Source of the DNA: Candidatus Colinaster equi
GTDB taxonomy: Bacteria > Bacillota > Clostridia > Lachnospirales > Lachnospiraceae
Length of the DNA stretch: 64,000 bases
Direction: 5' to 3'
NCBI GenBank assembly: GCA_018064425.1
Contig: JAGHVF010000020.1
Span: 59,611-123,610 of the forward strand
Positions 1 through 64,000 of the stretch are shown here, one piece after another. A program made the translations under genes and the position numbers. Numbering within the stretch: position 1 is the first letter of the stretch; each line of letters begins with the position of its first letter. The notes beneath the pieces were generated by a model, which was not told the origin of the DNA, did not search any database, and was given only the letters and a program-made list of their open reading frames with translations.

Positions 1-1367
1 GTAATCAAAGAATCTATATAATCGTGCATCTTCTTATATTTTTCTTCAATTATGATGCGCTGCTTCGGTACTTCATATAATATCGTATACCACTCACTTG
101 CATCCGATACTTCAGGCTTTCTGGCAAGTCCTATCGGTGGCTCGTCATGATATTCCATCCAATCCAGATAATTTCCAAGGCTCATATCATAATCCCAACC
201 GGGACCGGCATAAAGTCTGTCATCAATGCCGTCACTGTCTTTATAGAAATATTCGCTTGACACTCCGGCATCATAATTTTTTGTAATCACGTTGACAAGA
301 TACTTGGCAGCAAAGGAACGCTCATCAATATAGTCATCGTACACCTGCATACCATACTGTTCATGCATATCAGCCGAATTGATAACTTCCTCGACTTCGT
401 TCATATACTCCGCCAAATACTCAATCTGTTCCTTGGAGCAATATCTTGGAGATGAAACAATAAAATGTTCATCCATATCTGTTATAAAACAGCTCTCGTT
501 TGTTGCATACTCTGTATCATATCTCTGCGCATATTCACGTTCAATAATATATCCGCCGGTAATGTCATCAGGATTGGTATCAAGATTCCATCCTTTCATC
601 TTTTCCGTCTCATATGTCTTGTATGATTCATAATTGGCATGGTCATACAGTTCATCCATTGACGCTTCCATATCGGTTATATTTACTCTTTCGCTACCGA
701 CATCAATGGTTGCCTTCAGATAATAATTGCCTGCGTAATCACCGTTCACATACAGATCGCAAAACCTTCCGGGATATGAATACGGTACGCCCGCTTTCTG
801 TTCCATATTAAAAGCTATATCATTCCGGACAAGTGTTGCATCACTGGCATTGGCATATAGCGCATATCCTGTTCCTGTTCCGAGTCCAAGTAGAGACACC
901 TCTTCTTTAAGAACAATTCTATATGGTTTCTTTTCCCAATTCATCCAACTGTAATTGCCTCTGCCGCCAAATTTCTTGATGCCGCCGGAATATACTCTGT
1001 TACCGTCCTCATCATATACTCGTATCTTCGCTCTTTCGGAATATTCCTTATCGGCAAGAATATCATCGAGCTTACCTGACTTTGTATCAATATATACTGT
1101 CGGAAGATTTGCCGAGTGCATCACAGTATACTGCACATTTTTTGCATTGGGTGACATACGTGTTATATTATCGTCTGCATATGAAGGCATAAAAAAGTAC
1201 ACTTTTCCATCTGACCAAAACGCATTGATTCTCTCGTCACCTACAGTAGCATACATATACTCAGTCTTCGAAAGTCCTCTGCTGTCTGCTACTCCCATCA
1301 CCATTATGCCTGTTATGGCCGCTATGATGATTAATATTCTGATACTCTTCTTTGTTTTCTCACCCAT
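1..1367 (-). CDS. CotH-like kinase family protein (C-terminus runs off the window)
   Basis: My reverse-strand translation starts MGEKTKKSIRILIIIAAITGIMVMGVADSRG and contains GGIKKFGGRGNYSWMNWEKKPYRIVLKEEVSLLG and DLYVNGDYAGNYYL, typical of the CotH family; open to window position 1. Overlaps the upstream gene's stop by ~37 bp. Confidence 0.75.
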   Translation of the reverse strand, partial: MGEKTKKSIRILIIIAAITGIMVMGVADSRGLSKTEYMYATVGDERINAFWSDGKVYFFMPSYADDNITRMSPNAKNVQYTVMHSANLPTVYIDTKSGKLDDILADKEYSERAKIRVYDEDGNRVYSGGIKKFGGRGNYSWMNWEKKPYRIVLKEEVSLLGLGTGTGYALYANASDATLVRNDIAFNMEQKAGVPYSYPGRFCDLYVNGDYAGNYYLKATIDVGSERVNITDMEASMDELYDHANYESYKTYETEKMKGWNLDTNPDDITGGYIIEREYAQRYDTEYATNESCFITDMDEHFIVSSPRYCSKEQIEYLAEYMNEVEEVINSADMHEQYGMQVYDDYIDERSFAAKYLVNVITKNYDAGVSSEYFYKDSDGIDDRLYAGPGWDYDMSLGNYLDWMEYHDEPPIGLARKPEVSDASEWYTILYEVPKQRIIIEEKYKKMHDYIDSLI

Positions 1368-4027
1368 GTATATGCTACCGCCAATATCACCAAAATAATT
1401 GCAACTATCGTAATGAAACTGCCTGCAATCATTCCTACCGGAATAAATATCATATCAATGTTGTATTCATCCGCATCTTCGGTGTAGGGAATATACATCA
1501 TTGAATCATAAACAGCTACAGGCTCTGTTATTCTACCGTTAACACGTATATGCCATCCTTCTTCATAAGGAATTGTCAAAAATACCCCGTCTGTTTTTTT
1601 ACCGGTTATGCTCAGATGCGATGAAGATAACTTACAAATATCTGCTCCGTTTTCGACAATCATATTATATGCAGCCTGCAAAGCGTTTATATCTTCTGTC
1701 ACAAATACCACATCTCCCAGTATTGCGTTCGGATCGTCAGAGTCAATTGTTACCTTTATACTATCACCCTTATCGTAGGTACCGAGATTCAATACTTTAA
1801 GGCATGAAGCATTACCATACGACGTAAGCAATTCATCGTTAACATATATGGCAAGGCTTTGATTATATCCCAGTATATTATCAACATACATATACAGGTT
1901 TCCTTCCGCCATGGTATTGATATAATATTCCGCAGCCATTTTGTCATTGGAAGAAATATCCTTCGTTGTAACACTTGCCTTTGTAAAAAGAGATACATCC
2001 TTATTACACAATCTCGAATAAATATCTTCCTGCAAATCAAACGGAGACATATCCGGCACATGTGTCATATTACTGTCGGCTTTTTTATCTGTCGATGATA
2101 TTTTGTTAAGATCATATCCGTTAACTCCAAGTGCAATCGGTAATGCCCACGGGTTACGATATGCAGATACCTCACCGTCAACACACTTCTCATATCCCTC
2201 ATGTACATCGTGCACACCATCGCTAAGAATATAACGTATACCTAAAAGACTGTCCGCCGTAGCGGTATTGTCATAGCCGTAATGAGTATATAATTCATCA
2301 TCATTAAAGCCTAATCTCTGCAAGAAATATCTGACATATATCATTCCGGCCGAACTGTAATGAGTTACACCGTTATACCCAAATTGCATGGCATCATTTT
2401 GCTGTCGCGGATTAAGATTCTCCATGCGGTAAAATGATGTATCCTCATTTGTCACCTTTTTCACTGTCGACTCTGTGGTTACAACCTTAGCACGATAATC
2501 CGACATATCTTCGTTATTCATCGACTGATATATATATGTATATCCGGCATTGGCACATAATTCACCTACCAGTACGGTCGCAGTCACCGCAAGTAACGCA
2601 ATCTCCAATCGTTTGATGGGTTGTCCGCATTTTCGAACCGCTATAAGGCTTACAATAATCAATGCATATACAGCCAACAATCCCCAATTAACCGCTATAG
2701 TATAAGTACTTATATGGTCATATCTTAATCTCAATACCTCATAAAAAATCACACCGATTATTACTGTCACACACGCAAGTGAAATATATGGATAGTATTT
2801 GAATCCATTATCTGTTGTGTCAGCACTGTCAAGATAATCAATGATGGTATCGTACGAGCACAATATCATTAAGAACACCCACATATATGCCTGTCTGTAA
2901 GGATGTCCTGACGGCTCCATTCCCGCATGCCAAAAGAGATTAAGTCCATCTATGCAAAAGGATGCAAGCAAAAATGCAGCAATTACACCCCTGCCGATTT
3001 TCTCTCTTGCAGGTATACGTCTTACAAAGAAATACAGTAATGCCAAGAACAGCATCAGCACACCGCAATATACTTGCGGCAGTCCGAATCTCGCCTCAAT
3101 ATAATCATATGACATTGTAGGCAGCTTTGATAAAACATCTCGAATAATAAGATTTTTGCCTGTCAATTCCAATCCGAGTTTCGTAATATCCTTAGGGCTG
3201 TTAGCCAATTCTATTGCGGTAGGTATGAGTACGAATGCGTCCAACATAACCGACACAATTGTCGCCGCCATAACTCTGAGAATCTGTCTGATCGGATGCT
3301 TATCATGTGATGCCCAAAGGCATTTTATTGTCCATAGTCCTACAAATATCAACACACCGTACGTAATATAGTAATTACATATAAGCATATATGCCAACAC
3401 AAATGTATATGGCAGCATTGAACAAAAATGATACTTCTTATCATCACACGCGCATTTCTTCAGCATATGCTCAAGTGCCCATATAATAATCGGGAGTAGC
3501 ATCACCACATCTATCCACATCATGTTCATGCTGTGTGCAAACAAAAAGCCTGACATTGCCCATGATATTGCGCAAATATCTGTAACAAGATAACGAATGT
3601 GACTATTCCTGCCACGATATCTTGATAATAAAAACGCATACATAATCATTGCCGATACAGCCAGTTTAATGCCTATCACCAGACTAACACCCATAGGCAA
3701 TAACTCATTGGGAAACGGAAGCAGCAACAGTAAAAACGGGCTGGAAATGTAATAGATATCAAATCCGCACATTGCAGATCCCAACGCTGTCGAAAACGAA
3801 TAGACCAAATTATTTTCGCCGTTCCATATGCTTTTCATATAAGCGTAGTAATCAATGTACTGGCGCTTCATGTCATACATCAAAAAAGTCTCATTGCCAA
3901 ACGGTGTAACGTGACATGCACAAAGTACAACAAGATATATGGCCAGTGTCAATACACCGGCCAAACACGCATATGCAATATTCAATTTACGTGTTCTGTT
4001 TATCTCACTTGTTTTATTCTTAACCAT
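1331..4027 (-). CDS. YfhO-like polytopic membrane protein
   Basis: 898-aa ORF; multiple TM segments; N-terminal PFGNETFLMYDMKRQYIDYYAYMKSIWNGENNLVYSFSTALGS pattern characteristic of YfhO family. Confidence 0.8.
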   Translation of the reverse strand: MVKNKTSEINRTRKLNIAYACLAGVLTLAIYLVVLCACHVTPFGNETFLMYDMKRQYIDYYAYMKSIWNGENNLVYSFSTALGSAMCGFDIYYISSPFLLLLLPFPNELLPMGVSLVIGIKLAVSAMIMYAFLLSRYRGRNSHIRYLVTDICAISWAMSGFLFAHSMNMMWIDVVMLLPIIIWALEHMLKKCACDDKKYHFCSMLPYTFVLAYMLICNYYITYGVLIFVGLWTIKCLWASHDKHPIRQILRVMAATIVSVMLDAFVLIPTAIELANSPKDITKLGLELTGKNLIIRDVLSKLPTMSYDYIEARFGLPQVYCGVLMLFLALLYFFVRRIPAREKIGRGVIAAFLLASFCIDGLNLFWHAGMEPSGHPYRQAYMWVFLMILCSYDTIIDYLDSADTTDNGFKYYPYISLACVTVIIGVIFYEVLRLRYDHISTYTIAVNWGLLAVYALIIVSLIAVRKCGQPIKRLEIALLAVTATVLVGELCANAGYTYIYQSMNNEDMSDYRAKVVTTESTVKKVTNEDTSFYRMENLNPRQQNDAMQFGYNGVTHYSSAGMIYVRYFLQRLGFNDDELYTHYGYDNTATADSLLGIRYILSDGVHDVHEGYEKCVDGEVSAYRNPWALPIALGVNGYDLNKISSTDKKADSNMTHVPDMSPFDLQEDIYSRLCNKDVSLFTKASVTTKDISSNDKMAAEYYINTMAEGNLYMYVDNILGYNQSLAIYVNDELLTSYGNASCLKVLNLGTYDKGDSIKVTIDSDDPNAILGDVVFVTEDINALQAAYNMIVENGADICKLSSSHLSITGKKTDGVFLTIPYEEGWHIRVNGRITEPVAVYDSMMYIPYTEDADEYNIDMIFIPVGMIAGSFITIVAIILVILAVAYTWVRKQRRVSEY

Positions 4028-5025
4028 ACTCTGTGAATCTTTCTTATTGTTCTCGGATTATATGACATCAATGTCAGATACAATCTGTTTTTCTTTGTTA
4101 ATAATCCGTTATGTTTGATGCTTTCTCTGTTATCCTTAATATATCTACATACATTCACATAGAACTCATTGGAGTCATTCATCTGTGAAATTGGAATATG
4201 TAACAGATAATCAAGTCTTTGATACAGTGCAAATCTTTTTGCATACTCTGCCATATCAGGCAAATATTCGGCCACTGCCTCTTCTACCCAGTCGGCATTA
4301 TCCACTATGTCGATAAATACACGGCTGAAATCTTCTTTATCTTTACGTCTGCTGTTACTACCGATTCTGTAAAAAACATGATATGCCTGCTTAGGCAAAA
4401 TCACATAACTGTCTACCTGCTTACCAATCTTATTGCCCTTATCATCAATCCCCAACAGCATTTGCATCAGCAAAAAGAAATCTTCATTCAATCGACCTTC
4501 CGGAAATGACCTGCCCTCAAACAGCTCTGCCTTGGTCAACCTGGTACAAAAGCTGCAATCTCCTCTGTGCATCAATAGTTCTTCTATCTGCTTTCGTCCG
4601 CTAATCATTAATTCTTCGGTTGGAGGAACACACACGTCGGGTAACTTATTGCCAAGTGCATCTATCTCGTCTCGTGATATCTGCGCCATCACAAGATTAT
4701 TCTCGCGTATTGCCTGCATCATAAGACTGACATAGTCGCTGTCAATATAGTCATCACTGTCTACGAATCCTATATATTCTCCCTTTGCTTTACTCAGTCC
4801 TAAGTTACGCGCACTTGATGACCCTCCGTTTTCCTTATGGAACACACGAATACGTTTATCGGTAGTCGCAAGCTCATCACATACATTACCGGTGCCATCG
4901 TTTGAACCGTCATCAACCAGTAATATTTCCAATTCATCATAATCCTGATTACATACACTCTCGACGCAACGAACCAAATATTCACGCTCAATATTATAGA
5001 TTGGAATAATAATCGATACTAACAT
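4000..5025 (-). CDS. Glycosyltransferase family 2
   Basis: VSIIIPIYNIEREYLVRCVESVCNQDYDELEILLVDDGSNDGTG ... FVDSDDYID; GT-A fold motifs. Confidence 0.9.
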   Translation of the reverse strand: MLVSIIIPIYNIEREYLVRCVESVCNQDYDELEILLVDDGSNDGTGNVCDELATTDKRIRVFHKENGGSSSARNLGLSKAKGEYIGFVDSDDYIDSDYVSLMMQAIRENNLVMAQISRDEIDALGNKLPDVCVPPTEELMISGRKQIEELLMHRGDCSFCTRLTKAELFEGRSFPEGRLNEDFFLLMQMLLGIDDKGNKIGKQVDSYVILPKQAYHVFYRIGSNSRRKDKEDFSRVFIDIVDNADWVEEAVAEYLPDMAEYAKRFALYQRLDYLLHIPISQMNDSNEFYVNVCRYIKDNRESIKHNGLLTKKNRLYLTLMSYNPRTIRKIHRVWLRIKQVR

Positions 5026-5047
5026 AATGTTATCCTTGTCTTATTCT

Positions 5048-6283
5048 CTATTCGCCTAAGCGACCACTTGCCCAAAAGTCAGGTTTTATCAATTCAGCTA
5101 CCGACAACGGTCCCTCGCTTGGCGGGCAGATATGACCATTGGTAATCTGATTGCACATGTCCATTACTCGATGCGCCGCAATCTCCGCATTCCAATTTGT
5201 GACAATGGTGTCATAAGCTGCACGTCCGTATTTTTCAATAAGCTGCGGATTCTCAAACAGAGTCACCACCTTGGCTTTCATATCATCATATTCACCCTTA
5301 TGATACAGCAGTCCGTTCTCTCCGTCTTTTATCAGAAAAGGCGCGGCTCCCGTTTCATCATTGGCAATCGGTACCAGTCCCGCATTCATGCCTTCGTTGA
5401 TTACTGCGCCCCATCCTTCAAGGAAATTGCTGGTAAAAATGTGGATGTGACATTTTTCCATTATATCCCTAACCTCGTTCGCCGACGCATAACCATGAAA
5501 CGTAATATAGTCTTCAATCATCTCATATTCGGCAGATTGTTTTAGTTCCTCTTCCATTTGACCACCGCCTATCATATGGATATGAAATCTATATCCCAGA
5601 TAGCACATATCAGCCGCCAGTCTTACCATATACTCGGGATGCTTGAGCGGAATAAAACGTCCGGCCCACACAATCTGTATATCTTTATCGGTAAGTGTCG
5701 GAGGCTCTATCGGAAGTTCTTCACTTGCATATATCTCTACCTGATTAAGCTTTTCCTTCTTCTCCCACAACCCGGCCACGTTCTCGTACCGCCTCGTTGC
5801 GGGAAAATATCCGAATTTGTACATTTTATTCTTATATGCACCAATTAACAAATAATCGGAAGCAACATATGCTCCGTTACACAATAAGTATACCGGTAGC
5901 TTACGCAAAGAAGTATGTGATTTATATTTGGCGATAAGGCCTTTGGGCGAAACAAATCTCCACTGACCTTCACGATATATTCGCTCGCTTATTCTAATTG
6001 CCGGTTTGCCACTACGCAGTCTGCTTCTTACAATTGACTCATCACGAATCCATCCAACAATCAACACATCGCAATTATCAATCAATTCCTGCGCTTTTGT
6101 AGGATTCTCATATGCATAGACAACGTATGGGCACGCTGTATCCGATGACCATCCCATTTGTTTACGCTCGTCGGACATCTCTTCCGTGGCAATAAATCTG
6201 AATGAATCGTCAATCGCATACATTGCATCGCAAAACGGTATCTGATGATGATTAATAAAATTTGATACAAATGTTATTTGCAT
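5048..6283 (-). CDS. Glycosyltransferase family 4
   Basis: C-terminal HIFTSNFLEGWGAVINEGMNAGLVPIANDETGAAPFLIKDGENGLLY (GT-B/GT4 motif). Confidence 0.85.
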   Translation of the reverse strand: MQITFVSNFINHHQIPFCDAMYAIDDSFRFIATEEMSDERKQMGWSSDTACPYVVYAYENPTKAQELIDNCDVLIVGWIRDESIVRSRLRSGKPAIRISERIYREGQWRFVSPKGLIAKYKSHTSLRKLPVYLLCNGAYVASDYLLIGAYKNKMYKFGYFPATRRYENVAGLWEKKEKLNQVEIYASEELPIEPPTLTDKDIQIVWAGRFIPLKHPEYMVRLAADMCYLGYRFHIHMIGGGQMEEELKQSAEYEMIEDYITFHGYASANEVRDIMEKCHIHIFTSNFLEGWGAVINEGMNAGLVPIANDETGAAPFLIKDGENGLLYHKGEYDDMKAKVVTLFENPQLIEKYGRAAYDTIVTNWNAEIAAHRVMDMCNQITNGHICPPSEGPLSVAELIKPDFWASGRLGE

Positions 6284-7575
6284 AATTCACCGTATATTTC
6301 CATTAATCTGTTATAGTTTCTATCCGCATCATGTGTGAAACATGCTCTGTTTAATGCAGCCGCACTTAAGCTAAGTGCTTTCGCATCATCGTCCCATATA
6401 GAACATATATCATCTGCAAGCCCCGATGTGTTACCTACTTCGAATAGTAAGCCCTCTTCCTCATCATTAATCATATCCGGTATACCACCTGTCCTGGTTG
6501 CAACCACCGGTACTCCCAAAAGCATTGCCTCACCCATTGAATTGGGAGAATTCTCTATCGAAGAAGCACATACATATGTATGGCACATAAGGTATTGTTC
6601 CTTCATCTGCGTAACATCAAGTCTGCCCAGAAAAGTTACTTTATCATGCAAATGATATGTATCCATAATGCTGTTTAGATACTTACCATATGTGCTTAAC
6701 TTTATTTTGCTCTTTAAAGTATCACGCTTTGCAACATTATTACCTGCTACAAATATGCGGGCATCCGGATATCTGTCAAGTATTCCGGGCATTGCCTCCA
6801 ACACCGTATGTAATCCCTTAAGCGGATAATCACCCTGACTTACAAATATTGTATGTCGGTTACACTCATTAAGATCCCATGTGCCGGAATAGAATTCTTC
6901 TCTCAAAGTCTCATTCATATGAAAATATCTGACGTTTGGATTGAACTTCTTACTGACACTCATGTCAAATGATGTTCTTCCCGTAACATTATCGGCAAGA
7001 GTCAATGCTTCTTTTTCATATTCGCCGCGCTCTAAGAACTTTGCTCTTGCAGCCGCAATATTATCCTTTTTCAAAATATCCCTAAATGTATAAGCATGCG
7101 TTATTTCGCTTGGAACATCAGCCGTGTAGACTTCACCGCATTTGTGTATTATGCCCTGCAAGCCGATTAGCAACCTCGGTGCCTCACCCTTGTCTAAAGA
7201 CATAGATTTAACGGTTCTGGCCATAGCAAGAGTATGTGGATATTCGGTGCCGAACACATGCACCACATCAGGCTTATAATCCTCTATTATCTCCAAAAAT
7301 CTTGCAGACATGGACAAACAATAATCTTCAGGTTTTTTAATATCTTCGTAAAATGAATATACGGGCACTTGCATTGTCTCAGTTAACATAACATCAGTGC
7401 GCTGTTCACTCTCTCTGTCTGCTACAGGATAGGCTATTGCAAGTGACACATCGTTATCCCCCTGCATCATCCGATTAAGTGCACCGGTTATCCAACCTTC
7501 CTTTACACTACCCTCCATATTCATTTTATCCGCAACCTGTTTTGGTAAAAACAGGCATAACCACAATACCTTCAT
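6274..7575 (-). CDS. Glycosyltransferase family 4
   Basis: MKVLWLCLFLPKQVADKMN start with upstream GAGG; CASSIENSPNSMGEAMLLGVPVVATRTGGIPDMINDEEEGLLF. Confidence 0.85.
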   Translation of the reverse strand: MKVLWLCLFLPKQVADKMNMEGSVKEGWITGALNRMMQGDNDVSLAIAYPVADRESEQRTDVMLTETMQVPVYSFYEDIKKPEDYCLSMSARFLEIIEDYKPDVVHVFGTEYPHTLAMARTVKSMSLDKGEAPRLLIGLQGIIHKCGEVYTADVPSEITHAYTFRDILKKDNIAAARAKFLERGEYEKEALTLADNVTGRTSFDMSVSKKFNPNVRYFHMNETLREEFYSGTWDLNECNRHTIFVSQGDYPLKGLHTVLEAMPGILDRYPDARIFVAGNNVAKRDTLKSKIKLSTYGKYLNSIMDTYHLHDKVTFLGRLDVTQMKEQYLMCHTYVCASSIENSPNSMGEAMLLGVPVVATRTGGIPDMINDEEEGLLFEVGNTSGLADDICSIWDDDAKALSLSAAALNRACFTHDADRNYNRLMEIYGELCK

Positions 7576-7597
7576 AACTATCCTCTGTTTTACGATA

Positions 7598-9250
7598 TTA
7601 CATCTCAATTACTTTGGAAGCTCGATTAAGTGCATCATCAATATGAGCACAGAAATTTTCTTCACCGACTTTTTGTATAAAGTCACTCTTTTGCATTGTT
7701 TTGTAAGGCTGTTCATTAACATGTGAAAAAATCAAAGTTACACCTTTTTTCACACATTTTTCATATAACACTTCAAGTGAATGCATTGCCGTAGCATCAA
7801 GTGCCGGAACACCACGCATACGGATAACCAATGCTTTCGTATAATCCTTCGTTGTAATCTCTGCGATTCTGTCAGATGCACCGAAGAACATCGGTCCGCA
7901 TATTTCATATACACGTACCTGCTTTGGTACTTCTCTAATCTCAATTCTGTCAGGATCGTCTTCATCATCGAAATACTTCCAGCCCTTTATCTCAGACTCA
8001 TCACTCATTCGTTTCATGAAGAGTACGCAAGCTGCAATCATACCAATCTCGATAGCAACAACAAGATCAAATACAACAGTAAGAATGAAGGTCGCAATAA
8101 GTACCGCAGAATCACTCTTAGGCGCTGTCTTACACAAATGAGCAAATGTCTTATAACCGCACATATTATATGCAACAATAAATAGAATGGCTGCAATCGT
8201 CGGCATAGGAATAAGCGCTGCATATGGCATCAATACAACAAGTACCAATATTAACACTACGGAATGAACCATTCCCGCTATAGGTGTACGACCACCGTTC
8301 TTGATATTAGCTGCAGTTCTTGCAATAGCACCGGTAGCCGGAATTCCGCCAAAAAGTGCTGAACCGATATTGCCGGCACCCTGTGCAATAAGTTCCATAT
8401 TAGAACGATGCTTAGATGCAATCATACTATCGGCAACTACACATGACAGCAATGATTCAATCGCCGCCAATATAGCTATCGTCACACCATCCGACAATTC
8501 CGAAGTAATCACATCAAATGTAATATGCGGTATTGTCGGCATAGGCAACCCTGCCTTGATTGTGTACAAATCTCCGATAGTATTACACTTTATCGGAAGG
8601 AATTTCACAATAAGCACACCAACAATTACGGCAATCAAAGAGCCCGGTATCTTCTCACAAATATGTGGCCATATAATCAAAATAGCCAATGAGATAACAC
8701 CGACAATAAGTGCATTTACATTTACAGTCTCGAAATTCGTGACAAGTGCTTTAATCTTTGCCATCGAATCAATAGGCTTTGCGCCGTCCAAATATGTCAC
8801 ACCGAAAAAGTCTTTTAACTGACCTATAACAATAGTTACCGCAATACCTGCCGTAAAACCTGTGGTAATAGTGTACGGAATAAATTTAATCAGACTTCCC
8901 AGTCTGCAAAATCCCATAACAATCAGTAAAATACCGGCAATAATTGTTGCAACAATCAAACCGTCCATACCGTTACGTGCCACAATTCCTGCTACTATTG
9001 TAGCAAATGCTGCTGTCGGTCCCGCAATCTGTACACGGCTGCCTCCCAAAAAGGAAATAATGAATCCGGCTACAATCGCAGTATAAATACCTTCTTCCGG
9101 ACCCACACCTGATGCAAGTGCAAGAGCAATAGATAACGGCAACGCTATAATCGCCACAATCACTCCCGATATGACATCAGTAATAAGCTGTTTTTTCGTG
9201 TAACCTTTCATTACACTAAACAGCTTCGGTTTAAGTTTCTCTTTATTCAT
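7598..9250 (-). CDS. SulP family inorganic anion transporter with C-terminal STAS domain
   Basis: DVISGVIVAIIALPLSIALALASGVGPEEGIYTAIVAGFIISFLGGSRVQIAGPTAAF; STAS-like C-terminus with RGVPALDATAMHSLEVLYEKC. Confidence 0.92.
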   Translation of the reverse strand: MNKEKLKPKLFSVMKGYTKKQLITDVISGVIVAIIALPLSIALALASGVGPEEGIYTAIVAGFIISFLGGSRVQIAGPTAAFATIVAGIVARNGMDGLIVATIIAGILLIVMGFCRLGSLIKFIPYTITTGFTAGIAVTIVIGQLKDFFGVTYLDGAKPIDSMAKIKALVTNFETVNVNALIVGVISLAILIIWPHICEKIPGSLIAVIVGVLIVKFLPIKCNTIGDLYTIKAGLPMPTIPHITFDVITSELSDGVTIAILAAIESLLSCVVADSMIASKHRSNMELIAQGAGNIGSALFGGIPATGAIARTAANIKNGGRTPIAGMVHSVVLILVLVVLMPYAALIPMPTIAAILFIVAYNMCGYKTFAHLCKTAPKSDSAVLIATFILTVVFDLVVAIEIGMIAACVLFMKRMSDESEIKGWKYFDDEDDPDRIEIREVPKQVRVYEICGPMFFGASDRIAEITTKDYTKALVIRMRGVPALDATAMHSLEVLYEKCVKKGVTLIFSHVNEQPYKTMQKSDFIQKVGEENFCAHIDDALNRASKVIEM

Positions 9251-9275
9251 AATATCCTCCTCATAAGACGGATAT

Positions 9276-10121
9276 CTATCGTTTCAAACGATAAACACTC
9301 GACTTTAACTTATTATATACACCCGACAATTTGGGGTTTTCAGCTATCATAGTTCTTAGCTTAGCACCGCTTAGCAGCATTATCCACCTATAATATGTAG
9401 CCTTACTTCCCATATATTTACCGGTTATATCTCTGTGCTCGGCTGCAGACTTCTTTCTGTTCTCCGCCGTCTCCGAAAAACCACCACCTTCATAATCGCA
9501 TACCACTACATCCATATAATGCACATTTGCATTACGCTTATAACAGCAATACAGAAAATGTTCATAATCGGCTCTCACTCGATACGTCGTAATATATGCT
9601 CTGTCGGCAAACAATCCAATGTCATAAAAACATACTTGATGACAAGGCACGTTACGATACAGTGCAAATTCATTAAGCTTCGGACATGACATCACTGTCG
9701 TTTTTGTTAACAGATTATATTGATTACCATAATATATTCCGGATGCAAGTTGCTTTCCGTCAATCAGCTCAGCTACTTTTTGCAGTACATCCTTATCATG
9801 AAAAACATCGCCGCAATTAAGGAACTGTACATATGTACATTCCTCCTGCCCATACAAATCATTGGCAGTGTGCACGGCCTGATTCATTGCATCATATATT
9901 CCCGTATCCTTACAACCAATGATAGTAGTTCTGTCTGTCCTGCCATCAATATCAAAATATCCGTCACGCTTAAGCGACTTTAGCGAATCATCAGTCGAAC
10001 CACCGTCTTTTATTATTACTCTCGTAAACGGATAAGTTTGCTCATATATACTGTTCAATGTTTCTTTCAGTTTGTCTCCGGAATTGAGACAGACCACAAT
10101 AATAACAAACTTTATTTTCAT
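9276..10121 (-). CDS. Glycosyltransferase family 2
   Basis: FVIIVVCLNSGDKLKETLNSIYEQTYPFTRVIIKDGGSTDDSL; GAGG upstream of ATG at 10121. Confidence 0.88.
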   Translation of the reverse strand: MKIKFVIIVVCLNSGDKLKETLNSIYEQTYPFTRVIIKDGGSTDDSLKSLKRDGYFDIDGRTDRTTIIGCKDTGIYDAMNQAVHTANDLYGQEECTYVQFLNCGDVFHDKDVLQKVAELIDGKQLASGIYYGNQYNLLTKTTVMSCPKLNEFALYRNVPCHQVCFYDIGLFADRAYITTYRVRADYEHFLYCCYKRNANVHYMDVVVCDYEGGGFSETAENRKKSAAEHRDITGKYMGSKATYYRWIMLLSGAKLRTMIAENPKLSGVYNKLKSSVYRLKR

Positions 10122-10129
10122 ATTTTTCC

Positions 10130-11263
10130 TCAAAATGTATCAGTCTGATTAAGCCAGCGGTGATCGTAAAACAACCAGCTTTTATATGGTAAAACTCGTA
10201 TTCCTTCCGCAGATGCGGTTTTAAGAAAATATGCAAAAATAACCAATGCCACCAAAACGGTAAGCGCTATAAGCTTTCGCCTTTTATCAGCACTGTTTAT
10301 TGAAAAAATGACATTAGGTACCAACAATATCTGTGGCGTAATAAGATAGTATCCGAATCTGGTCACCAGCGGCATCCAATAGCATGACACATACAATACC
10401 AGTGCCATAATACTCATATTCAAATACATCCTGTTATCGGCTCGTGATACAATTGCCGATTTATAGCAGCAAGCACACAGAACTATCACCATTATAATTC
10501 TTGCAATCATAGGTGCGTTCTCGGTGAATGAATGTATTTGATCCACATATATCGTATCCTTGTATGACGGATAGAGCAACAGTGCAAGCTCCATCACTTT
10601 ATCTCTGAATACATATATACCTGCCCCGCCTAAAGCAACGGCAATGTACATCCATTTATTCCACGGAATACGTGCAATCAAATACAACGGAATAACAACA
10701 AGCACACTCTTGTGAAATGTTGCCGCTATGGCAATAACCAGAACAAACTTAATTATTTTCTGTATTGTATCTTCCTTAATGTCCACTAAAAATCTTGCGG
10801 CGTAAAGAGCAAGGGCTAAAGCAAAATAATATCTGACTGTATTAAATGACCTGAAATATATGCCAAGCAACATAAACAGCAAAAAGCTAAGCGCAAAGCA
10901 ATCACTGCCATCATACATACATTTAAGGAAAATCAACACAATTGCCGCACCAAACACTCCGAACATCAACAAGTAATTCTCAGATCCAGATAACGTATAC
11001 AATATGCGCACTACCAGATTATATCCGGGTTCCGTTACCACATATCCGCCCTGAAAAATCTCATGACACGTTACCACATACGTACCGTAATCATTGCCCA
11101 CTTCGATACGTAGTGCAGCCAGCAAAGTCAATATAGTGAAAATGGCAGCGATACACAATGTATTGAGTACCCTCTGCCTATCAGCATGTCCTATATATGC
11201 AGTTTTTCTGACAAGGCAAGCCACACCTATGGTGATTGCTGCCACCAACATATACAAAATCAT
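10130..11263 (-). CDS. EpsG-like / Wzy-type polysaccharide polymerase
   Basis: Polytopic membrane protein with AALRIEVGNDYGTYVVTCHEIFQ ... EPGYNLVVRILYTLSGSENYLLMFGVFGA, the EpsG family pattern. Confidence 0.8.
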   Translation of the reverse strand: MILYMLVAAITIGVACLVRKTAYIGHADRQRVLNTLCIAAIFTILTLLAALRIEVGNDYGTYVVTCHEIFQGGYVVTEPGYNLVVRILYTLSGSENYLLMFGVFGAAIVLIFLKCMYDGSDCFALSFLLFMLLGIYFRSFNTVRYYFALALALYAARFLVDIKEDTIQKIIKFVLVIAIAATFHKSVLVVIPLYLIARIPWNKWMYIAVALGGAGIYVFRDKVMELALLLYPSYKDTIYVDQIHSFTENAPMIARIIMVIVLCACCYKSAIVSRADNRMYLNMSIMALVLYVSCYWMPLVTRFGYYLITPQILLVPNVIFSINSADKRRKLIALTVLVALVIFAYFLKTASAEGIRVLPYKSWLFYDHRWLNQTDTF

Positions 11264-12033
11264 TTAATACAAATTCCTTTTTTCATTAATCTATACGCAT
11301 CCGAAAATGAACGTTCCTTAAGCATTGTATTCTTGTTTTTGAACAAAAAACGCAAAGCTAAAATGTATGCCATACTGCCATACATATAATGATACAGAAC
11401 TCCCCTGTCATAGAAGAATTTATCCGTATATCCTTCAAACCATGTACTTGGACGCGGTACCTCTTTTCCAATATGTATGGGAAGTGCCCATATCTTCATA
11501 CCGCCTTTAACACAATCCTGAATAAAAAGACTGTCTTCACCGTTACTGTATTTTGCACCACCGCCAAAAAGCAAACTGTAGGTAATATTTCTGTCATGAA
11601 TTGCTTTTGTTTTACATGCAAAACTATATGCGGGATATCTTCCGCAATTCAATCTGTGAATTTTTGTCTCAGCCTGAGTATAATATGTGGCTCTATCCGC
11701 CTGCACGTCTACATTAAAAAGCAACATATCCGCATTTGGTCTATCCTCAAATGCTTTGATGATGCTATCGGCATATCCGTCCTCATAGACTATATCTTCA
11801 TCGGAAAACAGTATGATATCAGCATCTGCTCGAAGCAATGCATTATTTCTGCTCAGTCCCACGCCACGTTCCGCAAAAGAATAGCACTTGATTGTATGAC
11901 CGTTATATTCATATTCCGAATAATCATTGCAATCACATTGGTTAATGACAATTGCGTCAGATTGAAGATTCATCTTCTCAGCCACACCGGCTGTATTCAG
12001 TTGTACACCTGACACTAATGTCTGTAATCTCAT
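11260..12033 (-). CDS. Glycosyltransferase family 2-like
   Basis: GVGLSRNNALLRADADIILFSDEDIVYEDGYADSIIKAFE resembles the GT2 nucleotide-sugar binding region. Confidence 0.75.
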   Translation of the reverse strand: MRLQTLVSGVQLNTAGVAEKMNLQSDAIVINQCDCNDYSEYEYNGHTIKCYSFAERGVGLSRNNALLRADADIILFSDEDIVYEDGYADSIIKAFEDRPNADMLLFNVDVQADRATYYTQAETKIHRLNCGRYPAYSFACKTKAIHDRNITYSLLFGGGAKYSNGEDSLFIQDCVKGGMKIWALPIHIGKEVPRPSTWFEGYTDKFFYDRGVLYHYMYGSMAYILALRFLFKNKNTMLKERSFSDAYRLMKKGICIK

Positions 12034-12944
12034 TACATCTTCTCCACTTTTCCAAATGCTGCTGCCGCAATCTTTATGTCTTGTTTTGACATTGTGAACA
12101 CAATCTTATCAATGTTCTCTACAGGTTCTTTTCCTTTTTCGAAAATAATAATCACACCTTTTTTCTGTCGCATACTGTCAAAGCCTGCTACGGAAAATGC
12201 CAGTTTTGATGCCTCAATAATATAATAGTCTTCTATATTACCAAGTATATGTGAGATATTGGTATTAGCCTCCTCGGTACCCATCACGCCCAAGAAAGGA
12301 ATTCTCTCATAACGTGCGTACCATTCTCTCTCCGTATATATGGCATCGTCAAGGCACATTACAATGAGTACACCAAATACGCTAATCACCAATCCGATAA
12401 TGGCACCGAGTAACGCCGCATTGACATCTCTGTCATATTTATCATAAACAACCACATCAGCATCAGTCCATATATCAATCGAATCCAACATATCCGTCAC
12501 CTGTGCAAAATGTACAAGTGCTTCTTTGTAAGCATCCGATATTTTTCTAACCACCTGCGGATCTTCATTCTCCACATTCACTGTCAGAATTCTGTAATCA
12601 CCCAACATCTGACCGGACACACTGTCGAGTATCTGCTGCTTTGTAATACCGTCAGTAAGCGTAAGAGCATAATCGGTGATAGGATCATCTCTAAGTATTC
12701 CATCCCAAGTATATGCATTGTAATAGTCAACGCTGTTAATGAATTCTTCAAGATTGTAATCTATGCTGTAATCATTACTGATTCTGTAGCAGGTATCACC
12801 AACAATGTGACTATACGTAAAATATATTCCGCCACCCAATATCGCACCTATTGCAGTTATTACTGCAACAATCCATATTCTCTTAACAAACTGCCCAAAC
12901 AGTCTTTTCAAATCGATTGAATGTATTGCACTGTTAGTTAACAT
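12033..12944 (-). CDS. Wzz/YveK-like chain-length determinant (no kinase domain)
   Basis: N-terminal TM (IWIVAVITAIGAILGGGIYF), extracytoplasmic segment, C-terminal TM (ALLGAIIGLVISVFGVLIVMCL); sits upstream of a sugar transferase context. Confidence 0.7.
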   Translation of the reverse strand: MLTNSAIHSIDLKRLFGQFVKRIWIVAVITAIGAILGGGIYFTYSHIVGDTCYRISNDYSIDYNLEEFINSVDYYNAYTWDGILRDDPITDYALTLTDGITKQQILDSVSGQMLGDYRILTVNVENEDPQVVRKISDAYKEALVHFAQVTDMLDSIDIWTDADVVVYDKYDRDVNAALLGAIIGLVISVFGVLIVMCLDDAIYTEREWYARYERIPFLGVMGTEEANTNISHILGNIEDYYIIEASKLAFSVAGFDSMRQKKGVIIIFEKGKEPVENIDKIVFTMSKQDIKIAAAAFGKVEKM

Positions 12945-12956
12945 AATTACCTCTTC

Positions 12957-14327
12957 CTACTTTTTGCTTGCTGTAACCTGATTGGCATCAACGCCCTCGG
13001 TTGCCTCAGGACTAAATAATATCTTTAGCGTTAACATCATTAATTTAATATCCAACCATACACTGTAATTCTCAATATAACTAAGATCCAATTTCAATTT
13101 ATCATACGGTGTTGTATTGTATTTTCCGTACACTTGCGCATATCCTGCCAAACCGGCCTTAACTCTCATTCTGAATGCGAACTCAGGCATGTCCTCGATA
13201 TATTGTGCAATTATCTCCGGGCGCTCCGGTCTGGGACCGATAAATGACATATCACCCTTCAGAATATTGAACAACTGAGGCAATTCATCAATTCTCACTG
13301 CTCGAATAAAGTGACCAATCGGTGTAATACGCGAATCGTTCTTACTTGCCAATCGTGCAACACCGTCTTTTTCAGCATCCACTTTCATTGAACGGAACTT
13401 GAGAATCTTGAATTCCTTTGCGCCGATTGTACATCTAACCTGCTTATACAAAACAGGACCGCCGTCATACAACTTGATTAATATAGCGGTAATCAACATT
13501 ATCGGAGATGTAATCACCGCAAGTATAAGCGAGCAGATAATATCAATACATCTTTTTGCAAATCTCTGCTCAACCTTAAGATTATACTCTCGTGTTAAGA
13601 AAATCGGAGTATCAAAGAGATGCAACGGGTCAGAGCCCTTAATTATTACATCCGAAATCTTTGGCATCATATATACACGTATATTTCTTGCATATAAGAA
13701 CTTAAGCAATGTATTTCTGACAGTTGCCGGAACATCCCAGAGTACCACTCCGTCATATTCCTTACTCTGCATCTGATTATACAAAGTCTCTCTATCTTCG
13801 CCCATATACATGAGCTTTGTAATCTTATACTTATCTTTTCTGGTTGCAAATTTTGCCTGAATATCATCAATAGGATGATCGCCATATACAAGTAACAACT
13901 TTCTTGGTGGGAAAAACCACCTATACATACGATTACCCAGGAATGTCCATATTGCCGCAAAAGCAATCTGAATAAGAGACATGGTAAATAACGGATCGCC
14001 CTTGACCAATCTTATTTCCATCAGTGATATTTGTAAATAACTTACTATATCAACAATTACAATTGAAAATACCTGTGAAATAAATACATCTACAGGTTTC
14101 AAATATCCTATCTTCAAACCACCGAATGTGCTTGTAAAGAAAAACAGCAACACCAAATAGACAAATACCATAAGTAAATGTCCTTTGAAATAGAGCTTAA
14201 CATGCCATACCAGTCTGCCATGATATACCTCTACCCATGTATATGCATACATTGCCGTCAGAATAGCCACTCCCAGCAAACTCCACAACAATATAAGTGT
14301 TCTTTTTAATGTCTCTTTTGCACCCAT
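12957..14327 (-). CDS. Exopolysaccharide polyprenyl glycosylphosphotransferase (initiating sugar transferase)
   Basis: RCIDIICSLILAVITSPIMLITAILIKLYDGGPVLYKQVRCTIGAKEFKILKFRSM ... GDMSFIGPRPERPEII. Confidence 0.93.
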   Translation of the reverse strand: MGAKETLKRTLILLWSLLGVAILTAMYAYTWVEVYHGRLVWHVKLYFKGHLLMVFVYLVLLFFFTSTFGGLKIGYLKPVDVFISQVFSIVIVDIVSYLQISLMEIRLVKGDPLFTMSLIQIAFAAIWTFLGNRMYRWFFPPRKLLLVYGDHPIDDIQAKFATRKDKYKITKLMYMGEDRETLYNQMQSKEYDGVVLWDVPATVRNTLLKFLYARNIRVYMMPKISDVIIKGSDPLHLFDTPIFLTREYNLKVEQRFAKRCIDIICSLILAVITSPIMLITAILIKLYDGGPVLYKQVRCTIGAKEFKILKFRSMKVDAEKDGVARLASKNDSRITPIGHFIRAVRIDELPQLFNILKGDMSFIGPRPERPEIIAQYIEDMPEFAFRMRVKAGLAGYAQVYGKYNTTPYDKLKLDLSYIENYSVWLDIKLMMLTLKILFSPEATEGVDANQVTASKK

Positions 14328-14359
14328 AATAACCTCATTAATCTATATTCTGCCATCTT

Positions 14360-15115
14360 CTACAATCTTCTGACAGTGGCTCTGTACGCCCATCCGCAAA
14401 AATAGAAGCTGCTTTTAAGTATACCGAGTCCTTCTACATTTCTGTACAAATTCCAAATCCTTTTTATGGCAAGCATCTTATTGCTTGATAATGACGTACT
14501 CGGTCTTCTGTATATAGCCAACACTTCGTCTATACCATACGCCTGCACTCCGCTACGCAATATTTTCCACCACGTTGCGGTATCTTCACTCCCTACACAT
14601 GGCATATGTATCATATCTTTATCAAGTTTTTTCATATCAAACATCACCGTAGTGGTAAATATAACGGTTCTTGATAAAGCCTGCTTATATGTAAGCGTCT
14701 TTGGGACATGTACTACACGTCCTGTCGGAATAGCATTCTCATCACCGAATTCATATCCGGTAAAGGAAAAAGCTACATCCTCCTGTTGCATATAGTCATA
14801 TTGTTTCTTAAGCTTATCGGGCATCCATACATCATCCACATCAAGAAATGCTATATATTCACCCTTTGCTTCATCTATTCCCCTGTTTCTGGCACCTGCC
14901 GCTCTATCCTTGTTATCATCAAGATAAACAGGATGAATTCTTGCATCCAATTCACCTGATGACTCAAGTCGCTGAAGCAATTGTCTTGTGCCATCGGTAC
15001 TACCATCCTCAACAATAATCCATTCCCAGTCGGTATACGTCTGACGAAGCACCATATTAATGGTATCATCAATATATTCAATTGCATTATATGCAGGTGT
15101 AACAATACTAATCAT
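14360..15115 (-). CDS. Glycosyltransferase family 2
   Basis: MISIVTPAYNAIEYIDDTINMVLRQTYTDWEWIIVEDGSTDGT. Confidence 0.92.
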   Translation of the reverse strand: MISIVTPAYNAIEYIDDTINMVLRQTYTDWEWIIVEDGSTDGTRQLLQRLESSGELDARIHPVYLDDNKDRAAGARNRGIDEAKGEYIAFLDVDDVWMPDKLKKQYDYMQQEDVAFSFTGYEFGDENAIPTGRVVHVPKTLTYKQALSRTVIFTTTVMFDMKKLDKDMIHMPCVGSEDTATWWKILRSGVQAYGIDEVLAIYRRPSTSLSSNKMLAIKRIWNLYRNVEGLGILKSSFYFCGWAYRATVRRL

Positions 15116-15130
15116 ATAATACGCTTCCTA

Positions 15131-16057
15131 TCACAGTTCATCTTTAATCAAATATATAGGTCTGTTTTTTACCTCAAGATATGTCTTGGCCAAATACTGA
15201 CCTATAATACCAATACAAAGCAATTGAACACCGCTGATAAGCGAAATAATACATATCATTGACTGCCATCCGGTAGTCGGATCATCCCAGAAAAATGACC
15301 TGATTATTACAAAAAGAATCAATATTCCTGCTAAAACGCAAAAGAATATACCCATAAACGAAGCAATTGCAAGCGGTGCTGTTGAGAAAGCAACAATTCC
15401 TTCCAAGGAATACATAAATAAGCTCCAAAAGCTCCACTTAGTCTCTCCCTTTGCTCTCTCAACATTCTCAAATTCTACCCATTTGGTCTCGTATCCTACC
15501 CAACCGAAGATTCCCTTGCTGAATCTGTTATACTCACCCATAGAAAGAATTGCATCCACAACTCTTCTGGACATCAGTCTGTAGTCTCTCGCACCGTCCA
15601 CGATATCAGTTTTGCTAATCTTATTCATAAGTTTGTAGAACATTCTGGCAAAAAAGCTTCGAATCGGAGGTTCTCCTTTTCGATTAACTCTTCTGGTCGC
15701 AACCGAATCATAGCCTTCCTCGATATATGACCACATCGTAGGAAGAAGCGACGGCGGATCTTGCAAATCCGCATCCATCATCACAACATAATCACCCTTT
15801 GCTTTCTGAAATCCTGCATATATTGCCGATTCCTTACCGAAATTGCGCGAGAAAGAAACAAGCCTTACTCTGTTATCCTTTTCATGAAGTTTCTTCACTT
15901 CACTGACAGTCGCGTCCTTTGATCCGTCATCAACATATATTACTTCCACATCCAATGATTTCTCTGTAAAAAACGGTTCGTTTTTCATCAATTCTTCATA
16001 GAAATACGGAACATTTTCTTCTTCGTTATAACACGGTACAATTACACTAAGTAACAT
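15131..16057 (-). CDS. Glycosyltransferase family 2 (GtrB/DPM1-like) with two C-terminal TM helices
   Basis: LSVIVPCYNEEENVPYFYEEL ... GDYVVMMDADLQDPPSLLPTMW; C-terminal TM pair. Confidence 0.92.
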   Translation of the reverse strand: MLLSVIVPCYNEEENVPYFYEELMKNEPFFTEKSLDVEVIYVDDGSKDATVSEVKKLHEKDNRVRLVSFSRNFGKESAIYAGFQKAKGDYVVMMDADLQDPPSLLPTMWSYIEEGYDSVATRRVNRKGEPPIRSFFARMFYKLMNKISKTDIVDGARDYRLMSRRVVDAILSMGEYNRFSKGIFGWVGYETKWVEFENVERAKGETKWSFWSLFMYSLEGIVAFSTAPLAIASFMGIFFCVLAGILILFVIIRSFFWDDPTTGWQSMICIISLISGVQLLCIGIIGQYLAKTYLEVKNRPIYLIKDEL

Positions 16058-16071
16058 TTCCTTCTCCTTTT

Positions 16072-16845
16072 TTATTTGCCAAGCTTATATATATAATAAT
16101 TATCAGTCTGCTTATCAATTTTATACGCACCCTCTGTTATGGACGCGCCCTCAAACTTCTTTACAATAACAACATCACATGCATATTCATAAGCCTCAGC
16201 AAATATCTGTGCTTCATTCGATGCAGGTTCACGCATCATATAACACAAATTAATGATATCATCATCATATTCATCCATAATTCCCAAGTCCATACCCGGT
16301 GTCCACAGATTCTGTCCGTATAAAAGCGGAACATTTTCTCCGTACGCCGAAATAAAAGGAATAATTGATTCATCTGCAAGTACACAACTGTTTGCATTCT
16401 CACCGGCATATGACACTACAGTCATTTTTTCATCGTCATAGGAATTGGCTTCTGTCATTGTATCGCCGCCGAATACGCCGAAAAGATTACCGCAAATTGC
16501 AATAAACAAAAACAGAACAACAGCAACAATATGTCGCTCTTTATAACCCTTCAAACCGGTTATGAGTTCAGCAATTGCATACGGAATATATACAAGTATA
16601 GGTACCAATACCGTTAACGGCTCATAACTTTGCAATACAGGAAATACCTTCGATAGTGCCCATACCGTCAAAGGATTGGCCAAAACAAGCACGAGCACAA
16701 TAATCGGATACCATATAAAATATCTGTTTTTTTCCTTATTTAACGAATATAAAACAAATATACTGATTGCAAAAATCAAAAAGTAACTGCCTTCCAATTT
16801 ACTGTTTTGAAAGAAGGTGTACATTGTAGCAGCAACATTAGCCAT
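16072..16845 (-). CDS. Membrane protein of unknown function in the polysaccharide operon
   Basis: Start ATG at 16845 (MANVAATMYTFF) preceded by AGGAGGTGAGCACA; several TM helices plus a soluble C-terminus. Confidence 0.65.
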   Translation of the reverse strand: MANVAATMYTFFQNSKLEGSYFLIFAISIFVLYSLNKEKNRYFIWYPIIVLVLVLANPLTVWALSKVFPVLQSYEPLTVLVPILVYIPYAIAELITGLKGYKERHIVAVVLFLFIAICGNLFGVFGGDTMTEANSYDDEKMTVVSYAGENANSCVLADESIIPFISAYGENVPLLYGQNLWTPGMDLGIMDEYDDDIINLCYMMREPASNEAQIFAEAYEYACDVVIVKKFEGASITEGAYKIDKQTDNYYIYKLGK

Positions 16846-17893
16846 TGTGCTCACCTCCTCTTAAACGTAACAGTAAGCATACAGAAGCTATAGCAGTTGC
16901 AATCAGGATAAGCAAAGCTCCTGTTGCGATTCCCGTAAGAAATACAGAGCTGCATAAGCACAATAATATCTTCAGTACATTTACTATTTTGTATCCTTTT
17001 CGTGTTGCAACAATGCCCGATGCTTCCCTGTACCAGCCAATCATTACGGACAATACATACGGTAATGCGACCGCAGCCACAATGGCATCTCCCGCATATC
17101 CGTACCACAACAGCTTTTCACCTATTGCACCGCTAAAATAGTCTCCGCTAAGAATCAATCCGCCCAAAAAGATAGAAAACAAAATTGTCTCACGTCTATT
17201 ATGAAAAATGGGAGCAACAACTCTCACGCAGGCAAAATACGTACAGAGGATTGTCTGCACTGTCAATACAAAAAAGAGCAATAGCACTTCATCTACACCA
17301 AATATCTCGCAATAGTATGAATAGTAAGTAGGCAACGATATAAGCTTACGCATCGGAATCAATCCAAGTGTGTACGGCTGACTGGTAATCGGATTATACT
17401 CATTAATTGTACCGGTCGCTAACGTTGTACGTACCGTTTCAATCATTATATCGCTTCTAAGATACGGTATCAGTGTCCACACACGCGCCACAATAGCAAT
17501 ACCCACCAGTACGGTCGTTATACACAGCATTATTTCCTGCTTACTCGGTTTTCTTTTGTAAGTATTCTCTGTCTCGCCTTCGCCAAGCAATGCACTATGT
17601 GCAACCAGTCCTTTTGATAACAGAATATGTCTGATAATATTCAGACACAAAGCAATTGCAAAAACCACAACAAGTCCTACGGACATATCCAAATAAGCGT
17701 AGCAGGTATCCTGGAAACCGTATCCTAATTTACTGCATATCAGAAAAACTAAGCCCTGGAGCAAAAACACAAAAAAGAAACCTATCAGATATGTCTCAAT
17801 CTGACCGGTCTCTTTCCTATTTGTTATTGTCCTTAATATATATCCTGCCATATATGGCAGCACAAAAATAGCAATAATTCCAACTATGTTCAT
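16838..17893 (-). CDS. Polytopic membrane protein, DUF6077-like
   Basis: 351-aa ORF, many TM helices; stop overlaps the downstream start (ATGGCTAATG context). Confidence 0.55.
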   Translation of the reverse strand: MNIVGIIAIFVLPYMAGYILRTITNRKETGQIETYLIGFFFVFLLQGLVFLICSKLGYGFQDTCYAYLDMSVGLVVVFAIALCLNIIRHILLSKGLVAHSALLGEGETENTYKRKPSKQEIMLCITTVLVGIAIVARVWTLIPYLRSDIMIETVRTTLATGTINEYNPITSQPYTLGLIPMRKLISLPTYYSYYCEIFGVDEVLLLFFVLTVQTILCTYFACVRVVAPIFHNRRETILFSIFLGGLILSGDYFSGAIGEKLLWYGYAGDAIVAAVALPYVLSVMIGWYREASGIVATRKGYKIVNVLKILLCLCSSVFLTGIATGALLILIATAIASVCLLLRLRGGEHNG

Positions 17894-17991
17894 TGGACTA
17901 CCTCTAGTATCTGCATACGCATAATCTCGTATATTTTAGCACATTTTGAAGAGTTTTGTCCACTTTGTCGGTTGTTCACACGTTCACATAC

Positions 17992-19080
17992 CTATAAGAA
18001 TTTCGAATATGGTGTACCATCCATAGCATCAATGAATTGCTTGACTTCCTGCGCCTTTGATTTGTCGCACACCAATACCACATCGTCCGTTTGAGCAATG
18101 ACAAGATTCTTTACCCCAAGCGTAGCAATCAATTTGTCCGAACATGCCCCGTATAAGATACAGTCTTTCGTATCAATAGTGCATGCATCGGCCATTCTAA
18201 CATTGCCCCATTCATCGGTTCCGTACACCTGCTCAAGCGCATCAAAACTACCGACATCATTCCATCCAAAATCGCCTTCCAGCATCAGAACATTATCCGC
18301 TCTCTCCATAATACCGTAGTCAATACTAATCTTTGGTATCTGTGGGTACAATTCATTTATTACATCAGCCTCGTTTGATTTACCCATTGCATCACCGATT
18401 TTTACAAGATATTCATAAATATCCGGCAACAAACGCTCAAAGTATTGCAAAATCGTACTTGCTTTCCATACAAACATACCACTGTTCCATGCATATTCGC
18501 CGGACTCCAAATATCCTTCCGCTGTCTCAAGGTCAGGCTTCTCAACAAATTCCACCACCTTACGCGGTGTATGTATGACATCAATGTCATATTTCATATC
18601 CGTATTCTTTATATAGCCATATCCCGTGCACGGAAAAACCGGTTTGATTCCTACTGTAACAAGCGCATTCGTCTGCTCTGCCAGTGTAACGGCATCCTTC
18701 ATTACAGATGTATATTCGACTTCATTTTTAACAAAATGATCACTGGGAACAATGACCATAATGCCGTCTTCGTATTTGCGCACAATCTCCATTGCGGCAT
18801 ATCCAATACATGCAGCGGTATTACGTGCAGCCGGCTCGCCCAGAATATGGTCGGCCTTAAGTGTTCCTTTTGTAAGTTGAATCGTCATATCACGATGCGC
18901 CATACTGGTGACCACCATGATATCATCTTTATCTACGATAGATGACAACCTGTTTGCAGTATCCATAACCATAGTGTCTTTACCGGACAAATTAAGAAAC
19001 TGCTTAGGTCTGCTCTTTCTGCTAAGCGGCCAAAATCTTGTTCCGCCACCGCCTGCCATAATTACGCCGTAAGTTTTCAT
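17992..19080 (-). CDS. manC: Mannose-1-phosphate guanylyltransferase
   Basis: MKTYGVIMAGGGGTRFWPLSRKSRPKQFLNLSG ... FVEKPDLETAEGYLESGEYAWNSGMFVWKAS. Confidence 0.93.
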   Translation of the reverse strand: MKTYGVIMAGGGGTRFWPLSRKSRPKQFLNLSGKDTMVMDTANRLSSIVDKDDIMVVTSMAHRDMTIQLTKGTLKADHILGEPAARNTAACIGYAAMEIVRKYEDGIMVIVPSDHFVKNEVEYTSVMKDAVTLAEQTNALVTVGIKPVFPCTGYGYIKNTDMKYDIDVIHTPRKVVEFVEKPDLETAEGYLESGEYAWNSGMFVWKASTILQYFERLLPDIYEYLVKIGDAMGKSNEADVINELYPQIPKISIDYGIMERADNVLMLEGDFGWNDVGSFDALEQVYGTDEWGNVRMADACTIDTKDCILYGACSDKLIATLGVKNLVIAQTDDVVLVCDKSKAQEVKQFIDAMDGTPYSKFL

Positions 19081-19098
19081 ACAAAACATCTCCCGATT

Positions 19099-20049
19099 TT
19101 ACATTCTTGCCGAATCAATGTTCTCTCTAAACCAGTCATATGCAAGTTTAACACCCTCTTCAAGCTCTACCTTGTGAGTCCAGCCGATAGAATGCAGCTT
19201 ATCAACATTGGTAAGTTTACGAGGAGTACCATCCGGCATATCCTTATTCCATACTATTTCGCCTTCATATCCTACTGTCTTCTTAACAGTCTCAGCCAAT
19301 TGCTTAATCGTTACTTCTTTACCCGTTCCGATATTGACATGCTCGAGACCGTCATAATGCTCAAGCAAATATACACATGCATCTGCCATATCATCCGAAT
19401 ACAGGAACTCTCTTAATGGTGTACCTGTTCCCCACAATTCAACTGTCGGTGCATTATTCACCTTTGCCTCATGGAACTTTCTAATCATTGCAGGCATTAC
19501 ATGGCTTCCGCTAAGCTCATAATTGTCATACGGTCCGTACAAATTGGTTGGCATACAGCTGATAAAATCATCACCGTACTGCATCTTATAGAATTTGCAC
19601 ATCTCAAGGCCGGATATTTTTGCAATAGCATACGCTTCATTGGTTACTTCCAACGGACCGGTAAGCAATGCACTCTCAGGAATCGGTTGAGGTGCCATCT
19701 TAGGATATATACATGTACTTCCAAGGAAAAGAAGCTTCTTAACCTTATAATCATGACAACACTTGATTACATTACACTGAATCTGCATATTCTCGTATGC
19801 GAACTCTGCGGGTGTACTCTGATTGGCATTAATACCTCCAACCTTAGCTGCAGCAAGTACAACAACGTCAGGTCTTTCTTTTTCAAAAAATTCTCTTACG
19901 TCTGCCTGATTCGTAAGATCAAGCTCCTTATGTGTACGTCCGATTATATTTGTATAACCGCTTCTTTTAAGTGAACGCACAATTGCGCTTCCGACAAGTC
20001 CTCTGTGACCTGCAACATAAATCTTATCATTCTGTGTTAAATTAGCCAT
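19099..20049 (-). CDS. fcl: GDP-L-fucose synthase
   Basis: [20 protein letters not shown] ... [11 protein letters not shown] ... [47 protein letters not shown]. Confidence 0.95.
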
Positions 20050-20061
20050 ATTAACTCCTCT

Positions 20062-21789
20062 CTATTGTATAGTAACGAAGCCGTCACTAATATCATTACC
20101 TCGTAAGGCAAAATCATTATATTGCTCCGGGGTCGCCGGGAATTTGTAATACCCTATCTGACCCGAGTCATTTGCCACGTATATTGTAGCACCATCTACT
20201 TCATATGTGAACGCATCGCCATCTATATAATCCATTTGCTTGACAAAATACGCAATATTGGCACCTGAGGCAATATTTAATACCACCGCCTTGCACTTAA
20301 TCACACAAGTTATCGTCGCTATAACAACAAATACAGCCGTCCTAATCAGGCGTGGCAGCTTCTCAATAATATATCCAAGCGTCAGCAACGGTAGAATAAT
20401 AAGATATGCATACCCATATCTGACAAGCGGTGCACTTTGCCACCAGAATATTGTGCCAACGGCAATCACACCAAATATCATCGCAAAATCACAGGTTGCA
20501 TCGAAGTCTTTCAAACTGACACTAATGTCAGTTGCAGTTCTCCTTTTCATTATAAAGGTCGTCGCAATCTGATATACAATCAGGATTACTCCTACCATGA
20601 GCATACACAGCCCGCCAACGACAAGCAGTCTGTCCACACGCCCCAATGCAAGAAACCAATCTGATATCCAGTTGGTAGATGTAACATCCTTCCACCTTGA
20701 TGCATCCGTTATTCCTCTTCCCCACATACCTATTTCACGGGCGTCATATTGTGCCGTACCCTTCGGCACCTGCCAGTCCGGATGACCGAGTGAAAGAATC
20801 GTCGACGGATATAACAACCATCCCGATATAATATGATTACGAACAAAATACGGAAGTGCTATCACAAAGCCGGATATCAGATAGCCCCATATTTTCTTCC
20901 ATTCTTTTGATTTGATCAGTCGCACGGCAGGCTTTATAGCCAAAAGCACAAGTAAACCGATGCTAAGTTTTATTGTTATTGCATATACGATGAGCAAACA
21001 CAATGCCGCATAACAATCAGTATTTCTCTCTTTCCTGTCATTCTCAAGCCACAGAATAACAATGTCAAAAATAAGCAGCTGTGCGAAATAGTCGGATGCC
21101 GGAGAGGTCATCTCTCCAAAAATCGTACACAGATAGAAAAACAATCCGACTCTCACATAATCAGCCATCGATGCTCCAAATGATATACGTCCCGTCTCAT
21201 CCCTATGAAAACAAAAGCGCAAATCGGTAAGCAGCATGCATGAGCACATTGCAAAATAGCCGGCGGCTGTATGCAAGCTCTGTCCAAACAGCCATTTCAT
21301 TCCATACAATGCATTCAGTGCAAATTCCGCGCTGTTATATCCGAATCGCAGCTGCAGATTGGCAAGTCCCGGCACGACACCATACTCTTCAATCCATCTG
21401 ATAGCCTGCGCATGATACAGATTGGTATCATAATGCATATATCCTCCGGATGTACCGTAAGCCATTAGCAATATAATAAGCGCATAAGCTATTATCAACC
21501 CAACGCAGGAAAAGCTTTGTCGTATCTTTTCTATCATCGATTTGCCGCAAAGTGCTATCCCTATTACGGTTATTAGTGCAACCGGTGCAAACGCAATCGC
21601 TTTTACCCCTGAAAACAGACTGAATATCTCAGCCCATACATTAATAGCGGCAACTCCAATTAATGACACAACCGTCATTCTCATGTCGCAATCAAATCTC
21701 ATTATTTTTTCAAAGCATCTCTTTATCAGGGAACCTGTCGAATATGAAGTTACAAAAATAATTAGAAAACTTAAAAGTACCTGAATCAT
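20062..21789 (-). CDS. Large polytopic membrane protein of unknown function (polysaccharide-associated)
   Basis: Internal ATG at 21789 (MIQVLLSFLIIFVTSYSTGSL) begins the hydrophobic region; GGYMHYDTNLYHAQAIRWIEEYG in the first third. Confidence 0.6.
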   Translation of the reverse strand: MIQVLLSFLIIFVTSYSTGSLIKRCFEKIMRFDCDMRMTVVSLIGVAAINVWAEIFSLFSGVKAIAFAPVALITVIGIALCGKSMIEKIRQSFSCVGLIIAYALIILLMAYGTSGGYMHYDTNLYHAQAIRWIEEYGVVPGLANLQLRFGYNSAEFALNALYGMKWLFGQSLHTAAGYFAMCSCMLLTDLRFCFHRDETGRISFGASMADYVRVGLFFYLCTIFGEMTSPASDYFAQLLIFDIVILWLENDRKERNTDCYAALCLLIVYAITIKLSIGLLVLLAIKPAVRLIKSKEWKKIWGYLISGFVIALPYFVRNHIISGWLLYPSTILSLGHPDWQVPKGTAQYDAREIGMWGRGITDASRWKDVTSTNWISDWFLALGRVDRLLVVGGLCMLMVGVILIVYQIATTFIMKRRTATDISVSLKDFDATCDFAMIFGVIAVGTIFWWQSAPLVRYGYAYLIILPLLTLGYIIEKLPRLIRTAVFVVIATITCVIKCKAVVLNIASGANIAYFVKQMDYIDGDAFTYEVDGATIYVANDSGQIGYYKFPATPEQYNDFALRGNDISDGFVTIQ

Positions 21790-21928
21790 AGGCACATTAT
21801 AACATATAGAGCAGTCTTGGGACATTCTATATGTCGAAATCTTGTCATCGGAAAGCCCAAAAGAGCAATGACAAGCGCGGAAAATAAGCAACAATGAACA
21901 AAATATGATAGAATGGATTTGCTATGAA

Positions 21929-21957
21929 TTGTTACAAACGTATAGCCTGGATAATTT
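21929..21957 (+). promoter_or_regulatory. Candidate sigma-A promoter for the plus-strand GT4
   Basis: TTGTTA - 17 nt - TAATTT, about 20 nt upstream of the start at 21978. Confidence 0.4.
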
Positions 21958-21977
21958 GTTAATGGAAAAGGAAAGTA

Positions 21978-23150
21978 ATGAATATTTTATTAATATCACC
22001 GACTCTTAAACAGGGCGGTTTTCAAAGAATATGTGTGTCGACGGCGAGACTTCTTGATGGGGAGTGCCATGTTACCATCGCAACCTTCAATATGGATGAT
22101 GTGGCATATGATATAGAAGGTCTTGATGTTGTTAATCTTAATCTTCCGGCAGTTCCGGGACCGATGGGTAAGGTTATTAATATATTGAAAAGGCGTAAGT
22201 CACTTAATCGCTTGATAAACGATAGAAGAATTGATGTAGTGTACAGCTTTGGAACAACTGCCAATAAGGCGGCATGTATTATTACATCGAGAGTACGCAA
22301 ATTGATGGCTTGCCATTCATTTGAGGAACTCAAAAATGTACCGTACATGAGAGCAATGGGAAGATGTGCGGATGTGATATTCTGCTGTGCAAAAGCTATG
22401 ACGGAATATGTGCATGACAGATATGGATTGACGCAAGTGAAGACTTTGTGGAATCCTTGTGATATTGACGCTATACAAGATGCGTCACGCGATAAGAATG
22501 TTGATGTTAGTGATGTCTTCTCGGATAGCGAGCAGAGAATTATGTTAACCATGGGCCGAGAAGATGATGTTAAAGGCTATTGGCATATGCTCAAGATATT
22601 TAGAGCTGTCCATGAGATATTTCCGAACACGAAGCTTGCAATACTGGGTTCGGGTAATTTTGAAGAGTATAAGACACTGGCAGGGAATCTTGATATTGAG
22701 AAAAATGTTATTTTTACAGGAAACAGATTGAATCCGTTTCCTTATCTTGCACGTGCAGACATATTTCTGATGACATCGGTAAGTGAAGGATTGCCCAATG
22801 TTTTGGTAGAGGCATTGGCACTATCTGTGCCCATTGTATCTGTTAATTGTCCAACCGGACCGGCTGAAATTCTGCATTATAAGATGGCAGAAGTTGATAC
22901 ATCGAATGGTGCATTTTATGCGGATAACGGCATATTAACACCACCGATCGACAGCATTAAGGATATGTCATATGTGATTGAAAAAGACGGACATATCTTA
23001 TTGGATGAATCCGAAAGACTGATGGCAGATGCAATAATCAATCTATTATCGGATGATGAACTAAGACAAAAATATATTGATAAAGCAGCTAAGAGAGCTT
23101 CTGATTTCTCTGCAAAAGCTTATATAAACAATTTGGAGCAGTTCATCTGA
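21978..23150 (+). CDS. Glycosyltransferase family 4
   Basis: MNILLISPTLKQGGFQRICVSTARLL ... LMTSVSEGLPNVLVEALALSVPIVSVNCPTGPAEIL. Confidence 0.9.
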   Translation: MNILLISPTLKQGGFQRICVSTARLLDGECHVTIATFNMDDVAYDIEGLDVVNLNLPAVPGPMGKVINILKRRKSLNRLINDRRIDVVYSFGTTANKAACIITSRVRKLMACHSFEELKNVPYMRAMGRCADVIFCCAKAMTEYVHDRYGLTQVKTLWNPCDIDAIQDASRDKNVDVSDVFSDSEQRIMLTMGREDDVKGYWHMLKIFRAVHEIFPNTKLAILGSGNFEEYKTLAGNLDIEKNVIFTGNRLNPFPYLARADIFLMTSVSEGLPNVLVEALALSVPIVSVNCPTGPAEILHYKMAEVDTSNGAFYADNGILTPPIDSIKDMSYVIEKDGHILLDESERLMADAIINLLSDDELRQKYIDKAAKRASDFSAKAYINNLEQFI

Positions 23151-23187
23151 AAATACTGAGACGGTGGTGTTAAAGTAAGCTACATAA

Positions 23188-23751
23188 TTACTTCCTATAT
23201 CCGCATTTTGGACATACTCCGTTGTCATCAAGTGCTATTCCGCAAAGAGGACATCTGTCTTTTGTGGTTGTTACTTCATATTCCTGCGAAGCGGCATTTG
23301 CTCCGCTTGTAAAAGTGATTTTAGCTATGTTTAACTTGTCTTTTAGCAATTCATATGCCATCTTAATCATTCCCTCTACGGTCATGGTTTCTTTGGTTAC
23401 AACCAGACGGCATTCGGGATATGCTCTGGCGAGTTCTGTATTAAAGGCTTCTCCCTTCATAGTGTTTTGCGGATGACCGTTTTTAATTCCTTGCTTTTCA
23501 TAAACCTCAATAATAGCCGGTAGCAGCGGATCATCCTCACGAAGAATAAGGGCATGATCAAAATTCTGTAATATCTCCCAAGCAACCTTTTTAATTTCAT
23601 TGCACGGAAATACCATATTTACGCCTTGATTAATTGTATCTTCAACTTCTATTGTAAATGTTCCGGTATGACCGTGAAGATACTGTGCCTCGCCTTTAAA
23701 TCCATAAAAGCGGTGTGCATATTGAATACACAATGTAGTAATACTTCTCAT
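23188..23751 (-). CDS. 6-pyruvoyl-tetrahydropterin synthase/QueD-like protein with C-terminal zinc ribbon
   Basis: MRSITTLCIQYAHRFYGFKGEAQYLHGHTGTFTIEVE; C-terminal CPLCGIALDDNGVCPKCGYRK; start at 23751 preceded by GGAGGTAAGTATT. Confidence 0.8.
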   Translation of the reverse strand: MRSITTLCIQYAHRFYGFKGEAQYLHGHTGTFTIEVEDTINQGVNMVFPCNEIKKVAWEILQNFDHALILREDDPLLPAIIEVYEKQGIKNGHPQNTMKGEAFNTELARAYPECRLVVTKETMTVEGMIKMAYELLKDKLNIAKITFTSGANAASQEYEVTTTKDRCPLCGIALDDNGVCPKCGYRK

Positions 23752-23971
23752 AATACTTACCTCCTTATCGATGGTAGTGAATACCTTTGTAAGTATCATG
23801 ACCCACGCTGCATCATTTTCCAATATGCCATGGCATGATTTTTGCATTTATTGCGAGGCAAATTGTACGAGCTATCGTCCCAATTATATATAAAGTCACA
23901 TCTCCAATCCTAGCTTCTTGGCATGCGAAACTCATCGAACTGACTTCCTTTTTTCATATAGCGATGTTTTC

Positions 23972-24000
23972 TTGAAAAAAAGGCAAAATCTGTGTATACT
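23972..24000 (+). promoter_or_regulatory. Candidate sigma-A promoter upstream of gmd
   Basis: TTGAAA (23972-23977), 17-nt spacer, TATACT (23995-24000); GGAGG ribosome-binding site before ATG 24042. Confidence 0.7.
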
Positions 24001-24041
24001 ACTTATGTTCATTGTAGATAGCAATACATTTTGGAGGTTTT

Positions 24042-25109
24042 ATGAATAATATAGCATTAATCACAGGTGTAACCGGCCAGGACGGTTCATACTTGGCAGA
24101 GTTTCTTTTGGAAAAAGGATATGAAGTTCACGGTCTTATCAGAAGACACAGCGTTCAGAATACAGAGAGAATCGACCATTTAATTGCAAGCTCATATTAC
24201 AATGTTAAATTCTTCCTGCATTATGCAGATACAACAGATTCATCAGGTCTTGCAAGACTTGTTTCAGAGATTAAACCGACCGAGGTATACAATCTCGCAG
24301 CACAGTCTCATGTAGGTATCTCATTTGAAGTTCCTGAGTATACAGCAGAAGCAACAGGTGTTTCTACACTCAAATTGCTTGAAGCAATCAGAATGTTTGG
24401 CGGAAGCTCATGCAGATATTATCAGGCATCTACATCCGAATTGTTTGGTGGAATTCCGGAGACAGCTCCTCAGAGTGAGAAGACTCCTTTCTATCCAAAA
24501 AGTCCATACGGTGCAGCAAAGCTTTACTCATATTGGATTACAGTAAATTATCGTGAATCATATAATATGTTTGCATGTAACGGTATCTTGTTTAATCATG
24601 AATCACCAAGACGTGGAGAGAACTTCGTTACACGTAAGATTACACTTGCCATTGCAAATATTCTTGCCGGTAAGCAGGAGAAGCTTTCACTTGGTAATAT
24701 GAATGCTAAGCGTGACTGGGGATTTGCAGGTGACTATGTCAAAGGTATGTGGCTTATTCTTCAGCAGGATAAACCTGATGATTTTGTACTTGCAACTAAC
24801 GAGACTCACACAGTTCGTGAGTTTGTTGAAGCCGCTTTTGCAGAGTGTGGCATCAATATTCGCTGGGAAGGCGAAGGCGTTAACGAGAAGGGTATCGATT
24901 GTGCAACAGGTCGCGTTCTCGTAGATGTTAATCCTGAGTTCTACAGACCTGCAGAGGTTGAATTCCTTTGGGGTGACTGCACCAAGGCAGAGAAGACTCT
25001 CGGTTGGAAGAGAGATACAGACTTCAAGGGTCTTGTATCAATGATGATGAATTCAGATCTCAAGGCAATTGCCGGAATGGATTGCAACGAATATAAAGCT
25101 GCTCATTAA
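24042..25109 (+). CDS. gmd: GDP-mannose 4,6-dehydratase
   Basis: [33 protein letters not shown] ... [23 protein letters not shown]. Confidence 0.97.
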
Positions 25110-25126
25110 AACAGCAAAATAACAAA

Positions 25127-25198
25127 AGACTCAATTAATATACCGACCTCCAAAAGTTAGGAAATCTAGCACTTGAAGGTCGGTACTTTTTTGAGTCT
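25127..25198. terminator. Bidirectional intrinsic terminator between convergent genes
   Basis: Nested inverted repeats: AGACTCAA (25127-25134)/TTGAGTCT (25191-25198) and TACCGACCT (25141-25149)/AGGTCGGTA (25177-25185) followed by CTTTTTT. Confidence 0.75.
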
Positions 25199-25202
25199 CT
25201 TT

Positions 25203-26336
25203 TTATTCTACATATAATTCCAATGTTTTGTCAGTAACATCGTCCCAATTGTATCTGTTGCAAATATATTCGCTTGCCTCAGATTTGTATTTGGCCACAA
25301 GCGCCGCATCATTACATGCTTTTGCAAGCTTGTCCGCCAAATCGGAAATATTGCTATGGCAAAATACCATTGCCTTATCGGATACCACACTTGTACATTC
25401 GGGAATGTCGGATACCAAACATGCATTTCCATAGCTCATTGCTTCCAAAAGGCTAAGCGGCATGCCCTCCAAATCGCTTGGCAGACAATACAAATATGCG
25501 TTACTATACAATTCTTCAAGAAGTCGTCCTTCTACAAATCCTGTAAAAATCACCTTGTCTGAGTTCTTCTGTAACTCATCCGCATACTCACTTGTATCGG
25601 AAGCTCCGCCGGCAATAACCAGCTTCTTATCCGTATCAATTTGTTTATATGCGTCAATCAGATAGTGAATACCCTTTTCCGGAACAATTCTTCCAAGATA
25701 AAGAATATATGAATCCTTTTTCAGATTCCATTTCTCCTCAATCATTTGTGCATTGACATTCACAGGTTTATTAACGCCGTTCGGAATCAGTATCGTCTCA
25801 CGTCCATAGGTTGACATAAAATAGTCCTGTGCACTCTTGCTAAGAACAATTATCTCATCTGCATACTTTACCGCTGCTCTTTCCCCCTGCATAATGTACC
25901 AAGATGCGAATCTGCCCCATTTTGCACGTTTATGATCAAGCCCGTGTATAGTAACAATTACTCGTTTGCCCAAAAGATGAGGCAAGCCACACAGTATGCA
26001 CGGTCCTTCCGCATGAAAATGTACAACATCATATCTGCTAAATGCACATGCCACTGCGCCGAACACAGAAGACGTTACCGCTGCAATGCCCTTAACATCT
26101 ATCGTCAGAGCTTTTTTTATTCGCACTCCCTTATATTCATGCACGCTCTTCTTATCAAATGTAGCACCACTTACATGATGGCCGCCGCGATTGTAACATG
26201 TAACATTATGGCCCTTTTCTACCATACGAGTCGCCAACTCTTCAACAACTATTTCTATTCCGCCTTCTCTCGACGGAATTCTTTTATGTCCGAGCATCGC
26301 AATATTCAATTGTCGTGTCTTTGGCTTATTTTCCAT
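25203..26336 (-). CDS. Glycosyltransferase family 4 (rhamnosyltransferase-like N-terminus)
   Basis: IAMLGHKRIPSREGGIEIVVEELATRMVEKGHNVTCYNRGG ... CLPSDLEGMPLSLLEAMSYGNACLVSD. Confidence 0.88.
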   Translation of the reverse strand: MENKPKTRQLNIAMLGHKRIPSREGGIEIVVEELATRMVEKGHNVTCYNRGGHHVSGATFDKKSVHEYKGVRIKKALTIDVKGIAAVTSSVFGAVACAFSRYDVVHFHAEGPCILCGLPHLLGKRVIVTIHGLDHKRAKWGRFASWYIMQGERAAVKYADEIIVLSKSAQDYFMSTYGRETILIPNGVNKPVNVNAQMIEEKWNLKKDSYILYLGRIVPEKGIHYLIDAYKQIDTDKKLVIAGGASDTSEYADELQKNSDKVIFTGFVEGRLLEELYSNAYLYCLPSDLEGMPLSLLEAMSYGNACLVSDIPECTSVVSDKAMVFCHSNISDLADKLAKACNDAALVAKYKSEASEYICNRYNWDDVTDKTLELYVE

Positions 26337-26350
26337 AACTACCTCTGTTA

Positions 26351-27937
26351 TTATTTCACTTCATAAACATCGGCAAATTTGAGTTCTCTCACTTTTGTGG
26401 CTTCCGTCACATTGGGATTAGTATCAATAATTTTATCAAGCATTTTATCCGCTTCTTCGGATCGTACAGAGTAAATATATAACGGTTTATCAGCTATGAC
26501 ACTTGTGTCATTAATCTCATCCGAATTGTTCATGTCTATAAAGAATATCCTATCATATTCCATTAATTCATGCGCATCATCCCATATTTTCCAATACGAT
26601 GGATAGTCATATATGTATACGACGGTGCTGTCATGTCTTGACGCTGCCCACTCATACGAATCCTTATCTGTCTCATATAAAAACAACACCTTATTACCGC
26701 ACAGACCATCACACTGTAGTATTACTACAGCAAACCATATCATACATAAAACAATATTATAGAATTTTTGCATCTTTTCAGGAGCTAATATCTCTGCCAT
26801 TCTGCCGATCAGGACTACAAATAACAGTATTATTATTCCGTAAATCGGCATCTCGTAGCGCACAGCTTCTTCCGCATTTTGTAATGCAGTCTTTAGCACC
26901 ACGCCGAAATACCCTATTGCTGTCACAACTGCAAATGCGTAAGCGTTATTCCATTTTTTGCCGGACTTCTTTCCCTTATAGTACACGGCAATCAACAGCA
27001 GTACAAATACAAGCAATAACACATAAAATGATTTGCACAGCACATATTCATCCAAAAGTCCGACAAACAGTCCCGCTCTCTCTTTTATATTTCCCATATC
27101 TGCAAATGCGCCGATAGCCTCTGTTCCTCGATAGCCTCTGAAAATATGCGAAAGACATGATGGATATGTCACCACTCCCAGTATAAGCCCCATGCATACA
27201 CATCCGGCGTAGATAAACGACTGCTTACGCGTATTGCGCGACACAAACAGATAAATACACATATATGCTGCCATAAAGAAAAGAAATACAACATAATAGT
27301 AGTGTGTCATAAAACCAATATATGTACTGATAAATACAGGAATATAGAAATTCCATATGCCCAGGGTTGCACCGTTAAATCTCTTAATGTGAATATAGAA
27401 CGACCACATGCATATAAAAGTTAACATCATATACATTCTGATGAATGTAACACCGCTTATTATTGCCGGTGACAATCCGAACAATGCTATTGTAAAAAAG
27501 ACCGATAACTTGTTTCCTTTTGAGAAAACAAACGCTATCTGTGCTAAAAGAATCAATGTTCCCAATAGGAAAAACAAATTGACTGCCAATCCCTGCCATT
27601 TGGAAAATCTGCCGCTCGTCAATGAACATACCGTATGTAATACATAATAATAGAACGGCGGATGAACATCATAGGTTTGCATGGTTTTAACCATCTTATA
27701 GTCAAACGCGCGTCCGCTTGTCACATAGAATTCCTGCCTAATTGTATCTGTGTCTTTCCATTCGTTATCGGTAGGTGTTAAACCATCTGTTACATTAGAT
27801 GAGTAATAAGAATAATTCTCATCATAATGATAGCCCTGCTTTTTATTTCCAAAGAAAACAGCAACAGCCATTATTACGCATATCAGCACAAACATTAACA
27901 ATATGAATTTCTTATTTTCATTAATCGTTTTTCTCAT
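26351..27937 (-). CDS. Polytopic membrane protein, GT39/ArnT-like
   Basis: GYHYDENYSYYSSN and DVHPPFYYYVLHTVCSL near N-terminus, then many TM helices. Confidence 0.65.
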   Translation of the reverse strand: MRKTINENKKFILLMFVLICVIMAVAVFFGNKKQGYHYDENYSYYSSNVTDGLTPTDNEWKDTDTIRQEFYVTSGRAFDYKMVKTMQTYDVHPPFYYYVLHTVCSLTSGRFSKWQGLAVNLFFLLGTLILLAQIAFVFSKGNKLSVFFTIALFGLSPAIISGVTFIRMYMMLTFICMWSFYIHIKRFNGATLGIWNFYIPVFISTYIGFMTHYYYVVFLFFMAAYMCIYLFVSRNTRKQSFIYAGCVCMGLILGVVTYPSCLSHIFRGYRGTEAIGAFADMGNIKERAGLFVGLLDEYVLCKSFYVLLLVFVLLLIAVYYKGKKSGKKWNNAYAFAVVTAIGYFGVVLKTALQNAEEAVRYEMPIYGIIILLFVVLIGRMAEILAPEKMQKFYNIVLCMIWFAVVILQCDGLCGNKVLFLYETDKDSYEWAASRHDSTVVYIYDYPSYWKIWDDAHELMEYDRIFFIDMNNSDEINDTSVIADKPLYIYSVRSEEADKMLDKIIDTNPNVTEATKVRELKFADVYEVK

Positions 27938-27952
27938 ACAAACCTTCATCAA

Positions 27953-27982
27953 GAAAACGACAGTCGTGTCAACGGCTGTCGC
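27953..27982 (-). terminator. Intrinsic terminator downstream of rfbD
   Basis: On the minus strand CGACAG ... CTGTCG stem followed by TTTTCTT. Confidence 0.5.
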
Positions 27983-27998
27983 TTACGTCAAACATATC

Positions 27999-28847
27999 TT
28001 AATATCCAAGTTCTTTCATATATACTTTAATAGCATCGTGCCAATCTGCAAATGTATATGCACCGACCATTCTCAACATATAATTGTCAAGTACTGAATG
28101 AAGTGGTCTCGGAGCCGGAGCTGCATATTCTTCGGTTGTTGTTCTCACAACCTTTGTATTCACGTCGGCAAGCTTAAATATCTCTTCGGCAAAATCAGCC
28201 CAACAACAGCTTCCTTCGCAAGTTGCATGATATGTACCGTAATTATGCGTAAAAATCAAACTGTCAATTGCTTTAACCAACTCAACCGTAGATGTAGGTG
28301 TACCGAATTGATCACCGACTACCGTAACAGTATCATGTGTCTCTGATAATTTAAGCATTGTCTTAACGAAGTTCTTACCATCACCATACAACCATGCGGT
28401 ACGCATAATGAAATATTTATCCGTAAACTGCTTAACCATATCTTCAGCCTGTGCTTTGGTAATACCATATACAGACTGTGGATTGGTTGCATCACTCTCA
28501 ACATACACGCCTTCATTTGTTCCGTCAAAAACATAATCCGTTGAAATATGAACAAGCTTAGCATTTGTCTCTTTTGCAGCAATTGCAAGATTACGCGGAC
28601 CAAGAGTATTAACCTTAAAAGCAATATCTTTATTGGTCTCACAGGCATCTACAGCCGTATATGCAGCGCAATTAACAATGGCATACGGTTCGTTTTTTTT
28701 GCAAAAAGCAACAATCGCTTCAACATCCGTTATATCTAGCTCATCCACATCGGTGTTGATAAGTTCTATGTCTGCGTTGTCCTTATAGAATCTGTTAATC
28801 TCTCTTCCCAACTGTCCGTTACAGCCGGTCACAATAATCTTTTTCAT
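27999..28847 (-). CDS. rfbD: dTDP-4-dehydrorhamnose reductase
   Basis: KKIIVTGCNGQLGREINRFY ... NCAAYTAVDACETNKDIAFKVN ... HISTDYVFDGT ... MRTAWLYG. Confidence 0.93.
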   Translation of the reverse strand: MKKIIVTGCNGQLGREINRFYKDNADIELINTDVDELDITDVEAIVAFCKKNEPYAIVNCAAYTAVDACETNKDIAFKVNTLGPRNLAIAAKETNAKLVHISTDYVFDGTNEGVYVESDATNPQSVYGITKAQAEDMVKQFTDKYFIMRTAWLYGDGKNFVKTMLKLSETHDTVTVVGDQFGTPTSTVELVKAIDSLIFTHNYGTYHATCEGSCCWADFAEEIFKLADVNTKVVRTTTEEYAAPAPRPLHSVLDNYMLRMVGAYTFADWHDAIKVYMKELGY

Positions 28848-28880
28848 ATTGATAGCTCCTTGATTATTTGTAATACAATA

Positions 28881-31800
28881 CTACTTCAAATCTTCTACTG
28901 CAACAAGTGTAGCTCCGGTCACTTCGCGTCCCGTCACATTGTAATACTGTGTAGCTTGCACTTCATTATTGTTTGCTTCTTTTGAATCACCATTCTCGGA
29001 TGGTTTCTCATTCTTTTCGTCGTGAACATCCGTAATTTGCGTTTCTTTCTTTGATGCAGTCGTTGTCACATCCTTTACAGTTGATGTCTTTGCATTTGTG
29101 ACACCAGTGTCAGAAACCTCATTGGATTCACTGTCACCTACGCTGCCCATTGAGCCCATTCCACCACTCAAATCCGGCAAAATGATAAAGTTACGTGTTG
29201 TATATCCGCTATACTTTCCTTTTCCGATAAATGTAATCTTGGCAACACCAACTTTGACATTATCGGAATATGCTACAGTATAATCCTTACCTTCCTTAAG
29301 CGTCGTCTTATTGTAGGTAAGTTTGTAATTTGTTTGTCTAATGTTAGTACCGGTATATGTGCAATTGGACTTAATTCCACTTACCGCTACCTGCGACATT
29401 GATGTTCCTGCAATCTTAAAATGCATTGTGATTGTACCAATATATCTGTTAACACCTGTGAGAACAATATCTGCCGTTCCAATCTCTGTATTATTCATAT
29501 ATTGATATACTACACATATTTTATCGAGTTTATCACCATATACTTCCGGTTGTAATTTGTAGACATCATAGATTGCCTTATCTACAACCTCTGTTCCGTA
29601 TACAAGTTTTTTACTACCATCCGCTACATTTATCTTTGATAAAATGATCGGCTTTCCTGTATATGTCTCTTTATGGTTACTGTTAAAGCCTGTTGAACTG
29701 TTACCATACGAAATCGACAAATCATCTACAAATGTATTCTTTGATATATAGATATATGCACATGTCTCACCCACATAGTTACTATTATCAGCCGCTTCAA
29801 TCAATATCTGATATGTTCCTTGTTCAATATAATCCGAATCAGGATATGAATAAACATAATCGCGTCTATTCTTAAGCACAACATCTCCCCATTTAACAAC
29901 AGGCACAATCTTATGCTCTTTTCCGTTATATTTTACAATATAATCTTCGGTCACTATATCCGCATCCGACAAATCTTTTGGCGATATTGTGAATGTAGCC
30001 TGCGTATCCATACCTGAATATTTTGTGCCTTTTCCCTTAACAAATACAGTAGGCGCATCATCATCCAATCTGTCTGCCGCATTAATATTATTCATATATG
30101 ATAATGTATAATCTACACCACGTACCAGTTCTTCGTCACCACAGAATACCTTAACATCCGGATATATTCTTCTACCGGTATATCCATATGATCCCATTGG
30201 TTGAACGTATAATGCATCGGCAGCCACAGCTTTATAATATGCGTATGCTTTTACATCACCACTCGGTATGTAATCCTTAGTAACTCTGTCTCCCTTGCCA
30301 TCTTTCTCAGTATACCAACCGATAAATTTCTCGCCGCTTGCTTTATCGGCTTTTGTCCAAGGGTCCTTCTCAAATTCGATATCACCCAGTCTGCTTCCGT
30401 ATACTATATTGCCGGATGTATACTTGGTGCCGTCAGGCTCCAAAAATTGTGCCGTGTAATTGGAAACAGTTACATTACATTTACATACAAAATACTCATA
30501 TGTCTTACATGCACTATCTCTGTACAGCGGTCCTACCATCGCTGTTAATACACATGTACCTTCACCCTTTGCAATAACAAAATCATTCTCAACTACTGCT
30601 ACACTGTCATCATCGCTCTCCCATGACAAGGTCAAGGAGTCGGTAGTATCTATCGGATCGTAATTTATCCTGATTTTCTCTTTCTCACCTGTCTTTAACG
30701 ACACGTTTGTCGGTGATATAGCTACACTTTCAAGAGGTTTACAAACATATATCTTATACTCTTTCTTATACTCCCTGGCCGCTGCAAACTTGCTGGCTTT
30801 AACCTTAGCTGTTGCGGTTATCGTAGTCCAACCGCCCTCTTTAGCGGTAATAACCGCAGTCGTTCCGGTTCGTGCTGATGAGTTATACTCCTTATGAGTA
30901 AATGTTGCTACATTTTTATCCTTTATTGACCATACTACCTCATATGAATCGGTTGTATCATATGGGTAACTTCCTTCCTTCTCATCATTTGACGTAATAT
31001 AATTAATATTTATTTTCTGAGTATTCTGATATTTTATATCTCCAACTTTCTTTGACGTAGCAGAAGGAGTATTCTTCGTATATAATTTTATCTCATTTTT
31101 CTCATCAACATCCGAAACAGCCTTTATTATTGGGCTAAGAACAGTAACATTACATTTTAAAGTGATTGTTTTCTTTGTATCCGAATCAACTACCGATACA
31201 ACTATTTCTGTCTTTCCTGATGTAATTGCGGTTATCGAACCTGTCTTTTCAACAACCTTTGTTACAGCATGATCGGCATACTTTTGATTAGAATGATTAA
31301 GCTTAACCGTAACACCACTGCTGTTAAGCTTCATCGGACTACCGTTTTTGTACAATACCAAAGTTGCCGAGCTTCCCTTCTTCAAGGTTGCCGAAGTCAT
31401 ATTAAGATTATATGTATTACCCACATAAACAGGGATTTTGAAAACAAATCGTGAATTCAACGCACCTGCACCATTATATATCTTTCTAACAGAAAGTGCC
31501 TCTGTTGATGGTGCTTGTATATTTTGCATATACTGATGTGAATACATTGCGTTTACCGCCTCAGGATTCACATTGAATTTTTCAAGATATATTGTATCTT
31601 GCCCTTTTAAGACATATCCAGTTCCAATAGAACTTGCCCCGCCTTCAAGTGAAGCATATCTTGTATTCCAACCATTATCATAAGCTTTCTTTAAACCATT
31701 TCGTATTACTTCATCGTTAGAACTACCGGATGCTCCTATATTGAAATAATTGTAATACCCTCTATATTGTGGGTATTTTCCACCATATCCATCTCCTGAA

Positions 31801-33020
31801 ATCAATGGGCTAGTTCCTTTTCCTTGTTCTTGTAAAACCCTTGATGCTAAATGAGCAGGACTTAAGCGCTTTTCTTTTCCAATATTGTAAAATGCATAAG
31901 CATATGTTCTGGTATCTCCCGGAATTTTGCCAGACATAAACGTTGAATTTAACATTGATGCAACTGCTGATTCGCTATGGTATGAATCATTAAATGTTAA
32001 CTGTTCAAACATAAAAATATGTTCATCATCCAGCCAATTCAGTGGATCCATATAGTATTTAATACCTTCCTTTGAAGCTATTGCCCAACCAGACTGTGTG
32101 CCTCTTTCAGCATATTTACTACTTGCAGAAATCCAACTCTTATCGCCGTATTCGTTTTCTACCGCATCATTCAACGAAACATTCGTTTTCATAGCAACAA
32201 ATTTCCAATCAGGATGAGAATCTCTCATGCTCTTAAGATATGTTTGATATTCACTAGGAAATTCTCGTATATCTTCATCACCGCATACATTATCCATTTC
32301 GCTGCCGTTTCTGAAAAACAAAACAGCATACTCTTCTTCCCAGCCGATAAGCAATTCATCCGAATAGGCCAGGAAATGGCGCTTTGCATAACCTGTTTTC
32401 TCTTCATCACCATCGTAGAATACGATTTTATACCAAATCTCAGGGTAGTTTTTATTTAGATAATCATCCTCGGTAACGCTCTCAAGGTCTGCATCCATTC
32501 CGATAATTCTGACTGTATGAGCTGATTCAAGACTTGCTACCGTATCTGCATCATCGGAAGGTGCACTCTTTACATCATAACTGTCAGTCAAATATATTAA
32601 TGCATAAATATCCTTGCTCTCACATATCTTTGTAAGTGCCTCAGATGCAATCTTAAAAAGCTTATTATGGGCTACTTTAGCATCTGCTCCGGTCGCAAAT
32701 TTCGCATTTTTCGAAAGAAGCGGTATATCTTCTGCCTGTGTTGTTTCCTCGGTAGTTGTCTCCTCGGTGGTTAATTCTTCAGTAGTAGTCTCTTCTGTCA
32801 ACGTCTCATCTGTTGCAGATTCATCGGTTAACGATTCATCCTCAGTATCTGACTCTGTTACCGATTCGGTCTCTGACTCATCGGTCTCTTCGGTATTAAG
32901 CGATACATTGACAGCACCATTTGTTTCTGCAGCCATTACACCGCCCATATCGGATACAACCGGTGCCAATACCATACAAAATATTAAGATTATCGATAGA
33001 ATTCTTTTTATTCTTCTCAT
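28881..33020 (-). CDS. Secreted N-acetylglucosaminidase-like protein with Ig-like, Flg_new-like and YTG...KGTGxYSG-type repeats
   Basis: Signal peptide; Thr/Glu-rich spacer; AKRHFLAYSDE SH3-like region; AHLASRVLQEQGKGTSPLISGDGYGGKYPQYRGYYNYFNIGASG glucosaminidase region; C-terminal repeats. Confidence 0.8.
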   Translation of the reverse strand: MRRIKRILSIILIFCMVLAPVVSDMGGVMAAETNGAVNVSLNTEETDESETESVTESDTEDESLTDESATDETLTEETTTEELTTEETTTEETTQAEDIPLLSKNAKFATGADAKVAHNKLFKIASEALTKICESKDIYALIYLTDSYDVKSAPSDDADTVASLESAHTVRIIGMDADLESVTEDDYLNKNYPEIWYKIVFYDGDEEKTGYAKRHFLAYSDELLIGWEEEYAVLFFRNGSEMDNVCGDEDIREFPSEYQTYLKSMRDSHPDWKFVAMKTNVSLNDAVENEYGDKSWISASSKYAERGTQSGWAIASKEGIKYYMDPLNWLDDEHIFMFEQLTFNDSYHSESAVASMLNSTFMSGKIPGDTRTYAYAFYNIGKEKRLSPAHLASRVLQEQGKGTSPLISGDGYGGKYPQYRGYYNYFNIGASGSSNDEVIRNGLKKAYDNGWNTRYASLEGGASSIGTGYVLKGQDTIYLEKFNVNPEAVNAMYSHQYMQNIQAPSTEALSVRKIYNGAGALNSRFVFKIPVYVGNTYNLNMTSATLKKGSSATLVLYKNGSPMKLNSSGVTVKLNHSNQKYADHAVTKVVEKTGSITAITSGKTEIVVSVVDSDTKKTITLKCNVTVLSPIIKAVSDVDEKNEIKLYTKNTPSATSKKVGDIKYQNTQKININYITSNDEKEGSYPYDTTDSYEVVWSIKDKNVATFTHKEYNSSARTGTTAVITAKEGGWTTITATAKVKASKFAAAREYKKEYKIYVCKPLESVAISPTNVSLKTGEKEKIRINYDPIDTTDSLTLSWESDDDSVAVVENDFVIAKGEGTCVLTAMVGPLYRDSACKTYEYFVCKCNVTVSNYTAQFLEPDGTKYTSGNIVYGSRLGDIEFEKDPWTKADKASGEKFIGWYTEKDGKGDRVTKDYIPSGDVKAYAYYKAVAADALYVQPMGSYGYTGRRIYPDVKVFCGDEELVRGVDYTLSYMNNINAADRLDDDAPTVFVKGKGTKYSGMDTQATFTISPKDLSDADIVTEDYIVKYNGKEHKIVPVVKWGDVVLKNRRDYVYSYPDSDYIEQGTYQILIEAADNSNYVGETCAYIYISKNTFVDDLSISYGNSSTGFNSNHKETYTGKPIILSKINVADGSKKLVYGTEVVDKAIYDVYKLQPEVYGDKLDKICVVYQYMNNTEIGTADIVLTGVNRYIGTITMHFKIAGTSMSQVAVSGIKSNCTYTGTNIRQTNYKLTYNKTTLKEGKDYTVAYSDNVKVGVAKITFIGKGKYSGYTTRNFIILPDLSGGMGSMGSVGDSESNEVSDTGVTNAKTSTVKDVTTTASKKETQITDVHDEKNEKPSENGDSKEANNNEVQATQYYNVTGREVTGATLVAVEDLK

Positions 33021-33023
33021 AGA

Positions 33024-36000
33024 CTATCTCACCTTACTCAACGTAATATTATTGCCATTGACACATGTGTCATAAACTACACCTTCATTTGCAATCATAG
33101 CAACATCTATCCTGTTATTTGCAATTGTTGATGCCTTCTTGCTTGTCAAAATAAGTGTTCCTACCGGCGACTTATCCGGCAATAGTACTCTTAGTCTTTC
33201 ATCAGTCGATGTTCCGTCTCCAAATACAACTGCCTTGTTAACCGTAAGTTTATTGGCGATATTCTTTCTCTTCAGACACGTAGTCTTTCCTGACAATACA
33301 ATCTGATCAAACGTAGCATTACCTCTGTGTTCAAATAATACTCCGCCGTCGCCTTCACTTATCAGATTAAGATTGACAGCACTGACATTGCCTTCTGCAA
33401 TAAGTTCGTTGCCTGATGTAATCACAATATCTTTAAGTCCTGTAATTCCGCTAAGATACATAGGAGTATCAACAATAAGAGTACCCTTCTTTGTTTTACT
33501 TGTTATCTTATTCAGATAATCAAAGTATGTGTCAAAATTTGTTCTTCCCGATACCGTGAATTCAAAATTTCCAACTTCAATACTTACTTTGGTAAGATTG
33601 TTCGGCATAATAAACACATTTTTAAACTTAGTATTACACTTCAATGTAATATTAGGTTTGCATGTAATCATACCGTTATATATCGTTACTGAAGATGCTT
33701 TTGACGGCATAGGAGGCACAACATATGCGCCCTTTGAATTTGTTGTCGCTATATCAGCATCTTGTGTCAATACGATTACATATTTCTGAGTCTTGTCATT
33801 ATACTTTTCAATTCTGGCAACAGCATCTTCATAAGTAATACAATATTCATGAACAAATTCTTCTGATGACAAATCATCTACATTATCTGTTCCGATGACA
33901 AGTTCAGCCTCATACTGACTGACATCAACGTCATAACCGCCATCAACTATTCCACGCAGTTTTTTATATGTCACATAATCCCCGTTTTTAACAAATCCAA
34001 ACGGTTCAAACGTTTTTCCGGTATCAACCCACTTCTTAGTATCTTCATCATATGCATAAGCTTTTTTGACTACTCGCCTGCCCATATTCACACTATTAAT
34101 CTCACCATACTTATTGGTAGTCGCGTAAAACGGTGCAAACAAGGCAGCTGATATATATGGAGCCTTTATAAGCTGCATTCCTTCATAGAGTCGAGCCATA
34201 CCGCTTCCCGGATTGGTTCTGACATTGTTATAATACAATCCGACCTTTACTATTTCTTTTGTGTAATTAGATGCATTAGCTTGTAAAGCATCCAAATGTT
34301 CAAATGACAATCTATTCTTTATTTCAACCTGCGATACACCCTTTGCATTCTGCTTGCCTAACAAATTGACTGTAAGATTATCCTTTTCGGAGATATTGCT
34401 ATTGCCTGTAAGAACAAGTTTATTCAAACTGATTTTTCCGTTTGCTTTACGTGATACAGCATCGGCAGTACCCGCCATCAGTGTCGTTTTTCCAAGCCTT
34501 GCCGTGTCGCTAACAGATATATTTGCAGCTTCCACATATGTCATGGCATTAATTGCGTCTGCCTGGTTAGCATTTGTATTAAGATTCTTAACCGTAAGAT
34601 TCGAGTCTCCCAGATTAAGAATTGTGCCGAACGGCAAATTCAGCTCACCGACTCCCGATACGCCTTCAGCATTTTTAAATATTATTGTCTTACCGCCTAT
34701 ATCCCCGGTCACCCCACACGTATAGGTCTTAACATTCTTAACAGAATTAATGTAATCATGAACATTTGAGTTATTGTCAACGGACATCCTAAACACTCCC
34801 TTACCGTTTCCAACAACACCATATGTCGAACCTGGTTTTGCTCCACCATCTTGATCATAATATATGGATGTTATCATTCCTTTTATAGCAAGATTTTTAC
34901 CTGATGTCTGAATGGTTCCGTTTACTGCGACATATTCATCATCTACTTTTTTAACAGATTGAATGCTTACATTATCGAGTACAAGATCACATCCCGTTGA
35001 TATCTTAGTAGTTTCTGTAAACAGCGACGCTTTCTTACCATCCAAACGACCTGATTCAATTATTATTGTATGAGCCTTCTTTGGTAAAGCAAGCGATTTT
35101 GAAGGTGAATTCTCGCCAATATTGCCTAAAAGCCTGATTGTATAATCCGCCTGAGCATCATTGTTCGCATCTATTGCCTTTACAGCCTGTTCAAAACTAT
35201 TATATTGGGTAGTGGACGTAGCTGTTTTTACCTCTACCACAGGAGTTGCCTTGCAAATATATAATCCCTTATCTATTACAAAGAAATCATATCCGTCCGG
35301 CAATGAATACTCACCGTCTTTTCCTGTAATTGCAAGAGAACTTCCCATATTACCTCTGACATTTGCTATTTTCTTATATACAGGAAGATTATCAGCATCA
35401 TCGCAGCAATACAGTTCTTCTATTTGCGACTTTGTCGGCTGTATATAGTCTTCTGTTTCTTCATCCCAAATATATGGCATAAAGTTAATAGTCGCATATT
35501 TATCATATGTTACTAATCCGTTGTAATTTAACTGTGTAACAGACTTTGCAAATTCCTTCGCCGTTGTTCTGTATGCAATATCCAGCTTGCTACCCAAATT
35601 AGGACTGATAATTCCTACTTCGCCAATCGTGATTGGTTTGTTACAATCAATTTTTATATCGCCATAGAACTGCATACCATATATATCAATCGGTCCATTT
35701 TCACTTGTCAAACACATATTATCAGCAAGCGCTACAATTCCCTTCTTGGCTGTAAATCCGTTAACCTTAATAATGTCCATACCTGCACTGTCTTTTCCTG
35801 CACAAGTATCAAACCCTTCCTTGAAAGATATTATTGATGACATTGAAGACACTGGAGTAATTGAACTCATATACTCAATCTCATCATTCTTAACTTTTGC
35901 CTCGGTGAAAGAAATATTTCCAAAATTTATTCTCGTCTTAATATTCAATTTTCCCGAATAAACAACAACCGGCTTAGGCGTTTCCGGTTCATCTATAGAT

Positions 36001-39000
36001 TCCGCCATAATCATAATTTGCGAAGCTTTAGTAGGCAGTGCAAGTGATGATATTTTACTTGGGTCTGCTCCTGTGTAAAATGCTCTGTATGTCTTACCGT
36101 TTATCTCAGTAAGTACTCCTTCTGCATTATCTCGTATAGTAACAACATATACTGCATTTGTATTTGCAGCATTATCAATAGACCTGAAAGCATCATACAA
36201 TGTCTTGGCATAGTACTTCGATATTCCTCCGCTGCTCATATCTCCCTGAGTTATCATCACAGACATCTCGTCAAGATCGCCATTATATACATATCCGCTG
36301 ACATCTTTATATGATGAGTAATTGTCTTTTAAAACAATTTTTCCGTTATCAAATTTTGAAAGAGGTGCAGCACACACATTGGCAGCATTAGCCTTCTTAC
36401 CAAGAATCAATGGCTTATCTCTGTAATCTGATGCAGATGTGTTAATTCCATATGTATAATCAGTTGTCTTTGCCTTATTAACAAGCTTCACAACAACAGG
36501 AGTTGTTACATCTCCTGTTACTGTTATTGTCGGTACATTCTTCTTTAAGCTCTTATTATTCACTTCGTATGAAGCAATATAGCAACCCTTGTTTTCCTTT
36601 TGCTCAGATTCAATCGTCTTAACATTTGCGGCTGCGATTGCTATCCAATGAGAATCACCGTTTAATGCCAACGAACCCAATGTTGTAGTATTCCAGGTTG
36701 ACATTTCAGATGATGAATTCATTACAAGGTTAGGTATATTTGCTTTTCCACACAATGCAGTACTGTTTACAAGAGTAATCTTAGCATCTGACGACTTGGC
36801 TGAAGCTGCGGAAGTAATATTCATCGCAGTCTTTACACCCCTTGCTGTAATACCCTCCATATTAATATTGTCAAATTCAACATCGCCGTATGCTGTCACA
36901 TTTCCGTTTGAAGCGACTTTGGTTTTTCCGTCACTTCTTCCTTTGATATACAGCTTACTGTATAATCTGCTCTTCTTTGCATTTGGCAATTTGATTGCAC
37001 TGTATTTTGCACTGTCTGTAACAACAGGGTCTTTACTAGTCGCCTCACCCATATCAATTACATAATATGCATTGCTCATCTTTAATGTTTCTATTTCGGT
37101 TGATGCCTGACCCATATCCAGATAGCGCATCTCATATATTGGGCCAACTGCAATATCATCGTATACCTTCAAATTGACAGAGTTATTGTTCTCTGACTGT
37201 AACTTGTTTCCGTTAAAAATTGCTCCGGCAGCTTTCAACGGATAATAAACACTGTAACCTCCAGCATTTATCCCAACTGAGCTTAAATCAATCTTTCCTT
37301 TTACCTTTATCAATTCTTTGCCTGAGATTGCAACAACTCCGTTCTTACTAACAAGCTCATAATTGCTAACAGTCTTTTTCGCCGGTAATTGGAGATTTAT
37401 CTGTGCATTCTCCAATGCATAATTTTGAACGCCTGTTCCTGTTATGTTAACCAGCCCGACGCACCACTCTATCGTAAGTCTCTTATTTATTTCTGATCCG
37501 GCACCCTTGATTTCATTTGCAGTCAGTTTCTTATTTGTCTGTGTACATCTTAATGTTTTTACGTTATCAGAATCTGTTCCGGTTACACATTTTACATCTA
37601 CGGCACCGTTTACCTCGGTTGTATCGGCAATTTGCAACTCACTGATTTTACTGATACCGCCAACCTTCAATTCTCTCGAACTCATGACAACCTTGCCGTT
37701 ATCTTTGTTCTTACCCGTTACTGCACCGATTGCTTTTCCTGTAGCCTTACAGTCAACAAATTCAACATTATATACACCGGTATTAATTGCGAGATTAGCT
37801 TTTGAGGCACACAAATCAACGTTATGGAATACAACATCTCCCGCTAACGTTATGGCCGAATTATAATTCAATTTTCTAGTGCTAACCTCTCCGTATTCGT
37901 ATGAATTGAAGAATACTTTCTTCTTTGATAATGTTAACTTTTCAACAGGTGTATCATGCAGCAAAGTAACTGTAAATGTATTCTGTTCACTGCTGTTTAT
38001 TGCTTTTACGGCATCGGCAATTGTTGGGAAATATCCGATGACATTCTCTCTGCCTATTGCCTTTAATTTATCTTTGGTAACTTCGCTTTCACTTGCCGTT
38101 ACAACTACTGCAAGCTTATTAACAGCATTGTATCTTATCGCATTGCTAACCTTCTGCATATAGTACCAATTAGTAGGGTTACTATACATGCTATCAAGAT
38201 CTTCATTGACAATAATTGCACGAGGTGCACCGACTCTTCCGTCTGAATATACAATTTTTGTATTACTCTCATCTACGCAGAAAAGCGATGCAACTGCATT
38301 TTTTGCGGTAAGTACTGTAGTAGTATGGGTATAATCTTTACCATCCTTATAGCTGTTATCCTTAACGCCCAAAATGTATTCATCATTCTGTCTTGTTCCA
38401 ATAGGGTAGCCGACTTTTACCTTTATTAAGTCACTATGTTTACCGGATGTATTATTCTCAGGTAGATTATTCTGTACATACCCCGAAATATTAAGGTATG
38501 GAATTGCACCGGATTTATCGTCCGTTACTCTTGTAAAAAGTAATACATTTGCTGAATTCTTGTACAAAGTACCCTTAATATTAAATATTTTATCAACATA
38601 AATATTGGTTGTGTTTCCGGTCAAAGCAACATTGGTTGCATTAAGATTACCGTTAACCGTTAAGTTGGAATCTTCAAGATCCAAATAACTGATTGTGGAA
38701 TTTGCGGCATATTTTCCTTTTCCATTGGCAATTGCCGTCTTACTCTCCGCCACATAGATGTCAGTATATGCAGCCTTGAGAGTTGTTACATTGAATACAG
38801 GGGCTGCGAAATTATTTGCCGACTTATTCTCATATGCAATAACTTCCAGTCTTGAACGCTCGCCTATTTCTCCGCTGTCAATATCTTCAATAGATAACTC
38901 TACGAAATTCTGTATTGAACCGTTAATACTTACTTCAATAAAATCATCACTATTATCTACAGGAGATACATCAACATTGTTTTCTGCAGTCTGTGTAGGT

Positions 39001-41702
39001 CTTGCTTCAAAATCACCCTCGAATCTGATATTTGCCTTTTTCTTTCCATCCAAAACAACCGCTGTGTTACACGTTACATCATCAAGTGTAAGTGTACCGG
39101 CGGAAATTGCAAAAGTATTTACGGCATATTGCTTGGTAGCAACCGGTTGATTCTTATTCTTATCCGTTATTACAAAATTGACATTTCTGACAACTGTGTC
39201 ACAAGTGAATGTTATACCTGCTGTTGTGTAAACAGTTACATTATTAGGTGTATTAATATTGCTGTTATTTTCTTCAAGGTCACCTGTTCCGTCCTCAACG
39301 CCCTCGATAGTAAGAGATTTCACATATGCAGCTTTGGGCATTGTAATTGGCGCAGCTACAACCTCTTCCATTCCTCCCTTATCGGAAGAAACATTATTCA
39401 ACAATTTGATTGTATAATCTCTTTTGTATGCAAGTGCATTAATCTCTGCTATAGCATCCTGAATGTTGGTAAATTCGGATATAACCTTTTCAGAGTTTTC
39501 ATAAAAGTCATCATAGATAAGATATACACAGAAATTCTCATCTGTAGACAATCCAATCTGACCGGACCTCTTTGTTAACGGTCTGTTAACCGTTCCAACA
39601 TATCCTACTATTCTGTTAGCATTAATGTTTCCGGCCATATTGGCGTTCTTTGCATTAATAAACGGAACAAATCCGACAGCGATGTCATCATCACTTGTAG
39701 CCGCAATAGGTTTACCGCTTGCGTCATACAGCTCAACATTTAAGAATGCATTGTCAAAATCATCCGAATACAAATCTTCCACAAGTGTTGATTGGGGAAC
39801 TGCTTTTGATATCTTCCCATTCTTATCTTTTGTTACTGTTGCAGCTAAACCAAGCTTTGGATACTTTAATGGCGCATCAGAAGTACCATCTGACAAAATA
39901 TATCCGAAAGTGTTCTTTCCAAAACACTTTGCCTCAACCTCTTCACCTAATTCAAGAAAGGATACACTTATATCCTTAGGGAACAAATATTTACCGCTCT
40001 TAAGATACAATTCCGATTCCGCATTTGTGCTCTTGCCTGTAACCTTACCCCAGGATGTGTTCTCATTTAACGAAACATTATCCAGTGTTAATTCATAATT
40101 CTGGAGCGAAACAGCAATCTCACCTGATGTAGCGGCAAATTTAATATCTTTAAATATCGTATTACAGCCAATTTTTATATTCTTGGCAATAGTGATGGTA
40201 TCACCCGCTGTTCCATCCGCATCTAAGCCGGATATTCCGGTTATTTTCAGACTCTTTGCCTTGGTTGGGAATAGCACATCTTTTGATCCGACATTGATAT
40301 CCAAAGGCTCAAGACGTTCGTCAAGATATGTCCAAATATCAATCTCATACTCGCCTTCGCTATCTCCGCGATTATTTATCTCTACGAACGCAGCATTAAG
40401 GCTGTTAAACATTCCTATTTTTTCCGCTTTATTATTCTTTACACAATACAAAACGACACACGCGTCATCTACATTCTTTGGATCATAAGTAACAAGAGTT
40501 GTTGCTACTTTTTTAAGCGGCATAAAATAGCCCGAATCATCAAATGTTACATACATTGTTGCAGGATCAACTTTAGCTCCCGTAGCAACAACAATATCTG
40601 TCTTTTTAATATCACCTGCGCTCTGTCTCTTTATATTAATTGCGAATTCACTGATCTTTCCGTGCGAAATATCACCTTCAAACGCCTTTTCCGTAGAATA
40701 TACATAAGTATCTCCTACATCTTCTCTAGCATAGATTTTTTTTCTGTTTTCCGAATCGTTTTCTGCATTTACCGTACCGGTGATAGTAAATGTTCCTTCG
40801 GCATTGTACTCAATGCTATTATTCTCACTATCGGACACAATATCCCTAACCGCGATGTTACCTGCACACTTTATAGAGGTATCGGTCATAGAAAGCTTAC
40901 CAAGGCCGTTAATATTACCTCCGACGTTTACATTCAACGTTTCACCGCAATCTGACTTAAAAATGAGATCTCCGTTCTTTCCTGTTACGGATAAAAGCTT
41001 GTTCTCATTATCCAAAGATCTCTCTTTGATTATGGTAAGACTCTTGCCATTTAAAGCCAAAGCACTGTTCTCACCGTTCAATGTAATATCTTTCAAAGTG
41101 ATATTTGTACCTAAAGAAACATTATTGGAAAATGATATTGTGACCGGTGCAGCGACACTACCACTCATTCCCTCATAAGTCACTTCTTTTGCATTTTTAG
41201 GAAAAACAAGATTCTGAGCATCTATATCTCCGTCAATTGTTACAACATAAGACATCGATGTATTGTTAATAACATCGATATATGTTGCTACATCTGCAAA
41301 TGAATCATATGTAATAAGACCGGAAAGACCATCATCATCACCAACATATACATTCATACGTCCGCTAGGGACTGCTACGGGAATCATATCCTCGAGCGAC
41401 TCCGTTATAGTCTCTGTCTCGGTTTCAGAAGAGGTTGCTGTCTCTGTTTGTACTTCTTCGCTTTCAGTTACTGTTTCATCAATCTCAGTCTCGGTCTCAG
41501 TTTCCGAAGTAACAGTCTCGATAACAGATGATGTCTCCTGCTGTGAATAGCTTTCATCTTCACTTTCCGTATTCAGTTCAACATCGTCAACGGTTGACAT
41601 GGCATTGCTGTCATAAGTCTGTTCCATGGCATATGCGCCGGAATAATTACCTGCAATCATTGTGACTGCCAAAACCATTGCTAAAGCTCTTCTTAATCTC
41701 AT
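33024..41702 (-). CDS. Giant exported repeat-module protein (~2892 aa) of unknown function
   Basis: GGAGAGGAT upstream of ATG 41702; signal peptide MRLRRALAMVLAVTMIAGNYSGAYA; Thr/Glu/Ser-rich spacer; seven recurring modules. Confidence 0.8.
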   Translation of the reverse strand: MRLRRALAMVLAVTMIAGNYSGAYAMEQTYDSNAMSTVDDVELNTESEDESYSQQETSSVIETVTSETETETEIDETVTESEEVQTETATSSETETETITESLEDMIPVAVPSGRMNVYVGDDDGLSGLITYDSFADVATYIDVINNTSMSYVVTIDGDIDAQNLVFPKNAKEVTYEGMSGSVAAPVTISFSNNVSLGTNITLKDITLNGENSALALNGKSLTIIKERSLDNENKLLSVTGKNGDLIFKSDCGETLNVNVGGNINGLGKLSMTDTSIKCAGNIAVRDIVSDSENNSIEYNAEGTFTITGTVNAENDSENRKKIYAREDVGDTYVYSTEKAFEGDISHGKISEFAINIKRQSAGDIKKTDIVVATGAKVDPATMYVTFDDSGYFMPLKKVATTLVTYDPKNVDDACVVLYCVKNNKAEKIGMFNSLNAAFVEINNRGDSEGEYEIDIWTYLDERLEPLDINVGSKDVLFPTKAKSLKITGISGLDADGTAGDTITIAKNIKIGCNTIFKDIKFAATSGEIAVSLQNYELTLDNVSLNENTSWGKVTGKSTNAESELYLKSGKYLFPKDISVSFLELGEEVEAKCFGKNTFGYILSDGTSDAPLKYPKLGLAATVTKDKNGKISKAVPQSTLVEDLYSDDFDNAFLNVELYDASGKPIAATSDDDIAVGFVPFINAKNANMAGNINANRIVGYVGTVNRPLTKRSGQIGLSTDENFCVYLIYDDFYENSEKVISEFTNIQDAIAEINALAYKRDYTIKLLNNVSSDKGGMEEVVAAPITMPKAAYVKSLTIEGVEDGTGDLEENNSNINTPNNVTVYTTAGITFTCDTVVRNVNFVITDKNKNQPVATKQYAVNTFAISAGTLTLDDVTCNTAVVLDGKKKANIRFEGDFEARPTQTAENNVDVSPVDNSDDFIEVSINGSIQNFVELSIEDIDSGEIGERSRLEVIAYENKSANNFAAPVFNVTTLKAAYTDIYVAESKTAIANGKGKYAANSTISYLDLEDSNLTVNGNLNATNVALTGNTTNIYVDKIFNIKGTLYKNSANVLLFTRVTDDKSGAIPYLNISGYVQNNLPENNTSGKHSDLIKVKVGYPIGTRQNDEYILGVKDNSYKDGKDYTHTTTVLTAKNAVASLFCVDESNTKIVYSDGRVGAPRAIIVNEDLDSMYSNPTNWYYMQKVSNAIRYNAVNKLAVVVTASESEVTKDKLKAIGRENVIGYFPTIADAVKAINSSEQNTFTVTLLHDTPVEKLTLSKKKVFFNSYEYGEVSTRKLNYNSAITLAGDVVFHNVDLCASKANLAINTGVYNVEFVDCKATGKAIGAVTGKNKDNGKVVMSSRELKVGGISKISELQIADTTEVNGAVDVKCVTGTDSDNVKTLRCTQTNKKLTANEIKGAGSEINKRLTIEWCVGLVNITGTGVQNYALENAQINLQLPAKKTVSNYELVSKNGVVAISGKELIKVKGKIDLSSVGINAGGYSVYYPLKAAGAIFNGNKLQSENNNSVNLKVYDDIAVGPIYEMRYLDMGQASTEIETLKMSNAYYVIDMGEATSKDPVVTDSAKYSAIKLPNAKKSRLYSKLYIKGRSDGKTKVASNGNVTAYGDVEFDNINMEGITARGVKTAMNITSAASAKSSDAKITLVNSTALCGKANIPNLVMNSSSEMSTWNTTTLGSLALNGDSHWIAIAAANVKTIESEQKENKGCYIASYEVNNKSLKKNVPTITVTGDVTTPVVVKLVNKAKTTDYTYGINTSASDYRDKPLILGKKANAANVCAAPLSKFDNGKIVLKDNYSSYKDVSGYVYNGDLDEMSVMITQGDMSSGGISKYYAKTLYDAFRSIDNAANTNAVYVVTIRDNAEGVLTEINGKTYRAFYTGADPSKISSLALPTKASQIMIMAESIDEPETPKPVVVYSGKLNIKTRINFGNISFTEAKVKNDEIEYMSSITPVSSMSSIISFKEGFDTCAGKDSAGMDIIKVNGFTAKKGIVALADNMCLTSENGPIDIYGMQFYGDIKIDCNKPITIGEVGIISPNLGSKLDIAYRTTAKEFAKSVTQLNYNGLVTYDKYATINFMPYIWDEETEDYIQPTKSQIEELYCCDDADNLPVYKKIANVRGNMGSSLAITGKDGEYSLPDGYDFFVIDKGLYICKATPVVEVKTATSTTQYNSFEQAVKAIDANNDAQADYTIRLLGNIGENSPSKSLALPKKAHTIIIESGRLDGKKASLFTETTKISTGCDLVLDNVSIQSVKKVDDEYVAVNGTIQTSGKNLAIKGMITSIYYDQDGGAKPGSTYGVVGNGKGVFRMSVDNNSNVHDYINSVKNVKTYTCGVTGDIGGKTIIFKNAEGVSGVGELNLPFGTILNLGDSNLTVKNLNTNANQADAINAMTYVEAANISVSDTARLGKTTLMAGTADAVSRKANGKISLNKLVLTGNSNISEKDNLTVNLLGKQNAKGVSQVEIKNRLSFEHLDALQANASNYTKEIVKVGLYYNNVRTNPGSGMARLYEGMQLIKAPYISAALFAPFYATTNKYGEINSVNMGRRVVKKAYAYDEDTKKWVDTGKTFEPFGFVKNGDYVTYKKLRGIVDGGYDVDVSQYEAELVIGTDNVDDLSSEEFVHEYCITYEDAVARIEKYNDKTQKYVIVLTQDADIATTNSKGAYVVPPMPSKASSVTIYNGMITCKPNITLKCNTKFKNVFIMPNNLTKVSIEVGNFEFTVSGRTNFDTYFDYLNKITSKTKKGTLIVDTPMYLSGITGLKDIVITSGNELIAEGNVSAVNLNLISEGDGGVLFEHRGNATFDQIVLSGKTTCLKRKNIANKLTVNKAVVFGDGTSTDERLRVLLPDKSPVGTLILTSKKASTIANNRIDVAMIANEGVVYDTCVNGNNITLSKVR

Positions 41703-41808
41703 ATCCTCTCCAACCTTCATTACACACTAAATGCGCGACGTTCAAATTACGCCACGCATTCACTTTCAATATAGAATCTTACAAATTGTATCGCTAATTC
41801 CAATCATC

Positions 41809-43578
41809 TTACTCATTCTCAGGCATCTCAATGCAAATGTGTACATCCTTAAGTTGCTTCTCGTCAACGCCGGATGGAGCACCCATCATAACATCCTGTG
41901 CTGTCTTATTCATAGGGAACGGAATAATCTCTCTGATACTCTCTTCTCCCGCAATGAGCATTACCATACGGTCAACACCCGGTGCAATACCCGCATGTGG
42001 CGGTGCACCATAACAAAAGGCGTTATACATAGCCGGGAATTTGGCTTTAACATCTTCTTCGCCAAGTCCGACAAGCTTAAATGCCTCAACCATAATCTCC
42101 GGATCGTGATTACGTACCGCGCCGGATGAAAGTTCAACACCGTTAACAACAAGATCATACTGATATGCAAGTATATCAAGCGGATTCTCGTTCTTAAGTG
42201 CATCCATACCGCCCTGCGGCATTGAGAATGGATTATGGCAAAATTCCAACTCTCCGCTTTCTTCACCTATCTCATACATAGGGAAGTCAACTATCCAACA
42301 GAACTCATAACACTCTTTGTTCATATGTCCTTCAGCGTTTGCGCCAAGAAGTTTTCTAAGCACGCCTGCTGTCTTAAGTGCATCAAGTTTCTTACCTGCT
42401 GCCAAACCTACAAAATCGCCCGGTTTCAAATCAAGTGCTTCAATTACTGCATCCTTACGCTCCTGAAGGAACTTAGAAATTCCTCCGACAAGTTCACCGT
42501 TCTCATCCAACTTGAACCAACAAGCCTTATTAGCTGTCGCCACTTCGACATCAGCCATTATCTTGTCGATTACCTTACGTGTTGCCGCAAAATTGGTTAC
42601 TTTTACAGCCTCAATGCTATTACCCTCTGCATCAAACGGACCAAATCCGCATCCTGCAAAAGTCGCGGTAACATCTTTAAGTGTAAGATCAATACGAAGA
42701 TCCGGCTTATCCGAACCGTATGTCTCCATAGCATCTCTATAAGATATACGTGTAAAAGGAGCTTTGCTTGCAGTCTTATAAGTTCCGTATTTTGCAAAAA
42801 TCGGAGGAAGAACATCTTCAATAACAGCAAAAACATCTTCCTGTGATGCAAATGCCATCTCCATATCAAGCTGATAGAACTCGCCCGGAGATCTGTCCGC
42901 TCTGGCATCCTCATCTCTAAAACATGGTGCCACCTGGAAATATCTGTCAAATCCGGATGTCATAAGCAACTGCTTAAACTGCTGCGGTGCCTGTGGCAAA
43001 GCGTAGAATTTACCCGGATGAAGTCTTGAAGGAACAAGATAATCTCTTGCGCCCTCAGGTGAACTACATGTAAGAATCGGTGTTGTAATTTCTAAGAAAT
43101 CATGATTAATCATAGCAGCTCTGAGTTCTGCTACTATTTTACTTCTAAGTACAATCTTTTCTTTAACCGCCGGATTACGAAGGTCAAGATATCTGTACTT
43201 AAGTCTTGTTGCTTCATCTGCCTCTTTTGATCTGTTTATTTCGAAAGGAAGTTCATTATATCTACATTTTCCAAGTACAACTATTTCCTCCGGTACAACT
43301 TCAATATCACCTGTCGCAAGCGTTGCATTCTTACTTGAACGTTCTCTGACAGTACCTGTTACAGATAAAGTCGACTCGTTATTTACTCCATTCAATTTCT
43401 CCATCATTTCTTCTGTCTCAACAACTACCTGAGTTGTTCCATAGAAATCACGAAGAATCAGAAAACCAAGGTTCTTGCTGACTTTACGCATATTGTCATA
43501 AAAACCTACCAATGTTACTTTCTGACCTACATGCTCCATACGAAGTTCGTTGCATGTATGTGTTCTTGACTGTGTCAT
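41809..43578 (-). CDS. aspS: Aspartyl-tRNA synthetase
   Basis: TRLKYRYLDLRNPAVKEKIVLRSKIVAELR ... FYALPQAPQQFKQLLMTSGFDRYFQVAPCFRDEDARADRSPGEFYQLDMEMAF; start 43578 with AAAGGATG upstream. Confidence 0.97.
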   Translation of the reverse strand: MTQSRTHTCNELRMEHVGQKVTLVGFYDNMRKVSKNLGFLILRDFYGTTQVVVETEEMMEKLNGVNNESTLSVTGTVRERSSKNATLATGDIEVVPEEIVVLGKCRYNELPFEINRSKEADEATRLKYRYLDLRNPAVKEKIVLRSKIVAELRAAMINHDFLEITTPILTCSSPEGARDYLVPSRLHPGKFYALPQAPQQFKQLLMTSGFDRYFQVAPCFRDEDARADRSPGEFYQLDMEMAFASQEDVFAVIEDVLPPIFAKYGTYKTASKAPFTRISYRDAMETYGSDKPDLRIDLTLKDVTATFAGCGFGPFDAEGNSIEAVKVTNFAATRKVIDKIMADVEVATANKACWFKLDENGELVGGISKFLQERKDAVIEALDLKPGDFVGLAAGKKLDALKTAGVLRKLLGANAEGHMNKECYEFCWIVDFPMYEIGEESGELEFCHNPFSMPQGGMDALKNENPLDILAYQYDLVVNGVELSSGAVRNHDPEIMVEAFKLVGLGEEDVKAKFPAMYNAFCYGAPPHAGIAPGVDRMVMLIAGEESIREIIPFPMNKTAQDVMMGAPSGVDEKQLKDVHICIEMPENE

Positions 43579-43724
43579 TTTAATACATCCTTTCAATATA
43601 TCTTTGCAGGCATTACGCCGTATTCTCAACCAAACTATTATACATCACATATATATATTGTACCAACATAATACACACTATACAACATATATGTCGGTTG
43701 ATTTGCTCACAAAATGAATACCAT

Positions 43725-43886
43725 TTAGGTGCTTTTATGTTTTTTGCAAACCGAACATTTATCACAGGTCGCGCAATCACCGCAGGTCTTACCCTTTTTT
43801 CGATCAATTGCTATCTTCGCTATTGCACCGGCAATTGCCGCAACCAATATCAGTATTACAATAATATTGTAAATATCTGTCTGCAT
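43725..43886 (-). CDS. Small FeoB-associated-type Cys-rich membrane protein (53 aa)
   Basis: Below the ORF-track length limit. Manual translation MQTDIYNIIVILILVAAIAGAIAKIAIDRKKGKTCGDCATCDKCSVCKKHKST*, with GGAGGACGGT upstream; one TM helix then a five-Cys tail. Confidence 0.75.
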   Translation of the reverse strand: MQTDIYNIIVILILVAAIAGAIAKIAIDRKKGKTCGDCATCDKCSVCKKHKST

Positions 43887-43900
43887 ACCGTCCTCCGTAA

Positions 43901-46900
43901 TCATTTCGGATTGGTAAGTGTAATCTCAAAGTTCTGTGTAAGATTTGAAACACGCTCATATCCTACAGCATCCGTGCCAACAATTTCATATGTAAAACGG
44001 CCTTTGATTACAGGATTTACCTTATTCATATCATAAACGCCGCTCTTATTCGGTTTTGCCGTCATTTTTGCTGCTGCCTTTTGTGTTAAAGAACCTTTAG
44101 CAACTGTTGTTCCTCTTGCCGCATCAATTACGGCTTCCTTAAGGGCATCAAAATTCTCGGCCTTGTACGTAAATACAATATTTCCGTTTTCTGAAGAAGC
44201 GGTAAACAACTTTTCATCGGAAACAAGGCTTTCCTTGAAGATATTTAGTGTATCTATATCATATTCGATGTCTGTAATCCTAACCTCTGCCACATTCTTA
44301 TTCTTACTCCTCTTGAAGTAATCCGTATCAGCTTCAGCAGCGACAAGTTGTACCTGTTTACCGGTTACGTTACCATCCATTTTTATCTTCGTAGTCTTAC
44401 CACCTACCCATGTGGCTTTCAAATTGTTAGGTAGTATTGTAAGAGTAGTTGCGATTGGCTTTTTATTTAGTACACCCAGATTATCATCATCCATTTGTCC
44501 GTATCCAATATAGCCATCAAGCTTATAAGTTCCCGCTACCAAATCAGTTGTTCCCCATGTTGAAGGTTCACGCTGGGTATATTCCGCATAGTATTTTCCG
44601 TTCTCGGTCATAATCTCCGAGCAATACATTTCTTCAAACATTTCCATAAATTCAGGATTCGGATCTTTACTTTTCTCTTTATAATTCTTAGTGAGTGATA
44701 AATAATAACCGGTATGCCCTTCACCTTTATCTACTACAATGCTCGGAAGTTTTGTTATTTCAAATCTCACCTTAGTCGGCTCTTTACCTTCATAATACGT
44801 ATTAGCCATAGTTTTTGCAGTAGTTATCTTTACCTTATCAAAATCGGAATTCGTATTTGCGAAGCACAAATTATGTATCTTATATACCTTATCTTGTTGA
44901 ACTCTCTTACCATCACTTCCCTTATTTTTGTTTATAAGCGTGATTGTAGTATATTCTTCTGTCGGTTTATAGCTAAAAAGTCCTCTTTCGTTTCTTGTTA
45001 TTACACCGCCGGATATTTTCACTTGATAATTATGTTCCATTTTATCATAGAATCGTTCATACTCGTTTATTTCGAAAAGCGGCCCTGTTTCCTCATCATT
45101 AACCGGAATGATGGCATAATCCTCCGCTTGATAAACAAACCAATCGTTTATATCCTCCGATTGTGTTACACTATCAGATGAATTTTCATACAGTCCAAGC
45201 TTACAGCTATCCTTTTTTACCACAAAAGTTCTGCTTGCCGATCCGTTTCCCGAACCGTCTGTAGCAACGGCAGTAACAGTATATGTACCGGGCTTTGCAT
45301 AATTAAACTTAAGAAGGCCGTTATCAAATATCTGATAATCCTCTTTTGATATCGGTCCGGATACCTTCCAGGTTACATCATACACATGACGATTATTGGC
45401 AAATTTATCGTCATCCTTATCGGAAGCTGACCGATATGCTTTAAACGAAAGACCTTTGGCTTCACTAACAGTAAACTCTGTTTTTGTCTTATTTTTCTTA
45501 TCAATAATGGCGATATCCCTACGTTCTTCTTTTTCCCAGTACTCATTTTTTTCATTATAATATGGTGTGGTAATGTACGCTCTTATCTCATTATTGTTTT
45601 TAAGATAATCACTAACCCCATCTTTTGTGAGAGTAATGGTGTATTTAATCTCTCTGTCTACATACCCTATGGGTTTGTAAACTTCAGTTCCGGGATAATC
45701 TGCAGCGGTTGCAAAAATACAAAAACTATCACCGTTTGATTTAATTCTGTCAAAAACTTTAGAAAGGTTTTTACTTATCTTCACCTTACCGTTTGAAGGA
45801 TTAATCGTAATATATGATAAAAGCTCTTTATTTTTTGCATCAATCCTATATGTAGCCTTACACGTAGTCGGTTTTATAGTCGCATCATACATTGGTCTAT
45901 GTGTTTCGTTATAGTAATGCAGCTTAGGGCTGATAGTTATATCTTTATTGCCAATATAATATGTAGAAGAAGGCACAGTTAATGCTATAGACTCTATTCC
46001 AATCTTAACGTTAATTATCATTGAAACAGATGATTTAATATATCCGCTTGGTGCATATGCTTCAAATGTAAGAATATGCTTACCGGGTGTTACTTCAGCC
46101 GGAAGATTAATTACCAGATTACCGGATTCAGGATCATATGCATTACCTTCAATATCTCCGTAATTATTGGTCTCGATCTGTCCTTTATTATCCTTAAGAT
46201 ATATAACCTTATTGCTTGAACTCTCTTTACTGAAAACCGGAGTTGCAATCTGAATATCTCTCTGTCCGGTATATACATTCTTTGATGCGGAAAGTGCCTT
46301 TATCTTCAGATTGGTCTCGTAGTAAAGAGCACGATTCGCATAAGCGGTTCCAAGCTTAACTTCCGAAGATTTGTACGTTTCGCTTCCGCCTGATTTTTTC
46401 TGCATAAGGTTAAAAGTAAAGCGATAATTTTGAGTAGTTGTCTTATCATCTGTTGTACTGTTTTTCACCGGAACTTTAATAACAGTATTATTCTTAAATG
46501 GTTCACATACTTCCGGATGCTCTTTATAAAGCGAATTTAATGTCTCGCCTTCGGCAACTATAGCATCCGCTGTGATGCTTATACTTGTATACAAGTTCTC
46601 CGTCTCTGCAGTAAGACCCTTTACCTTAAAGTAAATATTGTCCTCATCCGAACGCACATATTCAATATTTTGGGCTTTAAACTTACTGTCTAATACAGCC
46701 ACATTTAGCTTAAGTTTCTTTCCGGCTTTAAGAAGTGATTCACCATTAGCATTAACAATATCCACATAATATGTAGCTTTATCGGTAGAAGCATCTACAG
46801 CCAATGCTTCAATTGTAATATTTTTGTCCGAAACATCCTTTATATTGATTTTATCGGCCGGATCGCCATTTGCCTTGTATATCTTTACATTATCTTTCGT

Positions 46901-49435
46901 AAGAGGATGATTACTTCCTTTTACCTCATATGCATATGTTTTTTCCTGACCGGCATATATTGTCTTATTATCAAGATTCTTTACTGTAACCATCGGTTTC
47001 TCATTGTTAATAACGAAATTCCAAGTAGTTTTCTGCTTATTTTCGGTACGCTCAATTGCAAACTGCTTATAGCCAATTGCTTTAATTGTATCCTCATTCA
47101 CGTCAAGATAAACCGCATCATCTTTAACAACCTTCAACAGGTCGTCTGATTTAGCCTTATTTAGAGAACTGATTTTCCAAGTTGCCGTCGATGGATCCTT
47201 TACATTTAACTGTGAAAGATTTGAAGACATACCGGTACTCGCAATCTTTACTTTATTGCCACAATCAAGATTAACAACCGAATCAAAGTTCTCTGTATAT
47301 TCACCTTCTCCATCACTGACAAATATTCTGTCTGTTGGCTTGATTTCATAGGTAAACACAATAACTGAATTTGTCTGATCAAGAGTAATACAAAATTCTT
47401 CCGGATTGGCTATTTTGTTCTTTTTGCTCGTCTTATTCCCAAATATCTGATAATAGTATGTTATATTATCTTTTCCGATATAATCGTTCTTATATCCATC
47501 AATGCCACTATCCGTCTTTTCTCTACCACGTATGCAAACATCAATGCTCTCTCCGACATTCAATTTCTTTGAATCGGCAAAATCATAAATATATAATGTA
47601 TCCTTAGGTCTCTCAACTCCAAATCTGTTCAAAATAGCAGTTGCCGTACGATACGAAGCATCATCCACATGCAGTAAATTGATACTATGTCCATCAAATT
47701 CAGGTTCCATCACATTATCATCAAATACAATAAATGCGTTAGTTCTGACATAGAACTCAATCTCTTTTCCTGCCAAAGAAGTTGTGTCCACAGCCATACA
47801 TAGTATACCGTTCTCATCATCATAATCTATTACGAATACTTGAGAATCTACACCGTTAATCTTATATGCAATACTTCCAATCGGAACTTTTTCACAATCA
47901 TTTGATTTAACACTGATATAGATATGCTCTGTTCCCTCAGGAATCTCATACTTTCCTTTATCATTTAATGTTAACTCCTCGGCATCTTTTTCCTTAGATG
48001 TCTTAACACTGTCTATCCCAATATATTTTTGAGCAACACCGTCTATTCCGACATTAAACTCACCTACGACAGCCGACTTAATTGCCCCAACAACAACACA
48101 TATTTCCGGAGTTGTGGGATATTCCGTGTCATAATTCAGTGCATAGACTCCCTCAGAATATACTTCTACATCTGTATCTGTCCCTTTATACTTTACAGAC
48201 TTTATCTCATATTTTTCTTTGAAAGCTTCATCTATAGCGATATTAAGATATTCATATCCCGAATCACCATATACAGAAAGTTTCTTGTAATCATCGCCGG
48301 CTAAGAATTTCTTATAAGCAAGCTCTGCATCATCATTTATCTCTGCATACGTTGTATTACCTGTAATTGAAACATTAACTATTTTCAACTCACTTTCAAA
48401 ATACACATCAAAACGATGCAACTCATCATTAGGTTCAATAGTAGCATCTATATCCGTTGTCTTGTTTTTTACAACCTTATAGGTCTTTTCAGGATTGGTC
48501 AGTTTGTATTTTTTAGCAAAATCATCCTTAAGCTCCAGTTTGTATGTTCCTTGCGGCACGGAAAGTTCACTGTATTTTTGCGGTTCCTCACCTGTTTTTT
48601 GAGGGACTGATACAAGGTAAACATTACTTACATCAAGGGGTACTGCCCAGTCGCCGCAAAAGAAGCCCCCGGTATATCTGACATCGCCGTACATAGGCTC
48701 GATTTCCTGAGAAATCACAATACTACCGCGGATTTTCTCGCCTTCTATCGTATATACATTTTTCTTGTTAGGCATAAGTTGATACTGCTTTTCTCCGCCT
48801 TTTTCGGCTACAGTAACATCTATTGAATTGTTATAGAAACCTGCATTGCTCTTAAGTTTGAATGTGAAATTCTCTCCATAGCAGACAGTTTTTCCCTCTT
48901 CAATACTTCTTCCTTTTTCGTCTGTTAATCCGTATGAAACACCACCAATATTTACTTGTGCGGAAATTTCATATGCACAAGCCTTTACAACAACCGGTAT
49001 AATCTGCTCATCCTGAACTTCCGTTATCGTACATATACCTTCTTCAGCCGCATTGTTGCCGGCACTGATAAGTTCATAGATTCCCTGATACTCATCTTTT
49101 ATGGCAACCGTGAATTCTACATTGTCGACATCCGTTTCACTAAATTCGTAGCCGTCCACTATCCTTTCCACAGATACACCCTGGCCGGTGGTGATTTGTA
49201 TTACATCATCTGTGCATTCCGGAATTTCATTTCCATTTTCATCCTGCACTTTGAAATGTACTACATCATAACCGGGACGGGATTGTACCGCCATCATATC
49301 ATCATTTTCACTGTCTGCAATTTCACTCGCATAAACAGCATTTGCCCCGTTTACATTTGGCAAAAATGTTGCAACCATAACAATTGCCAAGAACATTGCA
49401 ATAATTCTATTTGTCCATTTTAATCTGATTTTCAT
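43901..49435 (-). CDS. Giant exported protein (~1844 aa) of unknown function
   Basis: MKIRLKWTNRIIAMFLAIVMVATFLPNVNGANAVYA signal peptide preceded by GGAGG; Ig-like segments such as YTVTAVATDGSGNGSASRTFVV. Confidence 0.75.
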   Translation of the reverse strand: MKIRLKWTNRIIAMFLAIVMVATFLPNVNGANAVYASEIADSENDDMMAVQSRPGYDVVHFKVQDENGNEIPECTDDVIQITTGQGVSVERIVDGYEFSETDVDNVEFTVAIKDEYQGIYELISAGNNAAEEGICTITEVQDEQIIPVVVKACAYEISAQVNIGGVSYGLTDEKGRSIEEGKTVCYGENFTFKLKSNAGFYNNSIDVTVAEKGGEKQYQLMPNKKNVYTIEGEKIRGSIVISQEIEPMYGDVRYTGGFFCGDWAVPLDVSNVYLVSVPQKTGEEPQKYSELSVPQGTYKLELKDDFAKKYKLTNPEKTYKVVKNKTTDIDATIEPNDELHRFDVYFESELKIVNVSITGNTTYAEINDDAELAYKKFLAGDDYKKLSVYGDSGYEYLNIAIDEAFKEKYEIKSVKYKGTDTDVEVYSEGVYALNYDTEYPTTPEICVVVGAIKSAVVGEFNVGIDGVAQKYIGIDSVKTSKEKDAEELTLNDKGKYEIPEGTEHIYISVKSNDCEKVPIGSIAYKINGVDSQVFVIDYDDENGILCMAVDTTSLAGKEIEFYVRTNAFIVFDDNVMEPEFDGHSINLLHVDDASYRTATAILNRFGVERPKDTLYIYDFADSKKLNVGESIDVCIRGREKTDSGIDGYKNDYIGKDNITYYYQIFGNKTSKKNKIANPEEFCITLDQTNSVIVFTYEIKPTDRIFVSDGEGEYTENFDSVVNLDCGNKVKIASTGMSSNLSQLNVKDPSTATWKISSLNKAKSDDLLKVVKDDAVYLDVNEDTIKAIGYKQFAIERTENKQKTTWNFVINNEKPMVTVKNLDNKTIYAGQEKTYAYEVKGSNHPLTKDNVKIYKANGDPADKINIKDVSDKNITIEALAVDASTDKATYYVDIVNANGESLLKAGKKLKLNVAVLDSKFKAQNIEYVRSDEDNIYFKVKGLTAETENLYTSISITADAIVAEGETLNSLYKEHPEVCEPFKNNTVIKVPVKNSTTDDKTTTQNYRFTFNLMQKKSGGSETYKSSEVKLGTAYANRALYYETNLKIKALSASKNVYTGQRDIQIATPVFSKESSSNKVIYLKDNKGQIETNNYGDIEGNAYDPESGNLVINLPAEVTPGKHILTFEAYAPSGYIKSSVSMIINVKIGIESIALTVPSSTYYIGNKDITISPKLHYYNETHRPMYDATIKPTTCKATYRIDAKNKELLSYITINPSNGKVKISKNLSKVFDRIKSNGDSFCIFATAADYPGTEVYKPIGYVDREIKYTITLTKDGVSDYLKNNNEIRAYITTPYYNEKNEYWEKEERRDIAIIDKKNKTKTEFTVSEAKGLSFKAYRSASDKDDDKFANNRHVYDVTWKVSGPISKEDYQIFDNGLLKFNYAKPGTYTVTAVATDGSGNGSASRTFVVKKDSCKLGLYENSSDSVTQSEDINDWFVYQAEDYAIIPVNDEETGPLFEINEYERFYDKMEHNYQVKISGGVITRNERGLFSYKPTEEYTTITLINKNKGSDGKRVQQDKVYKIHNLCFANTNSDFDKVKITTAKTMANTYYEGKEPTKVRFEITKLPSIVVDKGEGHTGYYLSLTKNYKEKSKDPNPEFMEMFEEMYCSEIMTENGKYYAEYTQREPSTWGTTDLVAGTYKLDGYIGYGQMDDDNLGVLNKKPIATTLTILPNNLKATWVGGKTTKIKMDGNVTGKQVQLVAAEADTDYFKRSKNKNVAEVRITDIEYDIDTLNIFKESLVSDEKLFTASSENGNIVFTYKAENFDALKEAVIDAARGTTVAKGSLTQKAAAKMTAKPNKSGVYDMNKVNPVIKGRFTYEIVGTDAVGYERVSNLTQNFEITLTNPK

Positions 49436-49536
49436 CATTTCCTCCGTATCCGGCATTTTCGTCTGACATTATATCAATATTTTTTTCAAATTGCTATATA
49501 ACCTTTGCTATAACACATATTCACTCGATTATACCA

Positions 49537-49989
49537 CTAATATCCCAAATATCTCATAAATGCATCTAATCCCTCTGTTATATCGTCAAAAGTCTTATCA
49601 AAATCGCCTGTATACCAAGGATCCGCAATCGCTCTTGGATGTTCCGTAAAATCAAGAAGGTTAAACATTTTGTGATCCACATCATCGCCTAACATTCTTA
49701 ACATATATTTCATATTAAGCTCTTCCATTCCGATAATGTAATCATATTTATCGTAATCCGCTCTAACCAATTGACGCGCACGATGTCCGTCACATCTTAT
49801 TCCGCTTTGAGCTAAACGTCTGACTGCCGGCGGATACACTCCATTGCCTATCTCCTCTGTTGATGTAGCCGCAGATTCAATATGGAACTCCTGCGAAAGT
49901 CCCCTTTTTGCAACCAAATCCTTCATCATATATTCACACATCGGGCTGCGGCATATGTTGCCCCAGCAGACAAACAAAACTTTTATCAT
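49537..49989 (-). CDS. Low-molecular-weight protein-tyrosine phosphatase
   Basis: MIKVLFVCWGNICRSPMCEYMMKDL (CX5R P-loop) ... EHPRAIADPWYTGDFDKTFDDITEG. Confidence 0.95.
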   Translation of the reverse strand: MIKVLFVCWGNICRSPMCEYMMKDLVAKRGLSQEFHIESAATSTEEIGNGVYPPAVRRLAQSGIRCDGHRARQLVRADYDKYDYIIGMEELNMKYMLRMLGDDVDHKMFNLLDFTEHPRAIADPWYTGDFDKTFDDITEGLDAFMRYLGY

Positions 49990-50218
49990 TGAATTTTCTC
50001 CTAAATTTTACCGAAAAATGCCGTGTTTTCGCCACTATTTTCAGCATTTCCAGGTCACAGTGAAGATAAGGCAAAATGGCAATATATAGCGAATTATAGC
50101 AAAGTGTGGTGACCAAATCGTAGTCAAAATGGTAGTTAGTAGTCGAAAAATGACTACTATGACTACTTATGCACAATCAGTTTATCATGAATACCAACCT
50201 AAAAGATAGAATAAAATA

Positions 50219-50242
50219 CACGGTAGCCTTTCGACTACCGTG
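50219..50242 (-). terminator. Hairpin downstream of the SLATT gene, probable terminator
   Basis: CACGGTAG (50219-50226)/CTACCGTG (50235-50242); minus-strand continuation TATTTTATT is only modestly U-rich. Confidence 0.45.
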
Positions 50243-50263
50243 AAACTAAGCAAACTATTTTTC

Positions 50264-50815
50264 TCACTTATTCCTTAAAGACTTTGGCAAAAACATATCT
50301 ATTTCTTCGTCTGTGAATGTATAATCTTTTTTTACTTTGAGCGATTCAGATGCCATATCACAAGCTTTTTGTGTTGTTGCCGGAGCATCTACATACAATT
50401 TATTGAGCCTTTCCATTATGCCTTCATAAATTGCCTTATTCTCATCTAATTCGTTTTTTTCATATTTTATATTGGCTATCACATTTAATAATTCATTTCG
50501 TATTCCTATGAACTGATTTGCTGCAGCTTTATTCCGTACTTCCAATGTTCTTAAATCAAAACTTTTAAAATATGCTGTAATTCCCAATGTTATAAACGAT
50601 GCTACTGCCGTTAGTACCTGGGCGATAATATTCGTGTAAAAACAGATTGTAATTATACCGCAAGATGTAAGTGCGGCCACGATAATATTAATTGTCTCTA
50701 AGCATTTATACTCCTTGGCATATATTTCTGCCTGTTTCTCATGTGTTTTGTGAGTCCATACCACACTTGCATAATTTTGGCGAACAACATCTAATAATAT
50801 TTTTTGCTTTTCCAT
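50264..50815 (-). CDS. SLATT domain (two-TM putative effector) protein
   Basis: 183 aa; two TM helices INIIVAALTSCGIITICFY / IAQVLTAVASFITLGITAYF followed by helical LEVRNKAAANQFIGIRNELLNVI; adjacent to a CD-NTase. Confidence 0.8.
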   Translation of the reverse strand: MEKQKILLDVVRQNYASVVWTHKTHEKQAEIYAKEYKCLETINIIVAALTSCGIITICFYTNIIAQVLTAVASFITLGITAYFKSFDLRTLEVRNKAAANQFIGIRNELLNVIANIKYEKNELDENKAIYEGIMERLNKLYVDAPATTQKACDMASESLKVKKDYTFTDEEIDMFLPKSLRNK

Positions 50816-50832
50816 AATATCTCCTTACATAA

Positions 50833-51654
50833 TTAAACCATGTGTCTTAAAACTTTACCCAAAGTATCCCACCCTTTATTCGAATCAATAGTAGAATTAC
50901 TTCCAGGTGCACGAAGTGTTGGCTTTATAATACCATTAAGTGACATTTCGTTATACTTACGATACAGCATTTCTTCATACGTTTCATTTCCTGCTGTGTG
51001 TTGCTCATTTTCTCTTCTAAAATGCCAACCTCCAATGTTTAACGATACAAAAGTATCTATGAGAATACCCGATAATTCATAGCTTGAATAATTAGTGTCT
51101 CTTATATATCTAATGTGTTTGCAGGTATCATATAACAGTCCATTGCTTTTTTCATTTATTCCCTTCATGGCGTCTTGCTCTGCTTTAGGATTTGTACTCA
51201 ACCAGTTTCCACCCATATGTGTATTAGGATATTTATATGTTCCATCCCATCCAAAAACGGATGCATTTTTAAATGCCGGTAATATTTCAAACTTCATATC
51301 ATCCGAAAATTTAACTACAACCACTTGACCATCGCCTTTCACAATTGTTGTTGGATAAGTTTCTAAGATAGCATCCTTTACAGCTTGAAGAAGCCTGGAC
51401 TGACCATTTCCACTGCCATTTGAAAAACGATCATATTCATCTTCCGGCAGTTCAATAAGAACGTCTAAATCACTTGTCTTTATTGCTGTCCCTCTACCAT
51501 ATGACCCAACATAAAAGCTATGAGCCGTGTCACTCGAAATATTCCAAAACACACTATTAACAGCTTTTGTTATCCTCTTATATCGTGTTGATATCAATGA
51601 TCTTGTATCCGCGTCTATAACGTGAACATTTTGTTTTACGATTGAACTCATCAT
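50833..51654 (-). CDS. CD-NTase / SMODS-type nucleotidyltransferase
   Basis: GSYGRGTAIKTSDLDVLIELP (GSxxRGT...DxD) with downstream acidic MKFEILPAF; AAAGGAGGAATAT upstream. Confidence 0.88.
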   Translation of the reverse strand: MMSSIVKQNVHVIDADTRSLISTRYKRITKAVNSVFWNISSDTAHSFYVGSYGRGTAIKTSDLDVLIELPEDEYDRFSNGSGNGQSRLLQAVKDAILETYPTTIVKGDGQVVVVKFSDDMKFEILPAFKNASVFGWDGTYKYPNTHMGGNWLSTNPKAEQDAMKGINEKSNGLLYDTCKHIRYIRDTNYSSYELSGILIDTFVSLNIGGWHFRRENEQHTAGNETYEEMLYRKYNEMSLNGIIKPTLRAPGSNSTIDSNKGWDTLGKVLRHMV

Positions 51655-51675
51655 ATATTCCTCCTTTATTCTTAT

Positions 51676-51704
51676 ATTTTAATTTTAACACTTTATGTGT
51701 CCAA
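51676..51704 (-). promoter_or_regulatory. Candidate sigma-A promoter for the CD-NTase/SLATT operon
   Basis: Minus strand TTGGAC - 17 nt - TAAAAT. Confidence 0.55.
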
Positions 51705-51732
51705 TATTTAGTACTCAAAGCGCAGACTGTAT

Positions 51733-51766
51733 CAAAAAAAGAAAAAGCACTCCTTTTCTGGAGTGC
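51733..51766 (-). terminator. Intrinsic terminator after integrase remnant
   Basis: Minus strand GCACTCC-AGAAAA-GGAGTGC followed by TTTTTCTTTTTTT. Confidence 0.8.
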
Positions 51767-51784
51767 CTAATCCCGTTTCTGTAT

Positions 51785-52060
51785 TTATATAACCTTAAAC
51801 ACCTTCTGTGTTATCGGTTTCTCTTCCTTTTTCTCGATGGCCTCCTGTGCTTTTCTGAAATCTTCCATCTTTCGCAGTTCTTCTTCGGCATCTTCAAGAC
51901 CAAGGTGGGTGTACACATTCATCGTTACCCCTATGTCTGAATGCCCCATAAGGTATTGAAGAGTTTTAGGATTCATTCCGCCTTTCGCCTGATTGCTGCA
52001 ATAGGTATGTCGGCATACATGAGGAGTGATATTCGGTATTTGTACCTTATCCCATCCAAT
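51785..52060 (-). pseudogene. C-terminal remnant of a Tn916-like tyrosine integrase
   Basis: Reading through upstream of the ORF-track start gives VQIPNITPHVCRHTYCSNQAKGGMNPKTLQYLMGHSDIGVTMNVYTHLGLEDAEEELRKME; no N-terminal part upstream. Confidence 0.85.
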
Positions 52061-52063
52061 CCA

Positions 52064-52090
52064 CCGTAGTGTAGTTTTGACACACTACGG
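52064..52090. repeat. 9-bp perfect inverted repeat at the integrase breakpoint
   Basis: CCGTAGTGT-agttttgac-ACACTACGG. Confidence 0.7.
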
Positions 52091-52444
52091 ATAGGATACG
52101 ATTAGTATTACTAAAGTCAGTTTTATTTCTCTCAGTCTTATTACTTTGTCCTTTTGACATTTCTGTACATTTTCATAAGACATTTCCTGAGGTATGATTT
52201 TCATACTTCCCGCATGTCCTTTTAAGACTACTATGGTATGATTTGGACACACGAGAGTAAGTTATCCACATCTAGATATGGCAAATAGAATCTCCATCAT
52301 TTTGAATCACATCCTTTCTTTTGAATATTTGTTGATACTGCACAAACATTTTTGTGAAATATCACAACGAAAAATCGGTATATTGTGTAGACACATTTTT
52401 GCATTTTACCCATGATCCTGCTTACACAAATTTTAAACAGCAAC

Positions 52445-52475
52445 AAAAAAGCCCAAACTACAAGGAGTCTGAGCT
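52445..52475 (-). terminator. Intrinsic terminator downstream of the GyrI-like gene
   Basis: Minus strand AGCTCAGACT-CCTTGT-AGTTTGGGCT (with G-U pairs) followed by TTTTTTG. Confidence 0.65.
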
Positions 52476-52560
52476 TTGTCATACATTTATAAAACTGTCT
52501 GTTTACCGATTTTGGGGTATAAGAAACACACCAATAATATAGAATATGTGTTCGGCTTTG

Positions 52561-53199
52561 TCAAGTGCCTTTTCTTCTAATAGGATGCCTAATTACTGTC
52601 TTCATTTTCTCCGGAACTACTTTTCTTGCATCACTCAAATAAATCTCGTGATGTAGACGCTTATCTGTAATATCAAGCTCATACCCCTGTTCTTCCGTGA
52701 ACTTGTGCATAGCATCAACTGTAGCAGGCTCGTCATCATAAGAACCGAGATGCATACACTGGACACATAAGCCCTCTTCAATAGTCAGGAACTCAACCTT
52801 AGAAAAATCTAGTTTTTTCTTTTTTGTCGCCTCATTTACTGCCCAATTGAAATCATATTCGCTCACAAAATCCGGAAGGCGTATCACAGAAATCCAGCGA
52901 AAATCTTCCTTGTGTGTATAATCAATACCGTCCTTACCGTCCATCCACCAAAAGCCCTCCAACGGTGGAACCACATAATCGAAGTATCCATCTATCTGAT
53001 GGTCGCCTTTCTTGCTCATCTTGATAGTAAAAGCTATCCCATATAACAGTCCTATTGCAGCTTTATATTCACCATTTTCATCGTTTGGATTGCCTTTGCC
53101 ACGAATCGCAATATAATTCATCTTTGGAACCATAACAATTGTCGGCTCCGACTTTGGCATATAAATCTCTTTGTATTCCTTCTTGTAGTCAAATGCCAT
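52561..53199 (-). CDS. GyrI-like small-molecule-binding domain protein
   Basis: YIAIRGKGNPNDENGEYKAAIGLLYGIAFTIKMSKKGDHQIDGYFDYVVPPLEGFWW. Confidence 0.85.
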   Translation of the reverse strand: MAFDYKKEYKEIYMPKSEPTIVMVPKMNYIAIRGKGNPNDENGEYKAAIGLLYGIAFTIKMSKKGDHQIDGYFDYVVPPLEGFWWMDGKDGIDYTHKEDFRWISVIRLPDFVSEYDFNWAVNEATKKKKLDFSKVEFLTIEEGLCVQCMHLGSYDDEPATVDAMHKFTEEQGYELDITDKRLHHEIYLSDARKVVPEKMKTVIRHPIRRKGT

Positions 53200-53202
53200 A
53201 TC

Positions 53203-53493
53203 TTACCCCCTAAGTCGTCTTACTCTTTCATCCACATTCTTCGTAAACTCTTCTTCTGACATCTTCGGGTCCCGAGTTCCCAATATCAATGCACACGGTA
53301 ACTTATCACACTCTCCGCAAGAATGAAAACCATTCTGAATTCGACTGCAATAATATATGGGACACTCTTTTTCGTCCGGTGCATGAAATACCTTGCCACA
53401 TACAGCATTGCAACCCTTACACATTTCTCCATAGCAATAACATGTACTGCAGTCTGAGCCGCAACAACTGATCATTTCGTTAAGATCACTCAT
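53203..53493 (-). CDS. DUF3795-like Cys-rich protein
   Basis: MISCCGSDCSTCYCYGEMCKGCNAVCGKVFHAPDEKECPIYYCSRIQNGFHSCGECDKLPCALI. Confidence 0.8.
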   Translation of the reverse strand: MSDLNEMISCCGSDCSTCYCYGEMCKGCNAVCGKVFHAPDEKECPIYYCSRIQNGFHSCGECDKLPCALILGTRDPKMSEEEFTKNVDERVRRLRG

Positions 53494-53851
53494 CTCCCAA
53501 AATCTCCTTTTGCTTTTTCTTGCTGAGGCTCCCAAGCACAATCCTGTATGCCTTTTCAAGCAGATCCATTAGGATTTCATCCGGCACATTTCCATCCGTT
53601 TTAACTGAGTTCCAATGCTGTTTGTTCATATAATAGCCGGGAATTATATCTTCATATTGTTTCCTCCAGAAATCACCCTCCAGCGGTTCCAATTTCAGAG
53701 TAATGTAATAAGGTTTGTCGTTATCATCCAGACAAATTGCGGCAAACATCTTTCCTCCGATTTGAAATCGAATCCAGTTCCAATCCTTCTGCAAATCTTT
53801 AATCACTCCTGTTTTTTTCATCAGATACTCTTCAATCCAAGGATATTTCAT
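53486..53851 (-). CDS. MmcQ/YjbR family protein
   Basis: WNWIRFQIGGKMFAAICLDDNDKPYYITLKLEPLEGDFWRKQYEDIIPGYYMNKQHWNSV. Confidence 0.85.
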   Translation of the reverse strand: MKYPWIEEYLMKKTGVIKDLQKDWNWIRFQIGGKMFAAICLDDNDKPYYITLKLEPLEGDFWRKQYEDIIPGYYMNKQHWNSVKTDGNVPDEILMDLLEKAYRIVLGSLSKKKQKEILGDE

Positions 53852-53855
53852 ACCG

Positions 53856-54770
53856 TTATTTCCTCCTGCTGTAATTCTTCCGCATAGCTTCAATCGTAGC
53901 TCTTACCTTCTCACGGACTTCCCCAGGTTCAAGCACCTCTGCCTTATCTCCGAATGTCATAATCCAGGTAATCAGATTCTCCATATCCGTATAATCCGCT
54001 GTAAATAGAAGTCTGCCATCATCATTCTCTGTAAAACATGATGTTCCGAATTCTTCCACCAACCGCCACTTTTGGTCCGCTTCAAACAAAGCCTTCACTT
54101 TGATCCCACCAGGAAAGATTTTCTCATTAGAAAGATCAGGCATTGAAGCCTCTCTGCATACAAATGTCTTGTCTATTCTACAGACTTGATCCATGCGGTT
54201 CAGCTTGAACAGCCTGTAATCCTTTCTTTTCAAGCACCATCCCCACAGATACCAACTCGACCATCGAAACACTAAGTAATATGGTTCAACAGTTCTCTCA
54301 GTTTCACCTGATGGTGCATAATACCGAAACTTAACCAAATGTCTGTCTCCGATTGCATCCTGTATGGTCTCTATCTTTGGAGCAAGCGAATCACGATACC
54401 ACGATGACAGATTGATAAGAATGGAATCCCTGCCAGTGATGAACTCAGAGGATCCAGCCTGGATCTTTTCCATCAGCTGACCGTAATACCGGCTTCCGCT
54501 TACACTATCTAGACTCCGAAGCCCTGCAAGAATCACCTGCATGTCCCGGGATGTCAAAATAGTCCTGTCCATACGGTATCCATCCATAATGGAGATACCC
54601 CCTCCAGCTCCCTGCATAGTGCGAATCGGTATTCCTGCTTTGCAAAGAGCATCTATATCCCTGCCTATTGTCCTTCTGGACACCTCAAAATATTCAGCAA
54701 GCTCAGGGGCTGTTACCATTTCTTTCTGCAACAGTATTGATAATATTCCAATCAACCTGTCAATCTTCAT
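53856..54770 (-). CDS. HTH-WYL transcriptional regulator (YafY-like), copy 1
   Basis: MKIDRLIGILSILLQKEMVTAPELAEYFEVSRRTIGRDIDALCKAGIPI; WYL-region VEPYYLVFRWSSWYLWGWC. Confidence 0.92.
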   Translation of the reverse strand: MKIDRLIGILSILLQKEMVTAPELAEYFEVSRRTIGRDIDALCKAGIPIRTMQGAGGGISIMDGYRMDRTILTSRDMQVILAGLRSLDSVSGSRYYGQLMEKIQAGSSEFITGRDSILINLSSWYRDSLAPKIETIQDAIGDRHLVKFRYYAPSGETERTVEPYYLVFRWSSWYLWGWCLKRKDYRLFKLNRMDQVCRIDKTFVCREASMPDLSNEKIFPGGIKVKALFEADQKWRLVEEFGTSCFTENDDGRLLFTADYTDMENLITWIMTFGDKAEVLEPGEVREKVRATIEAMRKNYSRRK

Positions 54771-54803
54771 ATGCTCACCCTTTCTTGTATATCCTAACGC
54801 AGC

Positions 54804-54829
54804 AAACAAGACAACATTGTGTCTTGTTT
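54804..54829. promoter_or_regulatory. 10-bp perfect inverted repeat, candidate operator of WYL regulator 1
   Basis: AAACAAGACA-acattg-TGTCTTGTTT immediately upstream of the 54770 start. Confidence 0.6.
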
Positions 54830-54839
54830 TGGATAAATT

Positions 54840-54883
54840 ATTTCCTGTACCCTTTTGAGAGTACGTTTGAGAGTACAGGAAAT
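54840..54883. repeat. 11-bp inverted repeat containing a direct repeat
   Basis: ATTTCCTGTAC (54840-54850)/GTACAGGAAAT (54873-54883), with TTTGAGAGTAC at 54854-54864 and 54866-54876. Confidence 0.6.
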
Positions 54884-55021
54884 ATTCATGTCGCTTTAGT
54901 CGGATAGCCCTCTATGTTGTCCTATCATATTTGAAAACTCCCAAAAACATGCTATCGCAACGAATTAAGTAACATTTTTTATCTTTTCGGGGTTTTCTAG
55001 TCGAATGCATGTTACGCTCCT

Positions 55022-56581
55022 CTAATTATCTGGTTCTATCACTTCAGCATTTTGGCTAATGTCAGATATAAATGATCTCATATCCATAATTGATTGCCTT
55101 AATTCAGCTTTTGTATATCTCGTATTTAAGTGATTCTCTGGATGATGTATTTGATGTCGGATATACTCTGTTAAAGTTTTCTGCTCATCTCGAACACTAC
55201 CGTTAGATAACTGACGATGATATAGTCTTGTAGGTTTTCCTTGCATATACTCATTTCGCCAGCCCTGATATTCTATATATGCGTACAGTTCATCGTGATA
55301 CTCTTCTGTCACATCTCCAAATGCCAAATAATTAACTTCATTTAGAGAGGGGTATCTTAATTGTCCTTCCTCAACTCCATGTACCGCTTTACCAAATTCT
55401 TCATCAATTATAACTCGTAGATTCAAATATTCTAACTGCTTTACCATCACGCTACTGTGGGTTGTGATAATCACCTGAACATTGTCCGTACTTGCCAGAG
55501 ACTTTATAGCTTCTATAAGCTTAATCTGATTATCACCGTGCTGCGATGTTTCGGGTTCTTCTATTGCATATATAACGCCCTTGTTATCTCCTTCCTCAAA
55601 TCTACGTTCTACTTCACCTCTAAAAAAATTAAGTAATATAAGTCGTTTTACACCACTTCCGCGCTTGTTTATTGGAATATCTTCATCTCCAGAAATTGAA
55701 ACTCCCTTAAATACGTCTTGCCATTTTAAAGACTGAGCCGAAGGAATTACTGGATTTAAGCTACTTGCAACAGACGGATCCATCTCCTGTAACTTATTCA
55801 AAGTTCTGGTAGCAACATCCTGTAGCTTTTGATGAACCTCATTGGCTATCTCTTCCAATGAAGCTTGAAGCCTATCATCCTTCAGAATCTGTTTTACAGC
55901 CTCTTTTAACGGATCTTGTACTTCATTATCATCATCACTATTTTTCCTATCTGATTGGAATAAAGAGTATACCGGTAAATATGTTGCTATCTTATCCCAA
56001 ATCTTTTTAGCATCTTCCTTGGTAACGTCTATTTCAATCTCATCCAACGATAGATCATCTGAAAAATGCTCCCAGATTGCGGATCTAACAATAGAATTTA
56101 CTGTTTGGTTATCACAAGTAATATTATTGTCTTGGATAATTTTCTTTAAATCGGAGTTTTTCTTAAGTAATAAATCACTACATCCCGGATTTGTAGGATG
56201 CAAAGCCTTTATATAAACCTTTTGTGCTCCTCCATTTTTATATTTTTTTATTATCTCCAAATCCCCATCCGCATTTAGCATATACTCCCTTGCTAATGAT
56301 GTTTCAACAGACGAATCTATAATGATTTCATCTGGCAATTCTGAAAACACCACCGATATAATCGTTTCTTGGTCATCTTCCCTTGCTGCAAAAATATTAA
56401 CATCCGTCTTATCAATTTTTACAACTCCCTTACCTTCATTAAAGAAAATATCCAGCGCCTCAAGGATTGAAGATTTACCTACATCATTTTTCCCAACAAA
56501 TGCTGTTAAGTTATCAAACCCAACAATAGTTTCTCCCTTGTATCCCCTGAAATTTTTTATTTTCAATGACTTAATCTTCAA
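55022..56581 (-). CDS. AAA/ABC-type ATPase (OLD-like N-terminus) with a non-TOPRIM C-terminal region
   Basis: LKIKSLKIKNFRGYKGETIVGFDNLTAFVGKNDVGKSSILEALDIFF (Walker A); VIYAIEEPETSQH; TTHSS; C-terminal YIRHQIHHPENHLNTRYT. Candidate TTG start at 56581 after GGAGGAAACGG. Confidence 0.8.
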   Translation of the reverse strand: MKIKSLKIKNFRGYKGETIVGFDNLTAFVGKNDVGKSSILEALDIFFNEGKGVVKIDKTDVNIFAAREDDQETIISVVFSELPDEIIIDSSVETSLAREYMLNADGDLEIIKKYKNGGAQKVYIKALHPTNPGCSDLLLKKNSDLKKIIQDNNITCDNQTVNSIVRSAIWEHFSDDLSLDEIEIDVTKEDAKKIWDKIATYLPVYSLFQSDRKNSDDDNEVQDPLKEAVKQILKDDRLQASLEEIANEVHQKLQDVATRTLNKLQEMDPSVASSLNPVIPSAQSLKWQDVFKGVSISGDEDIPINKRGSGVKRLILLNFFRGEVERRFEEGDNKGVIYAIEEPETSQHGDNQIKLIEAIKSLASTDNVQVIITTHSSVMVKQLEYLNLRVIIDEEFGKAVHGVEEGQLRYPSLNEVNYLAFGDVTEEYHDELYAYIEYQGWRNEYMQGKPTRLYHRQLSNGSVRDEQKTLTEYIRHQIHHPENHLNTRYTKAELRQSIMDMRSFISDISQNAEVIEPDN

Positions 56582-56703
56582 ACCGTTTCCTCCAACAATA
56601 AACACTTTTCCTGTATTTAATGGACAGAATGACCACCTAAAATGCATGTCTTCTTGACATATCTACAGTTAGATATGAACTTCATTTCATTACCCAGCCA
56701 TTC

Positions 56704-57234
56704 CTACTTCAATAAATCTGCCAAATACACCTCTCCACGCTTCAAAGAGCGTACTCTCTTATACTCTCGAATTGTACTAATCAACATATCGATATCAGCA
56801 AAATAGCTTCTTATGTACGCCTGAGACTTTATATTGCCCTTCAACTTTAATACCTGCTTGCAGAAACTACTTGGCGACATAACACTGGTTTTTTTCATGT
56901 ATTCATTGTATTTTCCCTCCGCAAGTATCAGTAACATTTCAATCTCCGGAGACGTAACAACCTTAATAACATCTACCTTATGTTCATACGCTGTACTCAG
57001 CCGAAATCCTTCTGAGTGCGAGTCCAAAACTCGAAGTATTGTTATCTTGCTTTCAAATCCTTTTCTCAAATACCGCTGTTCAAATTCTTTGCCATTGCGG
57101 CAGCGGATTACCTCTTCATTTAGCATTCTTTCACGAGAAAAAACGAGTCTATCTGCATCAACAAGCATATCAATTATTGCAGTTTCAGCACCACCCTCGC
57201 ATATACAAGCAACTATCGGAGATAATTCTATCAT
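56704..57234 (-). CDS. Small TOPRIM-like/RloB-AbiLii-like partner protein
   Basis: PIVACICEGGAETAIIDMLVDADRLVF ... ILRVLDSHSEGF ... VVTSPEIEMLLILAEGKY; 4-bp overlap with upstream ATPase gene. Confidence 0.55.
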   Translation of the reverse strand: MIELSPIVACICEGGAETAIIDMLVDADRLVFSRERMLNEEVIRCRNGKEFEQRYLRKGFESKITILRVLDSHSEGFRLSTAYEHKVDVIKVVTSPEIEMLLILAEGKYNEYMKKTSVMSPSSFCKQVLKLKGNIKSQAYIRSYFADIDMLISTIREYKRVRSLKRGEVYLADLLK

Positions 57235-58397
57235 TCGTTATCCTCCACTATAGTTCCTGTTGACAATACCTTTTTTAGTCTCATTGATGCTGCATATGAC
57301 GGAGTTGTTCCTTCTAGCATTCCACTTTGAAAAGCATCGCTCTTTTTAATATCATTACGCGTCAATATATGATGTAATTTCTGAATCGTTATTCCGCCAT
57401 TATTCCTAATTACATATATTCCATCATTTCTATCCAATTCATCTAATAATTCAACATAATGTGTCGAATATATCAATGTGGCGCCATTTTGATTTACACG
57501 CTTATCCATAAAGAATCTAATCAATGTCGCAACAATCTCTTTATTAAAATGATTCTCAATTTCATCAATAATAAAATATCCACCCTTTATCAGAACCATC
57601 CAGGCATGCATAAACACATTCAATCCTTTTATAGTACCCGATGATAAATAATGGCTAATATTCTGTATCCCACGCATAGAAATCGGCATATCATCTTTTT
57701 TAAACTTTACAATCAATTCAGTCTCATTTGGGTTAAAACGAATATACTCTATGCTAGGGTCAAGGAATTGTATTAACTCAATTGGGAAATTGCCAAAAGA
57801 ATTTAACACGTTAAAATCCGTCCATTCAGTCAGGTCTCTGAAGAACACATTTCCTGTCTTTCCAAGTGCTATTACTATACTTACGTCATCTTTAAGGAAC
57901 ATGAATTGTTCCTCGGAAATATCTCTTGTTTTATAAATATTTTCATCTCCGAAAACAAACAAATTTGCCTTAGATGTAACAGAAGTTGCCCTGCGAATAT
58001 ACAGTTTTTCTTCAAGAATTACGTATCTATCTGGTGCTCCATCCTCCTTAGTTACACCTATAATAGTTTTCAACAAGCAAACGCCTTTTTTTTCATCATA
58101 GAAGTATACTCTCAAATTGACTCTATTAGATCTCTCCAATACCACTTTTGTCGGAATATTATTAATTGCCTCTGCATTAAGCAAGCTCATTACAAAAGAG
58201 ATGAGTTTTAATGAAGTTGTTTTACCAGAGGCATTAACTCCCACAAATGATAAAACATTATTCGTATATGTACTCCCAAATGGATTATAAAGCATAGCAG
58301 CATTATCGGGATAAACCCTCTGCTCTGCGTTGAAATCAATAACAATCTTCCCACTAAAAAGAAAAATTCCATCTGCTTCAATTCTTAACAGCCTCAT
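57231..58397 (-). CDS. AAA15-type ATPase
   Basis: VLSFVGVNASGKTTSLKLISFVMSLL (Walker A); GGYFIIDEIENHFNKEIV (Walker B); IYSTHYVELLDEL. Confidence 0.88.
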   Translation of the reverse strand: MRLLRIEADGIFLFSGKIVIDFNAEQRVYPDNAAMLYNPFGSTYTNNVLSFVGVNASGKTTSLKLISFVMSLLNAEAINNIPTKVVLERSNRVNLRVYFYDEKKGVCLLKTIIGVTKEDGAPDRYVILEEKLYIRRATSVTSKANLFVFGDENIYKTRDISEEQFMFLKDDVSIVIALGKTGNVFFRDLTEWTDFNVLNSFGNFPIELIQFLDPSIEYIRFNPNETELIVKFKKDDMPISMRGIQNISHYLSSGTIKGLNVFMHAWMVLIKGGYFIIDEIENHFNKEIVATLIRFFMDKRVNQNGATLIYSTHYVELLDELDRNDGIYVIRNNGGITIQKLHHILTRNDIKKSDAFQSGMLEGTTPSYAASMRLKKVLSTGTIVEDNE

Positions 58398-58605
58398 TTC
58401 TTTCTCCTTTCATATCAACGTATTGCGCGTTATTACACCATAATATTATCACATTATCTCTATTTTTCAACCCCTATAAACGCTTTTTGTGTTTTTAATC
58501 CCATTTTCATGTTTGCTGTAAATTTCATATTTGATTAAGCCTAAATTGATTGAACCATTACTGAATAGTGTTTGGTTACTGTTGGAAGTTTATTATGAGA
58601 AAAAG

Positions 58606-58628
58606 CACTCTGCTTATCACAGAGTGCT
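58606..58628 (-). terminator. Intrinsic terminator near the right edge of the island
   Basis: Minus strand AGCACTCT-gtgataagc-AGAGTGCT followed by TTTTCTC; resembles the terminator at 51733-51766. Confidence 0.65.
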
Positions 58629-58655
58629 CTCATCATTCATCGGGTAGTTCACCTT

Positions 58656-58849
58656 AAAAGGTGTAAACGGGGTGTAAATCCGCTTGATATATCTTCAGAA
58701 TGCTTTATTTTCAAGGCTTCTCATTCTACTGAAATCGCTTGCCCCAGCAAACGAACAGTACTTTTATCATGCTATTTTGAAATCCTTTCTCATTTTCTTT
58801 GAGGCCTCAAAAACCGCCTCTGCAAAAGTTGTAAATGAGTTGTAAATCC
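58656..58849. repeat. Pair of diverged 26-bp direct repeats
   Basis: 58656-58681 AAAAGGTGTAAACGGGGTGTAAATCC and 58824-58849 AAAAGTTGTAAATGAGTTGTAAATCC (22/26 identical). Confidence 0.7.
58739..58770 (-). pseudogene. 5'-end fragment of an LMW-PTP gene / candidate att scar B
   Basis: Minus strand ATGATAAAAGTACTGTTCGTTTGCTGGGGCAA (MIKVLFVCWGK...), 28/32 identical to 49958-49989. Confidence 0.75.
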
Positions 58850-58908
58850 AACACCTCTTATTAGAGAAATGCAGCAAAATCAAGGTTCGCGACTACTTTG
58901 TTAGTACC

Positions 58909-58940
58909 TTGCCGTGGCAGATATAAGGCACTCGAATCAT
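58909..58940 (-). pseudogene. Second, more diverged LMW-PTP 5'-end-like fragment / candidate att scar C
   Basis: Minus strand ATGATTCGAGTGCCTTATATCTGCCACGGCAA (MIRVPYICHGK); same 32-nt span and similar peptide. Confidence 0.55.
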
Positions 58941-59002
58941 CATTTTCTCCTGGCATCTGGGTGCATTTTGTTTTTCCTTAACCTCTTCGATTATAGCAAA
59001 AT

Positions 59003-59087
59003 ATAAAGCCCCTGTGTGCGATTATTACGAACCGGATTTGGATTATTCCCCAAACGGTTACGTGATAACGCCACACAGAGGCTTTAT
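59003..59087. repeat. 85-bp near-perfect hairpin
   Basis: ATAAAGCCcCTGTGTG...CACACAGaGGCTTTAT continuing inward to CCGGATTTGG/CCAAACGG with few bulges; T-tract on the plus side. Confidence 0.75.
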
Positions 59088-59153
59088 TTTTGATTAATCG
59101 ATAAAATTACAATTTCTTTCCCATCAGCTGAGCGCTTAGACTGAAACTTATCT

Positions 59154-59654
59154 CTAGAGACTTGAATTCACTACCTGATCCAGAGTGAGCACTTTGCATT
59201 TCTTGCTTTCATAATACTCCAGCATTGCAGGAATCTTTTTCTTATCGTAGCTGGTCACACAGTCAGAGAGAACCGTTACTACATATCCGGATTTTGTCAT
59301 ATTGAAGCAGGTGGACTTCACACAGGCGGTTGCATCCGCACCGGTTACTACAAACTCTGTAATACCATTTTCTGCAATATATTCGCAGAATGCTTCACTG
59401 GTAAGAGCATTTGTTTTGGTCTTAATAAAAATATTATCACTCACAACCTGAAGTTCCGGAACAATTTCAGCACCTCTTGTTCCCGGAAGAAAATTCTTTG
59501 CAGAGGGAGTGATGTTGTTTTGGCAAATGTACACCACATGCATTTCCTGACTAATAGCCCAGTTAATGGCATTATTAAGGGTATCAACGATTTCACGATA
59601 ATTCTTAGTGATATCATTCTGGATATCAATGACAACGAGTGCTTTGTTCTGCAT
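59154..59654 (-). CDS. Isochorismatase-family cysteine hydrolase
   Basis: ALVVIDIQNDITKNYREI ... FVVTGADATACVKSTCFNMTKSGYVVTVLSDCVTSYD. Confidence 0.9.
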   Translation of the reverse strand: MQNKALVVIDIQNDITKNYREIVDTLNNAINWAISQEMHVVYICQNNITPSAKNFLPGTRGAEIVPELQVVSDNIFIKTKTNALTSEAFCEYIAENGITEFVVTGADATACVKSTCFNMTKSGYVVTVLSDCVTSYDKKKIPAMLEYYESKKCKVLTLDQVVNSSL

Positions 59655-59668
59655 AAATTTATCCTTTC

Positions 59669-60574
59669 TTAGTCCCGATATTTTTTCGATAGTTCGGAAG
59701 TAACTGCAAAAAGACGCTCACGCATAGACTGTGGTTCCAGCACCGTAACTTTATTTCCACATGACAGAATCCAAGCAACAAGTCCTTCCTCATCTTCGTC
59801 CACTTCAAACAAAAGGGAACCATCCTCTTGAATTAAAAATGATGATGGCCCATAGTTTTCAATCAGCTGCCATCTCATAGAGGGTTCAAATACTGCCTTC
59901 AGATGAACATTTGAAGGAAAGAAGGTCTTTATCTCGAATTCCGGAAACGGTATCTCTCGATCATGGATTTGTTCTTCAGTTAGTTTCAGCCCATCCATAC
60001 GATTCAGCTTGAACATCCGAAAATCCTGTTTTGTTCTGCAATAACCCCACACATACCAGCTGCTCCACTTGAAGAGCAGATAATACGGATCGAGTATCCG
60101 AGTGGATTCTGCTTTCGGTGAATAATAATCAAACCGAATCGCCCGCTTCAAATCGATTGCTGTCTGTACAAGCGTAACCTTTTCTGATATAGGAGCCTTA
60201 TGTGGAGAGGAGAGATCGATCAGAATCGTATCGCTGCCATTGATGAAATCAGAGGAACCCGCTTTGATCTTTTCCATGAGCAGACTGTAATAACTGCTTC
60301 CACTGACACTATCAAGGCTTCTAAGCCCTGCCAGGATCATCTTCATATCCTTTGATGTAAGGACAGTTCGGTCCATACGATAACCGTCCATAATCTGAAT
60401 ACCACCGCCGATTCCAGGCATCGTACATATTGGAATTCCGGCCTTGCAAAGGTCATCAATATCTCTGAGGATCGTCCTTTTGGACACTTCGAAACGTTCT
60501 GCCAATTCAGGCGTTGTAATCTTTTCTTTTTGAAGTAGCAGGGATAAGATCCCTATCATTCTCTCTATCTTCAT
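59669..60574 (-). CDS. HTH-WYL transcriptional regulator (YafY-like), copy 2
   Basis: MKIERMIGILSLLLQKEKITTPELAERFEVSKRTILRDIDDLCKAGIPI; clear paralogue of 53856-54770. Confidence 0.92.
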   Translation of the reverse strand: MKIERMIGILSLLLQKEKITTPELAERFEVSKRTILRDIDDLCKAGIPICTMPGIGGGIQIMDGYRMDRTVLTSKDMKMILAGLRSLDSVSGSSYYSLLMEKIKAGSSDFINGSDTILIDLSSPHKAPISEKVTLVQTAIDLKRAIRFDYYSPKAESTRILDPYYLLFKWSSWYVWGYCRTKQDFRMFKLNRMDGLKLTEEQIHDREIPFPEFEIKTFFPSNVHLKAVFEPSMRWQLIENYGPSSFLIQEDGSLLFEVDEDEEGLVAWILSCGNKVTVLEPQSMRERLFAVTSELSKKYRD

Positions 60575-60611
60575 GCTTTTCACTTCCACTTATATAATAC
60601 ATTGCAAAACA

Positions 60612-60627
60612 TGACATCTGTATGTCA
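60612..60627. promoter_or_regulatory. Dyad upstream of WYL regulator 2
   Basis: TGACAT-ctgt-ATGTCA; same GACA-N6-TGTC core as at 54804-54829. Confidence 0.45.
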
Positions 60628-60638
60628 CCTTTATTATA

Positions 60639-60935
60639 CTACATTTGAAAAAAATATGAATAAACAACGTTATATCTTCCAAGCATACTCTTAAATCTGT
60701 GTTCCCAGTGCATGGCTACAAGGGGCATTCCTTCTTCATCCAAGAACAAGAAACCTCTGTACCCATCTACGGCCTTTTCTTTCATGGAAAACTTGGGTCT
60801 TTCGTCTATGATGTTTTTAAACATCTGTGCAACATCATCGGTAATCGGTATCTTTCGTGTTCCGGTATGGAAAAGGATGTAAACCGTTTCGTAGTATTTG
60901 TAGTAAAGGTTATCGTCATGTATGAATTTGAGAAA
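60639..60935 (-). pseudogene. Internally deleted tyrosine-integrase remnant (middle part)
   Basis: Minus strand FLKFIHDDNLYYKYYETVYILFHTGTRKIPITDDVAQMFKNIIDERPKF...DGYRGFLFLDEEGMPLVAMHWEHRFKSMLGRYNVVY then unrelated SYFFQM*. Confidence 0.8.
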
Positions 60936-60941
60936 CTTGCG

Positions 60942-61814
60942 CTAATATTCGCACAGAGGAAAACAGATGTCCATCTCCAAATATCCGTCCGCCTCGACTT
61001 TTCTGTAAATATCGAATATCGGTTTATTTCTCTCAAGACGGTTTCCCGTTTTAGCAAGCCACCGACAAAAAATCTCCTGATATACCATAAACAGATAACG
61101 TGGATAACCCTTAAAATGATATACTCCGTATTTCCCGCCTTCAAATCTGTTAAGAAGCAGTTCCGGATGACTATTAAGCGCTGGATGGTCAGGCTGTACC
61201 GTCTGGCACAGCTCATACATACACCCGTTCTCATCCGTAATTGACGGGTCGTCAATGGTGCAGTCCAGATACAGAGTATCCTCCGCGACCAGATACTCGT
61301 ACCGTTTGATAAACTCACACCACTCATAGTTCAAATTATGATAATTGCCTTTTCTGCGTTCATATACGACCAGAATGTCATTCAGGTGCTCAATGCTTAT
61401 CAGTTCTTCGTTTTCTGCAGCTGAATCCAGTGACTCTCCATGAAAGAAGGCACTGCTCTCGGCAATTCTCTCGCTGTTCTTTCTGAAGTCTGCGGGAGAC
61501 TGATTCATATGTTTTTTGAAGGCTGTTGAAAAATTAGAAGATGAGTAACCGTAATCCGCTCCGATCTCCGTGATGCTTGTCTCTTTATCCATCTTCAGCC
61601 GGAGGGCACTCCGCTCGATACGGATACGCTTTATAAACTGATAAAGCGCTTCTTCTGTATCTTCCTTGAACATCCGCATCAGATGGTATTTCGAGTAAGC
61701 GCAGTGCTTTGCTACATCATCTACGGTAATGTCCTCGTCAATATGCTCAAAGATATAGGTAATAGCCTTGTTGATCACTTCATTTTGGATGACAATGCTT
61801 TCTTTTTCTTCCAT
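60942..61814 (-). CDS. AraC-family regulator with GyrI-like effector-binding domain
   Basis: AITYIFEHIDEDITVDDVAKHCAYSKYHLMRMFKEDTEEALYQFIKRIRIERSALRLKMDKETSITEIGADYGYSSSNFSTAFKKHM; GyrI-like C-terminus. Confidence 0.93.
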   Translation of the reverse strand: MEEKESIVIQNEVINKAITYIFEHIDEDITVDDVAKHCAYSKYHLMRMFKEDTEEALYQFIKRIRIERSALRLKMDKETSITEIGADYGYSSSNFSTAFKKHMNQSPADFRKNSERIAESSAFFHGESLDSAAENEELISIEHLNDILVVYERRKGNYHNLNYEWCEFIKRYEYLVAEDTLYLDCTIDDPSITDENGCMYELCQTVQPDHPALNSHPELLLNRFEGGKYGVYHFKGYPRYLFMVYQEIFCRWLAKTGNRLERNKPIFDIYRKVEADGYLEMDICFPLCEY

Positions 61815-61820
61815 ATTCGA

Positions 61821-63146
61821 TCATCCTTTCCGAATTGCTGTGCCTTGCTTTCTGATAAGCATAAAGGAGATGATTGCCGTTAGGGTTTCCGTTGTCGGTG
61901 TCACAAGCCACACGCCGTTCATGCCCCATAGCGCCGGGAAAATGAAGGCAAAGATCAACAGAAATACGATTCCGCGAAGAGATGAAATAATCGCCGAACT
62001 TTTCGCATCTCCGCATCCTGTGAAGTACATGGAATTGATAACATCATATCCCATAATCAAAAACGTCACAGTAAAGAATCTGAAGCCGGTCGAAATCATA
62101 TCAACAACTTCGTTGCTGCAGCCGAACATTCCAGCATATTTTCTGCTGAAAACAAGGAAACACACGGCAAAGACAAAGCCGATACAAAACAGAATCTTGT
62201 TTGTGATCTTTCGCAGTTCTACCGTCGTTCTCTTTTCTTCCGCGCCCCATAAGATGCTCACCGGAGTTGTCAGACCTTGTCCGAAACCGATGGCAATCAT
62301 ACTGTATCCGTAAACTGCAAAGCCGAGAACGGTAAACGCTACAACGCCTTCCGTTCCCACATATTTCATCAGCACATAGTTGAAAGCAAACATCGATATC
62401 GCGCTTGCCATTTCTCCGATGAATTCAGAAGAGCCGTTAAATATCGTTTCGCGGTTTACATTCTTGTCGAATTTAAATTTGCAAAACCTGATGTTTCTGT
62501 CTTTGCCGAAAAAATATGTGAATTGAAGCACTACCGATACAATTTGAACAATCAAAGTGGCAATAGCGCTGCCCCGGATACCAATTTTGAGCTTTACCAC
62601 CATGATGTAATCAAAAACGGCATTGAGTACACAGCCGATGACACTCACGATCATACAAAACTGCGGTTTCCCGTCAGCGCGAACAAACATACCGAGAATC
62701 GTGCTTATAATCATAAGTGGGTAAGCGAACAGCATAATTCTGTAATACTCAGTAAAATATCCGCACAGTTCACCATCAGCATGAAGCACTTTAAGGAGTG
62801 GAGTGAACAGGATTGCAAATAATAAAGATGCCACTATGCTCACGGTCAATGCCGTGATATGCGTTTGCGAGAATACCTCGCAGGCCTTTTTCCGGTCACC
62901 CGCCCCTAAAAGCTTGCCGCAAATGACTGAGCCGCCGACGCCTATGCAGAGGCCTACCCCTAAATAGAAATAAAGCACCGGCAATCCCAAATTAATTGCC
63001 GCCAAAGCACTTTCGCCCACATAGTTCCCAGTGAAGAATCCGTCTGTCACCGTGATCACAGTTTGAAGCAACATGGCGATAATGCTCGGAATTGCAAAGG
63101 AAAGCAGTGTTTTTGTTTTGTGTTCTTTTAAGTATTCGATATTCAT
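61821..63146 (-). CDS. MATE family efflux transporter
   Basis: SIIAMLLQTVITVTDGFFTGNYVGESALAAINLGLPVLYFYLGVGLCIGVGGSVICGKLLGAGDRKKA. Confidence 0.93.
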   Translation of the reverse strand: MNIEYLKEHKTKTLLSFAIPSIIAMLLQTVITVTDGFFTGNYVGESALAAINLGLPVLYFYLGVGLCIGVGGSVICGKLLGAGDRKKACEVFSQTHITALTVSIVASLLFAILFTPLLKVLHADGELCGYFTEYYRIMLFAYPLMIISTILGMFVRADGKPQFCMIVSVIGCVLNAVFDYIMVVKLKIGIRGSAIATLIVQIVSVVLQFTYFFGKDRNIRFCKFKFDKNVNRETIFNGSSEFIGEMASAISMFAFNYVLMKYVGTEGVVAFTVLGFAVYGYSMIAIGFGQGLTTPVSILWGAEEKRTTVELRKITNKILFCIGFVFAVCFLVFSRKYAGMFGCSNEVVDMISTGFRFFTVTFLIMGYDVINSMYFTGCGDAKSSAIISSLRGIVFLLIFAFIFPALWGMNGVWLVTPTTETLTAIISFMLIRKQGTAIRKG

Positions 63147-63288
63147 TATCATTCCTCCGTTTCAATATAATGATTATAGTGAAATGGAGAAATAAATACT
63201 TCTTTATTCGTGCGGTTGAGAGATAAATTAGCAAGATTTGTTTAATTCCGAAATAAGAATTTACATAGCCCGTATTCTCAAAATTCTT

Positions 63289-63792
63289 TTATTCATTGCT
63301 TGTATTTCTCTTCAACACAGTAATACCTGCATCGTCAGCAAAAACAAAATAGTTTCCATCATAAGAAAATCCATATATATACGGTTTATATCCATCATAT
63401 ATTAGTTGTTCAGTACCTTTATTTGTCCAAAATGATACACTTTCTCGAACTAGGTTCATTCCATACTCAAATACATCTTTAGATACAGAGGTCACTTTTT
63501 CCCCATATCCAGATTCACTTGGTAATGAACCGCCATATTGGCCAGCTATCGATATTTCCTCATTTAAGCCATTAACTATTGCTATTAACTCACCTTCATC
63601 ATAGTCACATTCTACTGTTGTTATTGTGCCTTTTTGACAATCAAAAATAGTTGCTTTGTCTGATGATATACATAGCATTCTTTCTGGATTATCTCTTGAA
63701 AATCCAAGCCAAATAAATCCTCCAACAACCTTTTCTATTGACACATCCCATTCATTTAAGCCATCAATATTTATCCAATGCTCTCCATACAT
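63289..63792 (-). CDS. Hypothetical protein (167 aa)
   Basis: Intact ORF with repeated IYGFSYDGNYFVFADD / FIWLGFSRDNPERMLCISSDKATIFD-like strands; no family recognised. Confidence 0.5.
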   Translation of the reverse strand: MYGEHWINIDGLNEWDVSIEKVVGGFIWLGFSRDNPERMLCISSDKATIFDCQKGTITTVECDYDEGELIAIVNGLNEEISIAGQYGGSLPSESGYGEKVTSVSKDVFEYGMNLVRESVSFWTNKGTEQLIYDGYKPYIYGFSYDGNYFVFADDAGITVLKRNTSNE

Positions 63793-64000
63793 ATATATCC
63801 CTCAGCCCGAATTATCAAAACAATTAATTTCCACTAAATTAATTGCGCGATATATTCTTTCAAATCATCCTCACAATTTTGTTGCACTTGATATAAAAAG
63901 TAAGCGCTAAATAAGTTGGTGCCTTTCGGCACGTTTATAATCCATGAGATAATGAACTCCATATAGTTAGGCGAGTTATAGTAATGCGTAGTAACGTTAG

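Follow-up and report, generated by a model that had tools for sequence, protein, structure and literature searches.

A giant, probably exported protein of eight divergent modules in Lachnospiraceae with features of a beta-helix surface protein

The question raised by this locus is what a giant modular protein that matches no known family is built of, and what it may do for the cell. Long surface proteins govern the attachment of gut bacteria to mucus, to feed particles and to each other, and they evolve too fast for family libraries, which miss them. The stretch of DNA analyzed here (64,000 nucleotides of contig JAGHVF010000020.1 from Candidatus Colinaster equi, called the window in the following) contains such a candidate, for which a preliminary description had proposed export, about seven divergent modules and no recognized family.

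Reading frame and modules of the giant protein

The frame encoding the giant protein occupies positions 33024-41720 of the minus strand and is uninterrupted (2,898 aa from 2,898 codons without a stop), while a start at 41702 gives 2,892 aa. This internal position is likely to be the better start, because AAGGTTGGAGAGGAT is found just upstream and a standard signal peptide follows right after it, so that the choice of 41702 over the longest frame, already made in the preliminary description, is borne out. The Shine-Dalgarno-like AAGGTTGGAGAGG is located immediately 5′ of the start codon, and the predicted signal peptide (MRLRRALAMVLAVTMIAG) comprises aa 7-31 (MRLRRALAMVLAVTMIAGNYSGAYA; 41628..41702, minus strand), with the relatives described below beginning with a like signal type. 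As far as sequence can tell, the signal peptide also supports the proposed export. Between it and the modules lies an acidic linker of about 100 residues, in which Glu, Thr and Ser abound (aa 32-130; 41331..41627, minus strand), and a similar linker is present in the relatives.

From residue ~131 to its end the protein consists of modules throughout, eight in all. The recurring motif on which the earlier count was based is present at all seven positions quoted for it (41270, 40370, 39420, 37990, 36160, 35160 and 33790) and each of these modules is real, but an eighth one at ~37145-36231 had been missed. A BLAST comparison of the protein with itself yielded no match at E<=1, which means that the modules are indeed very divergent, and profiles were used for this reason instead. 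When a profile was generated from six of the named modules, these six were masked and the seventh was sought (single-sequence E), the left-out module was recovered in six of seven cases at E 2e-9 to 4e-6, with the module near 37990 (M4) being weak (E 0.13). The additional module (M5) appeared near aa 1535 in all seven of these runs, with a best E of 7.9e-5. After relatives had been added to the profile all eight modules matched clearly, which is partly so by construction as the window modules seed this profile.

From one module start to the next there are 300, 312, 481, 302, 305, 335 and 454 residues, and 272 remain at the end; the usual spacing is ~300-335 aa, and two long modules reach ~455-480 aa. 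All on the minus strand, M1 (aa 131-430; 40431..41330), M2 (aa 431-742; 39495..40430), the long M3 (aa 743-1223; 38052..39494) and M6 (aa 1831-2165; 35226..36230) were assigned with the cap profile, M4 (aa 1224-1525; 37146..38051) with the larger profile and M5 (aa 1526-1830; 36231..37145) with the leave-one-out profiles. The assignment of the long M7 (aa 2166-2619; 33864..35225) draws on same-rank matches and an AlphaFold model, and that of M8, the last module of the protein (aa 2620-2898; 33027..33863), additionally on a scan for anchors. A module-closing stretch was found in 40 of 52 modules compared to 13 of 1,040 shuffles, a count that has to be read bearing in mind that the closing-stretch profile is partly self-trained.

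Sequence searches of the giant protein against Pfam, NCBIfam and PDB returned nothing of note, and no HMM of a characterized family in Pfam or NCBIfam matched across its length, an outcome to which the preliminary description had tied its proposal. When 15 modules from several genomes were compared to Pfam, only scattered sub-threshold matches were obtained, among them AIDA, Bactofilin and Pectate_lyase_5, which in these relatives are weak matches to beta-helix families. For Pectate_lyase_5 (PF20585, cut-off 24.3 bits) the best score was 16.7 bits in a relative and none was obtained for the window protein, while the weak scores in two relatives corresponded to E 0.0085 (N-terminus of P0007) and E 0.0068 (one of the 15 modules); on this evidence the giant does not appear to be a member of this family. 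A match to the T4 gp5 spike (E 0.027) vanished under a wider profile and was discarded. Fibrillar adhesins have been defined by a known adhesive and a known stalk domain within one long protein (PMC8286594). Neither kind of domain was found in the giant with Pfam, and a definition by known domains would miss a novel type.

Relatives and the order of the modules

Protein-level searches matched only the window itself among 60 related genomes and found no relative in the genome collection or in plasmids. Relatives were detected solely with the module profile, for which other genomes matched at E down to 1.8e-16; as profile matches, these are far beyond chance. The first module profile matched in seven and a wider one in nine of 397 Lachnospiraceae genomes, the window's own among them, whereas across the phylum the wider profile matched in one of 399 genomes, namely that of the window alone. 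Within these collections the module family is restricted to the Lachnospiraceae lineage, with members mostly from ruminant-gut Lachnospiraceae.

Six giants of 1,858-4,799 aa, encoded in five other genomes, agree with the window protein in their modules and in the order of these. They are from Lachnospiraceae bacterium cow4.13 (3,485 aa), goat-rectum RGIG3179 (4,163 aa), Zagget2 (3,912 aa), buffalo-colon RGIG7478 (4,799 aa) and Roseburia sp. RGIG7456, in which two giants are encoded in tandem (locus L075, 4694-10270 and 10526-22066; 1,858 and 3,846 aa). The statement that no recognized family is present holds with respect to Pfam, NCBIfam and PDB, but the protein is no orphan, having collinear relatives in five other Lachnospiraceae genomes. 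Both Roseburia giants end after M7 and the shorter one comprises M3-M7 only, which suggests that the gene was duplicated and end modules were lost. Among the further profile matches are a smaller member with four modules (G386), two modules terminating proteins of 2.2-2.4 thousand residues (G275) and a natural stand-alone M7-type exported protein of 488 aa (G122; locus L066, 7550-9016, minus strand), which lends itself to structural studies.

The window protein and the cow4.13 giant are joined by one BLAST alignment over 2,600 residues (25% identity, E 6e-85). For a comparison module by module, ranks were counted from the C-terminus, except that the numbering of the two Roseburia proteins, which end at M7, was fixed after their matches had been seen. 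In 268 of 290 comparisons (40 of 44 for the window protein alone) the best cross-protein match had the same rank, where ~36 of 290 would be expected from eight equivalent ranks. Over all proteins, this was the case for M1 in 30/30, M2 in 24/30, M3 in 42/42, M5 in 42/42, M6 in 39/42, M7 in 42/42 and M8 in 20/20 comparisons; M4 of the window matches M4 of two relatives, and M7 is the best conserved module. A tree of 52 module starts groups by rank as well, with nine rank changes (minimum seven) vs. 37 on average after label shuffling. Since just 88 columns were available, its individual branches are mostly weakly supported; the M5 modules form one supported group and several window modules have long branches.

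The same-rank matches and the grouping in the tree indicate that the architecture is old and fixed. On these comparisons the eight-module set predates the separation of the genera, and its order has been kept while the sequences drifted to ~25% identity; as a scale for this divergence, the AspS proteins of the compared genomes are 42-87% identical to that of the window. A recent tandem duplication is ruled out by the same observations. An origin of the frame as an assembly artefact, or its being a decaying or untranslated frame with repeat-like sequence, might be considered, as the giant was found in only one of 20 genomes of its own genus, the other 19 lacking it, and as several of its modules lie on the long branches mentioned above. 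This explanation is nevertheless hardly credible in view of 2,898 codons without a stop, an intact ribosome-binding site and signal peptide, and the conservation of modules and order in reading frames of 3.5-4.8 thousand residues in other genera.

The usual stalk of a long protein consists of interchangeable, near-identical repeats. The giant is unlike it, since its modules are too divergent for a self-BLAST and each rank is kept across genera. As the sequence proper to each rank is older than the split of the genera and has been retained, the modules probably do different jobs, and the conservation of ranks raises the testable question of what the job of each position is.

Predicted fold, attachment and genomic surroundings

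Two AlphaFold runs were performed, each on a seven-row orthologue alignment, for M7-M8 (mean pLDDT 76.0, pTM 0.59) and for M4-M6 (mean pLDDT 69.8, pTM 0.63). All five modelled modules are predicted to be beta-rich, as had been anticipated, with a single N-terminal cap helix each (11-21 and 465-475 in the first model; 11-20 for M4, 313-323 for M5 and 618-628 for M6 in the second) followed mostly by beta-strands. Conserved cap helices at the N-terminus are recognized in beta-helix proteins (PMC11532034), and such a helix is present in the models of these five modules. In Foldseek searches against the PDB, right-handed beta-helices ranked first for both models, with no match below E 0.001 and TM-scores of at most ~0.28. 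The top matches included UpaB (prob 0.92), Ag43, EspC, Hbp, the CBA120 and Sf6 tailspikes and Lam55A, with the autotransporter passengers at E of at least 0.005, and the best structural match in the viral library was an autotransporter-type protein. Because of the E-values and the low TM-scores, a right-handed beta-helix as fold of the modules is supported by the models but not proven. The same applies to the beta-helix-like body that had been proposed after each motif, for which cap helix, strands and Foldseek ranking speak and against which stand the lack of a match below E 0.001 and the depth of only seven rows in the alignments used for modelling.

PL6, GH87 and laminarinase-type enzymes were among the weaker Foldseek matches. 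They share the beta-helix class, and plant polysaccharide is abundant in the gut habitat, which would fit a multi-domain polysaccharide lyase or glycosidase with a pectin-lyase-like fold and one active site per module. However, invariance across seven M7 orthologues is confined to A, Y, P, K, G, V, L, N, F and M, none of Asp, Glu, Arg and His being unchanged in this catalytic-residue test of M7, and no enzyme family was matched either. An enzymatic role of the modules was rejected on the residue conservation of M7 and appears very improbable to us. A ligand-binding site could not be identified in the giant.

With regard to attachment, a scan of the 80 C-terminal residues of ten proteins detected no LPXTG-like sortase motif, and none of the ten has a strongly hydrophobic C-terminal segment; the giant itself contains no membrane anchor and no wall-binding domain of Pfam. 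The search for S-layer and wall-binding domains in Pfam and NCBIfam likewise yielded no SLH, CWB2 or other known domain of this kind, and no C-terminal beta-barrel translocator family of autotransporters (type V secretion) was found; the giant ends with M8. In the absence of a recognized wall anchor, simple release of the protein from the cell is conceivable.

Upstream of the giant lies aspS (41809-43629). In two genus-mates (G012 and G019) aspS is found near a relative of P0002 with no giant in between, and other genera carry the giant elsewhere; an ancestral site at aspS is therefore not supported. P0002 itself (28881..33020, minus strand) begins three bases past the stop of the giant, and co-transcription of the two genes is probable. 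It encodes an exported glucosaminidase of GH73 type, which also has Ig-like and C-terminal repeats and matches the bifunctional autolysin 6fxo over aa 311-531 (phmmer, E 7.8e-12). The N-terminal half of P0002 is conserved in most genus-mates, and many exported proteins of the genus share the repeats of its C-terminal part. Of six loci, four (the window, L072, L073 and L074) have an exported protein with such repeats next to the giant, carrying a glucosaminidase, transglutaminase-like or CAP domain. As the repeats are missing from the cow4.13 genome, which contains a giant, P0002-type proteins are not a required partner, and none adjoins the Roseburia giants.

Thirty-three bases beyond P0002, an RmlD-like dTDP-4-dehydrorhamnose reductase (rmlD; 27999..28847, minus strand; Pfam RmlD_sub_bind 3.7e-91) is the first of a series of polysaccharide genes extending to ~10 kb, with sugar-nucleotide and glycosyltransferase genes, EpsG and a sugar transferase following it. 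CpsB, Wzz and a ParA-like ATPase precede the two Roseburia giants, i.e., polysaccharide genes adjoin the giant in two loci, and a gene for an MBOAT acyltransferase is close to the giant in cow4.13 (L071). An association with surface-polysaccharide genes is suggestive only. On the other side of aspS the window encodes a second giant exported protein of 1,851 aa (P0003; 43901-49456, minus strand), for which PKD or Ig-like signals are weak and no family passes the cut-off. Further along are a SLATT_4 membrane effector beside a SMODS nucleotidyltransferase, constituting a two-gene CBASS-like defense pair (50264-51654, minus strand), and an AAA_15/OLD-like ATPase near a WYL regulator (55022-56647, minus strand), possibly a further defense gene.

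The adjoining exopolysaccharide genes, the strict module order, which fits an ordered assembly, and the lack of an anchor of known type would also be compatible with a secreted structural protein of a biofilm matrix or S-layer-like coat, in which modules in ordered contact would serve for building more than for ligand binding. Its presence in nine of 397 genomes of the family and one of 20 of the genus is unlike a core coat protein and SLH and CWB2 domains are absent, so that we consider such a role rather unlikely. The reading that we favor, with reasonable though limited confidence, is a surface-displayed beta-helix fibre of eight end-to-end modules, most likely binding glycans. Such a protein would be exported by the general Sec route, as shown by its signal sequence, and each module would fold alone, starting with an amphipathic cap helix at its N-terminus, continuing as a beta-helix and closing with a beta-rich segment that has a pattern like LTAPKA...YKSGxxIxYG. 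Stacked roughly coaxially, the modules might form a rod tens of nanometres long, presumably displayed at the surface and probably attached non-covalently, with the wall or the surface polysaccharide made by the adjoining genes as possible partners. Fold class and neighbors point to glycan binding in the gut, be it to host mucin, plant fiber or neighbor cells, with precedents in the Limosilactobacillus reuteri SRRP and the Apilactobacillus kunkeei giants; for the former, glycan binding by beta-solenoid domains has been discussed (PMC12863079, PMC9210967). The ranks probably differ in their job at fixed places, e.g., by distinct glycan-binding faces or specific module-module contacts. It is a speculative extension of the fibre, and one we doubt, that it represents an ordered hetero-module filament held by the neighboring polysaccharide in place of a known anchor, in which the jobs of the modules (length setting, docking, glycan specificities) are non-exchangeable.

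Comparison with known systems

The giant belongs to a real sequence family that is absent from the searched libraries and probably of the beta-helix surface protein kind, with a function that we infer; the adhesin or scaffold role suggested in the preliminary description is likewise a proposal. For this family of proteins of 1.9-4.8 thousand residues, which lacks a Pfam or NCBIfam model, the module profile provides a means to detect and annotate such proteins.

Like Giant1-4 of A. kunkeei and the SRRP of L. reuteri, the window protein is a very large exported protein of a Gram-positive gut bacterium, with domains modelled as beta-solenoid-like, and the attachment of the A. kunkeei giants to the cell seems to be loose, too (PMC12863079, PMC9210967). 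These giants differ in having a single N-terminal beta-solenoid, a long helical-repeat rod and a C-terminal SH3b-like domain, and the L. reuteri SRRP has one N-terminal beta-solenoid followed by a serine-rich stalk (PMC12863079, PMC9210967), whereas the window giant consists of eight modules throughout, without stalk or known anchor. Its sequence matched no PDB chain, SRRP included. Right-handed beta-helical domains with helix caps, as modelled for the window giant, also occur in the adhesin-like proteins of the gut microbes Methanobrevibacter and Methanosphaera, which are likewise long and located at the surface and are compared here by description only, but most of them contain membrane-anchoring helices and archaeal Big domains, both of which the window giant lacks (PMC11532034). 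Autotransporter passengers such as UpaB, Ag43, Hbp and pertactin, which provided the best Foldseek matches, resemble its proposed form as long right-handed beta-helices at the surface; in contrast to them, the window giant has no outer-membrane barrel, comes from a Gram-positive family and is built of eight separately capped units instead of one. The proposed fold class is a known one; what is new is the sequence family, together with the constant order of its eight modules.
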